The notes under the pieces are model-generated. The model was not told the DNA's origin. It did no database searches and saw nothing but the letters and a program-made list of their open reading frames with translations. From contig NZ_JAQTZU010000016.1 in NCBI RefSeq assembly GCF_028687615.1, positions 21,936 to 85,935 on the forward strand: DNA of 64,000 bases, given 5' to 3'. Below, piece by piece: positions 1 to 64,000 of this stretch; the first letter of the stretch is position 1, and each line of letters opens with the position of its first letter. Made by a program: the position numbers and the translations under genes. Origin of the DNA: Methylovulum sp. (GTDB taxonomy: Bacteria; Pseudomonadota; Gammaproteobacteria; Methylococcales; Methylomonadaceae).

Positions 1-886
1 TGGCGTAGGCATCGGCGCGGGGCAAATAGGCGCCTTGGGCGGCGGCAAGTTGTTGTTCGGCGATGGCGACGCGCTTGGCGGCGGCTTGCAGTTCAGGGTG
101 TTGCGCCAAGGCTTGGGTCAATAAGGCATCAAACTTGAGCGGATTTTTCGGTAAGGCTTGCGCCAAAGTTTCCTTGATCACCAACGGTTCACTAACCGAC
201 AGCCCCAACAAAGTTTTCAGCATCGTGTTCGCCATCTCGACCGCATTAGCCGCTTGAATTTGCGCTTCTTTGGCTTCGGCGAGCTGCACTTGCAAAGACA
301 GCACATCCGATTTCAGCACCGTGCCGGCAGCAAAACGTGTTTGTGATTGCGTCAATTCACTTTGCACGGCGGCAACCGAGCTTTCGCTGACTTGCTGGGC
401 ATCGACCGCCGTTATGTGCGCGTAATACGCGGCGGTGATGTGGCTGACCAAGCGATTTTTTACCGCCGCTTGATCCAATTCCGATGCCGCCACGCCCAAT
501 TCGGCCGCTTGCGCCTGATGGCTGTCCTGACCGCCTCTATATAAGGAATAAGTCGCGGAAATTTGCTCGCGGAAATTGTCCACACCGCCCGGATGGTTGA
601 AATCCGTACCGGCAAAATCCAAGCGACGTTGGGCGATAATCATCGCAAACGCTTCCGCCGGATTATTGCTGTGTTGGTAAGCGATACCCGCTTTGATTTG
701 CGGATAATAATTCGCCATCGCCAAATCCAGTTGGTCTTGCGCTTGGTCGATACGCGCCTGCATGATGCTTAGCTCAGGATTGTTCGCCAGCGCGTAGTCT
801 ATCGCCTGCGGCAAGGTAAGCGGCGGGGCGGCGTGGGCGGTGAGGCTGAATACGCAACTAATTAGCAATAGTTTCAATGGGTTCAT
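1..886 (-). CDS. TolC-family outer membrane efflux protein, N-terminal part (runs off the left edge)
   Basis: The gene reads leftward from an ATG at 884-886 and stays open to base 1, so only about the first 295 residues are seen. It is absent from the ORF track because it has no stop in the window. The translation starts with a cleavable signal peptide (MNPLKLLLISCVFSLTAHA) followed by a TolC/outer-membrane-factor domain: LPQAIDYALANNPEL at the first helix, LYRGGQ near residue 115 and long alanine/glutamine-rich helices. TolC proteins form the outer-membrane channel of RND or type I export pumps. Partner genes would lie to the left, outside the window. The exact pump cannot be named. Confidence 0.85.
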   Translation of the reverse strand, partial: MNPLKLLLISCVFSLTAHAAPPLTLPQAIDYALANNPELSIMQARIDQAQDQLDLAMANYYPQIKAGIAYQHSNNPAEAFAMIIAQRRLDFAGTDFNHPGGVDNFREQISATYSLYRGGQDSHQAQAAELGVAASELDQAAVKNRLVSHITAAYYAHITAVDAQQVSESSVAAVQSELTQSQTRFAAGTVLKSDVLSLQVQLAEAKEAQIQAANAVEMANTMLKTLLGLSVSEPLVIKETLAQALPKNPLKFDALLTQALAQHPELQAAAKRVAIAEQQLAAAQGAYLPRADAYA

Positions 887-888
887 AG

Positions 889-976
889 TGTAGGGTACGC
901 TGTGCGTACCATTTCCAAATCACGGTTTCAAAAAGGTATGCGTTTATGCCCCAGAGGGGGCTGCGTACCCTACATT
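889..976. repeat. Short palindromic repeat (tgtagggtacg type)
   Basis: The gap between the tolC-like gene and the toxin gene is bounded by TGTAGGGTACGC and its near inverse GCGTACCCTACA, so it can fold into a stem-loop. Inside it lies TTTATGCCCCAGAGGG (943-958), a copy of a tiny module also seen in the IS3 relic near 47.04 kb. A related GTGGGCAACGC-type palindrome occurs at 20892-20972. Confidence 0.6.
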
Positions 977-977
977 T

Positions 978-1406
978 TTAAGTTGCCAGATAATCTTGCA
1001 ACAATACTATCTTGCCAATATCCACGGCTTTCCGGTAATAAGCCGCATCGGCGGTAATCAGCACGACATCTGAGGTTTCCAAAGCAGCGGCGTGGTAGAG
1101 CGTGTCGAACAAATGATGTTTAAGCTCACGGCTTAAACGCATCGCCGTTTGATAAACCGCCGCGCTATCCACCACTGATATTTCCAAGTGTTGGACTGCG
1201 GTAAATAATCGCGCCGCATGGTCTGGTGCAAGCCTGACGACCACGCCCATCAGTTCCGCCAGAAAATGCGGCGGTTGCAGCAAGCGCACATCCTGACGGC
1301 TGACCGCTTGCAATAACTGCAAGGCTTTATCGACATCCGCCTCTTCAGGTTGTTGCGGCAACAGCCATTTCACCGCGACGCTGGCATCAACCACGACAAA
1401 CTTCAT
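978..1406 (-). CDS. PIN-domain ribonuclease toxin (VapC-like)
   Basis: This 142-residue protein has the PIN fold signature: an N-terminal VVDASVAVKWL with the first catalytic Asp, a central Glu (FLAELM), and a later LFDTLYHAAAL / LITADAAYY pair that supplies the remaining acidic residues. PIN toxins are Mg-dependent RNases, often cutting tRNA or rRNA. Its ATG overlaps the stop of the upstream antitoxin by four bases (ATGA), the usual translational coupling of vapBC operons. The RNA target cannot be told from sequence. Confidence 0.85.
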   Translation of the reverse strand: MKFVVVDASVAVKWLLPQQPEEADVDKALQLLQAVSRQDVRLLQPPHFLAELMGVVVRLAPDHAARLFTAVQHLEISVVDSAAVYQTAMRLSRELKHHLFDTLYHAAALETSDVVLITADAAYYRKAVDIGKIVLLQDYLAT

Positions 1407-1639
1407 GCTTGCCGCAATTCGTCACGCGCCGCTTGCACGGCTGCTTCGGTGACGGCAGGAATTTGCCCGCGCAAGGCCAACAAATCGGCAATCGCTTGTT
1501 GGTGCTGTTGCTTACGCACGGCGCGTTCGACTGCTTCACGCATGAGTTCGGCGATTATTGCGCTTTTGTTTTGCCCTTGGTACGCGGCGTTGAACGCGGC
1601 CTTAACTTCATCGGGGACACTGAAATTGACGGTTGCCAT
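1403..1639 (-). CDS. Antitoxin partner of the PIN toxin
   Basis: A 78-residue protein. The ATG at 1637-1639 is preferred over the longer ORF in the track because CCAGGAG sits just upstream and the protein then starts MATVNFSVPDEVKAAF, typical of ribbon-helix-helix antitoxins. The N-terminal strand-helix part should bind operator DNA. The charged helical C-terminus (ERAVRKQQHQQ onward) should wrap the toxin. It overlaps vapC by four bases. Autorepression is usual for such operons but no operator was confirmed. Confidence 0.75.
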   Translation of the reverse strand: MATVNFSVPDEVKAAFNAAYQGQNKSAIIAELMREAVERAVRKQQHQQAIADLLALRGQIPAVTEAAVQAARDELRQA

Positions 1640-1759
1640 GATTTGCTCCTGGGTTGTTGAAAATTTCAACAAATTATCGGGGCAGACGCTAGGCAATGCA
1701 ATGTTTATGAACCCGTAAAATCCCGTATTTCGCTATCGCTGCATACGGCTACCTCTGGG

Positions 1760-3031
1760 CTACTTTTTCAAACGCATAATGCCCATCAATTTCAACGGCA
1801 AACGCTCATAAAACGGCTCGCTCAAGCCTTTGCGGACTTTGCGCATGAAATATTTTTCATAGCCGATTTTTGCCCAATGCACCCAACGCCCGCGTGATGC
1901 CCATTGCACATTGCGCGGCGGGATTTGCGGCATGGCGAGGAACGCGATGCCGGAATCGCCAAAATCCGCCAAACACAGCGCGTTCCAGGTGCCCTTGTGG
2001 CTAGGCTCTTTGCCGTCCAATTCATCACGGATATTGTGCGCGGTGGCGGTGACCATCGACTCGATCATGTAACCCGTTTTGGGCACACCGGTTGGTACGG
2101 GCGTGGGTTTTTGCGGTGCGATGGCGATGCACACGCCGACGGAATAAATGTTTTTGTAAGTTGGGTTGCGTTGATGTTCATCGACCAGCACAAAACCGCG
2201 CGGGTTAGTCAGTTTTTCAATGCCGAACAGCGCGTCCACGCCTTTGAACGCTGGCAACATCATGCTGTGTTTGAACGGCAATTCGTGTTGCTTTTTCACC
2301 GCGCCGTTTTCATCGACTTCGGTCACATACATCATGCCATCTTCCACGCGGTCCACTTTGGCGTTGCAAATCCAGTCGATGTGCTTGTTGCGCATTTCGC
2401 TTTCCAACATGCCTTTGGTGTCGCCCACGCCATCCAAACCCAAATGCCCGATGTACGGCTCGGAAGTGACATAAGTGATTTTTACTTTGTCGCGGATTTT
2501 ATGTTGGCGCAGGTCGGTTTCGGCGGTGAACAAGTATTCATAAGCAGGGCCAAAGCACGACGCGCCTTGCACGGCCCCGATGATGATAGGGCCAGGATTT
2601 TCGGTGAAGGCTTCCCAACGCTCACCCGCAGGGCCGGCGTGGTCAACATGGCAGACTGATTCGGTATGTCCGTTGGGACCTAAGCCTGGAATTTCGTCAA
2701 ACGCCAGTTTCGGACCGGTGGCGATGACCAGATAATCGTAGGCTACGGTGCTGCCATCAGCCAATTCGACTTGGTTTTGTTCCGGTTGGAAGCGGGCGAC
2801 TTTTTGCTGGATGAAGGTGATTTTTTTCTTTTTGAACACGGGTTCCAACGGCACTTTAATGTCTTCGGGTTTGCGCCAGTTGACGCCCACCCACGGATTG
2901 GACGGCACGAAATGGAAAGTCGGCGTGTCGGCGATGACGACCACTTCGTCTTCTTTACGCGCCAAGTCTTTCATTTCAAATGCCATTGGAATGCCGCCGA
3001 TGCCGGCTCCTACGATTACGATTTTAGCCAT
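1760..3031 (-). CDS. sqr: Sulfide:quinone oxidoreductase
   Basis: A 423-residue FAD-dependent disulfide oxidoreductase that oxidises sulfide and passes electrons to the quinone pool at the membrane face. It begins with the Rossmann motif VIVGAGIGG and carries IATGPK before residue 110. The cysteines expected of SQR are present: C127 (SVCHVD), C159 (QGASCFGPAYEY) and C353 (ALCLADFG), at spacings close to the Acidithiobacillus enzyme. An AGAGAGGAAAC ribosome site precedes the ATG. It lies last in the cyd block, fitting a pathway from sulfide to quinone to cytochrome bd, an oxidase known to tolerate sulfide in other bacteria. Confidence 0.9.
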   Translation of the reverse strand: MAKIVIVGAGIGGIPMAFEMKDLARKEDEVVVIADTPTFHFVPSNPWVGVNWRKPEDIKVPLEPVFKKKKITFIQQKVARFQPEQNQVELADGSTVAYDYLVIATGPKLAFDEIPGLGPNGHTESVCHVDHAGPAGERWEAFTENPGPIIIGAVQGASCFGPAYEYLFTAETDLRQHKIRDKVKITYVTSEPYIGHLGLDGVGDTKGMLESEMRNKHIDWICNAKVDRVEDGMMYVTEVDENGAVKKQHELPFKHSMMLPAFKGVDALFGIEKLTNPRGFVLVDEHQRNPTYKNIYSVGVCIAIAPQKPTPVPTGVPKTGYMIESMVTATAHNIRDELDGKEPSHKGTWNALCLADFGDSGIAFLAMPQIPPRNVQWASRGRWVHWAKIGYEKYFMRKVRKGLSEPFYERLPLKLMGIMRLKK

Positions 3032-3066
3032 GATGTTTCCTCTCTGTGTTTTTTTTAGTTATTTAA

Positions 3067-3179
3067 GTCCACGAAAAACACGAAACACACGAAAAATTTA
3101 GGTCGGTAATCTTTAGTTGACACGCTGACAAGCCAACAGGCTACTGTTTTATTTCGTGTTTTTCGTGCATTTCGTGGAC
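3067..3179. repeat. Inverted repeat rich in TTTCGTG / CACGAAA
   Basis: The 155-bp spacer upstream of sqr holds GTCCACGAAA at one end and its complement TTTCGTGGAC at the other, with extra CACGAAA copies between. Related half-elements occur at about 31620-31654 and at 34245-34538. This looks like a dispersed intergenic repeat. It probably separates sqr from the upstream promoter. Confidence 0.65.
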
Positions 3180-3186
3180 AATTGCT

Positions 3187-3399
3187 TTATTGGCAAATTG
3201 ATTTCACACCCAGTTTTTTCAGGATCATTTCTAGCGGACAGAATTGGGTGAAACCGCTTTGGAGCAAATTAAAACCGACAAAGGCGGTGAACCACAGCCA
3301 GTTTTGATGGTGGAACAACGGGCTGCCTTCCACGCCCAAGCTTAAGGACAGCAGGATAAAAGTCCCTGCAACAATGCGGACAATGCGTTCAGTGGTCAT
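3187..3399 (-). CDS. DUF2892 (YgaP-like) small inner membrane protein
   Basis: A 70-residue protein starting MTTERIVRIVAGTFILLSLSLG. The ATG at 3397-3399 is chosen because GGGAG lies just upstream. The track's longer start has no such site. It has two hydrophobic spans and the family's FTQFCPLEMILKKLG end, with a conserved Cys. DUF2892 proteins often accompany rhodanese, SQR or persulfide-metabolism genes, which fits the sqr gene downstream. The function is unknown. Its start overlaps the end of cydX by 11 bp. Confidence 0.75.
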   Translation of the reverse strand: MTTERIVRIVAGTFILLSLSLGVEGSPLFHHQNWLWFTAFVGFNLLQSGFTQFCPLEMILKKLGVKSICQ

Positions 3400-3541
3400 G
3401 TTTTTTGCTCCCAGATAACGTGCCACAGGATGGGGCTATGCCGTGGGTGTCGATGTCGCACACCGATTCCAGCCACATCGCGTTGATAATGGCGAAAGCC
3501 GCCGCAAAGCCTACGCCGAGTATCCAAGTGAAATACCACAT
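3389..3541 (-). CDS. cydX: Cytochrome bd oxidase accessory subunit CydX
   Basis: A 50-codon ORF missed by the track. It starts MWYFTWILGVGFAAAFAIINAMWLE, the hallmark of the CydX/YbgT family (one transmembrane helix with a WYF start and a Glu at the helix end). GGAGACGATC precedes the ATG and the gene begins 10 bp after cydB stops. CydX stabilises the haem groups of the CydAB complex in other bacteria. The tail after residue 25 is longer and more polar than in E. coli and overlaps the next gene. Confidence 0.85.
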   Translation of the reverse strand: MWYFTWILGVGFAAAFAIINAMWLESVCDIDTHGIAPSCGTLSGSKKHDH

Positions 3542-3551
3542 GATCGTCTCC

Positions 3552-4691
3552 TTAATAAAGTGTATGGGTGTCTTGCAAAATGGTTTGTTCGGTGATGTCG
3601 CCCCAGATGATTTTGTAAACCCAGCGGGTGTACAACAACACGATGGGCAGGAACACGACGGTGATCCAGAACGCCCACAGCAAGGTGGTGTGGCTGGAAC
3701 TGGCGTCCCACAAGGTCAGACTGGAACGCGGGTCGGTGGTGGAAATCAGCAGGAACGGGAACAGGCCAAAACCGATAGTCAACAACAAACCTGTCATGCC
3801 TACGCTGCTGAACAACAACGCAGTGATCCGGTGGTCGCCTTTACCAAACAGCCATGCCAGCACTAACCCTGTGAAACCCAGCACCGGGGCCAGCAGCATC
3901 CAAGGATGGGCGAAAAAATGCGCCCGCCATGTTGCGCCTACCGCCACCACTGTTTTGTTCATCGGATTGGAGGGTGCGTCGCCTGCGGGCATGTGGGTGA
4001 TTTCTGGGCGGTCTATGCCGAATAACGTCCAAATCGTGGCAAGCACCAACAACAGCAACAGCACCGGCCCCAAAACATTTAAAACAGCGGTGGTGCGTTG
4101 GTAAATCACGCCCACACTACGGCATTTTAAGAACAACGCGCCGTGGAAAGTGGTCAGTGCCAAACCAATCACCCCGCACAGCAACGCGAACGGGTTCAGC
4201 AAGCCCCAGAACGAGCCGTCATAAAAAGCCCGCAGGTCCTGGTCAAGATGGAACGGCAAGCCCAACAACAAATTGCCGACCAACACGCCGAACAATACCG
4301 GCGGCAAGCTGCCGCCCAAAAACAAGCACCAATCCCAGGCGTTGCGCCAGCGCGGGTCTGGCAGTTTGCTGCGGTAATCAAAGCCCGCCGGACGGAAGAA
4401 CAAGGCGAACAGCACCAACAGCATGGCGACATACAAACCGGAAAACAGCGTCGCGTACACGGCGGGCCAGATCGCAAAAATCGCCCCGCCCAGCAAAATC
4501 AGCCACACTTGGTTGCCTTCCCAAGTCACGCCGACGGTGTTGATGATGACGCGGCGTTCGGTGTCGGTTTTGCCAACTAGCGGCAATAAGGTGCAGACAC
4601 CAAAATCAAAGCCTTCAGTGACGGCAAAGGCAATGGCGACAACGCCGATAAATAGCCACCAGATGATACGCATGGTTTCATAATCGAACAT
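3552..4691 (-). CDS. cydB: Cytochrome bd ubiquinol oxidase subunit II
   Basis: A 379-residue multi-spanning membrane protein, the same length as E. coli CydB. It shows the family motifs: LFIGVVAIAFAVTEGFDFGV at the N-terminus, TWEGNQVWLILLGGAIFAIWP near residue 55, FRPAGFDYRSK and a DASSSHTTL loop near the C-terminus. It pairs with CydA to reduce oxygen with quinol. GAGGAGTAAACC precedes the ATG. It is not adjacent to cydA: a secreted-protein gene and an oppositely oriented toxin-antitoxin pair lie between them. Confidence 0.95.
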   Translation of the reverse strand: MFDYETMRIIWWLFIGVVAIAFAVTEGFDFGVCTLLPLVGKTDTERRVIINTVGVTWEGNQVWLILLGGAIFAIWPAVYATLFSGLYVAMLLVLFALFFRPAGFDYRSKLPDPRWRNAWDWCLFLGGSLPPVLFGVLVGNLLLGLPFHLDQDLRAFYDGSFWGLLNPFALLCGVIGLALTTFHGALFLKCRSVGVIYQRTTAVLNVLGPVLLLLLVLATIWTLFGIDRPEITHMPAGDAPSNPMNKTVVAVGATWRAHFFAHPWMLLAPVLGFTGLVLAWLFGKGDHRITALLFSSVGMTGLLLTIGFGLFPFLLISTTDPRSSLTLWDASSSHTTLLWAFWITVVFLPIVLLYTRWVYKIIWGDITEQTILQDTHTLY

Positions 4692-4755
4692 GGTTTACTC
4701 CTCAAAGTGTAGGCTGGGATGAGTGTGCGAACCCCAGCAATCCGCATCTAGCCAA

Positions 4756-5256
4756 TTAATGGCCGTGGTGTTGCATTGATCCGCCGGGTATCGCATGGCG
4801 GGCGTGGTCGCTCAACTGCGCATCAAAATACTGGTGTACCGCCGCTATCAGCTTCGGGTCAGTGCTGACGTAAGCGATTTGGGCACCGTCCGCCAATTCC
4901 CGGTAAGCAAATTGGATATGGCTAAATCCGGTACGCAAGTCCTGCACACCTGGCATGGTGTCGCCGTGGATGCGCATCGGCCCGGAAAAATCACCTTCAC
5001 CAAAACACTTTGCCAAAGCCGATAAATGGTCGCGGATCAGGCCGATTTGTTTGTGGTCATTGGCATCTTTGGCAAGCACTTGCTGGATGCCGCCTGTGTC
5101 AGTTTGGGTGAAAACGTGCTGGGTTTTGTCCAGGTCAAACGGCATGACATGGACACCGCGTGCCACGACTTCATCCAGACGCGCGGGGCTGGCGGGTTGC
5201 ACGGCATAAGCGCTAGGCATCATTAACAAGCCTAGAGCCAAGCAAATTTTATTCAT
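4756..5256 (-). CDS. Conserved exported protein of unknown function
   Basis: About 166 residues. The second ATG is preferred because ACGGAG lies nine bases upstream of it. It has a clear signal peptide (MNKICLALGLLMMPSAYA), so it should act in the periplasm. Features are PFDLDKTQHVFTQT near residue 40, a Cys-containing LAKCFGEGDFSGP segment and a His-rich tail (MQHHGH). I recognise the family only as a conserved hypothetical. Similar proteins may carry unreliable enzyme names in databases. It sits between cydA and cydB on the same strand, hinting at a link with the oxidase. Confidence 0.6.
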   Translation of the reverse strand: MNKICLALGLLMMPSAYAVQPASPARLDEVVARGVHVMPFDLDKTQHVFTQTDTGGIQQVLAKDANDHKQIGLIRDHLSALAKCFGEGDFSGPMRIHGDTMPGVQDLRTGFSHIQFAYRELADGAQIAYVSTDPKLIAAVHQYFDAQLSDHARHAIPGGSMQHHGH

Positions 5257-5357
5257 TATGGTCATCTCCGTTATTGCTACAAATGTTGTTCTGAAATCCC
5301 TTACCCAGTGCGAGCAAACCAGCTATACTGCCAACCCTGATTTTGTAAGGAAAAGCT

Positions 5358-5585
5358 ATGAACCTGCCCGAAACCATTTACCAACGCAGCTTATTGTTGC
5401 CCGAAAATGCCGCAGCTGAAGTGCTGGCATTCATCGAATTGCTAGAGCGGCGCGAGCAGCAAACCGCTGGCGCAGATGCCCAACGCCGCCAAACCGCACT
5501 GGCCCATATCGCGGCAGCCCACATTCCGTGGCAAGGCAAACCCATTCCTGACCGTGCCGCCCTCTACGATGATGCCAGGGCTTAA
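5358..5585 (+). CDS. Small antitoxin-like protein (DUF2281-like)
   Basis: A 75-residue protein preceded by AAGGAAAAGCT. It has MNLPETIYQRSLLLPENAAAEVLAFIELLERRE, a pattern seen in antitoxins of PIN toxins, and a C-terminal IPDRAALYDDARA that resembles toxin-binding tails. It overlaps the next gene by 14 bp. The pair lies opposite to the surrounding cyd genes, which suggests it was inserted there. Confidence 0.65.
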   Translation: MNLPETIYQRSLLLPENAAAEVLAFIELLERREQQTAGADAQRRQTALAHIAAAHIPWQGKPIPDRAALYDDARA

Positions 5586-5982
5586 TTCGACTTATTTCCT
5601 CGACACTAACATCGTGCTTTATGCCTACGGTACGGATGCCGGGAAAAAAGCCAGTGCCCTCGCGCTATTGGCCGCAAATCCAATGATTTCCACTCAAGTC
5701 ATTAACGAATGCAGCCATGTCATGCGTCGGAAATTACGCTGGCCGCCACGCCAAGTTGCCGCTGAATTGGACATTTTGCTCGAACTTGTCCAATTACATA
5801 CTATCCACATCCAGCACATCCGGTCAGCTTGGCAGTTAGCCGGCCGATACGGTTTTAGCCATTACGACAGCCTGATAATCGCCAGTGCGTTGGCAATCGG
5901 TTGCAATCATCTATACAGCGAAGATTTGCAACACGATCAATTAATTGCCGACCAACTCCGCATCATTAACCCGTTTTTGTAG
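5572..5982 (+). CDS. PIN-domain toxin (VapC-like)
   Basis: A 136-residue PIN protein. The start at 5572 gives MPGLNSTYFLDTNIVLYAYG with the first catalytic Asp. The longer ORF in the track reads back into the antitoxin. A later YGFSHYDSLIIASALAIGCNHLYSEDLQH supplies the conserved acidic residues. It ends 10 bp before the convergent end of cydA. Confidence 0.8.
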   Translation: MPGLNSTYFLDTNIVLYAYGTDAGKKASALALLAANPMISTQVINECSHVMRRKLRWPPRQVAAELDILLELVQLHTIHIQHIRSAWQLAGRYGFSHYDSLIIASALAIGCNHLYSEDLQHDQLIADQLRIINPFL

Positions 5983-5992
5983 CTGCCCCCAC

Positions 5993-7552
5993 TTAATGCA
6001 CAGCCTTCAATTCAAAAAAGTACCGCCCGGTATGCAAACTGCTAGGTCCCAAGCGCACATATTTGAGCATCAGATACAGCTCAATAATCAGCAACACCGT
6101 GTAAAACAGGGCGAATCCGGCGATGCTGAACCATAATTGCCCGGTGCTGATGCTGGACACGCTCAGATGGGTAGGCAACACGCCGGAAATTGTCCACGGT
6201 TGGCGGCCCACTTCGGCGACAAACCAGCCGGTTTCAGCCGCTATCCACGGCAGCGGGATGCACCAGACCGCCAGGCGCATCAGCCAGCGTTTTTGGTCGG
6301 CGACGCGGGTGGCGCAGTAGTAAAAGGCCATCGCAAACACAAACAGCATGGTAAAACCACACGCCACCATGACGCGGAACGTCCAGAACAGCGGCGCGAC
6401 TTTGGGGATGGTGTCGTTGGCGGCTTTTTCGATAGTCGCCGTATCGGCATCGACGACGTTTTCGGTGTATTTTTTCAGCAGCAAGCCATAGCCCAAATCA
6501 GCTTTGTGGCTGGCAAATGCTTGCAAAGTCGCCTCGCTATGGTCGCCACCGCGCAGTTTTTGCAGCTCCCCATACGCCACCATGCCATTTTTGACCCGCA
6601 CCAAACTGTCTGCACGCAATTCTTTCAAGCCTTTGACAGGTTCGTCTATCGAGCGGGTGGCGATCAGACCCAAGACATACGGGATTTTGATGGCATAATC
6701 GGTATGCTGGGTTGCTTGGTTGGGGAAGCCAAAGGCGGTAAAACTGGCGGGTGCGGCTTCAGTTTCCCATTCCGCCTCAATCGCGGCGAGCTTGATTTTT
6801 TGGGTTTCGCCTTGGGTGTAGCCACTTTCGTCGCCCAACACAATCACCGACAAAATCGAAGCCAAACCAAACGCCGAGGCGATGGAAAAAGAACGGCGGG
6901 CAAAGCCGATGTCGCGTTTGTTCAGCAAATACCACGAGCTGATGCCGAGCACGAACATCGAGCCGGTGACATAACCCGCCGCCACGGTGTGGACGAATTT
7001 GACCTGGGCGACCGGGTTTAAAATGACATCGGCGAAGCTGGTCATTTCCATGCGTAGCGTTTCGTAATTGAATTCCGCGCCGACCGGATACTGCATCCAA
7101 CCGTTAGCAATCAGAATCCACAAAGCCGACAAGCTGGTGCCGACGGCGAGCAGCCAGGTCACGATCAAATGCTGGACTTTGGTCAATTTGTCCCAGCCGA
7201 AGAAAAACAGCCCGACAAAGGTCGATTCCAGGAAAAACGCCATCCAGCCTTCGCTAGCCAGCAAAGGCCCGAAAATATCGCCGACATAATGCGAGTAATA
7301 CGCCCAATTGGTGCCGAACTGGAATTCCAGCGTGATGCCGGTGGTCACGCCCATCGCGAAGTTGATCCCGAACAGCTTGCCCCAGAATTGGGTCATGTCC
7401 TTGTAGACTTCCTTGCCGGTCATCACATACACGGATTCCATAATGCCGAGGATAAAGGTCATGCCCAAGGTCAGCGGCACGAACAAAAAATGGTACAGCG
7501 CGGTCAGGCCAAATTGCAGCCGCGATAGCATGACAATATCATCGCCGATCAT
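5993..7552 (-). CDS. cydA: Cytochrome bd ubiquinol oxidase subunit I
   Basis: 519 residues with the ATG at 7550-7552, chosen because AAGGAG lies seven bases upstream and the length then matches E. coli CydA (522). It shows SRLQFGLTALYHFLFVP with the His ligand of haem b595, VKFVHTVAAGYVTGS with the second His, FWTFRVMVACGF with the Met ligand, and GRQPW. The Q-loop is of the long E. coli type (GDESGYTQGETQKIK followed by a long insert). It transfers electrons from quinol to oxygen at the inner membrane. Its start overlaps the end of cydP by 14 bp. Confidence 0.95.
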   Translation of the reverse strand: MIGDDIVMLSRLQFGLTALYHFLFVPLTLGMTFILGIMESVYVMTGKEVYKDMTQFWGKLFGINFAMGVTTGITLEFQFGTNWAYYSHYVGDIFGPLLASEGWMAFFLESTFVGLFFFGWDKLTKVQHLIVTWLLAVGTSLSALWILIANGWMQYPVGAEFNYETLRMEMTSFADVILNPVAQVKFVHTVAAGYVTGSMFVLGISSWYLLNKRDIGFARRSFSIASAFGLASILSVIVLGDESGYTQGETQKIKLAAIEAEWETEAAPASFTAFGFPNQATQHTDYAIKIPYVLGLIATRSIDEPVKGLKELRADSLVRVKNGMVAYGELQKLRGGDHSEATLQAFASHKADLGYGLLLKKYTENVVDADTATIEKAANDTIPKVAPLFWTFRVMVACGFTMLFVFAMAFYYCATRVADQKRWLMRLAVWCIPLPWIAAETGWFVAEVGRQPWTISGVLPTHLSVSSISTGQLWFSIAGFALFYTVLLIIELYLMLKYVRLGPSSLHTGRYFFELKAVH

Positions 7553-7751
7553 AATGGATCTCCTTTGTGGATGGATAAATAGGGGCTTGCGTAGGTAAGG
7601 CAAAATGGGCGGCAATATCGGGCTTAACGGCGGGACGGCCTTGCCACCGGAACAACAAAAACCACAAGCCTGTCAGCAAGATGATTTTTAGCAATAAAGC
7701 CAAGCCGATTTCCCATCGTAACGGGGTTTTGTTGGTAGTATTATTGATCAT
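7539..7751 (-). CDS. cydP: Cytochrome oxidase putative small subunit CydP
   Basis: A 70-residue protein starting MINNTTNKTPLRWEIGLALLLKIILLTGLWFLLFRW: a short charged N-terminus, one transmembrane helix, then a periplasmic tail. The ATG at 7749-7751 follows GGAGGCAATC. The family is found beside cydAB in proteobacteria. Its 3' end overlaps cydA and its 5' end overlaps the upstream gene, so the three are translationally coupled. Confidence 0.75.
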   Translation of the reverse strand: MINNTTNKTPLRWEIGLALLLKIILLTGLWFLLFRWQGRPAVKPDIAAHFALPTQAPIYPSTKEIHYDRR

Positions 7752-8835
7752 GATTGCCTCCTGACATGGTTGGCGTAACATGGCCGGGTGCCGACATCAT
7801 TAAGCTGTTCTGCCCATTGTTAAAAAGCGCCACTCCTCGGTTTGCCATCATCAGCCCCATCACCATAACCAATACCCCGGACACCCGCACTAACTGGTGC
7901 ATCGCTTTCGCAGGCAACAGGCTGGCAAATGCGCCAAACCCCAACAATGGCAGCAACGTTCCTATGCTGAACAAACTTAAAATCTTGGCGCCTTGCAAGG
8001 GGTCGCCGCTACCTGCCGCCATGATATACATGGCTTGCAACGGGCCGCAACCAAGCAATAAGCCGGTTAGTAACCCAGTCAACAAAGGGCTGCGCCGCTT
8101 GTGCATAGCTCCAGTGATTTGCCGGTTTGCCGATGGGGGCAAGCGTAGCGTGAATCGTCGCAATACCGTAAACACGTTGAGCATTTTTAAGCCATACAAA
8201 ATCAAAAACACACTGGCAGCCAAGGCGGCGATGCCACGCATTTGTGGCGTGATGGCAATGCCCGCACCCAACAAGCCAAAGCCCGCACCTAACACGCTAT
8301 ATGACAATGTCTTGCCAAAGCCATAACTTAAATGCCCCAACAACTGGCGTATCCGGCTCTGATGTTGGTCAGTGTAAGCAACCACAAAACCGCCGCACAT
8401 GCCTATGCAATGAAAGCCAGTTAAAAAGCCAACGCCCAGCAATAAAACATCATCCATTCGCGGTTTGATGAGCTGCATCACACCCGGCATCTGGTTTTTA
8501 CCCCAAAATACCAAACCGCCGACTAACACCAGCAACAATAAAAAAACAATAATCTTGTAAAGCGTGCCTGGGGCATCCGGCCTTGCATCGACAACTGGAT
8601 CTAAAACTGGATCTAAAACTGGATCTAAAACTGGATAGCCTTTAGCTTCAATGGCTAGACGGATTTGATCGAGATTGAGCTTATCATCATCATACTCTAG
8701 CCTGACGCTTTGCCTGACATAATCGGCTTTTGCATCCACTACGCCGGGCAAAGCCATGACCGCCGCATTGATGATGTCCTGGCAACCGCTACAAACCATT
8801 TGCTTGACTTGCAATTGTGTGATTCTCATGACCAT
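7741..8835 (-). CDS. HMA-domain / TauE-SafE-like (DsbD_2 type) membrane protein
   Basis: About 364 residues. The N-terminus is a heavy-metal-associated domain (QMVCSGCQDI with CxxC, then a GY motif near residue 60). A flexible repeated linker follows, then one TM helix and a six-helix domain with GFLTGFHCIGMCGGFVVAYT and GLLLGCGPLQAMY. Such fusions are annotated as sulfite exporter TauE/SafE family proteins and are suspected to move or reduce copper for terminal oxidases. The linker is a 4-residue repeat (PVLD) encoded by a 12-bp tandem repeat near 8597-8637. Leading the cyd operon, it may help mature the oxidase (inference). Confidence 0.75.
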   Translation of the reverse strand: MVMRITQLQVKQMVCSGCQDIINAAVMALPGVVDAKADYVRQSVRLEYDDDKLNLDQIRLAIEAKGYPVLDPVLDPVLDPVVDARPDAPGTLYKIIVFLLLLVLVGGLVFWGKNQMPGVMQLIKPRMDDVLLLGVGFLTGFHCIGMCGGFVVAYTDQHQSRIRQLLGHLSYGFGKTLSYSVLGAGFGLLGAGIAITPQMRGIAALAASVFLILYGLKMLNVFTVLRRFTLRLPPSANRQITGAMHKRRSPLLTGLLTGLLLGCGPLQAMYIMAAGSGDPLQGAKILSLFSIGTLLPLLGFGAFASLLPAKAMHQLVRVSGVLVMVMGLMMANRGVALFNNGQNSLMMSAPGHVTPTMSGGNHDQ

Positions 8836-8870
8836 AAACTCATCTTCCCCCTTCAACCTAGGCTTTGGTT

Positions 8871-9296
8871 TTAATCGTTGTCATCAGGCAACGGTTTGCG
8901 GAGCAACCTTGTCGATAAGGCCAACACCAAAATTGCCGCCGATACCAACAACACGTCCAAACCCGCTTGGTGGTGCGCCTGCACATCGGCAATCAGTAGC
9001 CGCGACAAGGCGGTGATGGCGATAAAAATCAGGCAGCGTACAGGCATGGCGTTAGTCTGAAAGTAAATGCCGACCATCGCGCCCAACTCTAAGTAGATGA
9101 ACAGCAATAAAATATCGCTTATCGTGGCATGACCAATGCTCACCATGCCTACAAACGAACTTATCGCCGACCAAACCACACTGGCACCGATAACAAAAAG
9201 GGCTAAATAATGAAACATTTCAATCAACAAATTACCCAATTCGTCAATCCAGGCCTTTAAGGTTTCGCGAAACTCGCTCAGTTGGTTTTGCTTCAT
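8871..9296 (-). CDS. Phosphate-starvation-inducible PsiE family membrane protein
   Basis: A 141-residue four-helix membrane protein. The PsiE pattern is visible: a soluble N-terminal helix, LLLFIYLELGAMVGIYFQTNAMPVRCLIFIAITALSR in the centre, and a final helix ending in RLLRKPLP. The function in E. coli is not settled. It ends 36 bp before the HMA-TauE gene and may be co-transcribed with it. Confidence 0.75.
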   Translation of the reverse strand: MKQNQLSEFRETLKAWIDELGNLLIEMFHYLALFVIGASVVWSAISSFVGMVSIGHATISDILLLFIYLELGAMVGIYFQTNAMPVRCLIFIAITALSRLLIADVQAHHQAGLDVLLVSAAILVLALSTRLLRKPLPDDND

Positions 9297-9989
9297 AATA
9301 TCTATGGTTCCAAACGCTTATATGAAACATAACTGTAATCGCGGAACGTCCAATTGTCTTTTTTTTTGTAAAAATTTTTTGAAAAAGTGCCGTTAGCTTA
9401 TTATCAATCTTTGTGGCAGTACATAATAAAATTCTAATGCAACTGCCGAGCCAATATGCCACAGATAATAATTAAATTTTAACCCACTGTTTTCATTTGT
9501 TTTTATTTGATACGAATAAACCATTTATAAATGAAGTTGTTTCAATTCAAAAAATACTAGAAACAAATATATTTCATAATGAAACAAAAATGAAACATAT
9601 TCGGATTATATACTTTACATGGTCAGTTTTCGGTTTTTGGAGCGCGGTCATGACCGTAGCGGGCGGCTCCCCGTGTTCCCATCAGTTTGCAGCGTCCCAC
9701 TAAAAACCCAAAACTTGACCGTTTGAAGTATTAGTTAGGCGTCAGTTTGGGTAACAACTGTGATACAACTGTGATACAACGATGATACAAATCACAGATA
9801 GCCATAGAATTTGTAAGTTTGTAGAGGGTACAAATACCTGCCAATCTATAAATCCCTCGCCAAGTGGCCTGCGGAATATGCCTGCAGAATATGAAAGAAG
9901 AGAATGTGAAGGGAGATTTATTTATTATTCAGGATAATAGAAGGACTTCCCTGCCCTTCTATTGCCCGGCATAATTTCAACAGCGGTGA
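9297..9989. other. Gene-free AT-rich spacer with an 11-bp triple repeat
   Basis: No convincing gene was found in 693 bp. The part before 9600 is very AT-rich and should hold the psiE promoter. At 9755-9787 the unit CAACTGTGATA occurs twice perfectly and once as CAACGATGATA, in tandem with an 11-bp period. A GC-rich patch near 9650-9700 (GGGCGGCTCCCCGTG) looks foreign to its surroundings. The ORF at 9497-9703 has no coding character and was not accepted. Confidence 0.5.
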
Positions 9990-11735
9990 CTAGTCTTCGA
10001 AATCAGGACCGTTATGGCAATCAAAACAAGTCACTTTATTTCCAGCCGGGTATTGCTTTGTACCGAGTTCAGTGACAAACACCCGGTTTGCGGCAACCTT
10101 GGCTAATGGCGAGCCTTTTAAATCCAAACCATGACAGGATTGGCAAGACTTGGCATTACGCTCATAGAAATCCCCATGCCCACCATTGATCCATTCTTTG
10201 TCATTGACATTGTGCATACCATGCGGCCCATTTAAGGTCAACGCCAGACTGCCATTTTTATGGCAAGTCGTGCATTCCATAATGGTGCCGGTATGGCCTT
10301 GTGCTTTAATCGCCGCGACATTGTCATTAGGATGCTTGGCATCTCCAGGCCAGATGGCATGGGTGCTATTATGGCAATTTTCGCATAATACCCCGCCGTG
10401 GCCTTTGCTGAAGCGGTACAAGGTATCTGTCTGTTCGGCAAAGCGTTTATTGCTTGCCAAGCGTGGCGATGCGGCAAGGTCATTGAGGTCAAAGGCAAAA
10501 TGTTCGCGCAGGCCATCCGCCGAGGTGCTGGCCGTGACCGGCAGATGATTGGTTTCATCACCGGTGTGGCAAGATTGGCAACGAGGCAAATCGACCCAAG
10601 GGCGGCGTTTGCCCCCATCATTTTTGCCATCTAATGAACCTCCTGTTTTGAGAGGGTAATGCCCGCCCGTCGCCTGCATATTGCCGTGGCAGTTTTGGCA
10701 GGTGACATTCTCGGTCATCGCCCCCCGTAAACAGCGCGTCTCGCTGCCTGGATGGCATTGGTAACAACTTTGCTTGGCAGGACTGGGGATTTTTCCACCG
10801 ACCAGGACGGGTTGGTCAGGAAGTTTTTCGCCATTCAACACCATTTTGTTGGCATGGTTATCGTGCATCACCGCTGACATGGTCTTATGCAGTTTTTGTA
10901 CTTCGCTAGGCCCTGATCCGGTCAAATCAAGTGCAGGGGAATAATGGCAGGATGCGCATAAAACGGGTTTGGCGGCTTCCAGAGCCGTCGTAAATTTAGC
11001 GTCGTGCAGTTTTAAGACATTTTCCCGATATTGGACGCTAGGATCGGGGTTCAACGACCAAGCGATTTTCGGATACTTGATTGGATCGGCGGCACTGGCA
11101 TTCGTGGCATGGCAGTTTTGGCAAGTGGTTTCATCTGAAACAGGCAAAACAATCTGGGTCGAAGCTCCCGCCAGTGCCTTATGGGTGGCGGAATTGCCGG
11201 CCTGAATTTTTAACAGCGGGTAGAAATTCTTGTTGCCGTCATCATCAATCGGCAAAATCGGGATGCCAGGGGCTTTAAAAATGCCCGCTCCGTTGATCCA
11301 GGAAAAAGATTTGTCAGCGCGGGTTTTAGCATCATTAGGCATGGTCAAACCAAAAATACCCACACCGTTAGCTAAATTTAGCCCGTAAGCTTGTTGATAT
11401 GACCAAAAATTGGTTTTAGGATTACCGTATTTGTCTTTCCATGAGCTGTTGATCGAGCCTAAACGATCAGCGGCGGGGGCATAAGTCAGTTCCACACCGT
11501 TGCTTGGCGATAATACTGAAGGATGGCCTTGTGTATCAATGCCGATCACTTGTGCTTGCACGACATTAAACGGCGGCAAAATAGTAAATGTGGAAAAGTC
11601 ATCATCCACGCAGTGCATACCTAGATCGTTCACCGCGAATACTTTATATTCTTGTATCGTGGCACTACTTGCAAAGCCACTGATTAACAATAAATAAACC
11701 AGCAAAACAACGGATTGAAGTTTTGATTTAACCAT
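9990..11735 (-). CDS. Exported nine-haem cytochrome c
   Basis: 581 residues with a signal peptide (LLISGFASSA) and nine CXXCH sites: CQNCH, CASCH, CYQCH, CQNCH, CQSCH, CENCH, CTTCH, CQSCH and CFDCH, all in the C-terminal two thirds. The first 190 residues carry no haem and start with FAVNDLGMHCVDDDF, a motif I associate with an uncharacterised domain in multihaem proteins. The product should be periplasmic or surface-exposed and move electrons, but substrate and partners are unknown. It is a single gene with wide spacers on both sides, and no maturation genes lie near it. Confidence 0.85.
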   Translation of the reverse strand: MVKSKLQSVVLLVYLLLISGFASSATIQEYKVFAVNDLGMHCVDDDFSTFTILPPFNVVQAQVIGIDTQGHPSVLSPSNGVELTYAPAADRLGSINSSWKDKYGNPKTNFWSYQQAYGLNLANGVGIFGLTMPNDAKTRADKSFSWINGAGIFKAPGIPILPIDDDGNKNFYPLLKIQAGNSATHKALAGASTQIVLPVSDETTCQNCHATNASAADPIKYPKIAWSLNPDPSVQYRENVLKLHDAKFTTALEAAKPVLCASCHYSPALDLTGSGPSEVQKLHKTMSAVMHDNHANKMVLNGEKLPDQPVLVGGKIPSPAKQSCYQCHPGSETRCLRGAMTENVTCQNCHGNMQATGGHYPLKTGGSLDGKNDGGKRRPWVDLPRCQSCHTGDETNHLPVTASTSADGLREHFAFDLNDLAASPRLASNKRFAEQTDTLYRFSKGHGGVLCENCHNSTHAIWPGDAKHPNDNVAAIKAQGHTGTIMECTTCHKNGSLALTLNGPHGMHNVNDKEWINGGHGDFYERNAKSCQSCHGLDLKGSPLAKVAANRVFVTELGTKQYPAGNKVTCFDCHNGPDFED

Positions 11736-12063
11736 AAAAACCCCCTATAAAATTTTTGGCGAAGTTAAGATTTAGATGTGTAAATAACCACAAGCTTAGT
11801 AGTATATTGTTTTTTTCTTATTAACACCCCTTTTTTCTATCAGCCAATTGCCCCACCCCGCGCTAAGCGCAGAATTAAAATGACTTTTCGTTGTTGGAGA
11901 TCATAGAAATCCATTTTCCCCTAAAAGATTAGCCAGAAACCGAAAAAAAAACAGGGGAGATGGCAACTTTATTTACCGATGATTGGAGCGATAAGGTGGA
12001 TCCTGAAATGCTGAAACACGGAAATATCGGGCATAAACTATATGCCCGACTTCCCGCAACCCA
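11736..12063. other. Spacer between the multihaem cytochrome and glycogen phosphorylase genes
   Basis: No gene is visible in 328 bp. It should contain the promoter of the leftward cytochrome gene. A T-rich run on the plus strand at 11809-11837 becomes an A-rich stretch upstream of that gene. A short GCGCTAAGCGC near 11860 is a perfect small stem. Nothing else was recognised. Confidence 0.5.
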
Positions 12064-14565
12064 CTATGTCCGGTGGTTTTTTTGGGTGATGCTGATAGGT
12101 GATGTTTTCCAAATGTCTTCGCAATACTCGCGGATAGCCCGATCCGAAGAGAATTTGCCTATCCGCGCAACATTCAGGATAGACATGCGGGTCCAGTGCT
12201 CTGGATCTTTGAATTGGCGGCCGACTTCTTCCTGGCAAGCGGCATAGCTGGCAAAATCGGCACAAATTAAGTAGGGGTCGTGGTTCCAGAGATTATCAAG
12301 GAATGGCGCGAACAATTCCTTATCGCCGTGGGAAAACAGGCCGGATGCCAAAAGATATAACGCTTCCCGTAGCGCGGGTGTATGCTCGACGACTTCCCTA
12401 CTCCGGTAACCGTTGGCATACAAAGCCTGTACAGCTTCAACGCCGAGGCCAAAAAGGAAAAAATTCTCCTCGCCCACTTCCTCCCTGATTTCCACATTGG
12501 CACCGTCTAAGGTGCCGATAGTCAACGCGCCGTTCATCGCAAATTTCATGTTACCTGTACCTGATGCCTCCATTCCGGCGGTGGATATTTGTTCCGACAG
12601 GTCAGCGGCTGGATATAGCCGCTGACCTAGCTTGACATTCATATTCGGCACGAACACCACCTTGATGCGCCCGTTGATTTGCGGGTCGCGGTTAATGACC
12701 TCCGCCACCGAATTGATCAACTTGATGATTAGCTTAGCCATCCGATAACTCGGTGCCGCCTTGCCGCTGAAAATAAAAGTGCGCGGCGGGAGCTCCATAT
12801 TGGGATGTAGTTTGAGCTGCTGATAGAGGCTGATGATGTGCAGCACATTCAAGTGCTGGCGTTTGTATTCGTGGATACGCTTGGCCTGGATGTCAAATAG
12901 GCTGTCTGGATCGACAGCGACTCCCGTGGTTCGCCGGATGTAGTCTGACAGGCGAGCCTTGGCGGTGCGCTTGACCTGGCGCCAGCGCAAGCGGAAGCTG
13001 GCATCGTTAGCGCAGGGTTCTAATTGGCATAATTGTTCCATATCGCGCAGCCAACCTGTACCGATACCTGAATCAATCAATGCCGCCAGCGGGAGGTTTG
13101 CCAATCCAATAAAACGGCGTGGCGTAACCCCGTTGGTTTTGTTGCTGAATTTCTCCGGCCACACTTTATAAAAGTCTTTCAGCACCGTTTGTTTCAGAAG
13201 GTCGCTATGCAAAGCGGCGACACCATTGATGGCGAAACTGCCCACACAGGCGAGATTCGCCATGCGCACCCGTTTTTCACCCGTCTCATCAATAAGCGAA
13301 ATGCGGGCAAGGCGTTCGTTGTCGTCTGGAAAGTGCCAGCGCATCTCTTCCATGAAGCGGGCGTTGATTGCGTAGATAATCTCCAGATGACGCGGCAGGA
13401 TGCGTTGGAATAGCGGCAGCGACCAAGTCTCCAAGGCTTCAGGCAACAAGGTGTGGTTGGTGTAGGCAAAAGTCTGGCGGGTGATGTTCCACGCCGATTC
13501 CCAGTCCATCCCGTGTTCGTCCACCAGCAAACGCATCAGTTCCGGTATCGCAATGGCGGGGTGGGTATCGTTAAGTTGGGCGACGAATTTATCGGCAAAA
13601 TCGGTGATTTTGCCTTCGTCGCGCAAGGTCATCTGGATCATGTCTTGCAACGAGCAGGTGACGAAGAAATATTGCTGGCGCAAACGCAATTCCTTGCCAA
13701 GCTCCGGTTCATCGTTGGGATACAGCACTTTGCTGATATTTTCGGCGACGACTTTGTCGCTGACCGCGCCCTGATAGTCGCCGTGGCTGAATGCCAACAG
13801 ATCAAAAGGTTCGCGGGCTTCGGATTTCCAAAGCCTGAGCAAATTGGCATTGGTCACGCCATAACCCAGGATTGGGGTGTCGTAGGCCAAGCCATAGATG
13901 ATGGTTGCAGGTATCCAACGGCTTTGCGCTTGGTTTGATCCGTCGACGTAGTGTTCGATTTTTCCATCCATTTTGACCGGATAGCGGATTTGCCGGTTGG
14001 GGAGTTCCCAAGGGTTGCCGTTACGCAGCCACGCATCGGCAATTTCAAACTGCCAACCGTCGCGGATTTCCTGATCGAAGATGCCGTATTCGTAACGGAT
14101 GCCATAACCGATAGCCGGGATTTCAAGGGTGGCGAGCGAGTCCATGTAGCAGGCAGCGAGCCGCCCCAAGCCACCGTTTCCCAAACCCGGTTCCAGTTCA
14201 GATTCTAAAATGGTGTCCAAATCCAGCCCCAAATTTTGCAGGGCTTCGCGGGTGTGGGCGCGGGTATTGCCCCAGACGTCTAAATTGAGGATGTTGTTGC
14301 CAAGATGTGGCCCTAACAGGAATTCTGCGGATAAATAAGCCACAGTCCTGGCATTGGACTGCTGGTACCGTTCTGTGGAGGAGACGAATCTGGCGAGTAA
14401 ACGGTCGCGGATCGTGTACGCCAGGGCGGTGTAATGATCGACTGGCGATGCGTCCTCAAGCGTCCTGCCCATGACATAAAACAGGTTATCCAAAAATGAA
14501 CGCTGGATGGCCTCGACGGATCGTGCGATGCGTATGCTTAGTGCTTGTTCGGCAATGTCAAACAT
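12064..14565 (-). CDS. glgP: Glycogen/starch/alpha-glucan phosphorylase
   Basis: 833 residues, a normal length for the GT35 family. It releases glucose-1-phosphate from glycogen. Visible motifs are LGNGGLGRLAACYMDSLAT, NGVTPRRFIG, DIQAKRIHEYKRQ and the pyridoxal-phosphate region EASGTGNMKFAMNGALTIGTLDGANVEI with the PLP lysine. No other glycogen genes lie next to it. The long 5' spacer suggests its own promoter. Confidence 0.95.
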   Translation of the reverse strand: MFDIAEQALSIRIARSVEAIQRSFLDNLFYVMGRTLEDASPVDHYTALAYTIRDRLLARFVSSTERYQQSNARTVAYLSAEFLLGPHLGNNILNLDVWGNTRAHTREALQNLGLDLDTILESELEPGLGNGGLGRLAACYMDSLATLEIPAIGYGIRYEYGIFDQEIRDGWQFEIADAWLRNGNPWELPNRQIRYPVKMDGKIEHYVDGSNQAQSRWIPATIIYGLAYDTPILGYGVTNANLLRLWKSEAREPFDLLAFSHGDYQGAVSDKVVAENISKVLYPNDEPELGKELRLRQQYFFVTCSLQDMIQMTLRDEGKITDFADKFVAQLNDTHPAIAIPELMRLLVDEHGMDWESAWNITRQTFAYTNHTLLPEALETWSLPLFQRILPRHLEIIYAINARFMEEMRWHFPDDNERLARISLIDETGEKRVRMANLACVGSFAINGVAALHSDLLKQTVLKDFYKVWPEKFSNKTNGVTPRRFIGLANLPLAALIDSGIGTGWLRDMEQLCQLEPCANDASFRLRWRQVKRTAKARLSDYIRRTTGVAVDPDSLFDIQAKRIHEYKRQHLNVLHIISLYQQLKLHPNMELPPRTFIFSGKAAPSYRMAKLIIKLINSVAEVINRDPQINGRIKVVFVPNMNVKLGQRLYPAADLSEQISTAGMEASGTGNMKFAMNGALTIGTLDGANVEIREEVGEENFFLFGLGVEAVQALYANGYRSREVVEHTPALREALYLLASGLFSHGDKELFAPFLDNLWNHDPYLICADFASYAACQEEVGRQFKDPEHWTRMSILNVARIGKFSSDRAIREYCEDIWKTSPISITQKNHRT

Positions 14566-14738
14566 GAAGTATCCTCAGTATGGTGATGGCTTAGCAGGAA
14601 TCCCTGTGAAATACATTGGACAATCAACTCCTGATTGGCAAGATGGCTATGTTTAGAAAAACATCGATATCCCGATGTTTATACCAAACAGTTGGCCTCA
14701 TTCACAACCCTGGCCTTAACAACATTTTCTATTAATCA

Positions 14739-14834
14739 CTGATGTTATGCAGCAACGTAGTTTGTATCCCATTTGCCGCGTCGAGCACTGCATTATTTGT
14801 TTTCAAATCGTAGAATATGTCTGCGTAACATCAG
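14739..14834. repeat. 96-bp element with CTGATGTTACGCAG terminal inverted repeats
   Basis: The left end CTGATGTTATGCAG and right end CTGCGTAACATCAG match in 13 of 14 positions as inverted repeats. The inside (CCCATTTGCCGCG, CGAGCAC, TTTTCAAA) matches the ends of the larger element at 33192-33576. It is MITE-like. The right end contains the TGA stop of the neighbouring H4MPT gene (14831-14833). Confidence 0.75.
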
Positions 14835-15880
14835 ATTGTAAAAGCAAGGTTCAAATATGCCACCGCCACCGCCGGTGCACAATCGGCGGGATTTAGCAAT
14901 GTCATTGCCGAATTACGGCAAAGCCCGGAAAAATCGAGATAAGGCATTGATTTTTCAAGTGCCAGTTGTTGTGCTAAAAAGCGGCCTATGCCGGCGCCGA
15001 TAATGGGCTTGGTTTCAGCCCCCCCCTTCTGCCGTTCCAAATGGTCACAAGCTGAACGGATTTTTTGGACTTGCTGGCTTTTTAGGTTGTCCGCAAAAGC
15101 TTGCCAACGAGTCAGTTCCTGGGGATAAAAATCACAGCCTATCATCCGCGCCAAACGTCTAGCACTGGCCGCGATGGTTTTTTCCGCCCCGTCAGCGGTG
15201 TCACATTGGTCATGGGCTTCTGCCAATTCGCCCGTCACCCGATAGACATCCGCCATCGTCGCAAAATACTCCGCCATCACCCCGATTTCCTGGCCTTCAT
15301 CCCACGCCGTTTGCGTGACCGCCATCACGGCAGTCCTGACTATGCCGGTGTACACCAATTCTTTGCTGATGAGACGCTGGTGATCGGTATAAGCTTGTGT
15401 TTGCACTCGACCGTTTTTCAGCACCAAAATATCGGTGGTGGTGCTACCGATGTCGATAAATAGGCCATCACCCACCATCTGCGCCGCAAATCCCGCACTT
15501 GCCAGCCAATTCGTAGAGGCAATATCTTGAAAATGTGCGGCAGTTATCTGATTGCTCGGCAATAGGCCATGCCGGCCTGCAAAAACCAGCATGTCGGCAT
15601 CCGGCAATAATTCGCCCATCGTGGCGATGATTTGCCGGACGCCGTCATCCCTGCCGGCAAATAAATCCACCAGTTCGCCGGTCATGGTGATGGCGTGGCG
15701 GTAATCGCTCTTCGGCAAGCTTTGCATAATCGCCCCGACCGCCGAGTGCAAAGTCGCCAAGCCCTTCCATAAAGGGCAAGCATGTTGATAAATGGCGATG
15801 ATTTCGCCGTTTGGGTTGATGGCGGCGGCTTTCAAATGCGCCCCGCCGATGTCCCAGCCTAAGTAATGTGTTGCCTGCAT
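14831..15880 (-). CDS. H4MPT-linked C1 transfer pathway protein (hydantoinase/oxoprolinase-like)
   Basis: 349 residues with an ASKHA-type start (YLGWDIGGAHLKAAAI), a central FIDIGSTTTDI phosphate-binding motif and GAGIGRFLAQQLA near the C-terminus. It belongs to the family found only with tetrahydromethanopterin-dependent C1 genes in methylotrophs and presumably acts in cofactor synthesis. It follows the ATP-grasp gene with a 1-bp gap, so the two form an operon. The last codons run into a repeat element that supplies the stop codon, so the native C-terminus may have been changed. Confidence 0.85.
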   Translation of the reverse strand: MQATHYLGWDIGGAHLKAAAINPNGEIIAIYQHACPLWKGLATLHSAVGAIMQSLPKSDYRHAITMTGELVDLFAGRDDGVRQIIATMGELLPDADMLVFAGRHGLLPSNQITAAHFQDIASTNWLASAGFAAQMVGDGLFIDIGSTTTDILVLKNGRVQTQAYTDHQRLISKELVYTGIVRTAVMAVTQTAWDEGQEIGVMAEYFATMADVYRVTGELAEAHDQCDTADGAEKTIAASARRLARMIGCDFYPQELTRWQAFADNLKSQQVQKIRSACDHLERQKGGAETKPIIGAGIGRFLAQQLALEKSMPYLDFSGLCRNSAMTLLNPADCAPAVAVAYLNLAFTI

Positions 15881-15881
15881 A

Positions 15882-16856
15882 TCAATGGAGGTTTAGCGTG
15901 ATGGCTTGATTAATTGTTGGTTTGATTACAGGCTGCCCATACAGCAGTTGCAGGGTCAGTTGGGCGATATTCAAACCCAGCGCGGCTTGTATCGCCGCGA
16001 ACGACGTGGTCAAGCGGGGGTTAATTTCCAGCACCCGTATTTCTTCAGCGGTTTCGATCAGGTCTATGCCCACATAGCCCCATAATTCAGGGAATGCTTG
16101 GGCTATTTGTCCGGCAAGTTTTTGATAGTTTTCAGAAATCGGCTGGCTATTGACGATAATTTCCGTGAGTTGGTATTGCCGTTCGATAATTTTAAAGCCT
16201 TGCTTATTCACCGACACTATCCAGCATTCACCATTTTTGAACAAGCACGACAAGCTGGTTTTATCGCCATTTAGATGCGGTTGGATTATGAACTGTGCCG
16301 AGCGTATCGCATGATCAGCAAAATCTTCTGGATTCGTCAGGATAAAACTATCCCCACACCCTGCCCCATCAATGGGTTTGATGATCCATTCACCCGCCGT
16401 AAATTCGGCTTGGTCGGACAATTGCGTCAGTACGGTAGCGATATTGTTCTCAATAAGACGCTGATATGTAAAATATTTATTGCCAGTCAGCGCGACGGCA
16501 CCGGCGGGCGGAGCCAATAAAACTTTAGCTTGCGCGGCAACAGCCAAGCAAAGATTTTGCAAAATACCGTCAAATTCGGGGGCGATGGGCCAGACGGCAT
16601 CACATTCGGCAATCAAGCGGTTGAATACCTCATGGGGGTTTTGTTCCGGGGAAATAATGACGGTATCGAGATATTCCGTATCAAAATGGCTTGCCAAACG
16701 GCTATCGAGCATCACCGTCAATTCGATTGGCTCAAGTTCGGCAAAATTAGCCAACAACGCCTGCAACATCAACCGCCCTTCCTTAATTAAGCCCGTTGGC
16801 AATTCCTGACGGTTAAATCCGCCGCCCGTGATGTATTCAAAAATCAGTATCTTCAT
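15882..16856 (-). CDS. ATP-grasp ligase-like protein of the H4MPT gene set
   Basis: About 324 residues starting MKILIFEYITGGGFNRQELP. The ATG at 16854-16856 is chosen over a TTG three codons upstream. ATP-grasp features are visible: GNKYFTYQRL, WIIKPIDGAGCGDSF and VGIDLIETAEEIRVLEINPRLTTSF with the metal-binding Glu and Asn. ATP-grasp enzymes join an acid to an amine or thiol. Beside the hydantoinase-like gene the likely role is in tetrahydromethanopterin synthesis, such as adding a side-chain residue (inference). It diverges from the transporter gene at 16957. Confidence 0.75.
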   Translation of the reverse strand: MKILIFEYITGGGFNRQELPTGLIKEGRLMLQALLANFAELEPIELTVMLDSRLASHFDTEYLDTVIISPEQNPHEVFNRLIAECDAVWPIAPEFDGILQNLCLAVAAQAKVLLAPPAGAVALTGNKYFTYQRLIENNIATVLTQLSDQAEFTAGEWIIKPIDGAGCGDSFILTNPEDFADHAIRSAQFIIQPHLNGDKTSLSCLFKNGECWIVSVNKQGFKIIERQYQLTEIIVNSQPISENYQKLAGQIAQAFPELWGYVGIDLIETAEEIRVLEINPRLTTSFAAIQAALGLNIAQLTLQLLYGQPVIKPTINQAITLNLH

Positions 16857-16956
16857 GCCACCCAATTCGTTCGCTATGCCATCTGTAGGCCATTATAATG
16901 GAATCCGATTTCCCACTGGCCTTTTGCCAACTGACTTTTTACACACCCACCTTTTC

Positions 16957-17661
16957 ATGACGAACTTACCCACTGATTTAAGCGTATTTTTAACCACCTC
17001 TGTCGAACCGTTGCTGGCACTCATTCAAAATGCACGGCAGTTTTTTTTAGCGTGGTTGACGGCTAACCATCTGAATACGCTCATCACTCCCGCCGCCGCC
17101 AGTTTTTCATTGATTGCCGCCGCTGAAATTGGCGATAAAAGCCAACTGGTTTGTATGACGCTGGCTTCGCGGCATAAAGCCTTGCCTGTCGTGCTCGGCG
17201 CGATTGCGGCGTTTATGCTGCTGAACACATTGGCCGTGGTGTTTGGTGCGGCAATTGCCAATTGGCTGCCTGAATATCTGGTGGCCGCCACCGTGGCATT
17301 TTTATTCGCCGTGTTTGGAGTGCAAGCGTTACGCGTGCCAGACGATGACGACGACGAAGCCATTCAAGAAAAAAGCGGCCACGGTGTTTTCTTCACCACG
17401 TTTTTTTTGATTACCGTAGCCGAATTCGGCGATAAAACCCAACTTGCCGTCGTGGCCTTAAGCAGCACCAGCTTGCCGCTGGCGGTTTGGCTAGGCGCAA
17501 CGCTGGCCTTGGCATTCACGTCGATAGTGGGGGTTTGGGCGGGCAATACATTATTGCAAAAAGTGCCGCTAGTGCTATTGCACCGGATCAGCGGCACTTT
17601 TTTTCTGGTTTTGTCTGGCTTTGCGGGCTACCGGGCTTATCTAAATTTTACAGGCTCTTAA
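16957..17661 (+). CDS. TMEM165/GDT1 (UPF0016) family cation transporter
   Basis: About 234 residues. The ATG at 16957 gives MTNLPTDL. The track's longer start reads through the promoter region. Two copies of the family signature are present, AAEIGDKSQL and VAEFGDKTQL, each in a three-helix half, with an acidic loop (DDDDDE) between. Members export Mn2+ or move Ca2+ across the inner membrane. It is convergent with accA, 9 bp away. Confidence 0.85.
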   Translation: MTNLPTDLSVFLTTSVEPLLALIQNARQFFLAWLTANHLNTLITPAAASFSLIAAAEIGDKSQLVCMTLASRHKALPVVLGAIAAFMLLNTLAVVFGAAIANWLPEYLVAATVAFLFAVFGVQALRVPDDDDDEAIQEKSGHGVFFTTFFLITVAEFGDKTQLAVVALSSTSLPLAVWLGATLALAFTSIVGVWAGNTLLQKVPLVLLHRISGTFFLVLSGFAGYRAYLNFTGS

Positions 17662-17670
17662 GTTCCGCTG

Positions 17671-18627
17671 TTATTCGGTGAACACCCCAAACCCCATAAT
17701 CCGCTGGTAACGGCTAGCCAGCAGATCATCTATAGGCTGTGTTTTCAATTCCGCCAGATGGCGCAACAAAGTTTCCTTGAGATTTTTGGCGGTGGTGACA
17801 AAATCCCGATGACCGCCGCCTAAAGGCTCGCGCACCACTTCATCCAAAAAACCCTGTTCACGGATACGGTCGGACGTGATGCCCATCGCTTCCGCCGCCA
17901 ATTGCGATTTTTCCGCGCTTTTCCATAAGATTGACGCGCAACCTTCAGGCGAAATCACCGAATAGGTGCTGTATTCCAGCATAATCAAACGGTCGCCCAC
18001 GCCTATCGCCAATGCGCCGCCGGAGCCGCCTTCGCCTATCACGGTACAAATCACTGGTGTTTTCAATTTCGACATTTCAAACAAGTTCCTGGCAATCGCC
18101 TCGCTTTGCCCGCGTTCTTCCGCGCCGATGCCGGGGTAGGCGCCAGGGGTGTCAATCAAGCAAATGATGGGCAATTGGAAGCGTTCCGCCATTTTCATCA
18201 CGCGCAAGGCTTTGCGGTAACCTTCAGGGCGTGGCATACCAAAATTGCGGTAGATTTTTTCTTTGGTGTCGCGGCCTTTTTGATGGCCGATGATGACTAT
18301 CGGCTGGTCATCAAGCCGCGCCAAACCGCAGACGATAGCGGGGTCATCGGAGTATGCACGATCACCGTGCAGTTCGTGGAAATCAGTCATCATCAGCCCG
18401 ATATAATCCAGCGTGTACGGACGGCCTGGGTGTCTGGACAATTGGGAAATCTGCCAATCGGACAGTTCGGCAAAAATGGTTTCGGTCAATGAGCGGCTTC
18501 GATCTTCCAATTGCTTGATGGCATCGGAAATATTGATGTTGTTATCGAACTCGACATGGCGGAGTTCGGTGATTTTCGCTTCCAATTCAGCGATAGGTTG
18601 TTCGAAATCGAGAAATTTTAAATCCAT
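17671..18627 (-). CDS. accA: Acetyl-CoA carboxylase carboxyltransferase subunit alpha
   Basis: 318 residues, the usual AccA length. It carries [13 protein letters not shown] at the N-terminus and the crotonase-like core with [23 protein letters not shown] and [15 protein letters not shown]. With AccD (encoded at 37356 in this window) it transfers the carboxyl group from biotin to acetyl-CoA, the first step of fatty acid synthesis. It stands alone here. Confidence 0.97.
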
Positions 18628-18881
18628 GAAGATGCGCTATGACGAATTAAAGGTAAACCATAGATTTTATAGAAAATTGGCGATTTATTCTAAACATAAA
18701 TTCTAATTCTTTGCCGGCCCTACAAACCACCCGCTAAGAAAGACTTTTCAGGTTTTTAAAACCTGACCCGTTAGAGCGCGAAGCGAAAGACCGACCTGTA
18801 AAAATCAAATCATCCGTGCATCGCCAACAAATTATAGTAAACTGCCAAGCTTTTAAAACCCGCGCCGATTTGTAACCCGCC

Positions 18882-19286
18882 ATGTACACCATCACCAAAG
18901 AAGTTTATTTTTGCTACGGGCATCGCCTGATGAACCATGCGGGCAAATGCCGCCATTTGCACGGGCATAGCGTCAAGGCATCGATTGCCATCCAGCAAGA
19001 ACAGCTTAACGACCAAGGCATGGTGTGTGATTTTGCCGACATCCGTGATTGCGTCGAAAAATACATCGACGAAAACCTGGATCATAATTTTTTGCTGCAT
19101 AAAAACGACCCGATCATCCCGATGCTGACCGCCCAAAACGAACGCTTTATGGTCTTGGACGAACACCCCACCGCCGAAGTGCTAAGCAAAATGCTCTATC
19201 AATACATCAAACAAGCCGGTTTTAATGTCGCCCAAGTGACGCTATGGGAAACCGCCAGCGCCTACGCTTGCTACCGCGAAGATTAA
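18882..19286 (+). CDS. 6-pyruvoyl-tetrahydropterin / 6-carboxytetrahydropterin synthase family protein
   Basis: 134 residues with the PTPS zinc-binding histidines: CYGHRLMNHAGKCRHLHGHS, a catalytic Cys/His arrangement, and a conserved Glu in WETASAYACY. The family makes 6-carboxytetrahydropterin for queuosine (QueD) or related pterins. In a methanotroph that makes tetrahydromethanopterin a pterin role is also possible, and sequence alone does not decide. It runs into the next gene with a 6-bp gap. Confidence 0.85.
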   Translation: MYTITKEVYFCYGHRLMNHAGKCRHLHGHSVKASIAIQQEQLNDQGMVCDFADIRDCVEKYIDENLDHNFLLHKNDPIIPMLTAQNERFMVLDEHPTAEVLSKMLYQYIKQAGFNVAQVTLWETASAYACYRED

Positions 19287-19292
19287 GCCGCC

Positions 19293-19775
19293 ATGAGCCT
19301 GCTAAACCCCATCAATACCTCGTTTTGCCTTGAGCAAATCTGCGAATCCAATTTTCAGAAATTGCTGCGGCTGATCCCTGATTTATCGGACGTTAAGGAA
19401 GCGGCGATAGGCTTGGCGGCTTTGCAAACGACGCTGTATCTGGAAGTGATAGAAGAAACGCCGTACACCAAAACCATCGAACTTAGCCATTGTTTCAACA
19501 ACAACGCCAACGAAATCATGGCCCCGGCGGTGATTATCCGTGTGTATCTGGATGCGCGGCTGGCGGAAGTGTTAAGCGACCACGCCAGGGCGCGCGTAGC
19601 CAAGGTCTACCCCGATCCCCGTAAAAGCCGCGACATCATGAATTACAAATGGCGGCTGAATTACTTTTTGCAAAAATGGCTGGATCATTGCCTAAGCAAA
19701 AACTACCGCTTCACCGCCCAGCCTTTAAGCACGTCCCGACAACATCACCACAACCAAATCAGCCATATTTCTTGA
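19293..19775 (+). CDS. DUF1249 family protein
   Basis: 160 residues resembling E. coli YqiB: LIPDLSDVKEAAIGLAALQTTLYLEVIEETPYTKTIELSH, then VYLDARLAEVLSDHARARVAKVYPDPRKSRDIMNYKWRLNYFLQKWLDHCL. The function is unknown. It has no signal peptide or membrane span. It is probably co-transcribed with the pterin synthase gene. Its last 51 bp overlap the 3' end of lpxB on the opposite strand. Confidence 0.75.
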   Translation: MSLLNPINTSFCLEQICESNFQKLLRLIPDLSDVKEAAIGLAALQTTLYLEVIEETPYTKTIELSHCFNNNANEIMAPAVIIRVYLDARLAEVLSDHARARVAKVYPDPRKSRDIMNYKWRLNYFLQKWLDHCLSKNYRFTAQPLSTSRQHHHNQISHIS

Positions 19776-20873
19776 CGCACCGCCCTGCCCTAGCTTCGTC
19801 TTCACATCCGCCAGCTCCACCCGCATTTGCGTGGCATAATCGACATCAGTCAAAATCTTGCTGATTTCCGTCGCCAGATTCTCGGCATTGGCTTCGTGTT
19901 GGATGAATTCTTTGATGATGGGCTTGCCGGCGACAATGTTCGGCAAGCCGATGAACGGGGTTTTGACCAGCCAACGGCCTAGCCAATAGGTGATGGCGGC
20001 GAGTTTGTAGCAAATCAGCATCGGCACGCCCAGCAAGGCGATTTCCAGGGTTGCCGTGCCGGAGGTGGTCATGACCGCATCACAACATTGGATGACATCA
20101 TAGGGTTGGTGTTTGATGACGGTCACGTTGACCGAAGATTGTGATAAGTGGCTGTTTAGCAAGGCATCTGAAATGGCGTCGGCTTGTGGCAGGATGAATT
20201 GCAGGCCAGGCACAAGTTTGTGCAATTGCTCGGCGGCTAGCAGCATGACAGGCAACAGGCGTTTGATTTCGTTGGCGCGGCTGCCTGGCAACAAGCCGAC
20301 AATGGGCTTATCGTCTGTTAATCCAAAGGCCAGCAAATCCTCGGTTTTGCTGCGTTGCGGTTTGACCTTATCAACCGACGGATGCCCGACATAACGCACG
20401 GGCACGTTTTCGGCTTCGTAATACGCGGTTTCAAACGGGAAAATCACCGCCATCATGTCGATGACCTTGCCGTATTGCTTCACCCTCCCAGCCCGCCACG
20501 CCCACACTTGCGGGCTGACATAAAACAGGACTTTGATGCCCTGTTGTTTGGCAAACTTCGCCAGTTTGAAGTTGAATTCTTTGTAATCGACGCACACCAG
20601 CAAATCGGGCCGCTCGCTGGCGACGAGGTTCTGCATCAAGGCCAAGGCGCGACGGATTTCGCCATAATGTTTAATGACTTCCACTACGCCGATGACGGCG
20701 ATATTTGCCGAGTCATAGCGTATGTCTATCCCCGCTTCCGCCATTTTCGAGCCGCCCATGCCAATGCCCTGAAGGCCGGGCAGTTGTTTTTTCAGCTCCA
20801 GAAACAGATTGGCTGCGTGTTGGTCGCCGGAAGATTCCCCGGCACTGAACATTACGGTTAAGGGTTTTGACAT
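19725..20873 (-). CDS. lpxB: Lipid-A-disaccharide synthase
   Basis: About 382 residues from the ATG at 20871-20873 (MSKPLTVMFSAGESSGDQHAA). The track's longer ORF has no support. It condenses UDP-diacylglucosamine with lipid X in lipid A synthesis at the inner membrane. Motifs: SAGESSGD, YVSPQVWAWRAGRVK, LLPGSRANEI and TTSGTATLEIALLG. Its 3' end overlaps the convergent DUF1249 gene by 51 bp. The other lpx genes are not nearby. Confidence 0.95.
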   Translation of the reverse strand: MSKPLTVMFSAGESSGDQHAANLFLELKKQLPGLQGIGMGGSKMAEAGIDIRYDSANIAVIGVVEVIKHYGEIRRALALMQNLVASERPDLLVCVDYKEFNFKLAKFAKQQGIKVLFYVSPQVWAWRAGRVKQYGKVIDMMAVIFPFETAYYEAENVPVRYVGHPSVDKVKPQRSKTEDLLAFGLTDDKPIVGLLPGSRANEIKRLLPVMLLAAEQLHKLVPGLQFILPQADAISDALLNSHLSQSSVNVTVIKHQPYDVIQCCDAVMTTSGTATLEIALLGVPMLICYKLAAITYWLGRWLVKTPFIGLPNIVAGKPIIKEFIQHEANAENLATEISKILTDVDYATQMRVELADVKTKLGQGGASRNMADLVVVMLSGRA

Positions 20874-20891
20874 GGATGGCTTTTGTACGCT

Positions 20892-20972
20892 TAATGGTGG
20901 GCAACGCTTTTTTGCCCACCTTGTCATGGCAAAGGGTGGGCAGAAAAGCGTTGCCCACCCTACATTTTTGGG
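20892..20972. repeat. GTGGGCAACGC palindromic repeat upstream of lpxB
   Basis: GGTGGGCAACGC TTTTTTG CCCACC is followed after about 20 bp by GGGTGGGCAGAAAAGCGTTGCCCACC, giving nested stems. This is a REP-like intergenic repeat immediately upstream of the lpxB start. Confidence 0.6.
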
Positions 20973-20989
20973 TTTACCCCAATTTTAAA

Positions 20990-21113
20990 GGCTATGTCAC
21001 CGTTAATTGTGGAAGCCTTAAATGATGCGGCTTTGAGCGACAGCCGCAATCTGTATTAGATAAGGCTTTGCGCCGAAAATAAAAACGTTTCAACAAGTAA
21101 CGGTGACATAGCC
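20990..21113. repeat. 124-bp element with GGCTATGTCACCGTTA inverted ends
   Basis: A perfect 16-bp inverted repeat, GGCTATGTCACCGTTA and TAACGGTGACATAGCC, closes the element. Read on the reverse strand it matches the sequence from 50919 (CCGTTAATTGTTGAAA, AAAGCCTTAT), so it is a dispersed family. It fills the space between lpxB and the aminotransferase gene. Confidence 0.75.
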
Positions 21114-21133
21114 ATTTTAAACCACTACCAATT

Positions 21134-22231
21134 TTAAACCACTAAGACGCTTTTAATCACATCAACAATTTCAGTGACTTCTTCGTCTTTTAAAAATGGG
21201 CAAATCGGCAGGGAGAAACAGTTGGCGGCGACGGACTCGGTCACAGGCAAGGACATGCCTTCGCACTCTTCCTTAAACGCCTGTTGCTGATGCAGCGGCA
21301 CGGGGTAATACACCGCACAGCCAATTTGTTTGGCTTGCAGGGCTTGCATGATTTCGTCGCGGCGTTCGGATAACACCGTGTATTGATGGTAAACATGCAC
21401 CCCCAAACCGTCTTCGAAGGGCGTGGTAAGCGGCAGCCCCGCCATCAGCTTGGAATAAAGGTGCGCGACGCGGCGGCGGCCTTCGTTATATTGCTCCAGG
21501 CGTTTGAGTTTCGCCCGCAAGATCACCGCCTGCATTTCATCCAAACGGCTGTTGTAGCCGATGATGTCGTGGTAATAACGGACATTGGAGCCGTGGTTAC
21601 GCAATTGTTTCAGCGTAGCCGCCGTGCTATCAGAATTAGTGACGACCAGACCACCATCGCCAAATGCGCCTAGATTTTTGCTAGGGAAAAAGCTAAAACC
21701 CGCCGCATCACCGATAGCCCCCGTTTGTTTGCCGTTGACGCTGGCGCCAAAGGATTGGCAGCAATCTTCAATCAGTTTTAGGTCGTGTTCCTGACAAATT
21801 TCCACGATTTGCGCCATATCGGCAGGTTGCCCGAACAGATGCACGGGCATCACGGCTTTGGTGCGTGAGGTGATGGCTTTTAAGATCGCATCCGGTGCTA
21901 TGTTGAAGGTGCGCGGGTCAATATCGACAAACACCGGCGTTGCGCCCACATATTTGATCGCTTCCGCCGTGGCGATAAAGGTAAACGCCGTGGTGATGAC
22001 TTCATCGCCCTTCCCTATGCCTTCCGCCAACAAGGCCAAATGCAGCGCGTCCGTACCCGATGCTACGCCAATCGCGTGTTTAACACCCAAATAAGCGGCA
22101 CATTCTTGCTCAAAAGCCTGTACGTTCGGCCCTAAGATGAACGAGCAGTTTTCTATCGTTTGCGCCAAGCCCTGTTCAACTTCGTCTTTAATTTCAGCGT
22201 ATTGGGCTTTGAGGTTTACCATTGGTATCAT
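21134..22231 (-). CDS. DegT/DnrJ/EryC1/StrS family sugar aminotransferase
   Basis: 365 residues. It is a PLP enzyme of the type that transaminates keto-sugars bound to nucleotides for surface polysaccharides. Motifs: GVASGTDALHLAL, LIEDCCQSFGA and FFPSKNLGAFGDGG, which includes the PLP lysine. HQYTVLS and YYPVPLHQQ near the end match the WecE/FdtB/WbpE-like group. AAGGAA lies seven bases before the ATG. No other sugar genes are adjacent, so the product cannot be named. Confidence 0.9.
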   Translation of the reverse strand: MIPMVNLKAQYAEIKDEVEQGLAQTIENCSFILGPNVQAFEQECAAYLGVKHAIGVASGTDALHLALLAEGIGKGDEVITTAFTFIATAEAIKYVGATPVFVDIDPRTFNIAPDAILKAITSRTKAVMPVHLFGQPADMAQIVEICQEHDLKLIEDCCQSFGASVNGKQTGAIGDAAGFSFFPSKNLGAFGDGGLVVTNSDSTAATLKQLRNHGSNVRYYHDIIGYNSRLDEMQAVILRAKLKRLEQYNEGRRRVAHLYSKLMAGLPLTTPFEDGLGVHVYHQYTVLSERRDEIMQALQAKQIGCAVYYPVPLHQQQAFKEECEGMSLPVTESVAANCFSLPICPFLKDEEVTEIVDVIKSVLVV

Positions 22232-22339
22232 GTTTTTTCCTTGTTTCCACGGTTTTGTGGTGTGTTATTAATTTGAAACTTGTAGGATGTACCCGCAGGG
22301 CATAAAGGCCGAGGTACGAAGCCAATCAAAACCAAATAG

Positions 22340-22744
22340 CTAATCATTGGAAATTAACTGAATTTGCGGTTGATAAAATTTAAAATTGGCATCCGCCGAA
22401 ACAATTGCCATATTTTCGCTTAATGCCGTTGCCAGCAAGAGTCGGTCGAATGGGTCGCGGTGTTCGGGTACGAGTGGAATTTTGCTATAGGATTCAATAT
22501 GGGTAGTCTGTAAGTCAAGCAAATTAAAGGCATCTTGCTTGATAAGGCTTGCCAACATCGCTATAGGCAAATCCAGTTCAGGAAGTTTGCCTAATTTTTG
22601 CTTGATGGCGATTTCAAACAGGCTTATCTGACTGATGACAATGGTATTATTCCGATTGCCTAATAATTTACGAATAGGGTGTTTCAATTTATGGCTATCA
22701 AGCTGATACCAAATAAGTATCTGGGTATCTATCAGATAATTCAT
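22340..22744 (-). CDS. PIN-domain toxin (VapC-like)
   Basis: 134 residues: MNYLIDTQILIWYQLD with the first Asp, SLFEIAIKQKLGKLP with the conserved Glu, and HRDPFDRLLLATALSENMAIVSADANF with the last acidic residues. This HRDPFDRLL subgroup is typical of VapC-type RNases. It overlaps its antitoxin gene by four bases. Confidence 0.85.
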   Translation of the reverse strand: MNYLIDTQILIWYQLDSHKLKHPIRKLLGNRNNTIVISQISLFEIAIKQKLGKLPELDLPIAMLASLIKQDAFNLLDLQTTHIESYSKIPLVPEHRDPFDRLLLATALSENMAIVSADANFKFYQPQIQLISND

Positions 22745-22974
22745 TCCATATACTCTTTTAAATCATCTAACGGCTCATTGAAATCGTCAGGAATAGCATA
22801 GTTTTTTCCTTGCAAAACCCCTAATCGCAGTAGGCTACCAGGTTGGCGGTCAGGCAGAGTAGTTTCCACTTCTTCGAGAAAAGTGACTATCACTTTCATT
22901 TTTTTGCTTGTTGGTGGTGTTTCTTCAAAAATGATTTGACCGTTGTCAAAAATGCCATTGATTGCGGTATACAT
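22741..22974 (-). CDS. DUF2281-type antitoxin
   Basis: 77 residues from the ATG at 22972-22974 (MYTAINGIFDNGQIIFEE), preceded by AGAGGCC. The N-terminal strands and the C-terminal GVLQGKNYAIPDDFNEPLDDLKEYME are typical of DUF2281 antitoxins. The final acidic helix is where such proteins bind the toxin. The ORF track start reads upstream without support. Confidence 0.8.
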   Translation of the reverse strand: MYTAINGIFDNGQIIFEETPPTSKKMKVIVTFLEEVETTLPDRQPGSLLRLGVLQGKNYAIPDDFNEPLDDLKEYME

Positions 22975-23178
22975 AAGGCCTCTGTTGTTTTTAAACACGT
23001 CGCCCACCACCGAACGTGGGAGCTATGACAATGAATTCCCATTCCGAATTAAGGGGGGTGTTAGCCATGAATCATGACAATAGCTTTTTTTGATGAAGCG
23101 TATTGTTTACCCAACGACCAAATTGGGCGGTAATATTTATTAATTAGTACTTTGGCATTATTGAATGAGTTAATTTTA

Positions 23179-23526
23179 CTATCTATTATCAAGCTTTTTC
23201 TTGGCTACATCAGCGGTGAAGCCGATTTTTTCAATGACTTGTCGGTATTCCACCTGCTCACGATTAGCCGTGTCAGCGATGATGCCGTTATCGGTGTTCG
23301 CTTCTTTTATCAGGCATTCGTAATACGTTTTGACGAATTGTTGCCAAGTGTTGATAGCCGCGACACTTTTATTGAAGGTATCAACAGTGCTGTCATCGAT
23401 GGTTGGAGGCGGGGGTTTTATGCCGCAACTGCGGGGGGTCCAACTCCCATTAACCAAGATGCCGGCATGGGCAAAGCCGGTAAATTGAAACAGCATGAGA
23501 CTAATGGCAAAAACATAAGGTTTCAT
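23179..23526 (-). CDS. Small exported protein of unknown function
   Basis: 115 residues from an ATG preceded by ACGGGAG. The start MKPYVFAISLMLFQFTGFAHA is a signal peptide. A proline-rich CGIKPPPPTIDDS and a helical, lysine-rich remainder with two Cys follow. No family was recognised. It is a single gene with spacers on both sides. Confidence 0.55.
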   Translation of the reverse strand: MKPYVFAISLMLFQFTGFAHAGILVNGSWTPRSCGIKPPPPTIDDSTVDTFNKSVAAINTWQQFVKTYYECLIKEANTDNGIIADTANREQVEYRQVIEKIGFTADVAKKKLDNR

Positions 23527-23852
23527 AAAAATCTCCCGTTGTAGAAAAAACCTTGCCATTCTACTGCAATCGTAAACTCATGCCAGGTTTGTTTAATGTC
23601 GTTTTTAAGTTCAGCAACCGGATATTTTTGTTTACTTTTGACAAGCGTGATGAGAAGAGGCAGTTTATCTTAGACAGTTGAAATAACAGTGTCATACAGC
23701 ATAACTAATAACGTTGTATAACACGGCATCTCAGGAAAGACGCATTACCACAATGCAAAAAACTACCGGCGCGACGGCAATCAATATTACCTTGAAACCC
23801 GGTGTGGAAACCTATGGGAATCTGGCAAGACCTTGTGACAATCAAATAACAC
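23527..23852. other. Spacer between the small exported protein and fbp
   Basis: 326 bp without a convincing gene. A 41-codon ORF on the plus strand (23753-23878, starting MQKTTGATAINITLKPG) overlaps the fbp stop region and looks protein-like, but it has no ribosome site I would trust. It may be a gene remnant. Nothing else was recognised. Confidence 0.4.
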
Positions 23853-24857
23853 TTAAGCGTCCTGATGGTAACGGATGATCCGTTCCACTTCATTTTTGGA
23901 ACCCAGAACCACTGGCACCCGCTGATGTATGCCAGTCGGTTTAATATCCAGTATCCGCTCACGTCCTGTAGAACATAAACCACCTGCTTGTTCAATGATG
24001 AACGCCATCGGGTTGGCTTCGTACATAATCCGTAATTTCGCCGGTTTGGCTGGATCACGGTTATCCAGGGGATAAAGAAACACCCCGCCCCGAGTCAGGA
24101 TGCGGTAAACATCGGCGACAAACGAGGCCACCCAGCGCATGTTAAAGTCTTTTTCCCTAAGCCCTTCTTTTCCTTGTAAGCATTCATCGATATAGCGTTG
24201 CACGGGCGGTTCCCAAAACCGTTGGTTGGACATGTTGATGGCAAATTCACTGGTTTCCTCCGGGACGCGCATATTCGGATGTGTCAGTATAAATTCGCCA
24301 ATATCCTGATCCAGGGTGAAGCCGTTGACCCCTTTGCCCGTAGTCAAAACCAGCATGGTTGACGGCCCATAAAGCACAAAGCCGGCACAGGCTTGTTCAG
24401 AACCCTTGGCCAGAAAATCATCCAGCGTCGGTTCTATGCCCTCACGGCAACGCAACACGGAAAAAATGGTGCCCACCGCCAAATTGACATCAATATTGGA
24501 TGAACCATCGAGCGGGTCAAACAGCACCAGATATTTGCCTTTGGGATAGTTCGCCGGAATGGTGATCACATCATCCAGTTCTTCCGACGCCATGCCTGCC
24601 AGGTGTCCGGTCCAATTCAGTTGATTGACCATAATTTCATGAGTGATGATGTCCAGCTTTTTCTGGATTTCCCCCTGCACATTTTCCGACCCGGCGCTGC
24701 CCAGTACGCCTATCAATTGGCCTCTGTTGACTTTATTGGCGATTTGTTTGCAGGCGGTGATGATATTATTCAAAAGCAACGTAAACGTACCGGAAGCTTC
24801 CGGCAGTCCGCGTTGCTGTTCGATAATAAATCGGGTCAATGTCACTTTGTTGGTCAT
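23853..24857 (-). CDS. fbp: Fructose-1,6-bisphosphatase class I
   Basis: 334 residues from the ATG at 24855-24857 ([17 protein letters not shown]), matching the usual 332-340. The start in the track adds 29 unsupported residues. It dephosphorylates fructose-1,6-bisphosphate in gluconeogenesis. In RuMP methanotrophs it also feeds hexose phosphate pools. The metal-binding [22 protein letters not shown] is intact, as is [13 protein letters not shown]. Confidence 0.95.
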
Positions 24858-25067
24858 AAAATGCTCTGCTCTGTTGATAGTAAAATTTTGTTTAGGCTCA
24901 TCTGCCTGGCGCACAAACAGCCGGATAGGATGCTTCTCTGCCAAGTTTTAAACAAGAAAAAGAACCAGCTTAGGTAACTTTGAATGTTAAAGAATATCAA
25001 AAACCGGGAATGTCAAAAACGGACGCTTAAAACGCTATGTTGAATTTTTGGAGCGATTTTGTAGTTA

Positions 25068-25340
25068 TCACTTTGTTTTAATGTAACTATTGTAAATCTT
25101 GAAAGAAAGGATGGTGGCAGCCAGTATGAAAGTGACGATATTCGCAAAAATGATGGCATTATCAGCAATATAAACGCCATAAACCAGCCAACAAAACACG
25201 CCGCTAGTAAACAGGCTATACATGCCCATTGATAAGGAATCGGTGTCCCGGGTTTTAATGGTCAAAATGGCTTGCGGTAAAAACGAACTGGTGGTTAACA
25301 CGGCGGCTACATAGCCGATGATCTCAGGCGTGATGTTCAT
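25068..25340 (-). CDS. SemiSWEET-type sugar transporter
   Basis: 90 residues with three transmembrane helices and the PQ-loop motif: IIGYVAAVLTTSSFLPQAILTIKTRDTDSLS, then MYSLFTSGVFCWLVYGV and NIVTFILAATILSFK. SemiSWEETs work as dimers and move sugars through the inner membrane along their gradient. The substrate is not known. The gene stands alone. Confidence 0.85.
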   Translation of the reverse strand: MNITPEIIGYVAAVLTTSSFLPQAILTIKTRDTDSLSMGMYSLFTSGVFCWLVYGVYIADNAIIFANIVTFILAATILSFKIYNSYIKTK

Positions 25341-25460
25341 AGATGGATGTTGGGGTTTGTTTTAACACAAAAATTGCGTTAAACGGGAAAATACCGCGTT
25401 GGTATTTAGTCTAGTGAGTCAATATCGACGTGTCAACACAGGCGTAACACAGAGAAATTG

Positions 25461-25943
25461 CTAGGCATCAGGATATATCGCTTTGATCCGGGTTCCCAAC
25501 AAATAATCAAACCAAGGCCAAGTCACACACCAATTTCCGCTACAGCTTGGTTCAATGCAAAGATGATGGTCATAATGCCAACGCAGATGTTGTTTGGCCC
25601 AACCAGGATCAAGATGGGCCTTGCGATGTTTGTAATAATAAAGTGCCAAAGACATATAAAGGGCGCTGATAAACGAGGGGAGCAGGAAAAATAACGGCAG
25701 ATGTAGCAACACAATACCTCCTAAAACCACCAGCTCCTTGCTTTGGGTGTTCCACGTCATCAGGCTGATGGTTTTATATCCTGGGTCAAGCATTCCCTGT
25801 CTGATGCAGACGGCATGATGTTCATGCAGGTGATATGCCCAAAAACCGTGGGCATTTTTTCCCAACCCATGCAGGATATATTTGTGCATCAGCCATTCAC
25901 CTGCATTGGCATACAACAATCCCAACAAGAAATAGCTGACCAT
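25461..25943 (-). CDS. Membrane fatty acid hydroxylase/sterol desaturase-like protein
   Basis: About 160 residues with several hydrophobic segments and the histidine clusters of the di-iron hydroxylase superfamily: HKYILH near residue 20, HEHHA near 40, HRKAH near 107 and HYDHHLC near 125. These would bind two irons and act on a membrane lipid. It is short for the family but appears complete. It starts 11 bp after hemF stops, so the two may be co-transcribed. Confidence 0.7.
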   Translation of the reverse strand: MVSYFLLGLLYANAGEWLMHKYILHGLGKNAHGFWAYHLHEHHAVCIRQGMLDPGYKTISLMTWNTQSKELVVLGGIVLLHLPLFFLLPSFISALYMSLALYYYKHRKAHLDPGWAKQHLRWHYDHHLCIEPSCSGNWCVTWPWFDYLLGTRIKAIYPDA

Positions 25944-25953
25944 TAACAACGGC

Positions 25954-27173
<1,220 letters not shown>

Positions 27174-27527
27174 ATGACCGTGCAAACCATACTCACAGAC
27201 TTAAATGGCACTTGCGAAAATATCCAAGCTTCCGCCCTTATATCAACCGATGGCTTAGTCATTGCCGAAGCCTTACCGCAAAATATGGACGAAGATACTT
27301 TGGGGGCTATCAGTGCCGCTTTGCATTCTGTAGGGACGCGCGGTATCGAAGAACTAGCGGATGGTGTCTTGGAATACATATTAGTCAAAAGTTCTGAGAA
27401 TTATATTTTAATGACCCATGTCGGCAAAGAGGTCATATTGACTGTCATATTAAAATCCCAAGCTGAGCTTGACTTTGTGATGTCGAATATCAGGTACGCC
27501 ATAGAAAAAATAATGGCCCATATTTGA
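27174..27527 (+). CDS. Roadblock/LC7 domain protein
   Basis: 117 residues that form one roadblock/LC7 domain: ILTDLNGTCENIQASALISTDGLVIAEALP at the start, LGAISAALHSVGTRGIEELADG in the middle helix and YILMTHVGKEVILTVILKSQAELDFVMSNIRYAIEKI at the end. AAGGAAAT precedes the ATG. Bacterial roadblock proteins usually act with a small GTPase such as MglA, or as stand-alone dimers. No GTPase gene is next to it here, so the partner is unknown. Confidence 0.85.
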   Translation: MTVQTILTDLNGTCENIQASALISTDGLVIAEALPQNMDEDTLGAISAALHSVGTRGIEELADGVLEYILVKSSENYILMTHVGKEVILTVILKSQAELDFVMSNIRYAIEKIMAHI

Positions 27528-27637
27528 TTTTATGTCAAAACAGCCAGGTAATTAGGGGGCATTAAATTTTACCCAGGCTGCTTTCTGATGCCCATTACGG
27601 ATAATAATATGTAATCTATTGTTTTTTAATGGAATAA

Positions 27638-27982
27638 ATATTTAGCAATGGCTCTAAAAAACATGGAGATTGGCATAGTTTACCGCTTAATAAACTTTTA
27701 TTGGGTGCTCCGCTCCAGTGCTTCGTGGCAGTTTTACTGCCCACCTTTTCATCCTGGCCGCTACAGGCGTCTCCTACGCAAACGCCCTTGGTGGCTTCCA
27801 TCGAATTTCTCAAACTTCCGGGCAACCACAAAAGTTTTTCGGATATATTCAGCGGTGATGCCTGCAATATCATCCCCCCTTGCGGACAGTGCCTCCATGC
27901 CCACCACCCCCTAAATTTAGAAAACGCAATTTTTAAACGGCGTTTTTATGGGATAATCAGACTTTTTCATTTCCGATTGTGA
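27638..27982 (+). pseudogene. Possible degraded or atypical small coding region before cysM
   Basis: Between the roadblock gene and cysM an open frame reads ...FVAVLLPTFSSWPLQASPTQTPLVASIEFLKLPG... and CNIIPPCGQC. It has signal-peptide-like and CxxC-like pieces but no ATG in frame, only TTG. An overlapping frame holds an ATG ORF (27648-27914) with poor composition. It may be a frameshifted remnant or not coding at all. The rest of the 461-bp gap shows nothing clear. Confidence 0.2.
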
Positions 27983-27988
27983 ACAGCC

Positions 27989-28879
27989 ATGATTTATCCC
28001 ACTATTGAATCCTTTGTCGGCAATACGCCATTGGTCCGGCTGCAACGTTTGCCTGGCGAAACCAGCAACACCATCCTCGCCAAATTGGAAGGCAATAACC
28101 CGGCCGGTTCGGTCAAAGACCGCCCGGCCCTGAGCATGATCAATCACGCCGAAGCCAGGGGCGACATCAAACCGGGTGACCGGCTCATCGAAGCGACCAG
28201 CGGCAACACCGGCATCGCATTGGCGATGGCGGCGGCGATTAAAGGCTATAAAATGACCTTGATTATGCCGGACAATATGAGCGAGGAACGCCGGGCGTCG
28301 ATGAAAGCCTACGGTGCCGACATTATCCTGACCCCTGCTGCCGGCAGCATGGAAGCGGCGATTGATTTGGCGCGGAGCATGGAAGCCGCCGGCGAAGGTA
28401 AAATCCTCGACCAGTTTGCCAATCCCGACAATCCCCTTGCCCATTATGAAGGTACCGGCCCTGAAATCTGGCGGGACACGCACGGGCAAATCACCCATTT
28501 TGTCAGCTCTATGGGAACCACCGGAACCATTATGGGGACGTCCCGCTTTCTAAAAGAGCAAAACCCCAATATCCAAATTGTCGGCGTACAACCGGAAGGC
28601 AAATCCAAAATCCCTGGCATCCGCCGTTGGCCCCAAGCATATCTCCCTAAAATTTATCAAGCCGATAGGGTTGACCGCATTATTGATGTCGACCAAGACG
28701 TTGCCGAACAAACCACCCGCGCCCTTGCGGCAAGGGAAGGCATTTTTGGCGGCATTTCTTCGGGTGGTGCCGTTTCAGCGGCTTTGCGTTTATCAGCCGA
28801 AGTCGAAAATGCCGTGATCGTGGTCATTATTTGTGACCGTGGCGACCGCTATTTATCGACGGGGGTTTTTCCGGGCTAG
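27989..28879 (+). CDS. cysM: Cysteine synthase B (O-acetylserine sulfhydrylase)
   Basis: 296 residues, the length of the CysM type. It makes cysteine from O-acetylserine and sulfide or thiosulfate. NPAGSVKDRPALSMI holds the PLP lysine, EATSGNTGIALAMAAAIKGY binds the substrate carboxylate, and GTTGTIMG binds the phosphate. It is followed 83 bp later by rlmD. Confidence 0.93.
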   Translation: MIYPTIESFVGNTPLVRLQRLPGETSNTILAKLEGNNPAGSVKDRPALSMINHAEARGDIKPGDRLIEATSGNTGIALAMAAAIKGYKMTLIMPDNMSEERRASMKAYGADIILTPAAGSMEAAIDLARSMEAAGEGKILDQFANPDNPLAHYEGTGPEIWRDTHGQITHFVSSMGTTGTIMGTSRFLKEQNPNIQIVGVQPEGKSKIPGIRRWPQAYLPKIYQADRVDRIIDVDQDVAEQTTRALAAREGIFGGISSGGAVSAALRLSAEVENAVIVVIICDRGDRYLSTGVFPG

Positions 28880-28962
28880 AACTTTAACTCCATTCTCATT
28901 GGAAATTTTAGTTTTCTACATAAATTTGGCTTATCCCCCATTCCTAAAAATACCAACACAGC

Positions 28963-30300
28963 ATGGCCCGAACTCGAACCAGAACCCGCAAATTGCCCGA
29001 AAATCCAGTCACCGTCACTATCGAATCCCTGACCCACGATGGCCGTGGCGTCGCCCATGTCGATGGTAAAGTTGTTTTTATTGACGAAGCCCTGCCGGGT
29101 GAAGCAGTTGAATTTATTTACACCGACAGCCGTAAAGATTATGCCGAAGGCAAGGTCATCAAGCTATTGAGCCGCGCCGAAGACAGGGTGGATGCACAAT
29201 GCCCGCATTACGGCGTGTGCGGCGGTTGCAGTTTCCAGCATGTCGAATCATCGGCACAAATCCGCATCAAGCAAGGTTTGTTGACCGAACAATTCAAACG
29301 CATAGGCAAAGTGGATATCCCGGAACTTTGGGAGCCATTGCAAGGCCCGCATTGGGGTTATCGCCGCAAAGCGCGGATGGGCGTCAAATATGTCGCCAAG
29401 AAAAACCGGGTGCTGGTGGGATTTCGGGAAAAACGCCATCAATATCTGGCAGAAATTGACAACTGCATCGTCATGCACCCGTTGGTCGGCACAAAGCTTG
29501 TGGCTCTGGGCGAAATGATAGAAAGTTTGACCATCCGCGAGAAAATCCCGCAAATCGAAGTGGCTATTGGTGATGACGATTGTGTTTTAGCCATCCGTGT
29601 CCTGGAACCGCCTTCGCCTGAAGACATTGAAAAAATGCGTGTGTTTGCCCATGAAAACGCCATTAGCCTGTGCCTGCAAAGCAAAGGCCCGGATACTATT
29701 GTCCCGCTACCCGGCGAACCCGAAATCATACCGACTTATCGTCTGCCCGATCAAAACATCGAATTTGCATTTCGCCCGGCGATGTTTACGCAAGTCAATT
29801 ACGAAATTAACCGGCAAATGATCAACCGTGTGCTGGACATCCTGGATTTGAACGCCGATGATAAAGTGCTGGATTTGTTTTGTGGGCTCGGTAATTTTAC
29901 CCTGCCGATGGCAAGCAAAGCGGGGCATGTCGTGGGTATTGAAGGCGACCAGCCCTTGGTCAACCATGCCAAGGCCAATGCCTTGCACAACCACATCGAA
30001 AATGTCGAGTTTTACGCCGCCGACTTGAGCAAAGAGTTGGGCGACCAAGCTTGGGCGCGACAACAATATAACAAAATCCTGCTCGATCCTTCCAGGGCGG
30101 GCGCATCTGAAGTCTTGCCGCATTTAAAAAACTGGCAGCCGGAACGGATTGTTTATGTCTCCTGTAATCCATCCACCCTAGCCCGCGATGCCGGAATTTT
30201 GGTCAATGAACTAGGCTACCAGTTGGTGAAAGCAGGCGTGATGGATATGTTCCCCCAGACTGGACATGTTGAATCCATTGCCTTGTTTTGTAAGCATTGA
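28963..30300 (+). CDS. rlmD: 23S rRNA (uracil-1939-C5)-methyltransferase
   Basis: 445 residues. An N-terminal TRAM domain (NPVTVTIESLTHDGRGVAHVDGKVVFIDEALPGE) is followed by the [4Fe-4S] cysteines in CPHYGVCGGCSF and the SAM-dependent domain with DLFCGLGNFTLPMA. YVSCNPSTLARD holds the catalytic cysteine. It methylates U1939 of 23S rRNA. Confidence 0.95.
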   Translation: MARTRTRTRKLPENPVTVTIESLTHDGRGVAHVDGKVVFIDEALPGEAVEFIYTDSRKDYAEGKVIKLLSRAEDRVDAQCPHYGVCGGCSFQHVESSAQIRIKQGLLTEQFKRIGKVDIPELWEPLQGPHWGYRRKARMGVKYVAKKNRVLVGFREKRHQYLAEIDNCIVMHPLVGTKLVALGEMIESLTIREKIPQIEVAIGDDDCVLAIRVLEPPSPEDIEKMRVFAHENAISLCLQSKGPDTIVPLPGEPEIIPTYRLPDQNIEFAFRPAMFTQVNYEINRQMINRVLDILDLNADDKVLDLFCGLGNFTLPMASKAGHVVGIEGDQPLVNHAKANALHNHIENVEFYAADLSKELGDQAWARQQYNKILLDPSRAGASEVLPHLKNWQPERIVYVSCNPSTLARDAGILVNELGYQLVKAGVMDMFPQTGHVESIALFCKH

Positions 30301-30642
30301 AAGGAAGTTTACTGGCGTTGTAAGTTATTTGTCACAGTGCGTTGGTATGATTTTTTTTGTTGGATGGATTTCTACAAAAATAAAGTGAATGTTTCACATA
30401 AATCATGTAAATTTCTACATTAAGAAATAAGTTAGATTGGCTGGCATCTACAAAAAAACAAGCAAATAAACAGACCTGTTTAGATTGTTTTAGTCGTGTT
30501 GCAACAAAATCTGCAAGCTCTCCCAACAAATAAAAAACTTTTTTCATAAATCCAAACATAGCGTGGCTTTGATTTTGCTACAAAACTAGGCCATCACTTA
30601 ACTCTTATTCAAACCGTTATCTTTTGTAAATCAAACAATCTT
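30301..30642. other. AT-rich spacer upstream of the FG-GAP repeat gene
   Basis: 342 bp with a low-complexity AT-rich sequence. It should hold the rlmD terminator and the promoter of the repeat protein. A minus-strand ORF at 30332-30559 was not accepted because its composition is skewed and no ribosome site is clear. Confidence 0.5.
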
Positions 30643-31500
30643 ATGGCTGCAAATTTCCAAAACTATATTCTGCAAACTGGCACGGCTTTGCACCAAACTG
30701 ATGAAACATTTGCATTTGCCCTAGCGGATTGGGATGGCGATAGCCGCCCAGATTTATTCATTGTTAAAAAAAGCAACACCGGCACGGGCGGTACAGAAGT
30801 CAGCATCTTGTCCGGGGCATCCAGTTTCCAGAATTTTTTGCTCCAAACGGGCACTGCGTTGCACCAAACCGACCATATTTTTGATTTTGCCGTGGTGGAT
30901 TGGAATAACGACGGCTGGCCTGATTTGTTCATTATAAAAAAAAGCAATACCGGGACTGGCAGCACGGAAGTCAGCATCTTGTCCGGTGCAAGCAATTTTC
31001 AGGACTATCTGTTACAAACTGGCACACCTTTGCATCAGACCGATGAATCGTTTGCTTTTGCACTGGCTGACTGGACGGGCGATGGCAAGCCTGATTTGTT
31101 CATCATCAAAAAAAGCAACACCGGCACGGACAGTACGGAAATCAGCATCTTATCGGGAGCTTCTAGTTTTCAAGAATATCTGTTACAAACCGGCACTGTA
31201 TTGCATCAAACTGACCATAGCTTTGATTTTGCCGTGGCGGATTGGAATAATGATGGCTGGCCTGATTTGGTCATCATCAAAAAAAACAATACCGATACCC
31301 AAAGTACAGAAGTCAGTGTTTTGTCCGGGGCGATGAACTTCCAGCAATATCTGCTTCAAACTGGCACCCCCCAACATGAAACCGACCATAACTTTACCTT
31401 TACCGTAACCGACTGGAATAAGCAAGATGGCTGCGATTTGGCCATTGTCAAAAAAGGCCAAACCGGCACGGGCAGTACGGAAATCAGCATCTTGCGCTAG
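30643..31500 (+). CDS. Five-fold FG-GAP/VCBS-like repeat protein
   Basis: 285 residues that resolve exactly into three leading residues plus five units of 57 residues (the last cut to 54). Each unit runs NFQxYxLQTGTxLHQTD, xFDFAVxDWNxDGxPDLxIIKK, SNTGTGSTEVSILSGA. The DWNNDGWPDL part is an FG-GAP/VCBS calcium-loop motif, so the protein should fold as a beta-propeller or similar closed array. There is no signal peptide. Units 1 and 3 and units 2 and 4 are more alike, suggesting duplication of a two-unit block. Possible roles are carbohydrate binding or adhesion. None is proven. Confidence 0.75.
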   Translation: MAANFQNYILQTGTALHQTDETFAFALADWDGDSRPDLFIVKKSNTGTGGTEVSILSGASSFQNFLLQTGTALHQTDHIFDFAVVDWNNDGWPDLFIIKKSNTGTGSTEVSILSGASNFQDYLLQTGTPLHQTDESFAFALADWTGDGKPDLFIIKKSNTGTDSTEISILSGASSFQEYLLQTGTVLHQTDHSFDFAVADWNNDGWPDLVIIKKNNTDTQSTEVSVLSGAMNFQQYLLQTGTPQHETDHNFTFTVTDWNKQDGCDLAIVKKGQTGTGSTEISILR

Positions 31501-31720
31501 GATCACCAAAAACATAACAACCGCTGGTGATACGGTATTCGTTTTAAGCAGATCTGACGAGCATCGCCGAAATACACAAAAACGAGAGCGACATGGGCAA
31601 CCTGATTATTTTTATACGCCGTTACGTTTTCGGGTCTTTCGTGTATTTCGTGGACAACTGCTTAACATCTGAAGTGTTGGTAGTCTGTATAATCGTAAAT
31701 TTTTACCCAAAATAGGCGCA

Positions 31721-32269
31721 ATGCCTTACGATAATGCCCACCCATACAGCAAACCCGCCGACATGACCTGTTCCCAGCCAATACCCCCCGCTTCGTTTAT
31801 TGACATTTCCATTCCTAGCCAAGAACTTGCCATTATGGAAGGCCAGCGTATCTTGCAAACCTATCCCGTCTCCACCGCCAAGAAAGGTGCCGGCGAACAA
31901 AAAGGGAGTTATTGCACCCCTAGGGGCTGGCATCAAATCCGCGCCAAAATCGGTGCAGGGCATCCCCTGAATGCGGTATTTGTTGGCAGACGCGCCACAG
32001 GGGAAATCTACAATGACTTTCTCAAACAACAATGCCCCGAACGCGATTGGATACTCACGCGCATACTTTGGCTAGGTGGTCTGGAGCCGGGCCACAACCG
32101 TTATGGCAATGTTGACAGCGCTTGGCGCTACATCTACATACATGGCACACCCGATGAATTGATGCGTGGATCACCCGAATCCCACGGCTGCATCCGCATG
32201 AAAAACGCCGATATTGCACAGTTGTTTGATCGTGTCGCGGTGGGCATGAAAGTTTTTATTCATGGATAA
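31721..32269 (+). CDS. L,D-transpeptidase (YkuD domain)
   Basis: 182 residues with a YkuD domain: ISIPSQELAIMEGQRILQTYPVSTAKKG at the start and IHGTPDELMRGSPESHGCIRMKNADI with the catalytic His, Ser-His-Gly-Cys and Arg. Such enzymes cross-link peptidoglycan or anchor proteins through a thioester. No signal peptide is seen, so the location is uncertain. Short YkuD-only proteins of this type are common. Confidence 0.85.
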   Translation: MPYDNAHPYSKPADMTCSQPIPPASFIDISIPSQELAIMEGQRILQTYPVSTAKKGAGEQKGSYCTPRGWHQIRAKIGAGHPLNAVFVGRRATGEIYNDFLKQQCPERDWILTRILWLGGLEPGHNRYGNVDSAWRYIYIHGTPDELMRGSPESHGCIRMKNADIAQLFDRVAVGMKVFIHG

Positions 32270-32323
32270 TTTGATTAACATTCGTTGGTTTATCCAGGCC
32301 GCCAACTTAATTGTCCGGTATTG

Positions 32324-33124
32324 ATGCGCATCGTTCTTGGCATAGAATACAACGGCAGCGCTTATTGCGGCTGGCAGGCGCAAGCCCATGCCCCCAGCGT
32401 GCAGCGGGTATTGGAACAGGCGTTAAGCAAGATCGCCAACCATCCGGTGACGGTCTCGTGCGCCGGACGGACGGACTCCGGCGTACACGCGCTGGAGCAA
32501 GTCGTGCATTTTGACACCGATGCTCAGCGGCCTTGGGCTGCGTGGCTACTGGGTGGCAATAGCCAGTTGCCGGACGCTGTCAGGATACTTTGGGTAAAAC
32601 CAGCAATAGGCGATTTCCATGCCCGTTACAGCGCGATTGCCCGTTTTTACCGTTACATCATCTGCAACCGCCCGGTCAAATCGGCTTTGCTGCACCAACA
32701 AACCACTTGGTGTTACGAATCTTTGGATGCGGAAAAAATGCACCAAGCCGCACAGTCTCTGCTTGGGGAACACGATTTCACCTCCTTCCGCGCCCAAAGC
32801 TGCGAGTCGAAAAGCCCGAACCGGCTGATGTATTTTGTTGATGTTTACCGTGACGGCGATAAAGTCATTATGGATATTTCCGCGAACGCGTTTTTACACC
32901 ACATGGTCAGGAATATTGCCGGGGTGTTGATGGAAATAGGTTCAGGCAAGCAAGCAACAGACTGGGCACAATTTCTGTTGGACGCGAAAGACCGCAAACT
33001 GGCCGCCAGAACCGCACCACCTGAAGGTTTGTATTTGGGCGGGGTTTATTATCCAGAGCACTTTGGCCTGGTAAAAAATCCGGTATTCGATAAATTGCCC
33101 GGCGATGCCAAACGCTTTGACTAG
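32324..33124 (+). CDS. truA: tRNA pseudouridine(38-40) synthase
   Basis: 266 residues from the ATG at 32324 (MRIVLGIEYNGSAYCGWQAQ). The earlier start in the track is not typical. The catalytic Asp is in CAGRTDSGVHALEQ. FLHHMVRNIAGVLMEIG is also typical. It opens the truA-trpF-trpBA-accD-folC-dedD-cvpA-purF order. Here about 1.5 kb with a DUF2231 gene and repeats separates it from trpF. Confidence 0.95.
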   Translation: MRIVLGIEYNGSAYCGWQAQAHAPSVQRVLEQALSKIANHPVTVSCAGRTDSGVHALEQVVHFDTDAQRPWAAWLLGGNSQLPDAVRILWVKPAIGDFHARYSAIARFYRYIICNRPVKSALLHQQTTWCYESLDAEKMHQAAQSLLGEHDFTSFRAQSCESKSPNRLMYFVDVYRDGDKVIMDISANAFLHHMVRNIAGVLMEIGSGKQATDWAQFLLDAKDRKLAARTAPPEGLYLGGVYYPEHFGLVKNPVFDKLPGDAKRFD

Positions 33125-33191
33125 CTTCCCCACCTTATCCCACCCGTGTTGCAATTCCCGCAATATCAGGTAGATTGTGCCTTTTACTTAT

Positions 33192-33576
33192 CTGACGTTA
33201 CGCAGTAACGTGTTTTTGTTCCCATTTGCCGCGCCGAGCACCGCAGGTTTTGTCGGGAACAGCCCGAAGGGGCGCGGCAAGGATGCCGCGCGTCAGCAGG
33301 TACCCGCAGGGCATAAAAGGGCAGGAAGCCCTCTCTGCCGACCCCCGGCAAAACCGAGGAGCGCAAGGATGAAGCGGTAACGGGCCGCCTTTTCTTTGGC
33401 TACTTTCTTTTCGGCTGCATGGATGCAGGAGGTAGAGCAACGCAGGAGCAGTTGCCGAGGCGGAGCAAAAGAAAGTAGCTCGCTGTCGGGTGCGAGAACC
33501 CGATTAAAAAAACTGTCGCGACAGCGACGCTTCATTATTTATTTTCAAACCGCAGAAAATGTCTGCATAACATCAG
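33192..33576. repeat. 385-bp CTGATGTTACGCAG-type element with an internal insert
   Basis: CTGACGTTACGCAG and CTGCATAACATCAG are the ends. The first 50 and last 40 bp match the 96-bp element at 14739-14834. Between them lies an insert of about 290 bp that starts GGTTTTGTCGGGAACAG and contains an inverted GGCTACTTTCTTTT / AAAAGAAAGTAGCT. It fills the 473-bp gap between truA and the DUF2231 gene. Confidence 0.7.
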
Positions 33577-33597
33577 TTACTTATTTCAAAAACAGTT

Positions 33598-34239
33598 ATG
33601 TATAACTTTTTATCTTTCCAAATCCACGGTGGTGCAGATCATGGCAACGGCTTGCTGGATAGCCTGGTCGGCCTGTTGGCTTTTGTCGAAGGCCTCGCCA
33701 CGCAAAGCCCTGGGGGCCTGTTCAACACGATAATGCCAGGATTGTCGGCGATGGCGAATATCCATCCGCTATTGGTGCATTTTCCCATTGCCTTTTTGCT
33801 GGCTTTTTTTGTGCTGGATGTTGTGGCTGCTTTGGCAAAAAAATCGGCGTGGCGGACAGTTGCCAGTTGGTTTTTATATTTGGGCACCGTTGCCGCCGCC
33901 TTCACCGTACTGGCGGGATTTATCGCCGCCGAATCCGTCCCGCATGGCGGCAATGTCCATGAGATAATGGAACGCCATGAGCACTTCGGCATTTCGGTGT
34001 TATCTTTGGCAACGCTATTGTCGCTATGGCGGTTGAAAGCGGGCGAATCATTACGGGGAATTGCCAACGGCATGTTTCTGACCATTTCTGCGTTATTGTG
34101 CCTGCTGTTAAGTTTGGGTGCCGATTTGGGCGGATTGATGGTTTATCAATACGGTGTTGCCGTGCAAGCGGTGCCGGTTGTTGAAAATGGCGTGGGTCAT
34201 GAACATGGGCACGAGGCGCACGGGCATGCACATGAATGA
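33598..34239 (+). CDS. DUF2231 membrane protein with His-rich tail
   Basis: 213 residues. [27 protein letters not shown] marks the DUF2231 fold, followed by three more hydrophobic spans and the conserved [20 protein letters not shown] and [13 protein letters not shown]. The C-terminus [13 protein letters not shown] could bind metal. DUF2231 proteins may be haem-binding relatives of membrane cytochromes but the function is not established. The gene is bordered by repeat elements on both sides within the normally compact truA-trpF stretch. Confidence 0.75.
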
Positions 34240-34563
34240 GATTTGTCCACGAAAGGCACGAAAGGGTACTGGGTATTTATTTGGCGTCGGGGTGGGACGG
34301 GGTCGCCTCGGCACACCGCTACGCTGCTCTGTCCATAGACCACCACTCTTGTGGTGGCATCCATGCAGCAAGGCGTAAAGTGCCTACTGTTGGAACAAAC
34401 CCGCTCCGGCTTGCGTTACAAAGCGAAAAAAGCTAGGGGGACTATTTCAAGTTGCCGCTTATTTTTGCTCACGAAGGCGTTAGTGGTTTTTCTTGTGCCC
34501 CAGAGGGTATTCGTGCTTTTCGCTTCGCGCTCTACGGGTCGTGGACAATGCGTAACATCAGTT
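34240..34563. repeat. Mosaic of short palindromic modules
   Basis: The 386-bp gap before trpF starts GTCCACGAAAGGCACGAAAGG and its inverse TTCGTGC...TCGTGGAC appears near 34512-34543, so it began as a CACGAAA-type repeat. Within it lie CCACCACTCTTGTGGTGG (34340-34357), a unit close to the 23-bp IS3 insert (34372-34394), CTTGTGCCCCAGAGGGTAT (34492-34510) and an AGAGCGCGAAGCGAAA unit on the reverse strand (34516-34540). A lone CGTAACATCAG end follows. No gene is present. Confidence 0.65.
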
Positions 34564-34625
34564 CTTAATTTAACAGCCCTTAACTCTTTTAATCCCATCA
34601 TTTTTCTAAATTCCCATATCACTTT

Positions 34626-35285
34626 ATGCGAACTCGCGTTAAAATTTGCGGTTTTACCCGTGTCGAGGATGCCGTTGCCGCCGCCCGTTTGGGTGTTGAT
34701 GCGCTAGGTTTGGTGTTTTACCCGCCCAGCCCGCGCCATATCGACATTGCCCAAGCTGTCAACATCGTCAACGCCCTACCCGCCTTCACCACCGTGGTCG
34801 CTTTGTTTGTCGATGCCGGGGAAGTGCAGATACGCGAGGTGCTGGCGCAAGTGCCGATTGATTGCTTGCAGTTCCACGGTGAGGAAACGCCGGAGCAATG
34901 CCGAATGTATGGCAAACGTTATATCAAAGCCATCCGTATGCAGGACGGCGTGGATGTCCACCAACTGGCGGCGGCTTACCACGATGCCGACGGATTGTTG
35001 CTGGACGCCTACCACCCTAACGCCCAAGGCGGCACGGGTAGCCAGTTTGATTGGGGGCTGATTCCCCAAACTTGCGCGTTGCCGATTATTCTGGCGGGCG
35101 GTTTGGATGCCGCCAACGCCAAAGCCGCCGTGCAAACGGTCAGGCCCTATGCGCTGGATGTCAGCAGCGGCGTGGAGACCGGCAAAGGCATCAAAGACAC
35201 GCAAAAAATGTGTGCGTTTATAAAGAAAGTTACTGAAGGGGGGCAATTAATATACCCAATCAATAAGTTATTAATTGTTTCATAA
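34626..35285 (+). CDS. trpF: Phosphoribosylanthranilate isomerase
   Basis: 219 residues. It converts phosphoribosylanthranilate to CdRP in tryptophan synthesis. MRTRVKICGFTRVEDAVAA has the catalytic Cys (KICG). LQFHGEETPEQC and LLDAYHPNAQGGTG (catalytic Asp) and YALDVSSGVETGKGIKD are intact. The last residues, about YPINKLLIVS, come from the repeat element at 35268 onward, which also supplies the stop codon. Confidence 0.95.
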   Translation: MRTRVKICGFTRVEDAVAAARLGVDALGLVFYPPSPRHIDIAQAVNIVNALPAFTTVVALFVDAGEVQIREVLAQVPIDCLQFHGEETPEQCRMYGKRYIKAIRMQDGVDVHQLAAAYHDADGLLLDAYHPNAQGGTGSQFDWGLIPQTCALPIILAGGLDAANAKAAVQTVRPYALDVSSGVETGKGIKDTQKMCAFIKKVTEGGQLIYPINKLLIVS

Positions 35286-35343
35286 GTGCTTGCCGGAACA
35301 ATTATGAAATTTAAGCTGCGAGCACTTATGAAACAATTAATAA
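35268..35343. repeat. 76-bp inverted-repeat element between trpF and trpB
   Basis: Arms of 23 bp are perfect inverted repeats (TTATTAATTGTTTCATAAGT... and its complement). The trpF stop codon (35283-35285) lies in the left arm and the trpB ATG is 2 bp beyond the right arm. Relatives lie at 43217-43304, 54467-54507 and 55990-56075. Confidence 0.85.
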
Positions 35344-35345
35344 AA

Positions 35346-36548
35346 ATGACAGAAAAATACACCATGCCCGATGCACGCGGACATTTCGGCCCTTACGGCG
35401 GGATGTTTGTTGCCGAAACCCTGATCCCGCCGATCCAGGAACTGAACGCCGCTTACCAACGCTATTTGGACGATCCTGACTTCATCGCCGAGCTAGACAA
35501 AGACTTGCAATACTATGTCGGTCGGCCTTCGCCTTTGTACCATGCCGAACGCTGGAGCCGCGAATTGGGCGGCGCACAAATTTACCTGAAACGCGAAGAC
35601 CTGAACCACACCGGTTCGCACAAAATCAACAACACCGTGGGACAAGCCCTGCTTGCCAAACGCATGGGCAAAACCCGCATCATCGCCGAGACCGGTGCCG
35701 GCCAGCACGGCGTGGCGACCGCCACGGTTGCGGCGCGCCTGGGTTTGGAGTGCGTGGTGTACATGGGGGCGGTCGATGTGGCACGGCAGTCGTTGAACGT
35801 GTATCGCATGAAATTGTTGGGCGCGACTGTGGTTGCCGTTGAATCCGGTTCAAAAACTCTGAAAGACGCGCTCAACGAAGCCTTGCGCGATTGGGTGACC
35901 AACGTCGATAACACCTTCTACATCATCGGCACCGTCGCCGGCCCCCATCCCTACCCTGCGATGGTGCGTGATTTCCAGGCGATTATCGGTCGTGAAGCTA
36001 AACAACAATACTTTGATGCTACCGGACGCTTGCCGGACGCACTGGTCGCTTGCGTTGGCGGTGGTTCCAACGCCATCGGCTTGTTCTATCCGTTTATCGA
36101 CGCCAGCTCCGTGAAACTGATCGGCGTGGAAGCGGCGGGTGACGGCATAGCGACCGGACGGCACTCCGCACCCTTGTCCGCAGGCCGCCCAGGAGTTCTC
36201 CACGGCAACCGCACCTATTTGATGGCGGATGATGATGGCGAGATTATCGAAACCCATTCGATTTCCGCTGGCTTGGATTATCCGGGTGTAGGCCCTGAAC
36301 ACGCTTGGTTGAAAGACACCGGACGCGCCCAGTACGTCAGCATCACCGACAACGAAGCCCTGGACGGCTTTTATGCGTTGACTAGAATGGAAGGCATCAT
36401 CCCCGCGTTGGAATCCAGCCATGCGATGGCCTACGCGATGAAACTCGCTCCCACCATGCGCCAAGACCAAACCCTGATTATCAACCTGTCCGGTCGTGGC
36501 GACAAAGACATGCAAACGATGGCAAAACGTGAAGGAATAGAACTGTGA
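35346..36548 (+). CDS. trpB: Tryptophan synthase beta chain
   Basis: 400 residues from ATG 35346 ([19 protein letters not shown]). It condenses indole with serine. The PLP lysine is in [22 protein letters not shown], and [11 protein letters not shown] and [12 protein letters not shown] are intact. No clear ribosome site precedes this ATG because the repeat element ends 2 bp before it. In-frame starts inside the element (ATG at 35304 or 35328) could add up to 14 residues. It overlaps trpA by four bases. Confidence 0.95.
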
Positions 36549-37354
36549 GCCGATTAGCCAACACTTTTGAAGCCTTAAACCAAGCGGGCCGCAAGGCATT
36601 AGTCCCGTTCATCACCGTAGGCGACCCGTATCCTGAATTCACCGTACCGATGATGCACGCAATGGTTGAAGCGGGCGTGGACGTGATCGAATTGGGTGTG
36701 CCGTTTTCTGACCCGATGGCCGATGGCCCGGTCATCCAACGCGCCAGCGAACGCGCTTTGGCGCATAAAATGAGCTTGCGCCGCACCTTAGGCGTAGCGA
36801 TGGAGTTCCGGCGCACCAACCAGCATACGCCGGTGGTGTTGATGGGCTATTTAAACCCTATCGAAGCAATGGGTTATGAAGAATTCGCCAACGCCGCCGC
36901 CCGTGCCGAAATCGACGGCGTGTTGACCGTCGATCTGCCGCCCGAAGAGGGCGAACACTGCGCCGCCTTGTTGAAAGCCCGCGACATTGACCCGATCTTT
37001 TTGCTAGCGCCCAATAGCAGCGCGGAACGTATCCAAAAAATGGACGCAGTTGGCAGCGGTTATCTGTATTATGTCTCTTTAAAAGGCGTGACCGGCGCAG
37101 GGCATTTGGACATTGACAATGTCAAAGCCAAGCTCGAACAATTACGCGCCAACACCCGTTTGCCGGTTGCCATCGGCTTTGGTGTCAAAGACGCAATAAC
37201 GGCAAAAACCATTGCCGATTTGGGTGATGGGGTCGTGGTCGGTAGCGCATTGATCAGCAAAATCGAAGCGAACCTCGACAACCCGGAACAAGCCAAACAA
37301 GAAATCATTGAATTGTTAGCAGCCATGCGCCACGCAATGGACAACGGAGTTTAA
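36545..37354 (+). CDS. trpA: Tryptophan synthase alpha chain
   Basis: 269 residues starting with GTG that overlaps the trpB stop. It cleaves indole-3-glycerol phosphate. [21 protein letters not shown] has the catalytic Glu. TVDLPPEEG carries the second acidic site and [11 protein letters not shown] is conserved. It is followed 1 bp later by accD. Confidence 0.96.
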
Positions 37355-37355
37355 A

Positions 37356-38276
37356 ATGAGTTGGTTAGAAAAATTACGTCCTGCTTTTATTAAAACCGAG
37401 ACAACCGAGAAAAAAACCACCGTTCCTGAAGGCTTGTGGAGCAAATGTCCGAACTGTAACGCCATCCTGTACAATTCAGAACTGGAAAAAAACTACAGTG
37501 TTTGCCCTAAATGTGACCATCACATGCGTATTTCCGCGCGGACACGGCTGGACATGTTTTTCGATGAAGGCAAACGCGAAGAAATCGGCAAAACTATTAA
37601 ACCGCTAGACCCGTTGAAATTTAGGGACATCAAAAAATACAAAGAACGCTTGATCCTCGCCCAAAAACAAACTAAAGAAACTGACGCGCTGGTGGTTATG
37701 AAAGGCCAGCTCAAAGGCCAGGATATTGTCGTTGCGGCGTTTGACTTTAATTTTATGGGCGGCTCTATGGGTTCGGTGGTCGGCGAGCGGTTTGTGCGCG
37801 GCATCAATAAAAGTCTGGAGCTGGGTATCCCGTTTATCGTCTTCACTGCCAGCGGTGGTGCGCGTATGCAGGAATCGTTGTTCTCGCTATTTCAAATGGC
37901 TAAAACCAGTGCCGCGCTGACCAAGCTTTCTGACATCGGCATCCCTTACATTTCCTATATGACCGACCCGACTATGGGTGGCGTTTCTGCTAGTTTGGCG
38001 ATGCTGGGCGATATTAACGTCGCCGAGCCTAATGCGCTGATAGGTTTTGCCGGCCCTCGGGTGATAGAGCAAACCGTGCGGGAAAAATTGCCCGACGGTT
38101 TCCAGCGCAGCGAGTTTTTGCAAGAACACGGTGCTATCGACATGATTATCGATAGGCGGGCGATGCGCGATAAAGTCGCCAGCCTGTTGGCTATTTTGAT
38201 GGCGGGCAAAATGAAACCCGAGCCAATCTCTATAGAAACTGTCGAACTCGTTGACACCCCTCCCGTATCTGTTTAA
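37356..38276 (+). CDS. accD: Acetyl-CoA carboxylase carboxyltransferase subunit beta
   Basis: 306 residues. The N-terminal zinc ribbon is visible as [23 protein letters not shown], followed by the carboxyltransferase core with [22 protein letters not shown] and [11 protein letters not shown]. It partners AccA (encoded at 17671). Confidence 0.97.
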
Positions 38277-38309
38277 CCAGGATATCAACATCCCAACATA
38301 TTTTTGATA

Positions 38310-39590
38310 ATGTATTTTGACTCATTACCAGGCTGGTTGCGTTGGCAAGAAGGTTTACACCCCCTAGCGATAGACTTAGGCCTGGAGCGGGTTGCTGCGG
38401 TTTACGATGCGCTTAATCCCCGGCATCATAAGCCATTGACGATTACCGTTGCCGGGACCAATGGCAAAGGTTCTTGCGTCGCCTATCTTGAAGCCATTTA
38501 TAAGGCACAGGGCTATCGGGTCGGATCATACACCTCGCCGCACATTATCAAATATAATGAGCGCATCAAAATCGCTGGCGAACCCGTATCTGACGAACTG
38601 ATTTGCGAAGCGTTCGCCCGCATAGAATCCGTGCGTGACAACCATTCCCTGAGTTATTTTGAATTTGGCACACTCGCTGCCTTGGACATATTCTGGCGTT
38701 CGGAACTGGATATTCAATTACTGGAAGTCGGTTTAGGCGGGCGGCTAGATGCCGTCAATATTGTCGATCCCGATATTGCCTTGATCACCAGCATTGGTAT
38801 TGACCATGTGTACTGGCTGGGCGATACACGGGAAGCCATCGGACGGGAAAAAGCCGGAATTTTTCGGGCGGCGACGCCCGCTATTGTCGGCGACCCGAAT
38901 CCGCCGGAATCTGTCATGGCAACCGCACACGAAAAAAATGCCCTGCCCCACGGTATCAACAAGGATTTTTACTATAAAAAACACCTGCCGACGTGGGACT
39001 GGCATGGCGGCGAAAAACATCATTTCGATTTGCCCGAACCCGCGTTAAAAGGCGAACATCAATACCGCAATGCCTCTTCAGCTATTTTAGCCGTGGAACT
39101 ATTGTCTGGTAGCTTGCCCGTCAGTGAAACAGCGATCAGGCAGGGTTTGGAAACTGCCGGCTTGAAGGGGCGTTTCCAGCTTTTTCCTGGAGACAATCCG
39201 ATAATTGTCGATGTCGGCCATAACCCGGAAGCTGTCAATACCTTGGCGGATTATCTGGCGGAGTACTTCCCGGAACGGCGAGTCCATGCCGTGTTTTCGA
39301 TGATGAAAGACAAAAATATCGCAGGTGTTTTAGAAATCATGGATCCTGTCGTGGATGACTGGTTTTTTGTACCCCTGGCAAATCATCGGGCGATAAGCGA
39401 AACCGCAATGCGCGAGATTTTTTTACAAAGTCCGGCGAGCAAGGTATGCTTTGGCTTTAAAGGTTTTGCCGATGCGTTTAATGCGGCAAAAAACCAGGCA
39501 CAACCGGGTGATGTGCTATTGGTTTTTGGCTCCTTCTTTTTGGTGTCTGATTGTTTGAACGAATTTGAGAAAAGCGAGTTGACCACATGA
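38310..39590 (+). CDS. folC: Folylpolyglutamate / dihydrofolate synthase
   Basis: 426 residues from ATG 38310. The track start is an upstream TTG. It adds glutamate to dihydropteroate and folates. The P-loop is TVAGTNGKGSCVAYLEAI. SYFEFGTLAALDIF, LLEVGLGGRLDAVN and DVGHNPEA are also typical. Its stop overlaps the dedD start (ATGA). Confidence 0.95.
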   Translation: MYFDSLPGWLRWQEGLHPLAIDLGLERVAAVYDALNPRHHKPLTITVAGTNGKGSCVAYLEAIYKAQGYRVGSYTSPHIIKYNERIKIAGEPVSDELICEAFARIESVRDNHSLSYFEFGTLAALDIFWRSELDIQLLEVGLGGRLDAVNIVDPDIALITSIGIDHVYWLGDTREAIGREKAGIFRAATPAIVGDPNPPESVMATAHEKNALPHGINKDFYYKKHLPTWDWHGGEKHHFDLPEPALKGEHQYRNASSAILAVELLSGSLPVSETAIRQGLETAGLKGRFQLFPGDNPIIVDVGHNPEAVNTLADYLAEYFPERRVHAVFSMMKDKNIAGVLEIMDPVVDDWFFVPLANHRAISETAMREIFLQSPASKVCFGFKGFADAFNAAKNQAQPGDVLLVFGSFFLVSDCLNEFEKSELTT

Positions 39591-40402
39591 ATCAAGAACT
39601 AACACAACGGATTATTGGTGCCATTGTCGTGACTGCGCTGGCGGCTATTTTTATACCCATGTTATTTGAAGATCCTGTTGACAACAGTGGTCAAGTCGTC
39701 AGCGAACTGGTGATCCCGGAAGAACCCGCCATCACGGTCGATGACTCGGTAAGCAAACTGCCGCGTAATCCTGAAGACATTGCGCCATTGCCGGATGAGA
39801 CCATCGAAACACCCGATAACCTTGCAGAAATGGAAATGACGCCGCCATCCGATCAGGAGCCGTCCGCTGAAGATATGGCGGATCCTGAAGCTCCAGGTGA
39901 TGAAGGTGGGCTGCCCGATGCCGCCCATCCTGATGAAGAACCCGACAACAATGGCGTACCACCTGCACCAGCGGCAAGTCTGGATACTGGTGAAGTCAGG
40001 GAAGTCAAAAAACCGCTTAAAAAAAAACCCACACCTAGCCACGAAGCGAAACCGGAACCCGTCAAAACCCCAAAAAAATCGAAACCCGTAACGCCAACGC
40101 CTACCCCGGCCACAAAAACGGCCACCCCCGCAAAAATCAAAACGGTGAAACCCGAAAAAACCGCCGGCAATTTATCGCGTTACTACCTTCAAGCGGGTAG
40201 TTTCAGCAAAAAAGAAAATGCCGTGACACTGTCCGAGACCTTACGCAAGCTAGGTATGCCCGTCTTGCTGGAAACCATCCAGACAGGTAAAGGCCCTTTA
40301 TATCGACTTCGAGTCGGGCCGGAATTGGACAAACAACGCGCGGCGGCAATGAAAAGCAAACTGGACCAACAGAATATCAAAGCGATTCTTGTCGCTGAAT
40401 AA
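39587..40402 (+). CDS. dedD: SPOR-domain cell division protein DedD
   Basis: 271 residues. One N-terminal transmembrane helix (IIGAIVVTALAAIFIPMLF), a long acidic Pro-rich periplasmic linker with a Lys/Pro stretch, then a C-terminal SPOR domain (YYLQAGSFSKKENAVTLSETLRKLGMPVLLE) that binds denuded septal peptidoglycan. The linker is longer than in E. coli DedD (220 residues). Its position between folC and cvpA is the usual one. Confidence 0.9.
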   Translation: MNQELTQRIIGAIVVTALAAIFIPMLFEDPVDNSGQVVSELVIPEEPAITVDDSVSKLPRNPEDIAPLPDETIETPDNLAEMEMTPPSDQEPSAEDMADPEAPGDEGGLPDAAHPDEEPDNNGVPPAPAASLDTGEVREVKKPLKKKPTPSHEAKPEPVKTPKKSKPVTPTPTPATKTATPAKIKTVKPEKTAGNLSRYYLQAGSFSKKENAVTLSETLRKLGMPVLLETIQTGKGPLYRLRVGPELDKQRAAAMKSKLDQQNIKAILVAE

Positions 40403-40427
40403 TGCCGAAAAATAAATTTACCGCCCT

Positions 40428-40919
40428 ATGATCTGGATAGATTTTGCTATGGCCGGACTGGTGGCTATCACCGCTATCGTCGGCGCAATAAGAGGGTATA
40501 GCCAACAAGCCTTTTTCTTATTATGCGGATTTATCGCCCTTTTTGTTGGTTTAGGTTTCAGCCGTGAAATGGCGTTTTTTTTACCGCCGTCAATCAAGGG
40601 CAATGCCGCCAGGCTAGCCGTCGCGTTTATTGCTTTATATCTAATCACCGTGTTATTGGGCAGGGTGATCCGTTTTTTGCTGGGGAAATTGCTCAAAAAC
40701 TCCCAATTAACGCTACTTGACCGTTTCGGCGGTATGTTTTTAGGGATGGTGCAGGCTTGTGTTTTGTTGACCGCGATAGTCATCCTCGCCGGATTATCCG
40801 ATTTACCCCATTCGCCGTGGTGGAAAGAAGCTAAATTCTTGCCGCCTTTCCAAACTATCGCATTATGGCTCCAGGGTCATGTACCATCAGATTTACTGGA
40901 CACCGTCCATTATCGCTAA
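40428..40919 (+). CDS. cvpA: CvpA family membrane protein
   Basis: 163 residues with four hydrophobic spans: WIDFAMAGLVAITAIVGAIRGYSQQAFFLLCGFIALFVGLGFS at the start and LLDRFGGMFLGMVQACVLLTAIVILAG later. The E. coli protein is needed for colicin V production and envelope homeostasis. It is conserved upstream of purF. Confidence 0.93.
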   Translation: MIWIDFAMAGLVAITAIVGAIRGYSQQAFFLLCGFIALFVGLGFSREMAFFLPPSIKGNAARLAVAFIALYLITVLLGRVIRFLLGKLLKNSQLTLLDRFGGMFLGMVQACVLLTAIVILAGLSDLPHSPWWKEAKFLPPFQTIALWLQGHVPSDLLDTVHYR

Positions 40920-40944
40920 CACTTAAACATCAGGTCGTAAAAAA

Positions 40945-42453
40945 ATGTGTGGTATTGCCGCTATTGTTTCGCATCAAGCTGTTAATCAAGAACTCTATGA
41001 CGCGCTGACTGTCCTGCAACATCGTGGGCAGGATGCGGCGGGCATCGTCACCTGCGAAAATGGTCGTTTACATTTGCGTAAAGATACTGGCTTGACCCGT
41101 GATGTCTTCACCAATACCCAGATGATGAAGCTGCGGGGCAATATGGGCATAGCCCATGTCCGTTACCCAACGGCCGGCTGCACCGGTTCCGCCGAAGCGC
41201 AACCGTTTTATGTCAACTCGCCATTCGGCTTGACCTTGGCGCATAACGGCAATTTGACCAACACCGAAGAGTTGAAGGAAGCGTTGTTTGTCCAAGACCA
41301 ACGCCATATCAACACCGATTCTGACTCCGAAGTGCTGTTGAATGTGTTTGCCCACGAATTGCAAAGCCTAGGCAAACTGCGCTTAAGCGTCAGCGATGTT
41401 TTTGCAGCCGTCGCCGGCGTGCATAGGCGTTGCCGTGGCGCGTATGCCGTCGTCATCATGATCGCCGGTTTTGGCATCCTGGGTTTCCGCGACCCCAACG
41501 GCATCCGGCCCGTCGTCTTCGGACAACGGCAAAGCAAAGACGGCCCGGAATTTATGATCGCTTCCGAAAGCGTCGCCCTGGACGTGCTGGGCTTTGAACT
41601 CATCCGCGACATTGCTGCGGGCGAAGCCGTTTTTATCGAAGAATCCGGGGTTTTACATAGCCAACAATGCGCCGAAAAAACCGACCATTGCCCGTGTATT
41701 TTCGAATACGTCTATTTCGCCCGCCCCGATTCGATCATTGACAATATTTCGGTCTATAAAGCCCGTTTGCGTATGGGTACAAAACTGGCTGAAAAAATCC
41801 AAAAAGAATGGGCCGATAATGACATTGACGTGGTGATACCCATACCCGACACCAGCCGCACCGCCGCCCTGCAAATGGCTTATATCCTGGGCGTAAAATT
41901 CCGCGAAGGCTTCATCAAAAACCGTTATATAGGCCGCACCTTCATCATGCCCGGACAAAAGATGCGCGAGAAATCCGTCCGCCAAAAACTCAACGCCATC
42001 GGCCTGGAATTTGAAGGCAAAAATGTGCTGCTAGTCGATGATTCAGTGGTCCGGGGCACGACTTCCGAACAAATCATCCAGATGGCTAGGGATGCCGGTG
42101 CCAGAAAAGTCTATTTCGCCTCCGCCGCCCCCCCGGTGCGTTACCCGAACGTCTACGGCATCGACATGCCCGCCGCCAATGAACTGATCGCCCACAACCG
42201 CACCGAAGAAGAAGTCTGTACCGCCATCGGCGCAGACCGCCTGATCTACCAAGATTTGGCAGACCTAATCGCCGCCGTCGGCAAAGGCAATCCCGACATC
42301 CAACACTTTGACACCTCCTGCTTCAGCCACGAATATATCACGGGCGATATTGATGACGATTATCTCGAACGCATAGAAGCCTTGCGTAACGATGACGCGC
42401 AAAACCAACGCAACTCCGAGAATTTTATTGTGGAAATGCAGAATTGTGATTGA
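40945..42453 (+). CDS. purF: Amidophosphoribosyltransferase
   Basis: 502 residues. It starts [10 protein letters not shown], so Cys2 becomes the N-terminal nucleophile of the glutaminase domain. [15 protein letters not shown] and [12 protein letters not shown] belong to that domain. [15 protein letters not shown] is the PRPP-binding motif. It catalyses the first committed step of purine synthesis. Confidence 0.97.
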
Positions 42454-42509
42454 TGCCAGACGACTTTTCAAAAGCTAATGCAAACAAACATCTTACCCAG
42501 GACTAGCCC

Positions 42510-42713
42510 ATGCCAAAACTAACCCTAACCACCCTGATTTTTGCCCTACTCCAGGGCTGTGCCGCCGAAAATGTTTACAACGCCGCCCAAGGTGCACGTC
42601 TGAACGAATGCACCAAAATCGCCGACAATGCACAACGGGCACGGTGTTATGATTCAGCCACCCAGTCATACGAAAGCTATGGGCAAGGCCAACAACCGAA
42701 ACTCAAAGACTAA
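42510..42713 (+). CDS. Small putative lipoprotein
   Basis: 67 residues. The N-terminus MPKLTLTTLIFALLQGC is a lipoprotein signal with a lipobox-like LLQGC, so Cys17 would be acylated. The mature part is short and polar with two more Cys (ECTKIADNAQRARC). No family was recognised. It follows purF by 56 bp. Confidence 0.55.
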   Translation: MPKLTLTTLIFALLQGCAAENVYNAAQGARLNECTKIADNAQRARCYDSATQSYESYGQGQQPKLKD

Positions 42714-42721
42714 CCCACCGC

Positions 42722-43180
42722 CTATTCCAAGGCCAAGATAAAATGCCATTGTGCCTCGCTAACCGGCATGATCGACAGGCGGTTGCCGCGCCTGACCAAG
42801 GCCAGATCGCTTAATTCCGGTTTTAATTTCAGCTCTTGCAAGGTGATGGTGCGTGACAAGGTCCTGGTATATTTCACATCCACCCTCATCCAGCGTGGAT
42901 TGGCGGGGTCAGTTTTGGGATCGAAATGCTTGTCATCGGGATCAAATGCCGATGTATCGGGATAACCCTCCTTCGCCACTTCCATAATGCCGACGATGCC
43001 AGGCTCGGCGCAGTTGGAATGGTAAAAGAATATCTGGTCGCCTAATTTCATGGCATCGCGCATCATATTCCGCGCCTGATAATTGCGCACACCGTCCCAA
43101 GGCTCGGTCTGTCCGGGCCGGTTAGCCAAATCACTGATGCTGAACGCGTCAGGTTCAGATTTCATTAGCCAATAATTCAT
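42722..43180 (-). CDS. EVE domain protein
   Basis: 152 residues from the ATG at 43178-43180 (MNYWLMKSEPDAFSISDLANRPGQTEPWDGVRNYQARN), preceded by AGGA. EVE domains are PUA-like and bind modified bases in DNA or RNA. WDGVRNYQARNMM and FYHSNCAEPGIVGIMEV are the family motifs. It is convergent with the small lipoprotein gene, 8 bp apart. Confidence 0.9.
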   Translation of the reverse strand: MNYWLMKSEPDAFSISDLANRPGQTEPWDGVRNYQARNMMRDAMKLGDQIFFYHSNCAEPGIVGIMEVAKEGYPDTSAFDPDDKHFDPKTDPANPRWMRVDVKYTRTLSRTITLQELKLKPELSDLALVRRGNRLSIMPVSEAQWHFILALE

Positions 43181-43216
43181 GTTTGTCCTGTTCGTCATGT
43201 ATGTGTGTTCAATAGG

Positions 43217-43304
43217 TTATTAATCGTTTCATAAATGCTTGCCGAAATGATTTGAGCGAGGATTTACCCATCTTTTGTGCAAGCGCTTATGAAACGATTA
43301 ATAA
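43217..43304. repeat. 88-bp GTTTCATAA inverted-repeat element
   Basis: The ends TTATTAATCGTTTCATAA and TTATGAAACGATTAATAA form a long stem. The inside (GCCGAAATGATTTGAG) matches, on the reverse strand, the element at 55990-56075. It lies upstream of the EVE gene and of ychF. Confidence 0.8.
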
Positions 43305-43419
43305 ATCAATGCCAACGCAAGAAATCCGCGTTTTGCCGTGTGGATTCAGGCGATAGCTTGTATAATGCGGGGTTTTCTGCACCCTCCCCCTAACTTAACC
43401 GATTATCTAAAAAATTACT

Positions 43420-44511
43420 ATGGCACTGTATTGTGGAATCGTGGGTTTACCCAACGTAGGCAAGTCAACTTTATTCAACGCCCTGACCCGCGCAAAAATC
43501 GCCGCCGAAAATTACCCTTTCTGCACGATAGACCCCAATGTCGGCGTAGTTCCCGTACCAGACATGAGGATCGACAAATTGGCGGAAATCGTCAAACCGG
43601 AACGCACTTTTCCGACGACGATTGAGTTTGTCGATATTGCCGGCTTGGTCGCCGGTGCATCCAAGGGTGAAGGTCTGGGCAATAAATTCCTCGCCAATAT
43701 CCGCGAAACTGATGCGATTGCCCATGTCGTGCGCTGTTTCCATGATGAAAATGTCGTCCATGTCGCTGGTAAAGTTGACCCGATTTCCGACATAGAAACC
43801 ATCAATACCGAATTGGCCTTAGCCGATATGGCCTCGGTGGAACGGGCTTTGTTACGCGTCAGCAAAATGGCAAAATCTGGCAGCAAAGACGATGTGGCAA
43901 AAAAAGGCGTGTTGGAGCAGGTGTTGAAACAACTCGAAGCGGGTGAACCCGCGCGTGGTTTGAATTTGGATGCCGATGAAAAAGCCCTGATTCGGGATTT
44001 ATGCCTGATGACGCTGAAACCGACCATGTATATCGCCAATGTCCAGGATGATGGTTTTGAAAATAACCCTTTGCTGGAAAAAGTGATGGCACTGGCGGCA
44101 AAAGAAAACGCCCGTGTCGTGCCAATTTGTGCCGCGATAGAAGCCGAAATCGCTTTGCTGGACGAAGACGAACGCAAAGAATTCCTCGATGACTTAGGGC
44201 AGGACGAACCCGGCCTGAACCGTGTCGTTAGGGCGGGTTACGAGCTATTGGATTTGGCGACCTACTTCACCGCCGGGGTGAAAGAAGTCCGCGCCTGGAC
44301 CATCCCCGTCGGCGCCTCCGCCCCACAAGCCGCTGGCGTGATCCACAGTGACTTTGAAAAAGGCTTCATCCGTGCCGAAGTGATTTCTTATGAAGATTTC
44401 GTCACTTACAAAGGCGAACAAGGCGCGAAAGATGCCGGAAAATGGCGGCTTGAAGGCAAAGATTATATTGTCAAAGACGGCGATGTCGTACATTTTAGAT
44501 TTAATGTTTGA
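43420..44511 (+). CDS. ychF: Redox-regulated P-loop ATPase YchF (OLA1 family)
   Basis: 363 residues. [18 protein letters not shown] is the P-loop, [21 protein letters not shown] the switch region, and a C-terminal TGS-like part ends [20 protein letters not shown]1 proteins prefer ATP and associate with ribosomes and the oxidative stress response. It is followed by the tRNA gene after 57 bp. Confidence 0.95.
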
Positions 44512-44568
44512 CATAAAAATATCACACAATTACAATAATCGGCTCTTTTCGAGATTCTTCCAAAGCAT

Positions 44569-44645
44569 GGTGATATAGCTCAGTTGGTTAGAGCGGAGGA
44601 TTCATAACCCTCAGGTCGGTGGTTCAAATCCACCTATCACCACCA
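44569..44645 (+). tRNA. tRNA with CAT anticodon (Met, or Ile after lysidine modification)
   Basis: A 77-nt cloverleaf with encoded CCA: acceptor GGTGATA/TATCACC, D-arm AGCTCAGTTGGTTAGAGC, anticodon stem GAGGATTCATAACCCTC, variable loop AGGTC and T-arm GGTGGTTCAAATCCACC. The anticodon CAT fits elongator methionine or tRNA-Ile2. The acceptor lacks an initiator-type 1:72 mismatch. It lies directly upstream of an integrase gene and is a likely attachment site. Confidence 0.93.
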
Positions 44646-44788
44646 CATAACAAACTGAAAAATAAGGATTTTTTCAGAAAGCTATCGGTAAAAAACACGC
44701 AATCATTCCGGCAGGGCACCAAATAGGGCATCATGTCGGTTGTTAATGCGAATCTGTCCAGCACCTTGCTGGATTGGAGTTTTTACTT

Positions 44789-45877
44789 ATGGCAACCATC
44801 CGAAAAATACAACGCCAATCCGGTGTCGTTTACAAAGCAATAATCAAGGATCGCTTTGGCGTCCAGATTAAATCAAAAACCTTCCCTAGAAAAACCGATG
44901 CGAAAATTTGGGCTGACCGCATAGAGTCAGACCAAAACGCTATTGATGCCTATGGCAGCAAAGGCGCAAAAATGACTTTTTCAGAACTGGTTAAAGAATA
45001 CGTTCTGCAATGGCATGGTAAAGACTTCATTAACCAACAAAGACGGGTATTGTATTGGTCTAACCAATTTGGGCAATACCAACTTGATGAAGTCAACGCC
45101 GATAAGATCAGAGCCGCCTTAAATACCTTGCAGTCCGAAAAATGCAAAATAGGCAATGGTCGGGGCAAAACCGCCGGCACTACCAAAACTATCAATAAAA
45201 CCCGTTGCAATACCACCGTAAACCGTTATCGTGCGGTGTTGTCTGCTATCTTCAACTATGCCTTTAAACAAGGCTATATCACGCTAAACCCTGTAAAAAA
45301 AACATCAAGCTTACCCATGCCTAGAGGTCGTGTGCGCTATTTATCGGACGTGGAATGGGAAAGGTTGCTTGATGCCTGTCAAAAATCCGAATGGCCTCGC
45401 TTGTATTTGCTGGTAATGATGGCGATGACCACGGGCATGAGGAAATCAGAGCTATTACGGCTCACTTGGGCGGATATTGACTTTGACAACGGCCTAGCCT
45501 TCCTGCATGACACCAAAAACGGTGAACCGCGCGTTTGCCCCATTCCTGCACCCACACTAACCGAAATAAAACGCTTTCGGGGCGTGGGCGCGGCCTTGGT
45601 GTTCCCTTCCCAGCTAAAGCCGGACCAGCCGTTTGAATTCAAGAAACATTGGCAAAAAGCTTTGGACGAAGCCAAGGTGCAAGATTTTGTCTTCCATTCC
45701 TTACGGCATGACTTTTGTTCTTCATTGGCGATGCACGGCGCAACCTTGGCGGAAATCGCCGAACTGGCAGGGCATAAGGACTTACAGACCACCAAACGCT
45801 ATACGCATTTATCGGTGAAGCACAAGCAAAAAATAGCCGAAGAGGTCATGCAAAAGGTTTTGAAGTACCGCGTATAA
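44789..45877 (+). CDS. Tyrosine-type site-specific integrase
   Basis: 362 residues from ATG 44789 with GGAG nine bases upstream. An N-terminal arm-binding part (VYKAIIKDRFGVQIKSKTFPRK) and SAM-like core-binding domain precede the catalytic domain: TTGMRKSELLRLTW (Arg), HDTKNGEPR (Lys), FHSLRHDFCSSLAMHG (His-x-x-Arg) and GHKDLQTTKRYTHLS (His and Tyr nucleophile). All catalytic residues are present. It lies 143 bp after the tRNA, the classic arrangement of an island that integrates at a tRNA 3' end. Confidence 0.9.
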   Translation: MATIRKIQRQSGVVYKAIIKDRFGVQIKSKTFPRKTDAKIWADRIESDQNAIDAYGSKGAKMTFSELVKEYVLQWHGKDFINQQRRVLYWSNQFGQYQLDEVNADKIRAALNTLQSEKCKIGNGRGKTAGTTKTINKTRCNTTVNRYRAVLSAIFNYAFKQGYITLNPVKKTSSLPMPRGRVRYLSDVEWERLLDACQKSEWPRLYLLVMMAMTTGMRKSELLRLTWADIDFDNGLAFLHDTKNGEPRVCPIPAPTLTEIKRFRGVGAALVFPSQLKPDQPFEFKKHWQKALDEAKVQDFVFHSLRHDFCSSLAMHGATLAEIAELAGHKDLQTTKRYTHLSVKHKQKIAEEVMQKVLKYRV

Positions 45878-46266
45878 TTGAATTAGCTAAGCCTAGCCCG
45901 ACGGGGCGAATAAAGTGGCCCCCAAAACCCAGACAAAAAACACCTGTGTTAAGATAGAACTCAATTCGCACTCCAGCTGAACGGCGCCGTCCCGATTTTG
46001 TTGTACGGGTTCTGATGCCTCACCCGTATCCTTAAATTTATCCACAATCTTTGCACCGCCGCCGATAGCCGTTTTATAGACTTCATCGGGCGTTTTGTAA
46101 GCCAGTGATTGATGCCGGCGTTCCTGGTTATAGAATTGGAAGTACTGCGTCAATCCCATCAACAAGTCCGGCAGGTTGCCGTGCTGCTTTAAATACACTT
46201 CTTCATATTTCACGGTCCGCCACAAGCGTTCGACAAAAATATTATCCAATGCCCGGCCTCGCCCAT

Positions 46267-46313
46267 GACCCACAAGGATGTGGGGAATGCAGATATTGCA
46301 GGAGCAAATATCT
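46267..46313. repeat. Two adjacent short palindromes inserted in orfB
   Basis: GACCCACAAGGATGTGGGG (46267-46285) and the 23-bp palindrome AGATATTGCAGGAGCAAAT... (46291-46313) separate the codons for NNITISMD from those for GRALDNIF, which are adjacent in intact IS3 transposases. Each can fold on itself. Confidence 0.7.
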
Positions 46314-46492
46314 GTCCATGCTGATGGTGATGTTGTTCTTCAGTAACACACCGGTAAAGGCATCGCTGGTAAACTGGGCGCCTTGGTCGGTGTTGAAAAT
46401 GGCCGGTGTGCCATACAGCGTGATGGCCTCTTCCAAACAGTCCACGCAAAATCCGGCATCCATCGTATTCGACAGCCGCCATGACAGCACCT

Positions 46493-46515
46493 CGCCTAAA
46501 GCGCCTACTGTTGGT
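46493..46515 (+). repeat. 23-bp insertion module, copy 1
   Basis: The unit (core GCCTAAAGCGCCTACTGTTG) interrupts orfB between IIDWYSR and VLSWRLSNTMDAG. It is the exact reverse complement of the unit at 46803-46825, which sits at another break in the same transposase. A diverged relative lies at 34372-34394. Confidence 0.8.
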
Positions 46516-46708
46516 GCGGCTGTACCAGTCGATGATCGCGGCCAGATAAACAAATCCGCGCGGCAGCCGGATATAAGTGATGCCAGTGCTCCAGACCTGA
46601 TTGGGCCGGGTAATCTCAACGCCGGCAGGTAGGGGTAAACCTTGTGCTGCGGATGCGGTTTGCGGGTATTCGGGCCGGGGGACATGCCGACCAAGCCCAG
46701 TTTTTGCA

Positions 46709-46726
46709 CTTGTGCCCTGAGGGTAT
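46709..46726. repeat. 18-bp CTTGTGCCCTGAGGGTAT insertion
   Basis: It lies between the codons for RKRVQKL and QKLGLVGMSPG of orfB. It differs by one deletion and one base from CTTGTGCCCCAGAGGGTAT, the unit at 34492-34510 and the outer unit at 47029-47065. Confidence 0.7.
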
Positions 46727-46802
46727 GAGTTTCTGCACCCGCTTGCGGTTGACGCTATAGCCGCATTCACTCAGGTATTCCTTCATACGGCGTGAACCAT
46801 AA

Positions 46803-46825
46803 ACCAACAGTAGGCGCTTTAGGCG
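46803..46825 (-). repeat. 23-bp insertion module, copy 2 (inverted)
   Basis: Same unit as at 46493-46515 in the opposite orientation, with 23 of 23 bases complementary. It interrupts orfB between LLDEEYTR and YGSRRMKEYL. Confidence 0.8.
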
Positions 46826-47028
46826 ACGGGGGTCGCGTGTACTCTTCATCCAACAAGCGCAATAACACGAGCTCATCCTGATCCGGCGCTTTCAACAAAC
46901 GCTTGTTCTGCTCATAAACGACTGGACGTGTGACCTTAAGAAGCCTGCATTGCGTTGATAATGCAACCGCATCATTGGGTTCTATCCAACTCTGGCGTTC
47001 AGTTAAAGGCTGAGCCCAGACTTTTTTT

Positions 47029-47065
47029 CTTGTGCCCTTTATGCCCCAGAGGGTACAGAGGGTAT
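47029..47065. repeat. Nested pair of short insertion modules
   Basis: The 37-bp insert reads CTTGTGCCC, then TTTATGCCCCAGAGGGTA, then CAGAGGGTAT. Removing the middle 18 bp leaves CTTGTGCCCCAGAGGGTAT, identical to the unit at 34492-34510. A smaller unit has therefore gone into a larger one inside the IS3 relic. Confidence 0.75.
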
Positions 47066-47518
47066 AAGCCAATCCAGCTCCATATCCAACTGCCCAATCT
47101 TGGCGTATAACCGGTCAGGGCCGCTCTGTGCGTCGGCCACTTTGGGCCCTCGTTTACCTTCAAACAAGCTGCCGGCATTTTCCAGTAGCTCTTTTTTCCA
47201 TTGACTCACCTTCGGGTGTACCCCATGCCTTTGATCGCTTCTAGGGCAACCTTGGCTTTTTGGGTTCCCGTAAATACCTTGCGTTTGCTTTCACTCATTT
47301 TCTGTCTCAATTTTGGATCAGAGTATGGCTTAAACTACTGTCTGGATTTCGGGGTCCACTATACAGAGTATAACTCCAAATAATAGCCTAAAAAGTCAGT
47401 CAAATGACATGATCTGACCTTAGGCTATTTTGGAATTCTGTTGTTTTATCAAGGTTCGGCGGCTTCGTTTTAACGCAGTGGGTGATGCTTCGAAATAGTA
47501 GAGTGCGGGACTAAACAA

Positions 47519-48022
47519 TTACTCAGTATCGTTTGACAGCAACCGCATCCTCGCACGAATCAACGACACAATCACCACGATCAGCAAGGTCGCCAGGGAA
47601 AACTCCAGGAGCAGGAAGGCGGCAATTTTAAAATAGGCGAAGTTGGGGTGGACAAAGCGTACCAACCAGCCGCCCGCTTCATCGCCAATAGCTGAGAGGT
47701 AAGTGAACCCGCTGATCCATATTTTCAGCCGTACCGGGAATTCGGTCATGAGCATCAGGTGCGTGAGGGTCAACACCAACATGCCCATTGAAAATAAGTG
47801 GAAATGGGACACTTCCAACATACCCTCATAACTGCGTGGCTGGGTGAATTGTTCTTCAGATCCCAGATAATAGGCAACTACGGATTCCGGCGTTAAGTCC
47901 ATGCGATGGAAATACATCAGGCCGTTGCTCAACCAAAGCAGCACGATATAGCCTAAAAACATCAAGACCAAAGCGTTGATTAATGCCTTGCGCTGTTGTT
48001 CGCCAGTGACAAAAAAACGCAT
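47519..48022 (-). CDS. Four-helix inner membrane protein of unknown function
   Basis: 167 residues with four predicted spans at about 13-38, 73-92, 100-122 and 128-155. Several histidines lie near the membrane edge: YFHRMDLTP, EVSHFHLFSMGM, LTHLMLMTEFP and FVHPNFAYFK. They could ligate haem or metal. No named family was recognised. Its ATG overlaps the stop of the FMN-binding gene, so the two proteins are probably made together and may work together. Confidence 0.65.
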   Translation of the reverse strand: MRFFVTGEQQRKALINALVLMFLGYIVLLWLSNGLMYFHRMDLTPESVVAYYLGSEEQFTQPRSYEGMLEVSHFHLFSMGMLVLTLTHLMLMTEFPVRLKIWISGFTYLSAIGDEAGGWLVRFVHPNFAYFKIAAFLLLEFSLATLLIVVIVSLIRARMRLLSNDTE

Positions 48023-48552
48023 CAGTTGCCCTTCTGTTTGATCATGATTTGATAAACCGCCATGACTTTGCGGATGCTGGACAGTGCCGAACGGGTGCTG
48101 AGGGTTGCGCCGGAAACGCCGTCCACGCCTTTATTAAGCTCCATATCGGCAAGGGAATGTCTAGCCAATTTTTCATACCATTGTGCCGAGGGTTGGTATT
48201 CAGGCGGTTCGTGGAAAGCGAGGGTGTGGACATTGCGCAGTTCACCTTCGGGGGTGAGCACGATCATCAGGGTTTCCGGTTTGGTGCGGACAGTGCTTGT
48301 TTCGATGGCGGCATAAGCGGTGATTTTTCCGTTTTCTTTGCCGACATAAAAGGTGAACATCCCTGATTCCAACGGGGTTTTGGCAAGTGCTTGGATGGCG
48401 GCAGTTTCTTTATCGTCGGGAAACAACGATAGGTTCTCCACGCTGGCGTTTTTACCAAACGCCAATTCCATCGCTTCTGTTTTGCTGTAAAAAACGGTGG
48501 CGAAACTGGTCACGGAAACCATGACAAATAAGATAAATACGATTAGTTTCAT
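48022..48552 (-). CDS. Exported FMN-binding domain protein
   Basis: 176 residues from the ATG at 48550-48552. The N-terminus MKLIVFILFVMVSVTSFA is a signal peptide or anchor. An FMN-binding domain follows, with VDGVSGATLSTRSALSSI near the C-terminus. The Thr of SGAT is the usual site where FMN is attached covalently by ApbE, as in NqrC and RnfG. This points to periplasmic electron transfer. The track's longer ORF runs back into the upstream gene. Confidence 0.8.
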   Translation of the reverse strand: MKLIVFILFVMVSVTSFATVFYSKTEAMELAFGKNASVENLSLFPDDKETAAIQALAKTPLESGMFTFYVGKENGKITAYAAIETSTVRTKPETLMIVLTPEGELRNVHTLAFHEPPEYQPSAQWYEKLARHSLADMELNKGVDGVSGATLSTRSALSSIRKVMAVYQIMIKQKGN

Positions 48553-48565
48553 GTAGGGTCGATGG

Positions 48566-49147
48566 CTAAAAACAAGTGGCTTTAAAATCAGCAGGGGTTT
48601 CGAGGCTAAAAGTATCATCATGGATGCGGGCAACGTAAAATCCGGCGTTAAGTACACGTTGTTTGATTGCATCGGACATGTCGACGGCGGCAATGATGCC
48701 GTAGATTTTCTTATCTTGATGTTCAGGAAACAACTGCTTAAATTTGCTTAGTAGGTTTTGCAATTGGGTGATGGCTTCATCGCGCAAATGGCTTTTGACT
48801 TCAACAACGTAAGCTTCATTGATTTGGCTGTTGGCATAGGCCAGCACGTCAATTTCCAGTTCCACGCCATGTTTGCTGACGCGTACGCTGGGGCTGACAA
48901 CTTCCATCTGGAAACGTTTTTTGAGGATTTTGGTCATGGAAGGCAAGGCCAAGCCTTCGGTGAAACTGCCAAATTTTTTGCCTAGGCCACCGATCTGTTT
49001 ACCGAGTTCTTTGAGTTGTTTGTCGGTTTCGCGTAACTGTTTGTCCGTTTGCCGTAATTGCTTGTCAGTTTCCCTTAACTGTTTATCAGTTTCTTGTTGG
49101 GCGACAGCCAAGCTTGCAACCAGTTGTTTTAAATCATCGTCGGTCAT
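48566..49147 (-). CDS. Coiled-coil / PD-(D/E)XK-like protein (DUF3782 type)
   Basis: 193 residues. Residues 18-48 repeat ETDKQLR heptads, predicting a coiled coil. A nuclease-like domain follows with VELEIDVLAYANSQINEAYVVEVKSHL, matching the D...E-x-K pattern of PD-(D/E)XK folds. A paralogue lies at 61658-62347. The role of these proteins is not known. It sits between the porin and FMN-binding genes in the same direction, 13 bp upstream of the latter. Confidence 0.7.
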   Translation of the reverse strand: MTDDDLKQLVASLAVAQQETDKQLRETDKQLRQTDKQLRETDKQLKELGKQIGGLGKKFGSFTEGLALPSMTKILKKRFQMEVVSPSVRVSKHGVELEIDVLAYANSQINEAYVVEVKSHLRDEAITQLQNLLSKFKQLFPEHQDKKIYGIIAAVDMSDAIKQRVLNAGFYVARIHDDTFSLETPADFKATCF

Positions 49148-49275
49148 AATTGAGGACTCCCGTTAAAAAAAGAGGAATATGGCGGCTATTCTAACAAATC
49201 CGCACGTCCCCTGTGCAGTTATCCAAGCACATCCCCTTTATCAGCAAACCGTCATGGCCTAGCGACGGGCCGTTG

Positions 49276-50667
49276 TTAGAAAATGAAACCGAAGCCCAGG
49301 TTAAAGTCATCCGGCACCGTGCCTTGTCTCGCCGTGCGGTTGCGGTAATCGGCCTTGATGACAACGTTCGGGATGGGTTTGTATTGCAAGCCGAACTGGT
49401 AAATCCGTTGATCTTGAGTGCCGTCATCGCTATAGCCTGTTGGTGCGGTGGCGATGGTGTCGAACCTTTCATAACGGAAAAATGGGGCTAGGTATTGGAG
49501 GGTATCTGGCCTGAATAAAGGGAAAATATCGTAACCCACTTCGCTGTACCAGCCGTAATTGGATGAGCCGATGGTTTGTCCCGCCGCCGCGCTGAGGATG
49601 CCGGCGTTATCAATGTGCCCCCAGGAACCAAGGGTACGGAATTCCAAGCCACGGTATTTCCATTGCACATGCCCTTCGTAAAGCTGGGTGAACACATCGG
49701 CTTTTTGTCCGGCAAAGCTTTGGTTTTGGCCTGAATTGCCGACAAAAACCGAACCGCCCAAAGTCATGCCCGGCAGGGCGGTAGGGGTGTAGTCCATGCG
49801 TCCGACATAGCCGAAATCTTCGGCTTTCGCTTGGCTCCCCCCCCCACGCCCTTCTTTAATGCCGCTGGATTGGAATCCTGACGCATCCAAGCCATTCACC
49901 AGATAGGTAGTGTAAGTCAAACTAGGGGTGATTTGCCCAAACAAACCTACGCCCATTTCCCGCCATGTGCTGGGGATGATGCGTTGCTCGACTTCTGGTC
50001 GGTGGTTACCATAGAAGAACGGCGGCTCATGGATCTGGTTGATAAAGCCCATGGGCATTAACACCAACCCCGTGCGGATATTGGCTAATGGGTCTATGAA
50101 AAAGTCCAATGCGGCGAACTCCACACCCACTTCACCTTTTAATTCATCGCCCTCACCTGAGCTTGCGTGTTCAAATTCAATCTCACTGTTGAATAAGATG
50201 CGGTCAGTAAATTTGTAACCGGCGTATAGCACGACGCGCTCCAAATCCGCATTGTTTTTGTCTTCTTCCTTTTTATCGCCCACATAGTCCTGATAAATGG
50301 CTTCACCATAACCGCCTATCGACAAGCCTTTACCAACTTGGTAAACCTTGGAGGCCGCAGGGCCTAAACCGTAAGCACTTTTGTATTTTGCTTCTTCAGG
50401 GATAGTTAAATTAGTGCGCAATTTTTCAACTTCCTGACTAAGCACATTGGTTTTTCGTTCTAAAGTTTGCACCGTGGCACTGCCTTGGGTTGTAGCGGCT
50501 TGCGTCGGTATTGCTGTTTTCATTTGCGTTTTCATCGCATCTATTTGCTGTTGCTGGGCTTCGATAATTTTCCACATTTCCTCCATCGTTTTAGGTTTTT
50601 CCAGGGCATTGGCCTGACTGCTTAAAGTTGCCAATGTGGTTAATATGAGCGTATGTTTAAGTTTCAT
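49276..50667 (-). CDS. Outer membrane porin with N-terminal coiled coil
   Basis: 463 residues: a signal peptide (LILTTLATLSSQANA), a helical coil at about 28-90 (MWKIIEAQQQQIDAMKTQM, VQTLERKTNVLSQEVEKLR), then a beta-barrel ending in the expected aromatic residue (NLGFGFIF). IRTGLVLMPMGFINQIHEPPFFYG resembles phosphate-selective or similar porins. A Fur-box-like site lies 65 bp upstream, so iron control is likely. It is the first gene of the cluster that includes the FMN-binding and four-helix proteins. Confidence 0.8.
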   Translation of the reverse strand: MKLKHTLILTTLATLSSQANALEKPKTMEEMWKIIEAQQQQIDAMKTQMKTAIPTQAATTQGSATVQTLERKTNVLSQEVEKLRTNLTIPEEAKYKSAYGLGPAASKVYQVGKGLSIGGYGEAIYQDYVGDKKEEDKNNADLERVVLYAGYKFTDRILFNSEIEFEHASSGEGDELKGEVGVEFAALDFFIDPLANIRTGLVLMPMGFINQIHEPPFFYGNHRPEVEQRIIPSTWREMGVGLFGQITPSLTYTTYLVNGLDASGFQSSGIKEGRGGGSQAKAEDFGYVGRMDYTPTALPGMTLGGSVFVGNSGQNQSFAGQKADVFTQLYEGHVQWKYRGLEFRTLGSWGHIDNAGILSAAAGQTIGSSNYGWYSEVGYDIFPLFRPDTLQYLAPFFRYERFDTIATAPTGYSDDGTQDQRIYQFGLQYKPIPNVVIKADYRNRTARQGTVPDDFNLGFGFIF

Positions 50668-50731
50668 TGTTCGTCCTTTACTTACAGTTAAAATGATTTG
50701 TTAAGGATTATATTGAAACACGCAAGAAGAT

Positions 50732-50750
50732 GCAAATGATTCTTATTTGT
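50732..50750. promoter_or_regulatory. Putative Fur box upstream of the porin gene
   Basis: GCAAATGATTCTTATTTGT matches the classical Fur 19-mer in about 12 positions on the reverse strand, including the central AATCATT core. It lies 65-83 bp upstream of the porin start, where it could overlap a promoter. Confidence 0.6.
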
Positions 50751-50817
50751 AATTTAAGTACTTTGCGGGAACGGTAATTATGTCAATTAAGGCATAAGTA
50801 TCTAAATAACTGAATAA

Positions 50818-51085
50818 CTGATGTTACGCAGCCCGTAATTTCTGCAACTCTTCATACGCCATCTGGTTCGCTTTTATAAACAGCTTGGCCCGCGTGGCGA
50901 AATGGTTGGTTTTATGTTGGCTATGTAACCGTTAATTTATGTAACCGTTAATTGTTGAAAAAATTTTATTTTCTGCGAAAAGCCTTATTTCATGCGGATT
51001 GTAGTTTTCTATCAAAGTAGAGTTCTGTTTTTTCTTTATCCATCCTAAAATGTTACGCTTTTTGGGAGGGGCTGCGTAACATCAG
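50818..51085. repeat. CTGATGTTACGCAG-type element, probably an IS remnant
   Basis: Perfect 14-bp ends CTGATGTTACGCAG / CTGCGTAACATCAG enclose 268 bp. Reading leftward from about 50915, a frame gives ANQMAYEELQKLRAA and a stop codon that is part of the end repeat, as expected for the 3' end of a transposase gene. A second repeat family (GGCTATGTAACCGTTA, 50919 onward) is inserted within it. It occupies most of the 455-bp gap between mtaB and the porin gene. Confidence 0.7.
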
Positions 51086-51122
51086 ATATTTAATTTGTAC
51101 CTGACCCCAGTTATTTAGTTGT

Positions 51123-52412
51123 TTATTCCACCAAATCAGCCGATACAAATTGTTCGTCAATGGCTGTCAGCTTGGCGTTGCGCGTCTGATTTTCCAAGGA
51201 TTCATCGTTATTGACCACACACCCTATCTTGAGATAATTTGGGGTGTAGCCGAATACCCGTTGTTGAGTTTCCGAATGCGGTTCGCTGTAGGCCTCCCAT
51301 AATACGGGAAAGGTTTCGCCAATATTGGCGAGGCAAAATTGTTGCCTCAGATCCTTAGCCAATCCATGCAATTGCAGGCTACGTTGTTTTTTGATTTCGT
51401 TACTGATTTGATTAGGCAAGCTGGCGGCTTTGGTGCCTTCGCGTTTTGAATATGTAAAGATGTGGATATGACCAAACCCGATCCGCTTGATAAACGCAAC
51501 GCTGTCTTGCCATTCCTGCTCGGTCTCGCCAGGGAAGCCGACTATGATGTCGGTGGTGATGTTGAAATGTGGGATTTGGCTACGTAATTGTCCAGCAATT
51601 GCGGCAAATTCTTCGGTTTTGCAACGCCGCGCCATACGCCTTAACACACTATCGGAACCGCTTTGCAGTGGTAGATGCAGATGCGGCATGACACGGGGAT
51701 TTTGGAACAGTGCGAAAAAGCCGTCGGTAAATTCCCAAGGCTCCAGAGAACCTAGGCGTAATCTTGGAATCGACGTTTGTTCTAAGATGGCATGGATCAA
51801 ATCCACTAGGTTAATGCCCAAATCACTGCCATATCCGCCCAGATGTACGCCGGTGAGTATCACCTCGGTAATGCCTTGGGCGTGTAAGGCGTTGATTTCA
51901 TCGACGACCGCCTGCACAGTACGACTGGATTCTTCGCCTCTGGCAACGGTAACGATACAAAATGTACAACGGTAGCGGCAACCGTCCTGCACTTTGACAA
52001 ACGCGCGTTGACGGCCACGGGTGAACAAAGAGGTCTCCCCCGGTTCGGTGGACATGGTGGGCATGGTTTCCATCGTCAATTCAGCCAGTACTTTTTCGAC
52101 CAATTGGTTTTTGTCTTGGTTGCCGACCACCAGATCAACGCCCATCAATGACGCGGCCTCGTCTGGATTTAAGGTCGCATAACAACCGCTGACCACTAAT
52201 TTGGCTTGTGGGTTGTCCCGGTGTACGCGCCGGATCAGGTTGCGGGATTTACGGGCGGCATCCTGAGTGACGGCGCAGGAGTTGATGACCACCAAATTGG
52301 CGGCTTCGGCTAGCCGGGTGATTTGATGACCTGATTTTTGGAAGGCCTGCGCCCAAGTTTCCAGCTCCGCCTCATTAAGACGGCAACCCAGGGTTTTAAG
52401 ATGTACTAACAT
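51123..52412 (-). CDS. mtaB: tRNA (t6A37) C2-methylthiotransferase
   Basis: 429 residues. The N-terminal MTTase domain (LKTLGCRLNEAELE, VINSCAVTQDAARKSRN, VVSGCYAT) holds three cluster cysteines. The radical SAM domain has CRYRCTFCIVTVARGEESS. A C-terminal TRAM-like segment follows. The enzyme adds a methylthio group to t6A37 of ANN-decoding tRNAs. The short KTLGCRLN start distinguishes MtaB from MiaB and RimO. Confidence 0.9.
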   Translation of the reverse strand: MLVHLKTLGCRLNEAELETWAQAFQKSGHQITRLAEAANLVVINSCAVTQDAARKSRNLIRRVHRDNPQAKLVVSGCYATLNPDEAASLMGVDLVVGNQDKNQLVEKVLAELTMETMPTMSTEPGETSLFTRGRQRAFVKVQDGCRYRCTFCIVTVARGEESSRTVQAVVDEINALHAQGITEVILTGVHLGGYGSDLGINLVDLIHAILEQTSIPRLRLGSLEPWEFTDGFFALFQNPRVMPHLHLPLQSGSDSVLRRMARRCKTEEFAAIAGQLRSQIPHFNITTDIIVGFPGETEQEWQDSVAFIKRIGFGHIHIFTYSKREGTKAASLPNQISNEIKKQRSLQLHGLAKDLRQQFCLANIGETFPVLWEAYSEPHSETQQRVFGYTPNYLKIGCVVNNDESLENQTRNAKLTAIDEQFVSADLVE

Positions 52413-52498
52413 GGATTTTAAAAACTGATAAACGATATTAAGACGGTAAATGGTTATAATGAATCCAATACCTGATTGAGTTATTAAACCGAATTGTT

Positions 52499-52954
52499 AT
52501 GTTAAAGACCTCATTCCATATTCCGCTGTCCTATCAGAACCGAATGCTTGGCTATTATGCTAGCCAGATCGAACAGCAAGGGCAGCTATTGCAACAAGTC
52601 CGCAAAAGTTTACCGGAAAATCTGGCAAAACATGCTTGCCATTGTCTAATCAGCAACAACACCTTGTTGCTTTATACCGATTCGGCAGTTTGGGCTACAC
52701 AATTGCGCTTTTACACACAGGCAATACTGGGGAATATTGCTCCGGTAAGCAAAGAGTCGGTGCAAAAAGTGCAAATTAAAATTCTCACTGAAATCACCGG
52801 AATCAACTTTCGCCCTATGCGTAAAGCCAACATTCCTTCGACAGCAACGATAGAAATCATGCGCAAACAAAGCCAAAGTGTCAGCGACGCAAATTTAAAG
52901 CAAGCCTTGCAACGCTTAAATTCGACTTTGACCAGGCTTGCTGATCAGGATTGA
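52499..52954 (+). CDS. dciA: DUF721 / DciA family protein
   Basis: 151 residues. The N-terminal half has the DciA/DUF721 pattern: LLQQVRKSLPENLAKHACHCLISNNTLLLYTDSAVWATQLRFYTQAIL. DciA loads the replicative helicase DnaB in bacteria without DnaC. It diverges from mtaB with 86 bp between them. Confidence 0.75.
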   Translation: MLKTSFHIPLSYQNRMLGYYASQIEQQGQLLQQVRKSLPENLAKHACHCLISNNTLLLYTDSAVWATQLRFYTQAILGNIAPVSKESVQKVQIKILTEITGINFRPMRKANIPSTATIEIMRKQSQSVSDANLKQALQRLNSTLTRLADQD

Positions 52955-52965
52955 CAAAAACAGAA

Positions 52966-52988
52966 ACCGGAAGTTTTTAGCTTCCGGT
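52966..52988. terminator. Bidirectional stem-loop terminator between dciA and ctpA
   Basis: ACCGGAAG-TTTTTAG-CTTCCGGT is a perfect 8-bp stem, with A-rich bases on the left and ATTT on the right. It sits between two convergent genes. Confidence 0.8.
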
Positions 52989-53009
52989 ATTTGAGGAGCA
53001 GAGAAAAGA

Positions 53010-54317
53010 TTATCTGGCTTTCATGATACTAATGCCTTTTAATAAATTCAAAGCTTCGGATAAGGCATAATCTTTTACATCCAAATCTTCTTTGGCTTTA
53101 TCATCAAGTAATGTGTTGGCCTTGCCTTTGTTATTTTGCAAATGTCCTGACAAATCCGCTTCTTTCACCGGAGTAAAATCTGATTTTTCAAGAGATTCCA
53201 GCTTCACCCTCGCCAAGCCAATGTCGGGTTCAATACCTTCTGCTTGGATAGAGCGACCGGAAGGCGTGAAATAACGTGCAGTCGTCAACTTAATAGCCGC
53301 GCCATTGGTGGTCGGCAAAATAGTTTGTACGGAACCTTTACCAAAGGACTTTTCCCCCATGATGATGGCACGTTTATGGTCTTGCAACGCTCCAGCAACA
53401 ATTTCAGAAGCCGATGCCGAACCGGCATTGATCAACACGACAATCGGCGCACCATCAATCAAATCATCCGGTGCGGCATTAAAGCGCATTTCTGAATTTT
53501 CAATACGGCCTTCAGTGTAAACAATCAACCCGTTAGTCAAAAACGCGTCACTGACTTTTACCGCCGCATCCAAAACACCGCCTGGATTGTTTCTTAAATC
53601 CAACACCAAACCTTTCAGATTGCCACCGTTCTCTTTTTTCAATGCGGCAAGTGATTCTTCCAGATTATCACCAGTGCCAGATTGGAAGCTGCTGATGCGC
53701 ACATAACCATAGCCTTTATCCAGCATCTTATTTTTGACGCTTTTGACTTTGATAATGTCACGGGCAATGGTGAATTTCAGCGGCGTTTCTGCACCTTCAC
53801 GAACCACCGTAAGCAAAATCTTGCTGCCTGGCTCACCGCGCATCATTTTGACCGCATCCCCCAAAGACATGCCTTTAACAGGTTTATCATCGAGCTTGAC
53901 GATCAAATCACCGGCTTTTAACCCGGCTTTTTGCGCAGGCGTGTCATCAATCGGCGAAACGACTTTGATAAAGCCGTTTTCCATCGTGACTTCTATGCCC
54001 AAACCGCCAAACTGTCCTGTTGTGCCTTCTTTTAATTCCTGATACTCATCGGCAACGAGATAAGCCGAATGAGGATCGAGCCCGCTTAACATGCCTCGGA
54101 TCGCATCTTCGAGCAATTTCTTATCAGAAACCGGCTCGACATAATCGCGTTTAATACGCCCGAAAATTTCCGTGAACGTCCGCAAATCCTCAAAAGGCAG
54201 GGTATCCGATACCGGTTCCCCGCTATCTTTTTCGGCAAAGACACTGCCACAATTTCCTACAACGACACCTAATATGATGCCTAGCGACAAGATCAATACA
54301 TTTTTCTTTTTTAGCAT
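53010..54317 (-). CDS. ctpA: S41 family C-terminal processing protease
   Basis: 435 residues. A signal or anchor segment at the N-terminus, then a PDZ domain at about 95-170 (GLGIEVTMENGFIKVVSPIDDTPAQKAGLKAGDLI) and a protease domain with VLINAGSASASEIVAGALQD (Ser) and GEKSFGKGSVQT (Lys). It trims periplasmic proteins. The gene follows envC in the same direction, a standard pairing, with repeats in between. Confidence 0.93.
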   Translation of the reverse strand: MLKKKNVLILSLGIILGVVVGNCGSVFAEKDSGEPVSDTLPFEDLRTFTEIFGRIKRDYVEPVSDKKLLEDAIRGMLSGLDPHSAYLVADEYQELKEGTTGQFGGLGIEVTMENGFIKVVSPIDDTPAQKAGLKAGDLIVKLDDKPVKGMSLGDAVKMMRGEPGSKILLTVVREGAETPLKFTIARDIIKVKSVKNKMLDKGYGYVRISSFQSGTGDNLEESLAALKKENGGNLKGLVLDLRNNPGGVLDAAVKVSDAFLTNGLIVYTEGRIENSEMRFNAAPDDLIDGAPIVVLINAGSASASEIVAGALQDHKRAIIMGEKSFGKGSVQTILPTTNGAAIKLTTARYFTPSGRSIQAEGIEPDIGLARVKLESLEKSDFTPVKEADLSGHLQNNKGKANTLLDDKAKEDLDVKDYALSEALNLLKGISIMKAR

Positions 54318-54383
54318 GTGTCTTAAAACTCCAAATCCTCTATTGGTCTACACTCATCAATCTGAGCAATAATTTTGATACTA

Positions 54384-54450
54384 TTAATTTTCCCATAAGT
54401 TCTTGCACGATCTCCTATAAAACTAAGGCAAGGACTTATGGGAAAATTAA
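54384..54450. repeat. Inverted-repeat element, CCCATAAG variant
   Basis: TTAATTTTCCCATAAGTTCTTGC and its complement with one mismatch enclose 67 bp. It has the same layout as the GTTTCATAAG elements but a different arm core. It sits in the envC-ctpA intergenic part. Confidence 0.7.
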
Positions 54451-54466
54451 CACCCGTTCAATAAGA

Positions 54467-54507
54467 TTATTAATTGTTTCAAATGCAAGCACTTATGAAA
54501 CAATTAA
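54467..54507. repeat. Shortened GTTTCATAAG element
   Basis: TTATTAATTGTTTC and GCAAGCACTTATGAAACAATTAA match the ends of the 76-88-bp family, but the middle is nearly all missing, leaving 41 bp. It lies 17 bp after the envC stop codon. Confidence 0.7.
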
Positions 54508-54523
54508 CAGTTAATGGCGTGTG

Positions 54524-55720
54524 TCAGTCACTTCGGCACCAAAGCGTTGGATTAACCGGAACGGCTTTTTTGCGTATGCCAAAATACAAGCCAGGCCGAC
54601 TGCGCCCGCCACTTTGCCCTACAGTAGCGATGACTTCCCCTGCTTTCACCGTGTCATTCACCTGCTTGTTAAGGCTTTGGTTAAAAGCATACAAACTCAT
54701 ATAGCCGTCACCATGATCAATAATGACCAGATAACCGTAGCTGCGCATCCAGTCGGCAAACGTCACTTTGCCAGCCGCCACGGCATGGACATCAAGCCCT
54801 TCTTTCGCTTCAATCAAGACACCGCTTTGCATGCCTTCGGTTTGCAGATTATTAAAATTCCGCACCAGCTTGCCTTGTACCGGCCAACGCAATTTACCTT
54901 TCAAACTGTCAAAACTGCCTTGCAGATCTGGAAAATCCTCGTTGTGTGCAGCTTCCTCATCACTGCCAGGCTCTGCTGTGGTGGCTATCGGAACGGGATC
55001 CGTTTTGATGCCCAGTTCCTGCGGCAATGAGGCAATTAGGTTCCGTAATTTGTTTTCGCTTTCCGCCAAGTAACGGAGTTGTTCTTCATAGGATGTGGCA
55101 GCGGTGTCCGCCAATAATTCATTACGCTGTTTCCTGACTTCGTTAAGGGCTGATTGCTGCAATTTTTTCTGTTGGATATTTTGCTCCAGCAATACGGTTT
55201 CGGTTTGCCGCTGTTTATTCAATTGCTCCAAATCGGCAATTGACTCTTCCAATTGGGCGATCTTTGCCATACGCGCCTTGTTGATATAGCTGTAATATAT
55301 CATCATTCGGCTGGAAAGGGCTGGATCTTGCTGATTCAAAAGCAACTTTAATTCTTCCTGTTGTCCCATTTGATAAGCGGCCTTGACTTGCCCTGTCAAA
55401 TCCTTCCGCTCTTTGGCAATGGCACGCTGTTTTTTGAGGATGTCAAGCTCGATTTTGTCGATATTACGGCGTTTTTGATCAATTTGTCGCTCTAAAGAAC
55501 GTAACTCAAAGGCTGTTTCCCCGTAACGTTTTTCAACGTCAGCCAACAGTTGTTCCAAATTGTCCTGTGGCAGATGGGAAGATGGCTCCTGGATGGAGGA
55601 ATCAACGCTACGTTGATCATCATACTGCCCTTGTTGCTGGCCAGTACCCGCCTGATCAACAGCAAGGGCATGCTGTAGCCAAATACTGAGCAATAAACTC
55701 CAAACTATTGGATTTTTCAT
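54524..55720 (-). CDS. envC: Murein hydrolase activator EnvC-like protein
   Basis: 398 residues: a signal peptide (LLLSIWLQHALA), a long coiled coil at about 55-230 and a C-terminal LytM domain (GVLIEAKEGLDVHAVAAGKVTFADWMRSYGYLVIIDHGDGYMSLYAFNQ, ending LYFGIRKKAVPVNPTLW). The metal-binding His residues are lost, as in EnvC, so it should activate amidases rather than cut itself. The gpmI relic is directly upstream. Confidence 0.88.
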   Translation of the reverse strand: MKNPIVWSLLLSIWLQHALAVDQAGTGQQQGQYDDQRSVDSSIQEPSSHLPQDNLEQLLADVEKRYGETAFELRSLERQIDQKRRNIDKIELDILKKQRAIAKERKDLTGQVKAAYQMGQQEELKLLLNQQDPALSSRMMIYYSYINKARMAKIAQLEESIADLEQLNKQRQTETVLLEQNIQQKKLQQSALNEVRKQRNELLADTAATSYEEQLRYLAESENKLRNLIASLPQELGIKTDPVPIATTAEPGSDEEAAHNEDFPDLQGSFDSLKGKLRWPVQGKLVRNFNNLQTEGMQSGVLIEAKEGLDVHAVAAGKVTFADWMRSYGYLVIIDHGDGYMSLYAFNQSLNKQVNDTVKAGEVIATVGQSGGRSRPGLYFGIRKKAVPVNPTLWCRSD

Positions 55721-55727
55721 TCTCCAA

Positions 55728-55940
55728 TTATGCAGCTTTAAGCAAAGGTTTTCTTGTCATTACAAGCGGTTGGCCGACACCTAAAATAGCCAGCATAGTC
55801 GATGCCCAAATGGGGCAACCCTCTTGCAACCGCCCCCAACACGGTATGCCAAGCATCGCAATGGCGTTATTGTTTTGTTCCGATGTAAAACCAAATCCAT
55901 CAAGGACCAGCGGCATTAAAGGCTTCGGTCGATTCAACAT
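55728..55940 (-). pseudogene. Phosphoglycerate mutase (GpmI) reduced to its two ends
   Basis: 70 codons that join the N-terminus of GpmI (PLVLDGFGFTSEQNNNAIA, GRLQEGCP) directly to its C-terminus (TMLAILGVGQPLVMTRKPLL, compare APTMLSLMG..EMTGKPL in E. coli). About 440 central residues, including the catalytic Ser and most metal ligands, are missing, yet the frame is open. It occupies the usual gpmI site before envC and cannot be an enzyme. Confidence 0.8.
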
Positions 55941-55989
55941 AGTTTAAAGTCTCCTGGCACTAGAATAAAACGGGGGTTGTGGGCGATCA

Positions 55990-56075
55990 TATTAATCGTT
56001 TCATAAGCGCTTGCACAAAAGCCGAGCAAATCCTCACTCAAATCATTTCGGCAAGCACTTATGAAATGATTAATA
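55990..56075. repeat. 86-bp GTTTCATAAG inverted-repeat element
   Basis: TATTAATCGTTTCATAAGCGC and its near inverse GCACTTATGAAATGATTAATA close the element. Its reverse strand is almost the same as 43217-43304. Confidence 0.8.
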
Positions 56076-56092
56076 ACTTATTGAATAGGCGT

Positions 56093-56160
56093 ATGTGTGT
56101 CGAATTTGTTCTTGCACAGTAGTATCGGGTGTACTGTGCAAGAACAAATTCGACACACAT
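56093..56160. repeat. Perfect 29-bp inverted repeat with 10-nt loop
   Basis: The arms at 56093-56121 (starting ATGTGTGTCGAATTTGTTCT) and 56132-56160 are exact reverse complements. The loop is GTATCGGGTG. There is no T run after it on either strand. It lies in the spacer between the gpmI relic and arsR. The rest of the 473-bp gap (from 56161) is AT-rich promoter-like DNA. Confidence 0.85.
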
Positions 56161-56367
56161 TCAATACGGCCTAAGACATTATCCGTTACCCAAAATGTAA
56201 AAAAATAAGGTATCATTTTGCAAAGCTTGTGGCTATTGTATCAATTGAGCTGTGCAGTTTGAGAAATACCTACTAGATCATTAAGTAATTGTCATATTAA
56301 TACACATTGCTTACCTTAGGGTATCCCTTATCAGGTATTAACCAATCCGTATCGATATTCCCAATGC

Positions 56368-56385
56368 TTTCTTTTTAAAAAGAAA
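56368..56385. promoter_or_regulatory. Perfect 18-bp palindrome upstream of arsR, possible operator
   Basis: TTTCTTTTTAAAAAGAAA is its own reverse complement and lies 28 bp before the ArsR start codon. ArsR-family regulators usually bind such short dyads over their own promoter. Its A/T-only core makes chance occurrence easier. Confidence 0.45.
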
Positions 56386-56413
56386 TCATTATCTTAAGAC
56401 AACAACTATCTGT

Positions 56414-56728
56414 ATGGATACTAACATAGAACACATTTTATACGATGATGCCGACATCACCAAAGCGGCCCGCTGTCTTAAAGCCATGTCCCATCCTTTA
56501 CGGCTCAAAATATTGTGCATTCTGGGAAAAAATTCGATTAGCGTACAAGACATTGTCGAACAAGTTGGCACTAGCCAAAGCAATATTTCGCAACATTTAT
56601 CAATTTTGAGGGAAAAAAACATCCTTGGCTCAAAAAAAGAAGCCAACCGTGTTTATTACTACATCGACGATGAACGCATGATCCAGCTTATTGGAATGAT
56701 GCGGGATGTGTTTTGCTCCAAACACTGA
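56414..56728 (+). CDS. ArsR/SmtB family regulator, possibly persulfide-sensing
   Basis: 104 residues with a winged helix-turn-helix: CLKAMSHPLRLKILCILG, DIVEQVGTSQSNISQHLSILREKNIL and KKEANRVYYYI. Metal-binding motifs such as CxCxxC are absent. Cys35 and Cys101 are 66 residues apart, the same spacing as Cys41/Cys107 of SqrR and its relative BigR, which sense persulfides by a disulfide or polysulfide bridge. A rhodanese gene follows within 50 bp. Confidence 0.8.
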   Translation: MDTNIEHILYDDADITKAARCLKAMSHPLRLKILCILGKNSISVQDIVEQVGTSQSNISQHLSILREKNILGSKKEANRVYYYIDDERMIQLIGMMRDVFCSKH

Positions 56729-56777
56729 TACACCACCCAATTACAACCTAACCAAACCCAAAAACCAACGAGACCTC

Positions 56778-57221
56778 ATGGACCGTTACATAGAATTCGC
56801 TATAAACCACTACATCTTATCGCTTGCCCTGATCGTTGTAACTTATCTGTTAATACAGGATTTTTTTGAAACCGCCTTTAAAAAGTTCGCCTCGATCACC
56901 CCGTTGCTCGCCGTTGCCAAAATGAACGAAATGGACACGGTCATCATTGATGTCCGTGAACCGTTGGAATTCGTCGAAAGCCATATTGAAAACGCACTGA
57001 ACACCCCCTTGAGCAAATTTGCCGAGCATCTGCCCAAACTTGAAGCTTACAAGAAAACCCCGTTGTTGATCGCTTGCCAAACGGGAACCCGTTCGGCCAC
57101 CGCCGGAAGACAATTGACCAAGGCCGGTTTTGAGCAAGTGTATGTAATCGCAGGCGGCATGGCGGCCTGGGAAAACGACTACAAATTACCCGTTAAAATC
57201 AGCAAGAAAAAGAAAGCCTAA
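56778..57221 (+). CDS. Membrane-anchored rhodanese-like protein (YibN type)
   Basis: 147 residues from ATG 56778. The track start lies inside the upstream gene. A transmembrane helix (YILSLALIVVTYLLIQDFF) precedes a rhodanese domain with DVREPLEFVESHI and the active-site loop CQTGTRSA. It should move sulfane sulfur at the membrane face. The order rhodanese-secB-gpsA is common in gammaproteobacteria. Confidence 0.88.
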   Translation: MDRYIEFAINHYILSLALIVVTYLLIQDFFETAFKKFASITPLLAVAKMNEMDTVIIDVREPLEFVESHIENALNTPLSKFAEHLPKLEAYKKTPLLIACQTGTRSATAGRQLTKAGFEQVYVIAGGMAAWENDYKLPVKISKKKKA

Positions 57222-57260
57222 TTAACCAACCCTTTTTATCACTCAACCAAGCTACCTACC

Positions 57261-57728
57261 ATGTCCGAAGAAAACAACACCGTAGAAAAACAATTTTCTA
57301 TCCAAAAAATTTACACAAAAGACTTGTCATTTGAAACCCCCAATACTCCTGCCGTTTTTACCGCTAAATGGGAACCTGCGGTCGATTTCAATCTGGCAAC
57401 CAATGTTTCGCCTTTGGAACAAAACCTGTTTGAAGTCACCCTCAAAGTCACCATCACCGTAAAATGTGCCGAGATGACCGCTTATTTGGTCGAAGTCAAC
57501 CAGGCCGGTATTTTTGCCTTGGGCGGCTTCAACGAACAAGAAATGGGCCCCATGATGGGCAGTTTTTGCCCCAACATCCTGTTCCCTTATGCACGGGAAG
57601 CTATTTCCGACCTCGTCACCCGTGGCGGTTTTCCGCAATTGTTGTTGGCTCCCGTCAATTTTGATGCTTTATACGCCCAACATGTGCAACAACTGCAACA
57701 AGCCCCCGGCACAGGCACTATCAACTAA
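57261..57728 (+). CDS. secB: Protein-export chaperone SecB
   Basis: 155 residues. FSIQKIYTKDLSFETPNTPAVF at the start, then VTITVKCAEMTAYLVEVNQAGIF and CPNILFPYAREAISDLVTRGGFPQLLLAPVNFDALYAQ are the SecB core. It keeps preproteins unfolded and hands them to SecA. It is 5 bp from gpsA. Confidence 0.96.
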   Translation: MSEENNTVEKQFSIQKIYTKDLSFETPNTPAVFTAKWEPAVDFNLATNVSPLEQNLFEVTLKVTITVKCAEMTAYLVEVNQAGIFALGGFNEQEMGPMMGSFCPNILFPYAREAISDLVTRGGFPQLLLAPVNFDALYAQHVQQLQQAPGTGTIN

Positions 57729-57733
57729 ACTGA

Positions 57734-58774
57734 ATGGACAAACGTATAGCCATCCTAGGGGCGGGCTCCTGGGGCACCGCCTTGGCTATCCTAGCCGCTA
57801 GAAACGGCTGCCAGACGTTGTTATGGGGACATAATGCCGCGCATGTCGCGGCATTAGCCCATGATAGGCAAAACCAACGCTACCTGCCCGGCCTCCCCTT
57901 CCCTGAACCGCTCACGATAACCGCACAATTAAGCGACATCGCCAACTTTGGCGACGTGCTGTTGGTCTGCGTCCCCAGCCATGCGTTCAAAACCACGTTG
58001 CTCGCACTCAAACCTTATCTTGCCGAAGACATAAAAATTGCCTGGGCGACCAAAGGTTTTAACACCGATGATGGTTCATTGCTGCATGAAACCGTCGCCG
58101 AAATTTTTTCCAAAACCACACCGGCCGCCATCATCTCCGGGCCATCGTTTGCCAGCGAAGTCGCCGCAGATTTGCCCACGGCAATCACCATCGCCTCTTT
58201 GCAGATTGATTTTGCCAACCAACTCGCGGATATTTTCCATAGCGGGCGTTTCCGCACCTACACCAGTTCCGATTTGATTGGCGTAGAAGTTGGCGGTGCG
58301 GTAAAAAATGTCCTGGCTATCGCCGCTGGCATTGCCGATGGCTTGGGCTTCGGCGCCAACACCCGTGCCGCCTTAATTACCCGCGGACTTACCGAAATCA
58401 TCCGCTTAGGCGTGGAACTCGGCGGCAAGCAAGAAACCCTGATGGGTCTGGCGGGCCTTGGTGATTTGGTGTTGACCTGCACCGACGACCAATCCCGAAA
58501 CAGACGGCTCGGTTTGGCTTTAGGCAGAGGCAAAAACCGGGCACAAGCCATCGAAGAAATCGGTCAAGAAATCGAAGGGGTTTCCGCCGCCAAGCAAACC
58601 TATTTGTTGGCGAAAAAACACGCCATCGACATGCCAATCACCGAACAAACCTACAAGGTATTATACGAAGGCCTGGACCCGCTCATCGCCGTACAAAATT
58701 TATTGTCGCGGGAAGTCAAACCTGAATTGCCCTTGCAACCGGAGCAACCAACATTAATCGCCAGCCAATATTGA
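57734..58774 (+). CDS. gpsA: Glycerol-3-phosphate dehydrogenase (NAD(P)+)
   Basis: 346 residues. AILGAGSWGTALAILAARNG is the nucleotide-binding motif. ISGPSFASEVA, VEVGGAVKNVLAIAAGIADGLGFG with the catalytic Lys, and LMGLAGLGDLVLTC are conserved. It makes glycerol-3-phosphate for phospholipids. Confidence 0.96.
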   Translation: MDKRIAILGAGSWGTALAILAARNGCQTLLWGHNAAHVAALAHDRQNQRYLPGLPFPEPLTITAQLSDIANFGDVLLVCVPSHAFKTTLLALKPYLAEDIKIAWATKGFNTDDGSLLHETVAEIFSKTTPAAIISGPSFASEVAADLPTAITIASLQIDFANQLADIFHSGRFRTYTSSDLIGVEVGGAVKNVLAIAAGIADGLGFGANTRAALITRGLTEIIRLGVELGGKQETLMGLAGLGDLVLTCTDDQSRNRRLGLALGRGKNRAQAIEEIGQEIEGVSAAKQTYLLAKKHAIDMPITEQTYKVLYEGLDPLIAVQNLLSREVKPELPLQPEQPTLIASQY

Positions 58775-59417
58775 ATTGCGGAATTGGGGCATAAATAAGA
58801 CCACCCGTGCGTAGCGCAGGGTGGTGTTTCCAGTATTGGGAGCGGATGTTTGCCGGAAACACCAGTTCTTGCTATCGCTCGAACTGGCTTATTCCGGCTT
58901 ACGATGTTAATCATCCAAGCAAGCCGCCGTCATGCCACCTGATCCCGCCCCCACCAGAAGAGACTTCCCGCTCGGCGTCACGTCATTGCTGCTTTATGGC
59001 CTAATGCGGCGGTCGATGGGCGGCAAATCCAGCCACACCAGCGCCATCTCCTTGCTTAATCCCAACGGTGAAAGGCTATGGGGAAGCGGGAAATCGCCGC
59101 TGAAGTTTACCTGCCATTGCCATAGGTATCTACACAAGTCTTGAACACCGTCATTCCGGCAGGGAGAGCGTAGCGAGGGTTGACCGGAATGACGGCCAAT
59201 AAAACTTGTGTAGATACTTATAGTGGTTAAGAAGGGGATCCTACACGCCTATGGGCAACCCGCCATCAGCCGTGGACATCGGTCTAGTCAAAACTGGCAA
59301 GATGCGCCAAGCCGCCCTATGCGGCGATGCTCAAGCCACCATGACAAGCAATCGCGAAGCAGCCGCCATGTCGCGTATAATAAAACACAAAATAAACTTC
59401 AATCTATCAGGTAACTC
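58775..59417. other. 643-bp spacer rich in stem-loops before mtdA
   Basis: ACCACCCGTGCG-TAG-CGCAGGGTGGT (58800-58825) is a strong stem just after gpsA and may end that operon. GGTGTTTCC...GGAAACACC and CCAGTTC...GAACTGG stems follow within 70 bp. A larger palindrome occupies 59124-59219. ORFs in the track here (58932-59144 and 59223-59414) have no family features. The mtdA promoter should lie in the last 190 bp. Confidence 0.55.
59124..59219. repeat. Palindromic element with nested inverted repeats
   Basis: Outer arms AGGTATCTACACAAGT / ACTTGTGTAGATACTT and inner arms CCGTCATTCCGG / CCGGAATGACGG form a 96-bp cruciform-capable element. The inner part is a REP-like sequence. Confidence 0.75.
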
Positions 59418-60275
59418 ATGAAGAAGCTGCTATTCCAGTTCGACACCGATTTGCACCCGTCCGTGTTTGATACCGTGGTGGGCTATGACGGTGGCGCCGA
59501 TCATGTGGCGGGTTACGGTGGACTGACACCGGAAAACATCAAGCCGCTGGTCGAAGGCACGATTTTTACCCGCGCCCCTAAGGACAAAAAAAATACCGCC
59601 ATTTTTGTCGGCGGCAGCGACATGGTTGCTGGACAAGCCCTGTTTACGGCGGTGCAAAGCTATTTTTTCCCTGGTTTTCAAGTGTCCGTGATGCTCGACA
59701 GCAACGGCAGCAACACCACTGCCGCTGCGGCAGTCGCCAAACTGGCTTCTAGCGGCCCGTTGGCAGGAAAAAAAGCCGTCGTGCTGGCGGGAACCGGGCC
59801 GGTTGGACAACGCGCCGCCGTAATGCTGGCGCAAGAAGGTGCGAAAGTGTCTTTAACCGCACGGACTCTGGCACGGGCAGAGCAAGCTTGTGACAATATG
59901 CACACACGCTTTGGCGTTGAATTGACACCGGTAGTGGCGTTTGACCAAGAAGACCGGGCGGCGGCGATTGAACACGCAAATATCGTGCTGGCAACCGGAG
60001 CCGCTGGCGTCGAATTGCTCAAGCCCGAACATTGGCAAGGCAACCCGAACCTGGAAATGATCGCCGATGCCAACGCCACGCCGCCGCTGGGCATTGGCGG
60101 TACGGACATGATGGACAAAGGCGTGGAACGGCACGGCAAAATTATCTGGGGCGCGATTGGTTTTGGCGCATTGAAACTGGCCTTGCACCGCGCCTGTATC
60201 GCCAAATTGTTCGAAAACAATCAACAGGTTTTTGATGCCGAAAACATCTTTGCCTTGGCTAAAGAAATGGCCTAA
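59418..60275 (+). CDS. mtdA: NADP-dependent methylene-H4MPT/methylene-H4F dehydrogenase MtdA
   Basis: 285 residues, close to the 288 of Methylobacterium MtdA and clearly of that type rather than MtdB (KKLLFQFDTDLHPSVFDTVVGYDGGADH at the start). MLDSNGSNTTAAAAVAKL, VVLAGTGPVGQRAAVMLAQEGAKVSL for NADP binding and LHRACIAKLFENNQQVFDAENIFALAKEMA at the end agree. It oxidises or reduces methylene groups on tetrahydromethanopterin or tetrahydrofolate. It is followed 3 bp later by glycerate kinase, as part of serine-cycle metabolism. Confidence 0.95.
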   Translation: MKKLLFQFDTDLHPSVFDTVVGYDGGADHVAGYGGLTPENIKPLVEGTIFTRAPKDKKNTAIFVGGSDMVAGQALFTAVQSYFFPGFQVSVMLDSNGSNTTAAAAVAKLASSGPLAGKKAVVLAGTGPVGQRAAVMLAQEGAKVSLTARTLARAEQACDNMHTRFGVELTPVVAFDQEDRAAAIEHANIVLATGAAGVELLKPEHWQGNPNLEMIADANATPPLGIGGTDMMDKGVERHGKIIWGAIGFGALKLALHRACIAKLFENNQQVFDAENIFALAKEMA

Positions 60276-60278
60276 AAA

Positions 60279-61610
60279 ATGGATGCCTTAATATCAAAAT
60301 TACGGCAAGATGCTTTGGCGATATTCCATGCCGGTATCACCGCAGCCGATCCTTACCAAGCCGTCAAACACTGCCTGTACTCTGACGGTGTGTTGCTGGA
60401 CATCCGCCTGAACGACGGCAACACCCGCGCCCGCCGCTGGACAAAAATCCACCTGGTCGCCTTTGGCAAAGCTGCTTGTGCTATGGCAAAAGCCGCGCAA
60501 GAAAGCATCCCGCCACATTTGTTGGCAAGTTCCTTTGCTGTGACCAATTATGAAAATGTCACGGCGTTAGATGGCATTGAGGTGCTGGGCGCAGGTCATC
60601 CGTTACCCGATGCGGCGGGCTTTCAAGCCGCACAACGCATTGCCGCAATCGCCAGCCTCGCCCGACAAGGCGAGCTGGTATTAGTGCTGGTCAGTGGCGG
60701 CGGCTCGGCATTGATCCCCTGCCCTGTCGCATCAATTACACTCGAAGAAAAAATCGCCACCACTTATGAATTGTTGGCTTGCGGCGCGACGATCAATGAA
60801 ATCAACTGTGTACGCAAACATTTGTCGCAAATTAAAGGCGGCGGTTTGGCGAAATTGGCCTATCCCGCCGATGTCCACGCGCTGATTTTGTCGGACGTGT
60901 TGGGTGATGACCTGAGCGCGATTGCCAGCGGCCCGACCGTGCCCGATCCCACAACTTATGCGGATGCAATCGCCATCTTAAAAAGCAAGCGGATTTGGGA
61001 CAAAACCCCTACATCTGTGCAGAATCATCTCCAGCTAGGCGAACTCGGCAAAGCACCGGAAACGCCGAAAGCAGATGATAAAATTTTTCACACCACCACG
61101 CAGACCTTGATTGGCAGCAATATGATCAGCGTCAAGGCGATGCTAAAAACCGTACAGGAACTGGGCTATCAAACCCGGCTTTACAATGAATATTTATGCG
61201 GGGAAGCCCGTATCGTCGCCGAACAATGGGTGGCTGATGCCAAAGCGATCCGGCAACCCGTGGCCTTATTGGCTGGTGGTGAAACCACGGTAAGCCTGCA
61301 AGGCAACGGATGTGGCGGGCGTAATCAGGAAATGGCCTTGGCCTTTGCGTTGGCGGCACATCAACAAAGCCTGGAAGGAACATGGGCATTCTTAAGCGGT
61401 GGCACGGACGGACGCGACGGCCCCACCGATGCAGCGGGTGGCTTGGTTGACGCTGGCACGATAAACCGTATGATAGCTAAATACGATCCGGTGGCGATGC
61501 TGGCGAACAACGATTCTTACCACGCCTTGAAATCCTCAGGCGACTTACTGGAAACTGGCGCGACCGGCACCAATGTCGCCGATTTGCAAATACTGCTGCT
61601 TGTACCCTGA
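60279..61610 (+). CDS. Glycerate 2-kinase (MOFRL family)
   Basis: 443 residues. It phosphorylates D-glycerate, the step that feeds serine-cycle carbon to 2-phosphoglycerate. VAFGKAACAMAKAA, LVLVSGGGSALIPCP and KGGGLAKLAYPA lie in the N-terminal domain. LLAGGETTVSLQGNGCGGRNQEMALAFAL and SGGTDGRDGPTDAAGG are MOFRL motifs. It sits between mtdA and glyA, which supports the serine-cycle role. Confidence 0.93.
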   Translation: MDALISKLRQDALAIFHAGITAADPYQAVKHCLYSDGVLLDIRLNDGNTRARRWTKIHLVAFGKAACAMAKAAQESIPPHLLASSFAVTNYENVTALDGIEVLGAGHPLPDAAGFQAAQRIAAIASLARQGELVLVLVSGGGSALIPCPVASITLEEKIATTYELLACGATINEINCVRKHLSQIKGGGLAKLAYPADVHALILSDVLGDDLSAIASGPTVPDPTTYADAIAILKSKRIWDKTPTSVQNHLQLGELGKAPETPKADDKIFHTTTQTLIGSNMISVKAMLKTVQELGYQTRLYNEYLCGEARIVAEQWVADAKAIRQPVALLAGGETTVSLQGNGCGGRNQEMALAFALAAHQQSLEGTWAFLSGGTDGRDGPTDAAGGLVDAGTINRMIAKYDPVAMLANNDSYHALKSSGDLLETGATGTNVADLQILLLVP

Positions 61611-61657
61611 TAAGCGTAAACTGATTACATATAAACCGTTAATTTTGAGGTTTCACG

Positions 61658-62347
61658 ATGTCTTACTCCCAACCCACACTTGAAGATATTTGGAAATTGT
61701 TTCAGGAGACCGATCAAATATTTAAAGAAACCGCCCGAAGGTTTCAAGAAACTGATCTTAAATTCCAAGAAACCGACCGAAAATTCCAAGAAACCGAACG
61801 GATCATAAAAGAGTCCAACCAAGAAACCGAGCGGATCATAAAAGAGACTAGCCAGGAAACCAGCTTAAAAATGCAGGAATCGGATAGGCAATTCCAAGAA
61901 AAAATCAAACAAGTCAATGAAAGCATAGGCCGTTTGGGCAATAAGCTCGGTGATTTTGTAGAAGAAATGGTGCGTCCGGCGGCGGTGCGGCTGTTCCGCG
62001 AGCGCGGCATCGATGTCCACGAAGTCCACCAAAACATCAGCTCGCAACGCGGTGGCGAAGGCATAGAAATTGATTTATTGGTGGTCAACGACACCGACAT
62101 CATCGCCATCGAATGCAAAAGCAGCTTAAGCATTGACGACATCAACGACCATCTTCACCGTTTGGCAAAAATCAAACGGCTGTTGCCCAGCTATGCCAAC
62201 AAACGTGTTCTTGGAGCGGTCACTGGCATGGTCATCCCCGACAATGTCGCCCAATACGCTTACCGGCAAGGCCTGTTCGTCATCGCCCAAACAGGCGACC
62301 ACTTGACCATACGCAATGATCCACACTTTCAGGCCAAAACTTGGTAG
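61658..62347 (+). CDS. Long coiled-coil / PD-(D/E)XK-like protein (DUF3782 type)
   Basis: 229 residues. Residues 13-85 are heptad-like repeats ([14 protein letters not shown], QETERIIKE) predicting a coiled coil. A nuclease-like domain follows with [23 protein letters not shown], the D...E-x-K pattern, and [29 protein letters not shown]. It is a paralogue of 48566-49147 with a much longer coil. Its function is unknown. It lies between glycerate kinase and glyA in the same direction. Confidence 0.7.
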
Positions 62348-62385
62348 CCTGGAACCACTACACCCTTAAGAGATACGGAGATACA

Positions 62386-63639
62386 ATGTTTAACCAATCC
62401 ATGACCATTCAAGGCTTTGACGATGAATTATTTACCGCAATGGAAGAAGAACGCCAACGTCAGGAAGACCACATCGAACTGATCGCCTCGGAAAATTACG
62501 CCAGTCCACGGGTGATGCAAGCCTTGGGATCACAACTGACCAACAAATACGCCGAGGGCTACCCCGGCAAACGCTATTACGGCGGCTGCGAATTTGTCGA
62601 TAAGGTCGAGCAACTGGCGATAGACCGCGCCAAAGCCCTGTTCGGCGCCGATTACGCCAACGTCCAGGCACATTCCGGCTCACAAGCCAATATGGCGGTG
62701 TTAATGGCGATGATGCAGCCGGGCGAGACGTTACTGGGCTTAAGCCTGGCCGATGGCGGCCACTTGACCCACGGCGCGAAACCCAATTTCTCCGGCAAAT
62801 TGTACCACGCCGTGCAATATGGCTTAGACCCCGAAACTAGCGAAATCAATTACGCGCAAGTCGAAGCCCTGGCCTTGGAACACAAACCCAAAGTGATTAT
62901 GGCGGGCTTCTCCGCGTATTCCAGAGTGTGGGATTGGCAACGTTTCCGTGACATCGCCGATTTAGTCGGCGCCTATTTGGTCGTTGATATGGCGCATGTT
63001 GCAGGCTTGATTGCTGCGGGCGTTTATCCCAACCCCGTGCCCTTCGCCGATGCCGTCACCAGTACCACCCACAAATCTTTGCGTGGTCCACGCGGCGGCT
63101 TGATCGTCTGCAAAAGCAACCCGGACTTAGAAAAAAAAATCGACTCGAACATTTTCCCAGGCATCCAAGGCGGCCCGTCCATGCACGTCATCGCCGCCAA
63201 AGCTGTGGCGTTTAAAGAAGCGATGGAACCGGAATTTAAAACCTACCAGCAACAAGTCATCCTTAACGCCCAGGCAATGGCGAAAGTGTTTATGTCACGC
63301 GGGTTCGATGTCGTCTCCGGCGGCACTGACGACCATTTGATGCTGGTTTCGCTCATCGCCAAAGGCATCACCGGCAAAGCCGCCGATGCCGCCCTAGGCC
63401 GCGCCCACATCACCGTCAACAAAAACGCCGTGCCGAACGACCCGCAATCGCCGTTTGTGACTAGCGGCATCCGCGTCGGCACCCCCGCGCCAACCACCCG
63501 CGGTTTTAAAGAAGCCGAAGTGACTGAAATCGCCAATATGATGTGCGATGTGATGGACAATCTGGAAGATGAAAGCGTGATTGCGGCGGTGCGTGAACAG
63601 GTTGGACATCTTTGCGCCAGATTTCCGGTTTATGGGTAA
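62386..63639 (+). CDS. glyA: Serine hydroxymethyltransferase
   Basis: 417 residues from ATG 62386 with ACGGAG upstream, the same length as E. coli GlyA. It joins glycine and a C1 unit to make serine, an entry reaction of the serine cycle. [31 protein letters not shown] and [14 protein letters not shown]-like sequence ([17 protein letters not shown] lysine) are intact. It ends the mtdA-glycerate kinase cluster. Confidence 0.97.
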
Positions 63640-63919
63640 TTCATAATATTGAATAACTTAAAAATACTTTATGCCCTGGGCAACATACCATTTGATATTT
63701 TCAAAAGGGCATAAAGGATTATTGGAACGCCGATCAAGCGTTTTGCCGTCGTCTGTTTGCCCCACTTGTGCGAACAATGGCAGTCAGAAATCCGTGACAA
63801 ATTGGACATGAAAAAATATAGGTAGTCCTGCAATCGGAATGATTTGCAAAAAAGCAAGCGGTTAAAGCAGAGCCTACAAAGGTGGGGCAAACGGTCTAAA
63901 ATTGCTACTTTTTGCCCCG

Positions 63920-64000
63920 ATGACCTACTGCCCCCACTGCCACGCCAGCTCCCTTGTCAAAAACGGCCGCCATCCCCGGACAGGGTGGCAAAAATACCGT
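63920..64000 (+). CDS. IS1-type transposase, N-terminal part (runs off the right edge)
   Basis: The frame from ATG 63920 reads MTYCPHCHASSLVKNGRHPRTGWQKYR, the zinc-ribbon start of InsA-like IS1 transposases, and stays open to the window end. The 280 bp between glyA and this ATG hold no accepted gene. A fragment reading CPTCANNGSQKSVTNW near 63758 also looks zinc-ribbon-like. Confidence 0.7.
   Translation, partial: MTYCPHCHASSLVKNGRHPRTGWQKYR

Follow-up and report, generated by a model that had tools for sequence, protein, structure and literature searches.

The window analysed here is a stretch of 64,000 nucleotides (contig C42:21936-85935) from the 3.49-Mb genome of a methane-oxidising bacterium. 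Within it, a spacer at 34240-34563 is flanked by a gene for a DUF2231 membrane protein and by trpF. The original prediction described this spacer as a CACGAAA-type repeat split by small units, some of them relatives of inserts in an IS3-type transposase gene of the same window. The parts it listed were all found, at or a few bases from the expected positions (Table 1): arms of the repeat lie at both ends of the spacer, with three short sequences, i.e., U1 (CTTGTGCCCCAGAGGGTA, 18 nt), U2 (CGCCTAAAGCGCCTACTGTTGG, 22 nt) and U3 (CCCGTAGAGCGCGAAGCGA, 19 nt), as well as a 68-nt module, between or within them. The spacer copy of U2 is itself split by the 68-nt module. The relatives of the IS3 inserts proved to be the right part of U2 and U1, which have their counterparts at four positions in the IS3 gene. 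A CCAC/GTGG hairpin that had been listed as a unit is present, but it belongs to the 68-nt module.

Table 1. Positions of element A, the short units and associated features in the window (^ marks an insertion point)
Feature	Position	Strand	Remarks
Second U3 copy in the window, CCCGTTAGAGCGCGAAGCGA	18767..18786	+	adjoins CAGGTTTTTAAAACCTG palindrome
Element A copy, MITE-like	34242..34563	+	aligned with L002, L003, L004, L005, L010, L007, L006; inverted ends; absent from relatives' gap
Left CACGAAA arm, TTTGTCCACGAAAGGCACGAAAGG	34242..34265	+	without U3
U2, left part CGCCT	34304..34308	+	inserted in GGGT^AACAAACCCG of element A
68-nt module	34309..34376	+	splits U2 at CGCCT^AAAG; includes CCACCACTCTTGTGGTGG hairpin, 34340-34357
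U2, right part AAAGTGCCTACTGTTGG	34377..34393	+	
U1, CTTGTGCCCCAGAGGGTA	34492..34509	+	in T-run TTTTT^TTCGTG; all other aligned element A copies empty
U3, CCCGTAGAGCGCGAAGCGA	34520..34538	-	in right CACGA^AAA arm; right arms of L005, L006, L010 empty
Right outer terminal inverted repeat of element A, TGCGTAACATCAGTT	34549-34563		
IS3-type transposase gene	45911-47363		five U1/U2-type insertions, one nested in another
49-nt two-hairpin insert	46266..46314		absent from homologues L201, L204, L223, L215
U2	46493..46514	+	in ACCT^TGCGG; empty in L222, L201, L204, L223, L215
U1, 17-nt variant CTTGTGCCCTGAGGGTA	46709..46725	+	in TTGCA^TGAG
U2, inverse orientation	46804..46825	-	in CATAAA^ACGGG
Nested pair	47029..47064	+	U1 (47029-47037 + 47056-47064) in T-run, split at CCC^CAGAGGG by U1b
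U1b, 18-nt variant TTTATGCCCCAGAGGGTA	47038-47055		

Element A between DUF2231 and trpF

The spacer is an inserted copy of a ~320-bp repeat, designated element A, which the closest relatives lack at this position. Eight copies were aligned, the one in the window and seven more from the same genome. Terminal inverted repeats (TTAACTGATGTTACGCA / TGCGTAACATCAGTTAA) were found in L002 and L005, and it is by such repeats, present in several copies, that element A, the host of the units, fits among the MITEs. Intact left ends elsewhere read TTAACTGATGTTACGCAC..GTCCACGA; the window copy has the right outer repeat, is missing the left one, and contains TTGTCCACGA, inverted without mismatch over 10 nt (34243-34252/34539-34548). 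A short stand-alone palindromic repeat with the same arms as element A, GTCCACGAAAAACACGAAACACACGAAA...TTTCGTGTTTTTCGTGCATTTCGTGGAC, lies at 3066-3180, with a further half-copy in the vicinity of 31629-31655.

Across the eight copies, U1, the 68-nt module and, in either arm, U3 vary one at a time. U3 occupies the left arm in five copies, though not in the window or L007; in the right arm it is present in the window, L002, L003 and L004, and missing from L005, L006 and L010. U1 occurs in the window copy only, and the 68-nt module of the window copy is absent from L002-L005 and L007. No other copy has the full unit set of the window copy, the others carrying other subsets. A single larger element recurring intact would have spoken against separate units; a BLAST search with the spacer in the window's own genome gave no second whole copy, and 77 further partial matches covered different sub-ranges. 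The view that independent places share separate small units thus held, the units occurring in unrelated hosts with differing flanks and varying singly among element A copies.

U1-like sites (≤3 mismatches) were found twice in the window versus 0.04 expected, a count reached by 0/100 shuffles, and U2-like sites three times versus 0.00 expected. The spacer was also said to share AGAGCGCGAAGCGAAA with the region at 18765-18789, and exactly two occurrences were found in the window (18773-18788, plus strand; 34518-34533, minus strand). By itself the AGAGCGCG pair is not significant, with at least two matches in 20/100 shuffles (3-mismatch shuffle test); behind it lies the longer 19-mer, U3, for which the genome has 24 copies (≤3 mismatches) versus one for the reversed control pattern. 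Searches of Rfam returned no RNA family match at E≤1 for 34200-34640, and nothing but a tRNA for the whole window.

A comparison of the spacer between related strains, one unit at a time, had been proposed. In the four closest relatives with DUF2231 adjoining trpF in the available flank (G019, G006, G015, G013), the readable gap is short, extending ~100-130 nt past the stop codon, and does not contain the element; the presence of each unit was therefore read from paralogous copies and IS homologues instead of from strains. The trpF-proximal 40-50 nt are alike in the window (where they read TTTAATCCCATCATTTTTCTAAATTCCCATATCACTTTATG) and in these four relatives, which places the element upstream of them. 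In two other genera (L047, L054), different and unrelated large palindromic repeats occupy the DUF2231-trpF gap, which may thus be a recurrent landing place.

Units within transposase genes

The IS3-type gene was compared with L222 (95% identical, same genome) and with homologues in relatives (L201, L204, L223, L215). Filled and empty homologues differ by exactly 22, 17, 22 and 18+18 nt, with zero bases duplicated or lost; since L222 spans part of the gene only, the evidence for the later sites comes from the more distant homologues. The nesting of U1b in U1 was found at the identical position in two unrelated hosts, i.e., the window and L221. The 49-nt insert of the same gene forms two hairpin tips, ACAAGGATGT and GCAGGAGC, and an intergenic repeat of another genus (L047, genome G029) has similar tips, ACATGGATGT and GCAGGAGC, on different stems. 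Both sets of tips resemble CsrA/RsmA binding motifs, with mild motif enrichment. A reading of the 68-nt and 49-nt modules as GGA-loop (CsrA-like) elements was nonetheless set aside: motif counts were raised, but the hairpin test was unconvincing.

When followed by T, U1 has no stop in any of its six frames; as six codons, it would thus be tolerated in genes and carried along on IS copies. In frame, it lengthens transposases from several IS families (named by Pfam where matched) by six residues. Exact six-residue gaps against empty homologues were found for (i) ISAs1 (L271 versus L108, L064 and L277; L277 versus L222), (ii) IS3 (L348 versus L165, L302 and L167), (iii) IS110 (L263 versus L266), and (iv) a GDGAPWI-type transposase with no Pfam match (L152 versus L066). 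Two IS110 genes with a mere 46% identity (L263, L259) carry U1 at the same codon. Units of this kind can thus alter proteins. Also, at least seven copies of an rve-type IS transposase gene in the window's own genome contain an in-frame U1 (TNG-IPSGAQ-VVERFNGR; L082, L083, L096, L098, L101, L107, L109). This suggests that the U1-modified IS went on multiplying, although the loci were retrieved via U1 itself and the sample thus comprises filled copies.

Target sites, copy number and distribution

U1, U2 and U3 are mobile and dispersed; their insertion is precise, occurs in both orientations at short sites for which they have a preference, and can also take place within another unit. The same 18-nt and 22-nt sequences, with the same ends, lie in transposase genes, in T-runs, within REP-like hairpins and within one another, the flanks being unrelated, and the same target has been used repeatedly in divergent genes. 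U1 sites were counted as distinct when more than 8 of 40 flanking bases differed. Of 103 such sites, 100 have C/T at position -2, 92 have T at +1 and 54 have A at -1, the commonest form being CA^TG. The 48 distinct U2 sites read G (38), C (32), G (29), T (39) ^ T (45), with GCGT^TGC favoured. At some U3 sites, an ambiguous 3-nt repeat (TCG) is present.

When the best hairpin near each junction was taken, U1 was inserted in its loop in 23/41 cases, versus 6.3 expected from same-motif positions nearby, with fewer than 23 independent events because many of these cases are one host repeat, GGCAATCCATGCCGG, that dominates the signal and whose filled copies are perhaps not all independent insertions. 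Approximately half of the U1 sites are without an obvious hairpin, and U2 displays no loop preference (5 versus 5.1 expected). The possibility that U1 is the solo end of a larger transposon was rejected, as the inverted U1 pairs inspected belong to host repeats, where they occupy the CACGAAA arms, themselves inverted.

The units are scattered in many related and some unrelated bacteria. The window's own genome contains 47 copies of U1 (≤2 mismatches) and 38 of U2 (≤3 mismatches), the reversed pattern giving 0 in each case. Among 61 genomes (its own plus relatives), U1 (≤2 mismatches) was found in 22, all within its own family, and U2 (≤3 mismatches) in 27, with up to 95 copies (in G034). Exact U1 matches in species genomes, among the matches listed, were mainly from Methylococcales, with a few records labelled Ectothiorhodospiraceae, Sterolibacterium and Alphaproteobacteria. 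Across 369 genomes sampled from the Gammaproteobacteria, U2 (≤1 mismatch) was present in 16, from ~13 families and with up to 38 copies, and U1 (≤1 mismatch) in six; the three with an exact U1 copy were all U2-positive, which hints at machinery common to U1 and U2.

Carriage by phages was considered and dismissed, since exact U1 and U2 were absent from 2.9 million viral contigs; the lone match was an exact U1b at 8672-8689 of L379 (IMGVR_UViG_3300045973_001484). In an Ectothiorhodospiraceae MAG (L272, NORP100), TACCCTCTGGGGCACTTGTGACCTTTAGGTTACTTGTGCCCCAGAGGGTA consists of U1-type arms around CTTGTGACCTTTAGGTTA, an 18-mer that resembles a variant of U1 whose 3-bp stem is different. Covariation in the U1 stem is not claimed: only two of 21 CTTGTG-N10-TA sites without CCC/GGG have a perfect alternative stem, both being CTTGTGACCTTTAGGTTA, which is too few.

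Movement of the units and comparison with known systems

The spacer is very probably a mosaic of independently inserted mobile units, i.e., a genomic "nesting doll" in which a MITE-like repeat would have landed between DUF2231 and trpF. Element A would in turn bear the autonomous-looking U1, U2 and U3 along with the 68-nt module, each independently gained or lost. As the units are without coding capacity, we infer a recombinase acting on them in trans, which would recognise the ~20-nt sequence and a 4-7-nt target; a candidate enzyme was not found. U1 seemingly prefers to insert in exposed hairpin loops, which would point to a target that is single-stranded or cruciform; a single-strand target step, taken alone, is less likely than not.

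Transposition of the units as single-stranded hairpins by HUH Y1 transposases of the IS200/IS605 or REP/RAYT type is unlikely. The small size, short adjacent motif, U1 loop preference and lack of target duplication would suit single-stranded DNA transposition, and five Y1_Tnp matches were found in the window's own genome. However, copy number is independent of Y1_Tnp: G003, G002 and G005 carry 30, 8 and 7 copies of U2, respectively, with zero Y1_Tnp matches, such that these carrier genomes do not contain the cognate transposase of a REP/RAYT system. Replication-strand bias is also absent, with 17/38 listed U2 copies in G019 and G029 codirectional with the fork (a hand count from U2 positions and dnaA, with the terminus assumed to lie opposite dnaA). 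Moreover, the GTAG/CGTC tag with its long stem is not found at the end of any unit; U2 carries GTAG internally, on the minus strand only, stems are 3-4 bp, and the hairpins formed by the units themselves are weak, with about -2 kcal/mol and no clear advantage over shuffles. REP/RAYT (Y1) transposition of the units is not supported.

Element A is a true repeat family, and the composite of U2 and the 68-nt module recurs in several hosts, as would be expected if one large repeat family had diverged and lost segments, with the "units" as leftovers of deletions. This is very improbable, however, given that the same units, with the same ends, occur at further positions with unrelated flanks, and that distant homologues lack them exactly. 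It is equally improbable that selection has maintained the units, or let them arise in place, as functional sites (terminators or sites of protein binding). A terminator-like pattern does overlap U1 (34495-34510) and U1 copies are near-identical, but terminator-like matches are not in excess (1 versus 0.7 in shuffles), whole units are precisely present or absent between homologues, and clean insertions lie within transposase coding sequence relative to empty homologues. An assembly or adapter artefact, as might be suspected from very short identical sequences in many draft MAGs, is next to impossible, since the units lie inside contigs, with a target preference and sequence variants, and occur in isolates from different projects (Methylovulum miyakonense HT12, Methylobacter marinus A45, Methylovulum psychrotolerans, Methylomonas fluvii).

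The mosaic of mobile units might reflect a dedicated recombination system, found in several bacterial families, that puts fixed 18-22-nt sequences at short motifs (partly hairpin loops) without target duplication; we consider this conceivable, though rather doubtful. If true, it would constitute a transposition mode outside those of DDE, HUH, serine, tyrosine and reverse-transcriptase elements. To our knowledge, no explanation has been given for the movement of ~20-nt repeats since their description in cyanobacteria. A search for the enzyme by presence/absence is feasible here: there are at least two units with no relation to each other, with ~100 and 48 distinct junctions and with exact pairs of filled and empty homologues, and copy number ranges from 0 to ~95 per genome.

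Several known systems bear comparison, and the literature searched gave no occurrence of the U1, U2 or U3 sequences. REP/REPIN sequences with RAYT (TnpA_REP) are likewise short, non-autonomous, mostly intergenic and present in many copies (PMC3116915, PMC3733652), whereas U1, U2 and U3 are inserted singly, genes included, and are without the long imperfect tagged stem. Rickettsia palindromic elements, of ~150 bp and open in coding frames, lie in frame in protein-coding genes (PMC10969869), as does U1, which is only 18 bp and, within genes, is mostly found in transposases. Unlike MITEs, the units have neither terminal inverted repeats nor a target-site duplication, and are several times smaller.

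The closest known kind is that of the small dispersed repeats (SDRs) of cyanobacteria, reportedly described by Elhai et al. in 2008 (Genome Res 18:1484); the likeness drawn here is one of description. SDRs are ~20-nt non-coding dispersed repeats, presumed to be mobile (PMC4390886, PMC3116915), and for SDR5 a precise insertion point is reported, between nucleotides 3 and 4 of HIP1 (PMC4390886). U1, U2 and U3 are likewise dispersed, multicopy sequences of ~20 nt, inserted precisely at a short consensus without target duplication (U1 in CA^TG, U2 in GCGT^TGC). With its 18 nt, U1 falls under the 21-27 nt size range of SDRs. The present units also differ in their target and in belonging to Gammaproteobacteria, mainly Methylococcales; moreover, they are documented to lie in frame in many transposase families and to nest one inside another. 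Ultimately, U1, U2 and U3 behave like the "very small mobile repeats" that SDRs represent, yet with new sequences and in another lineage.
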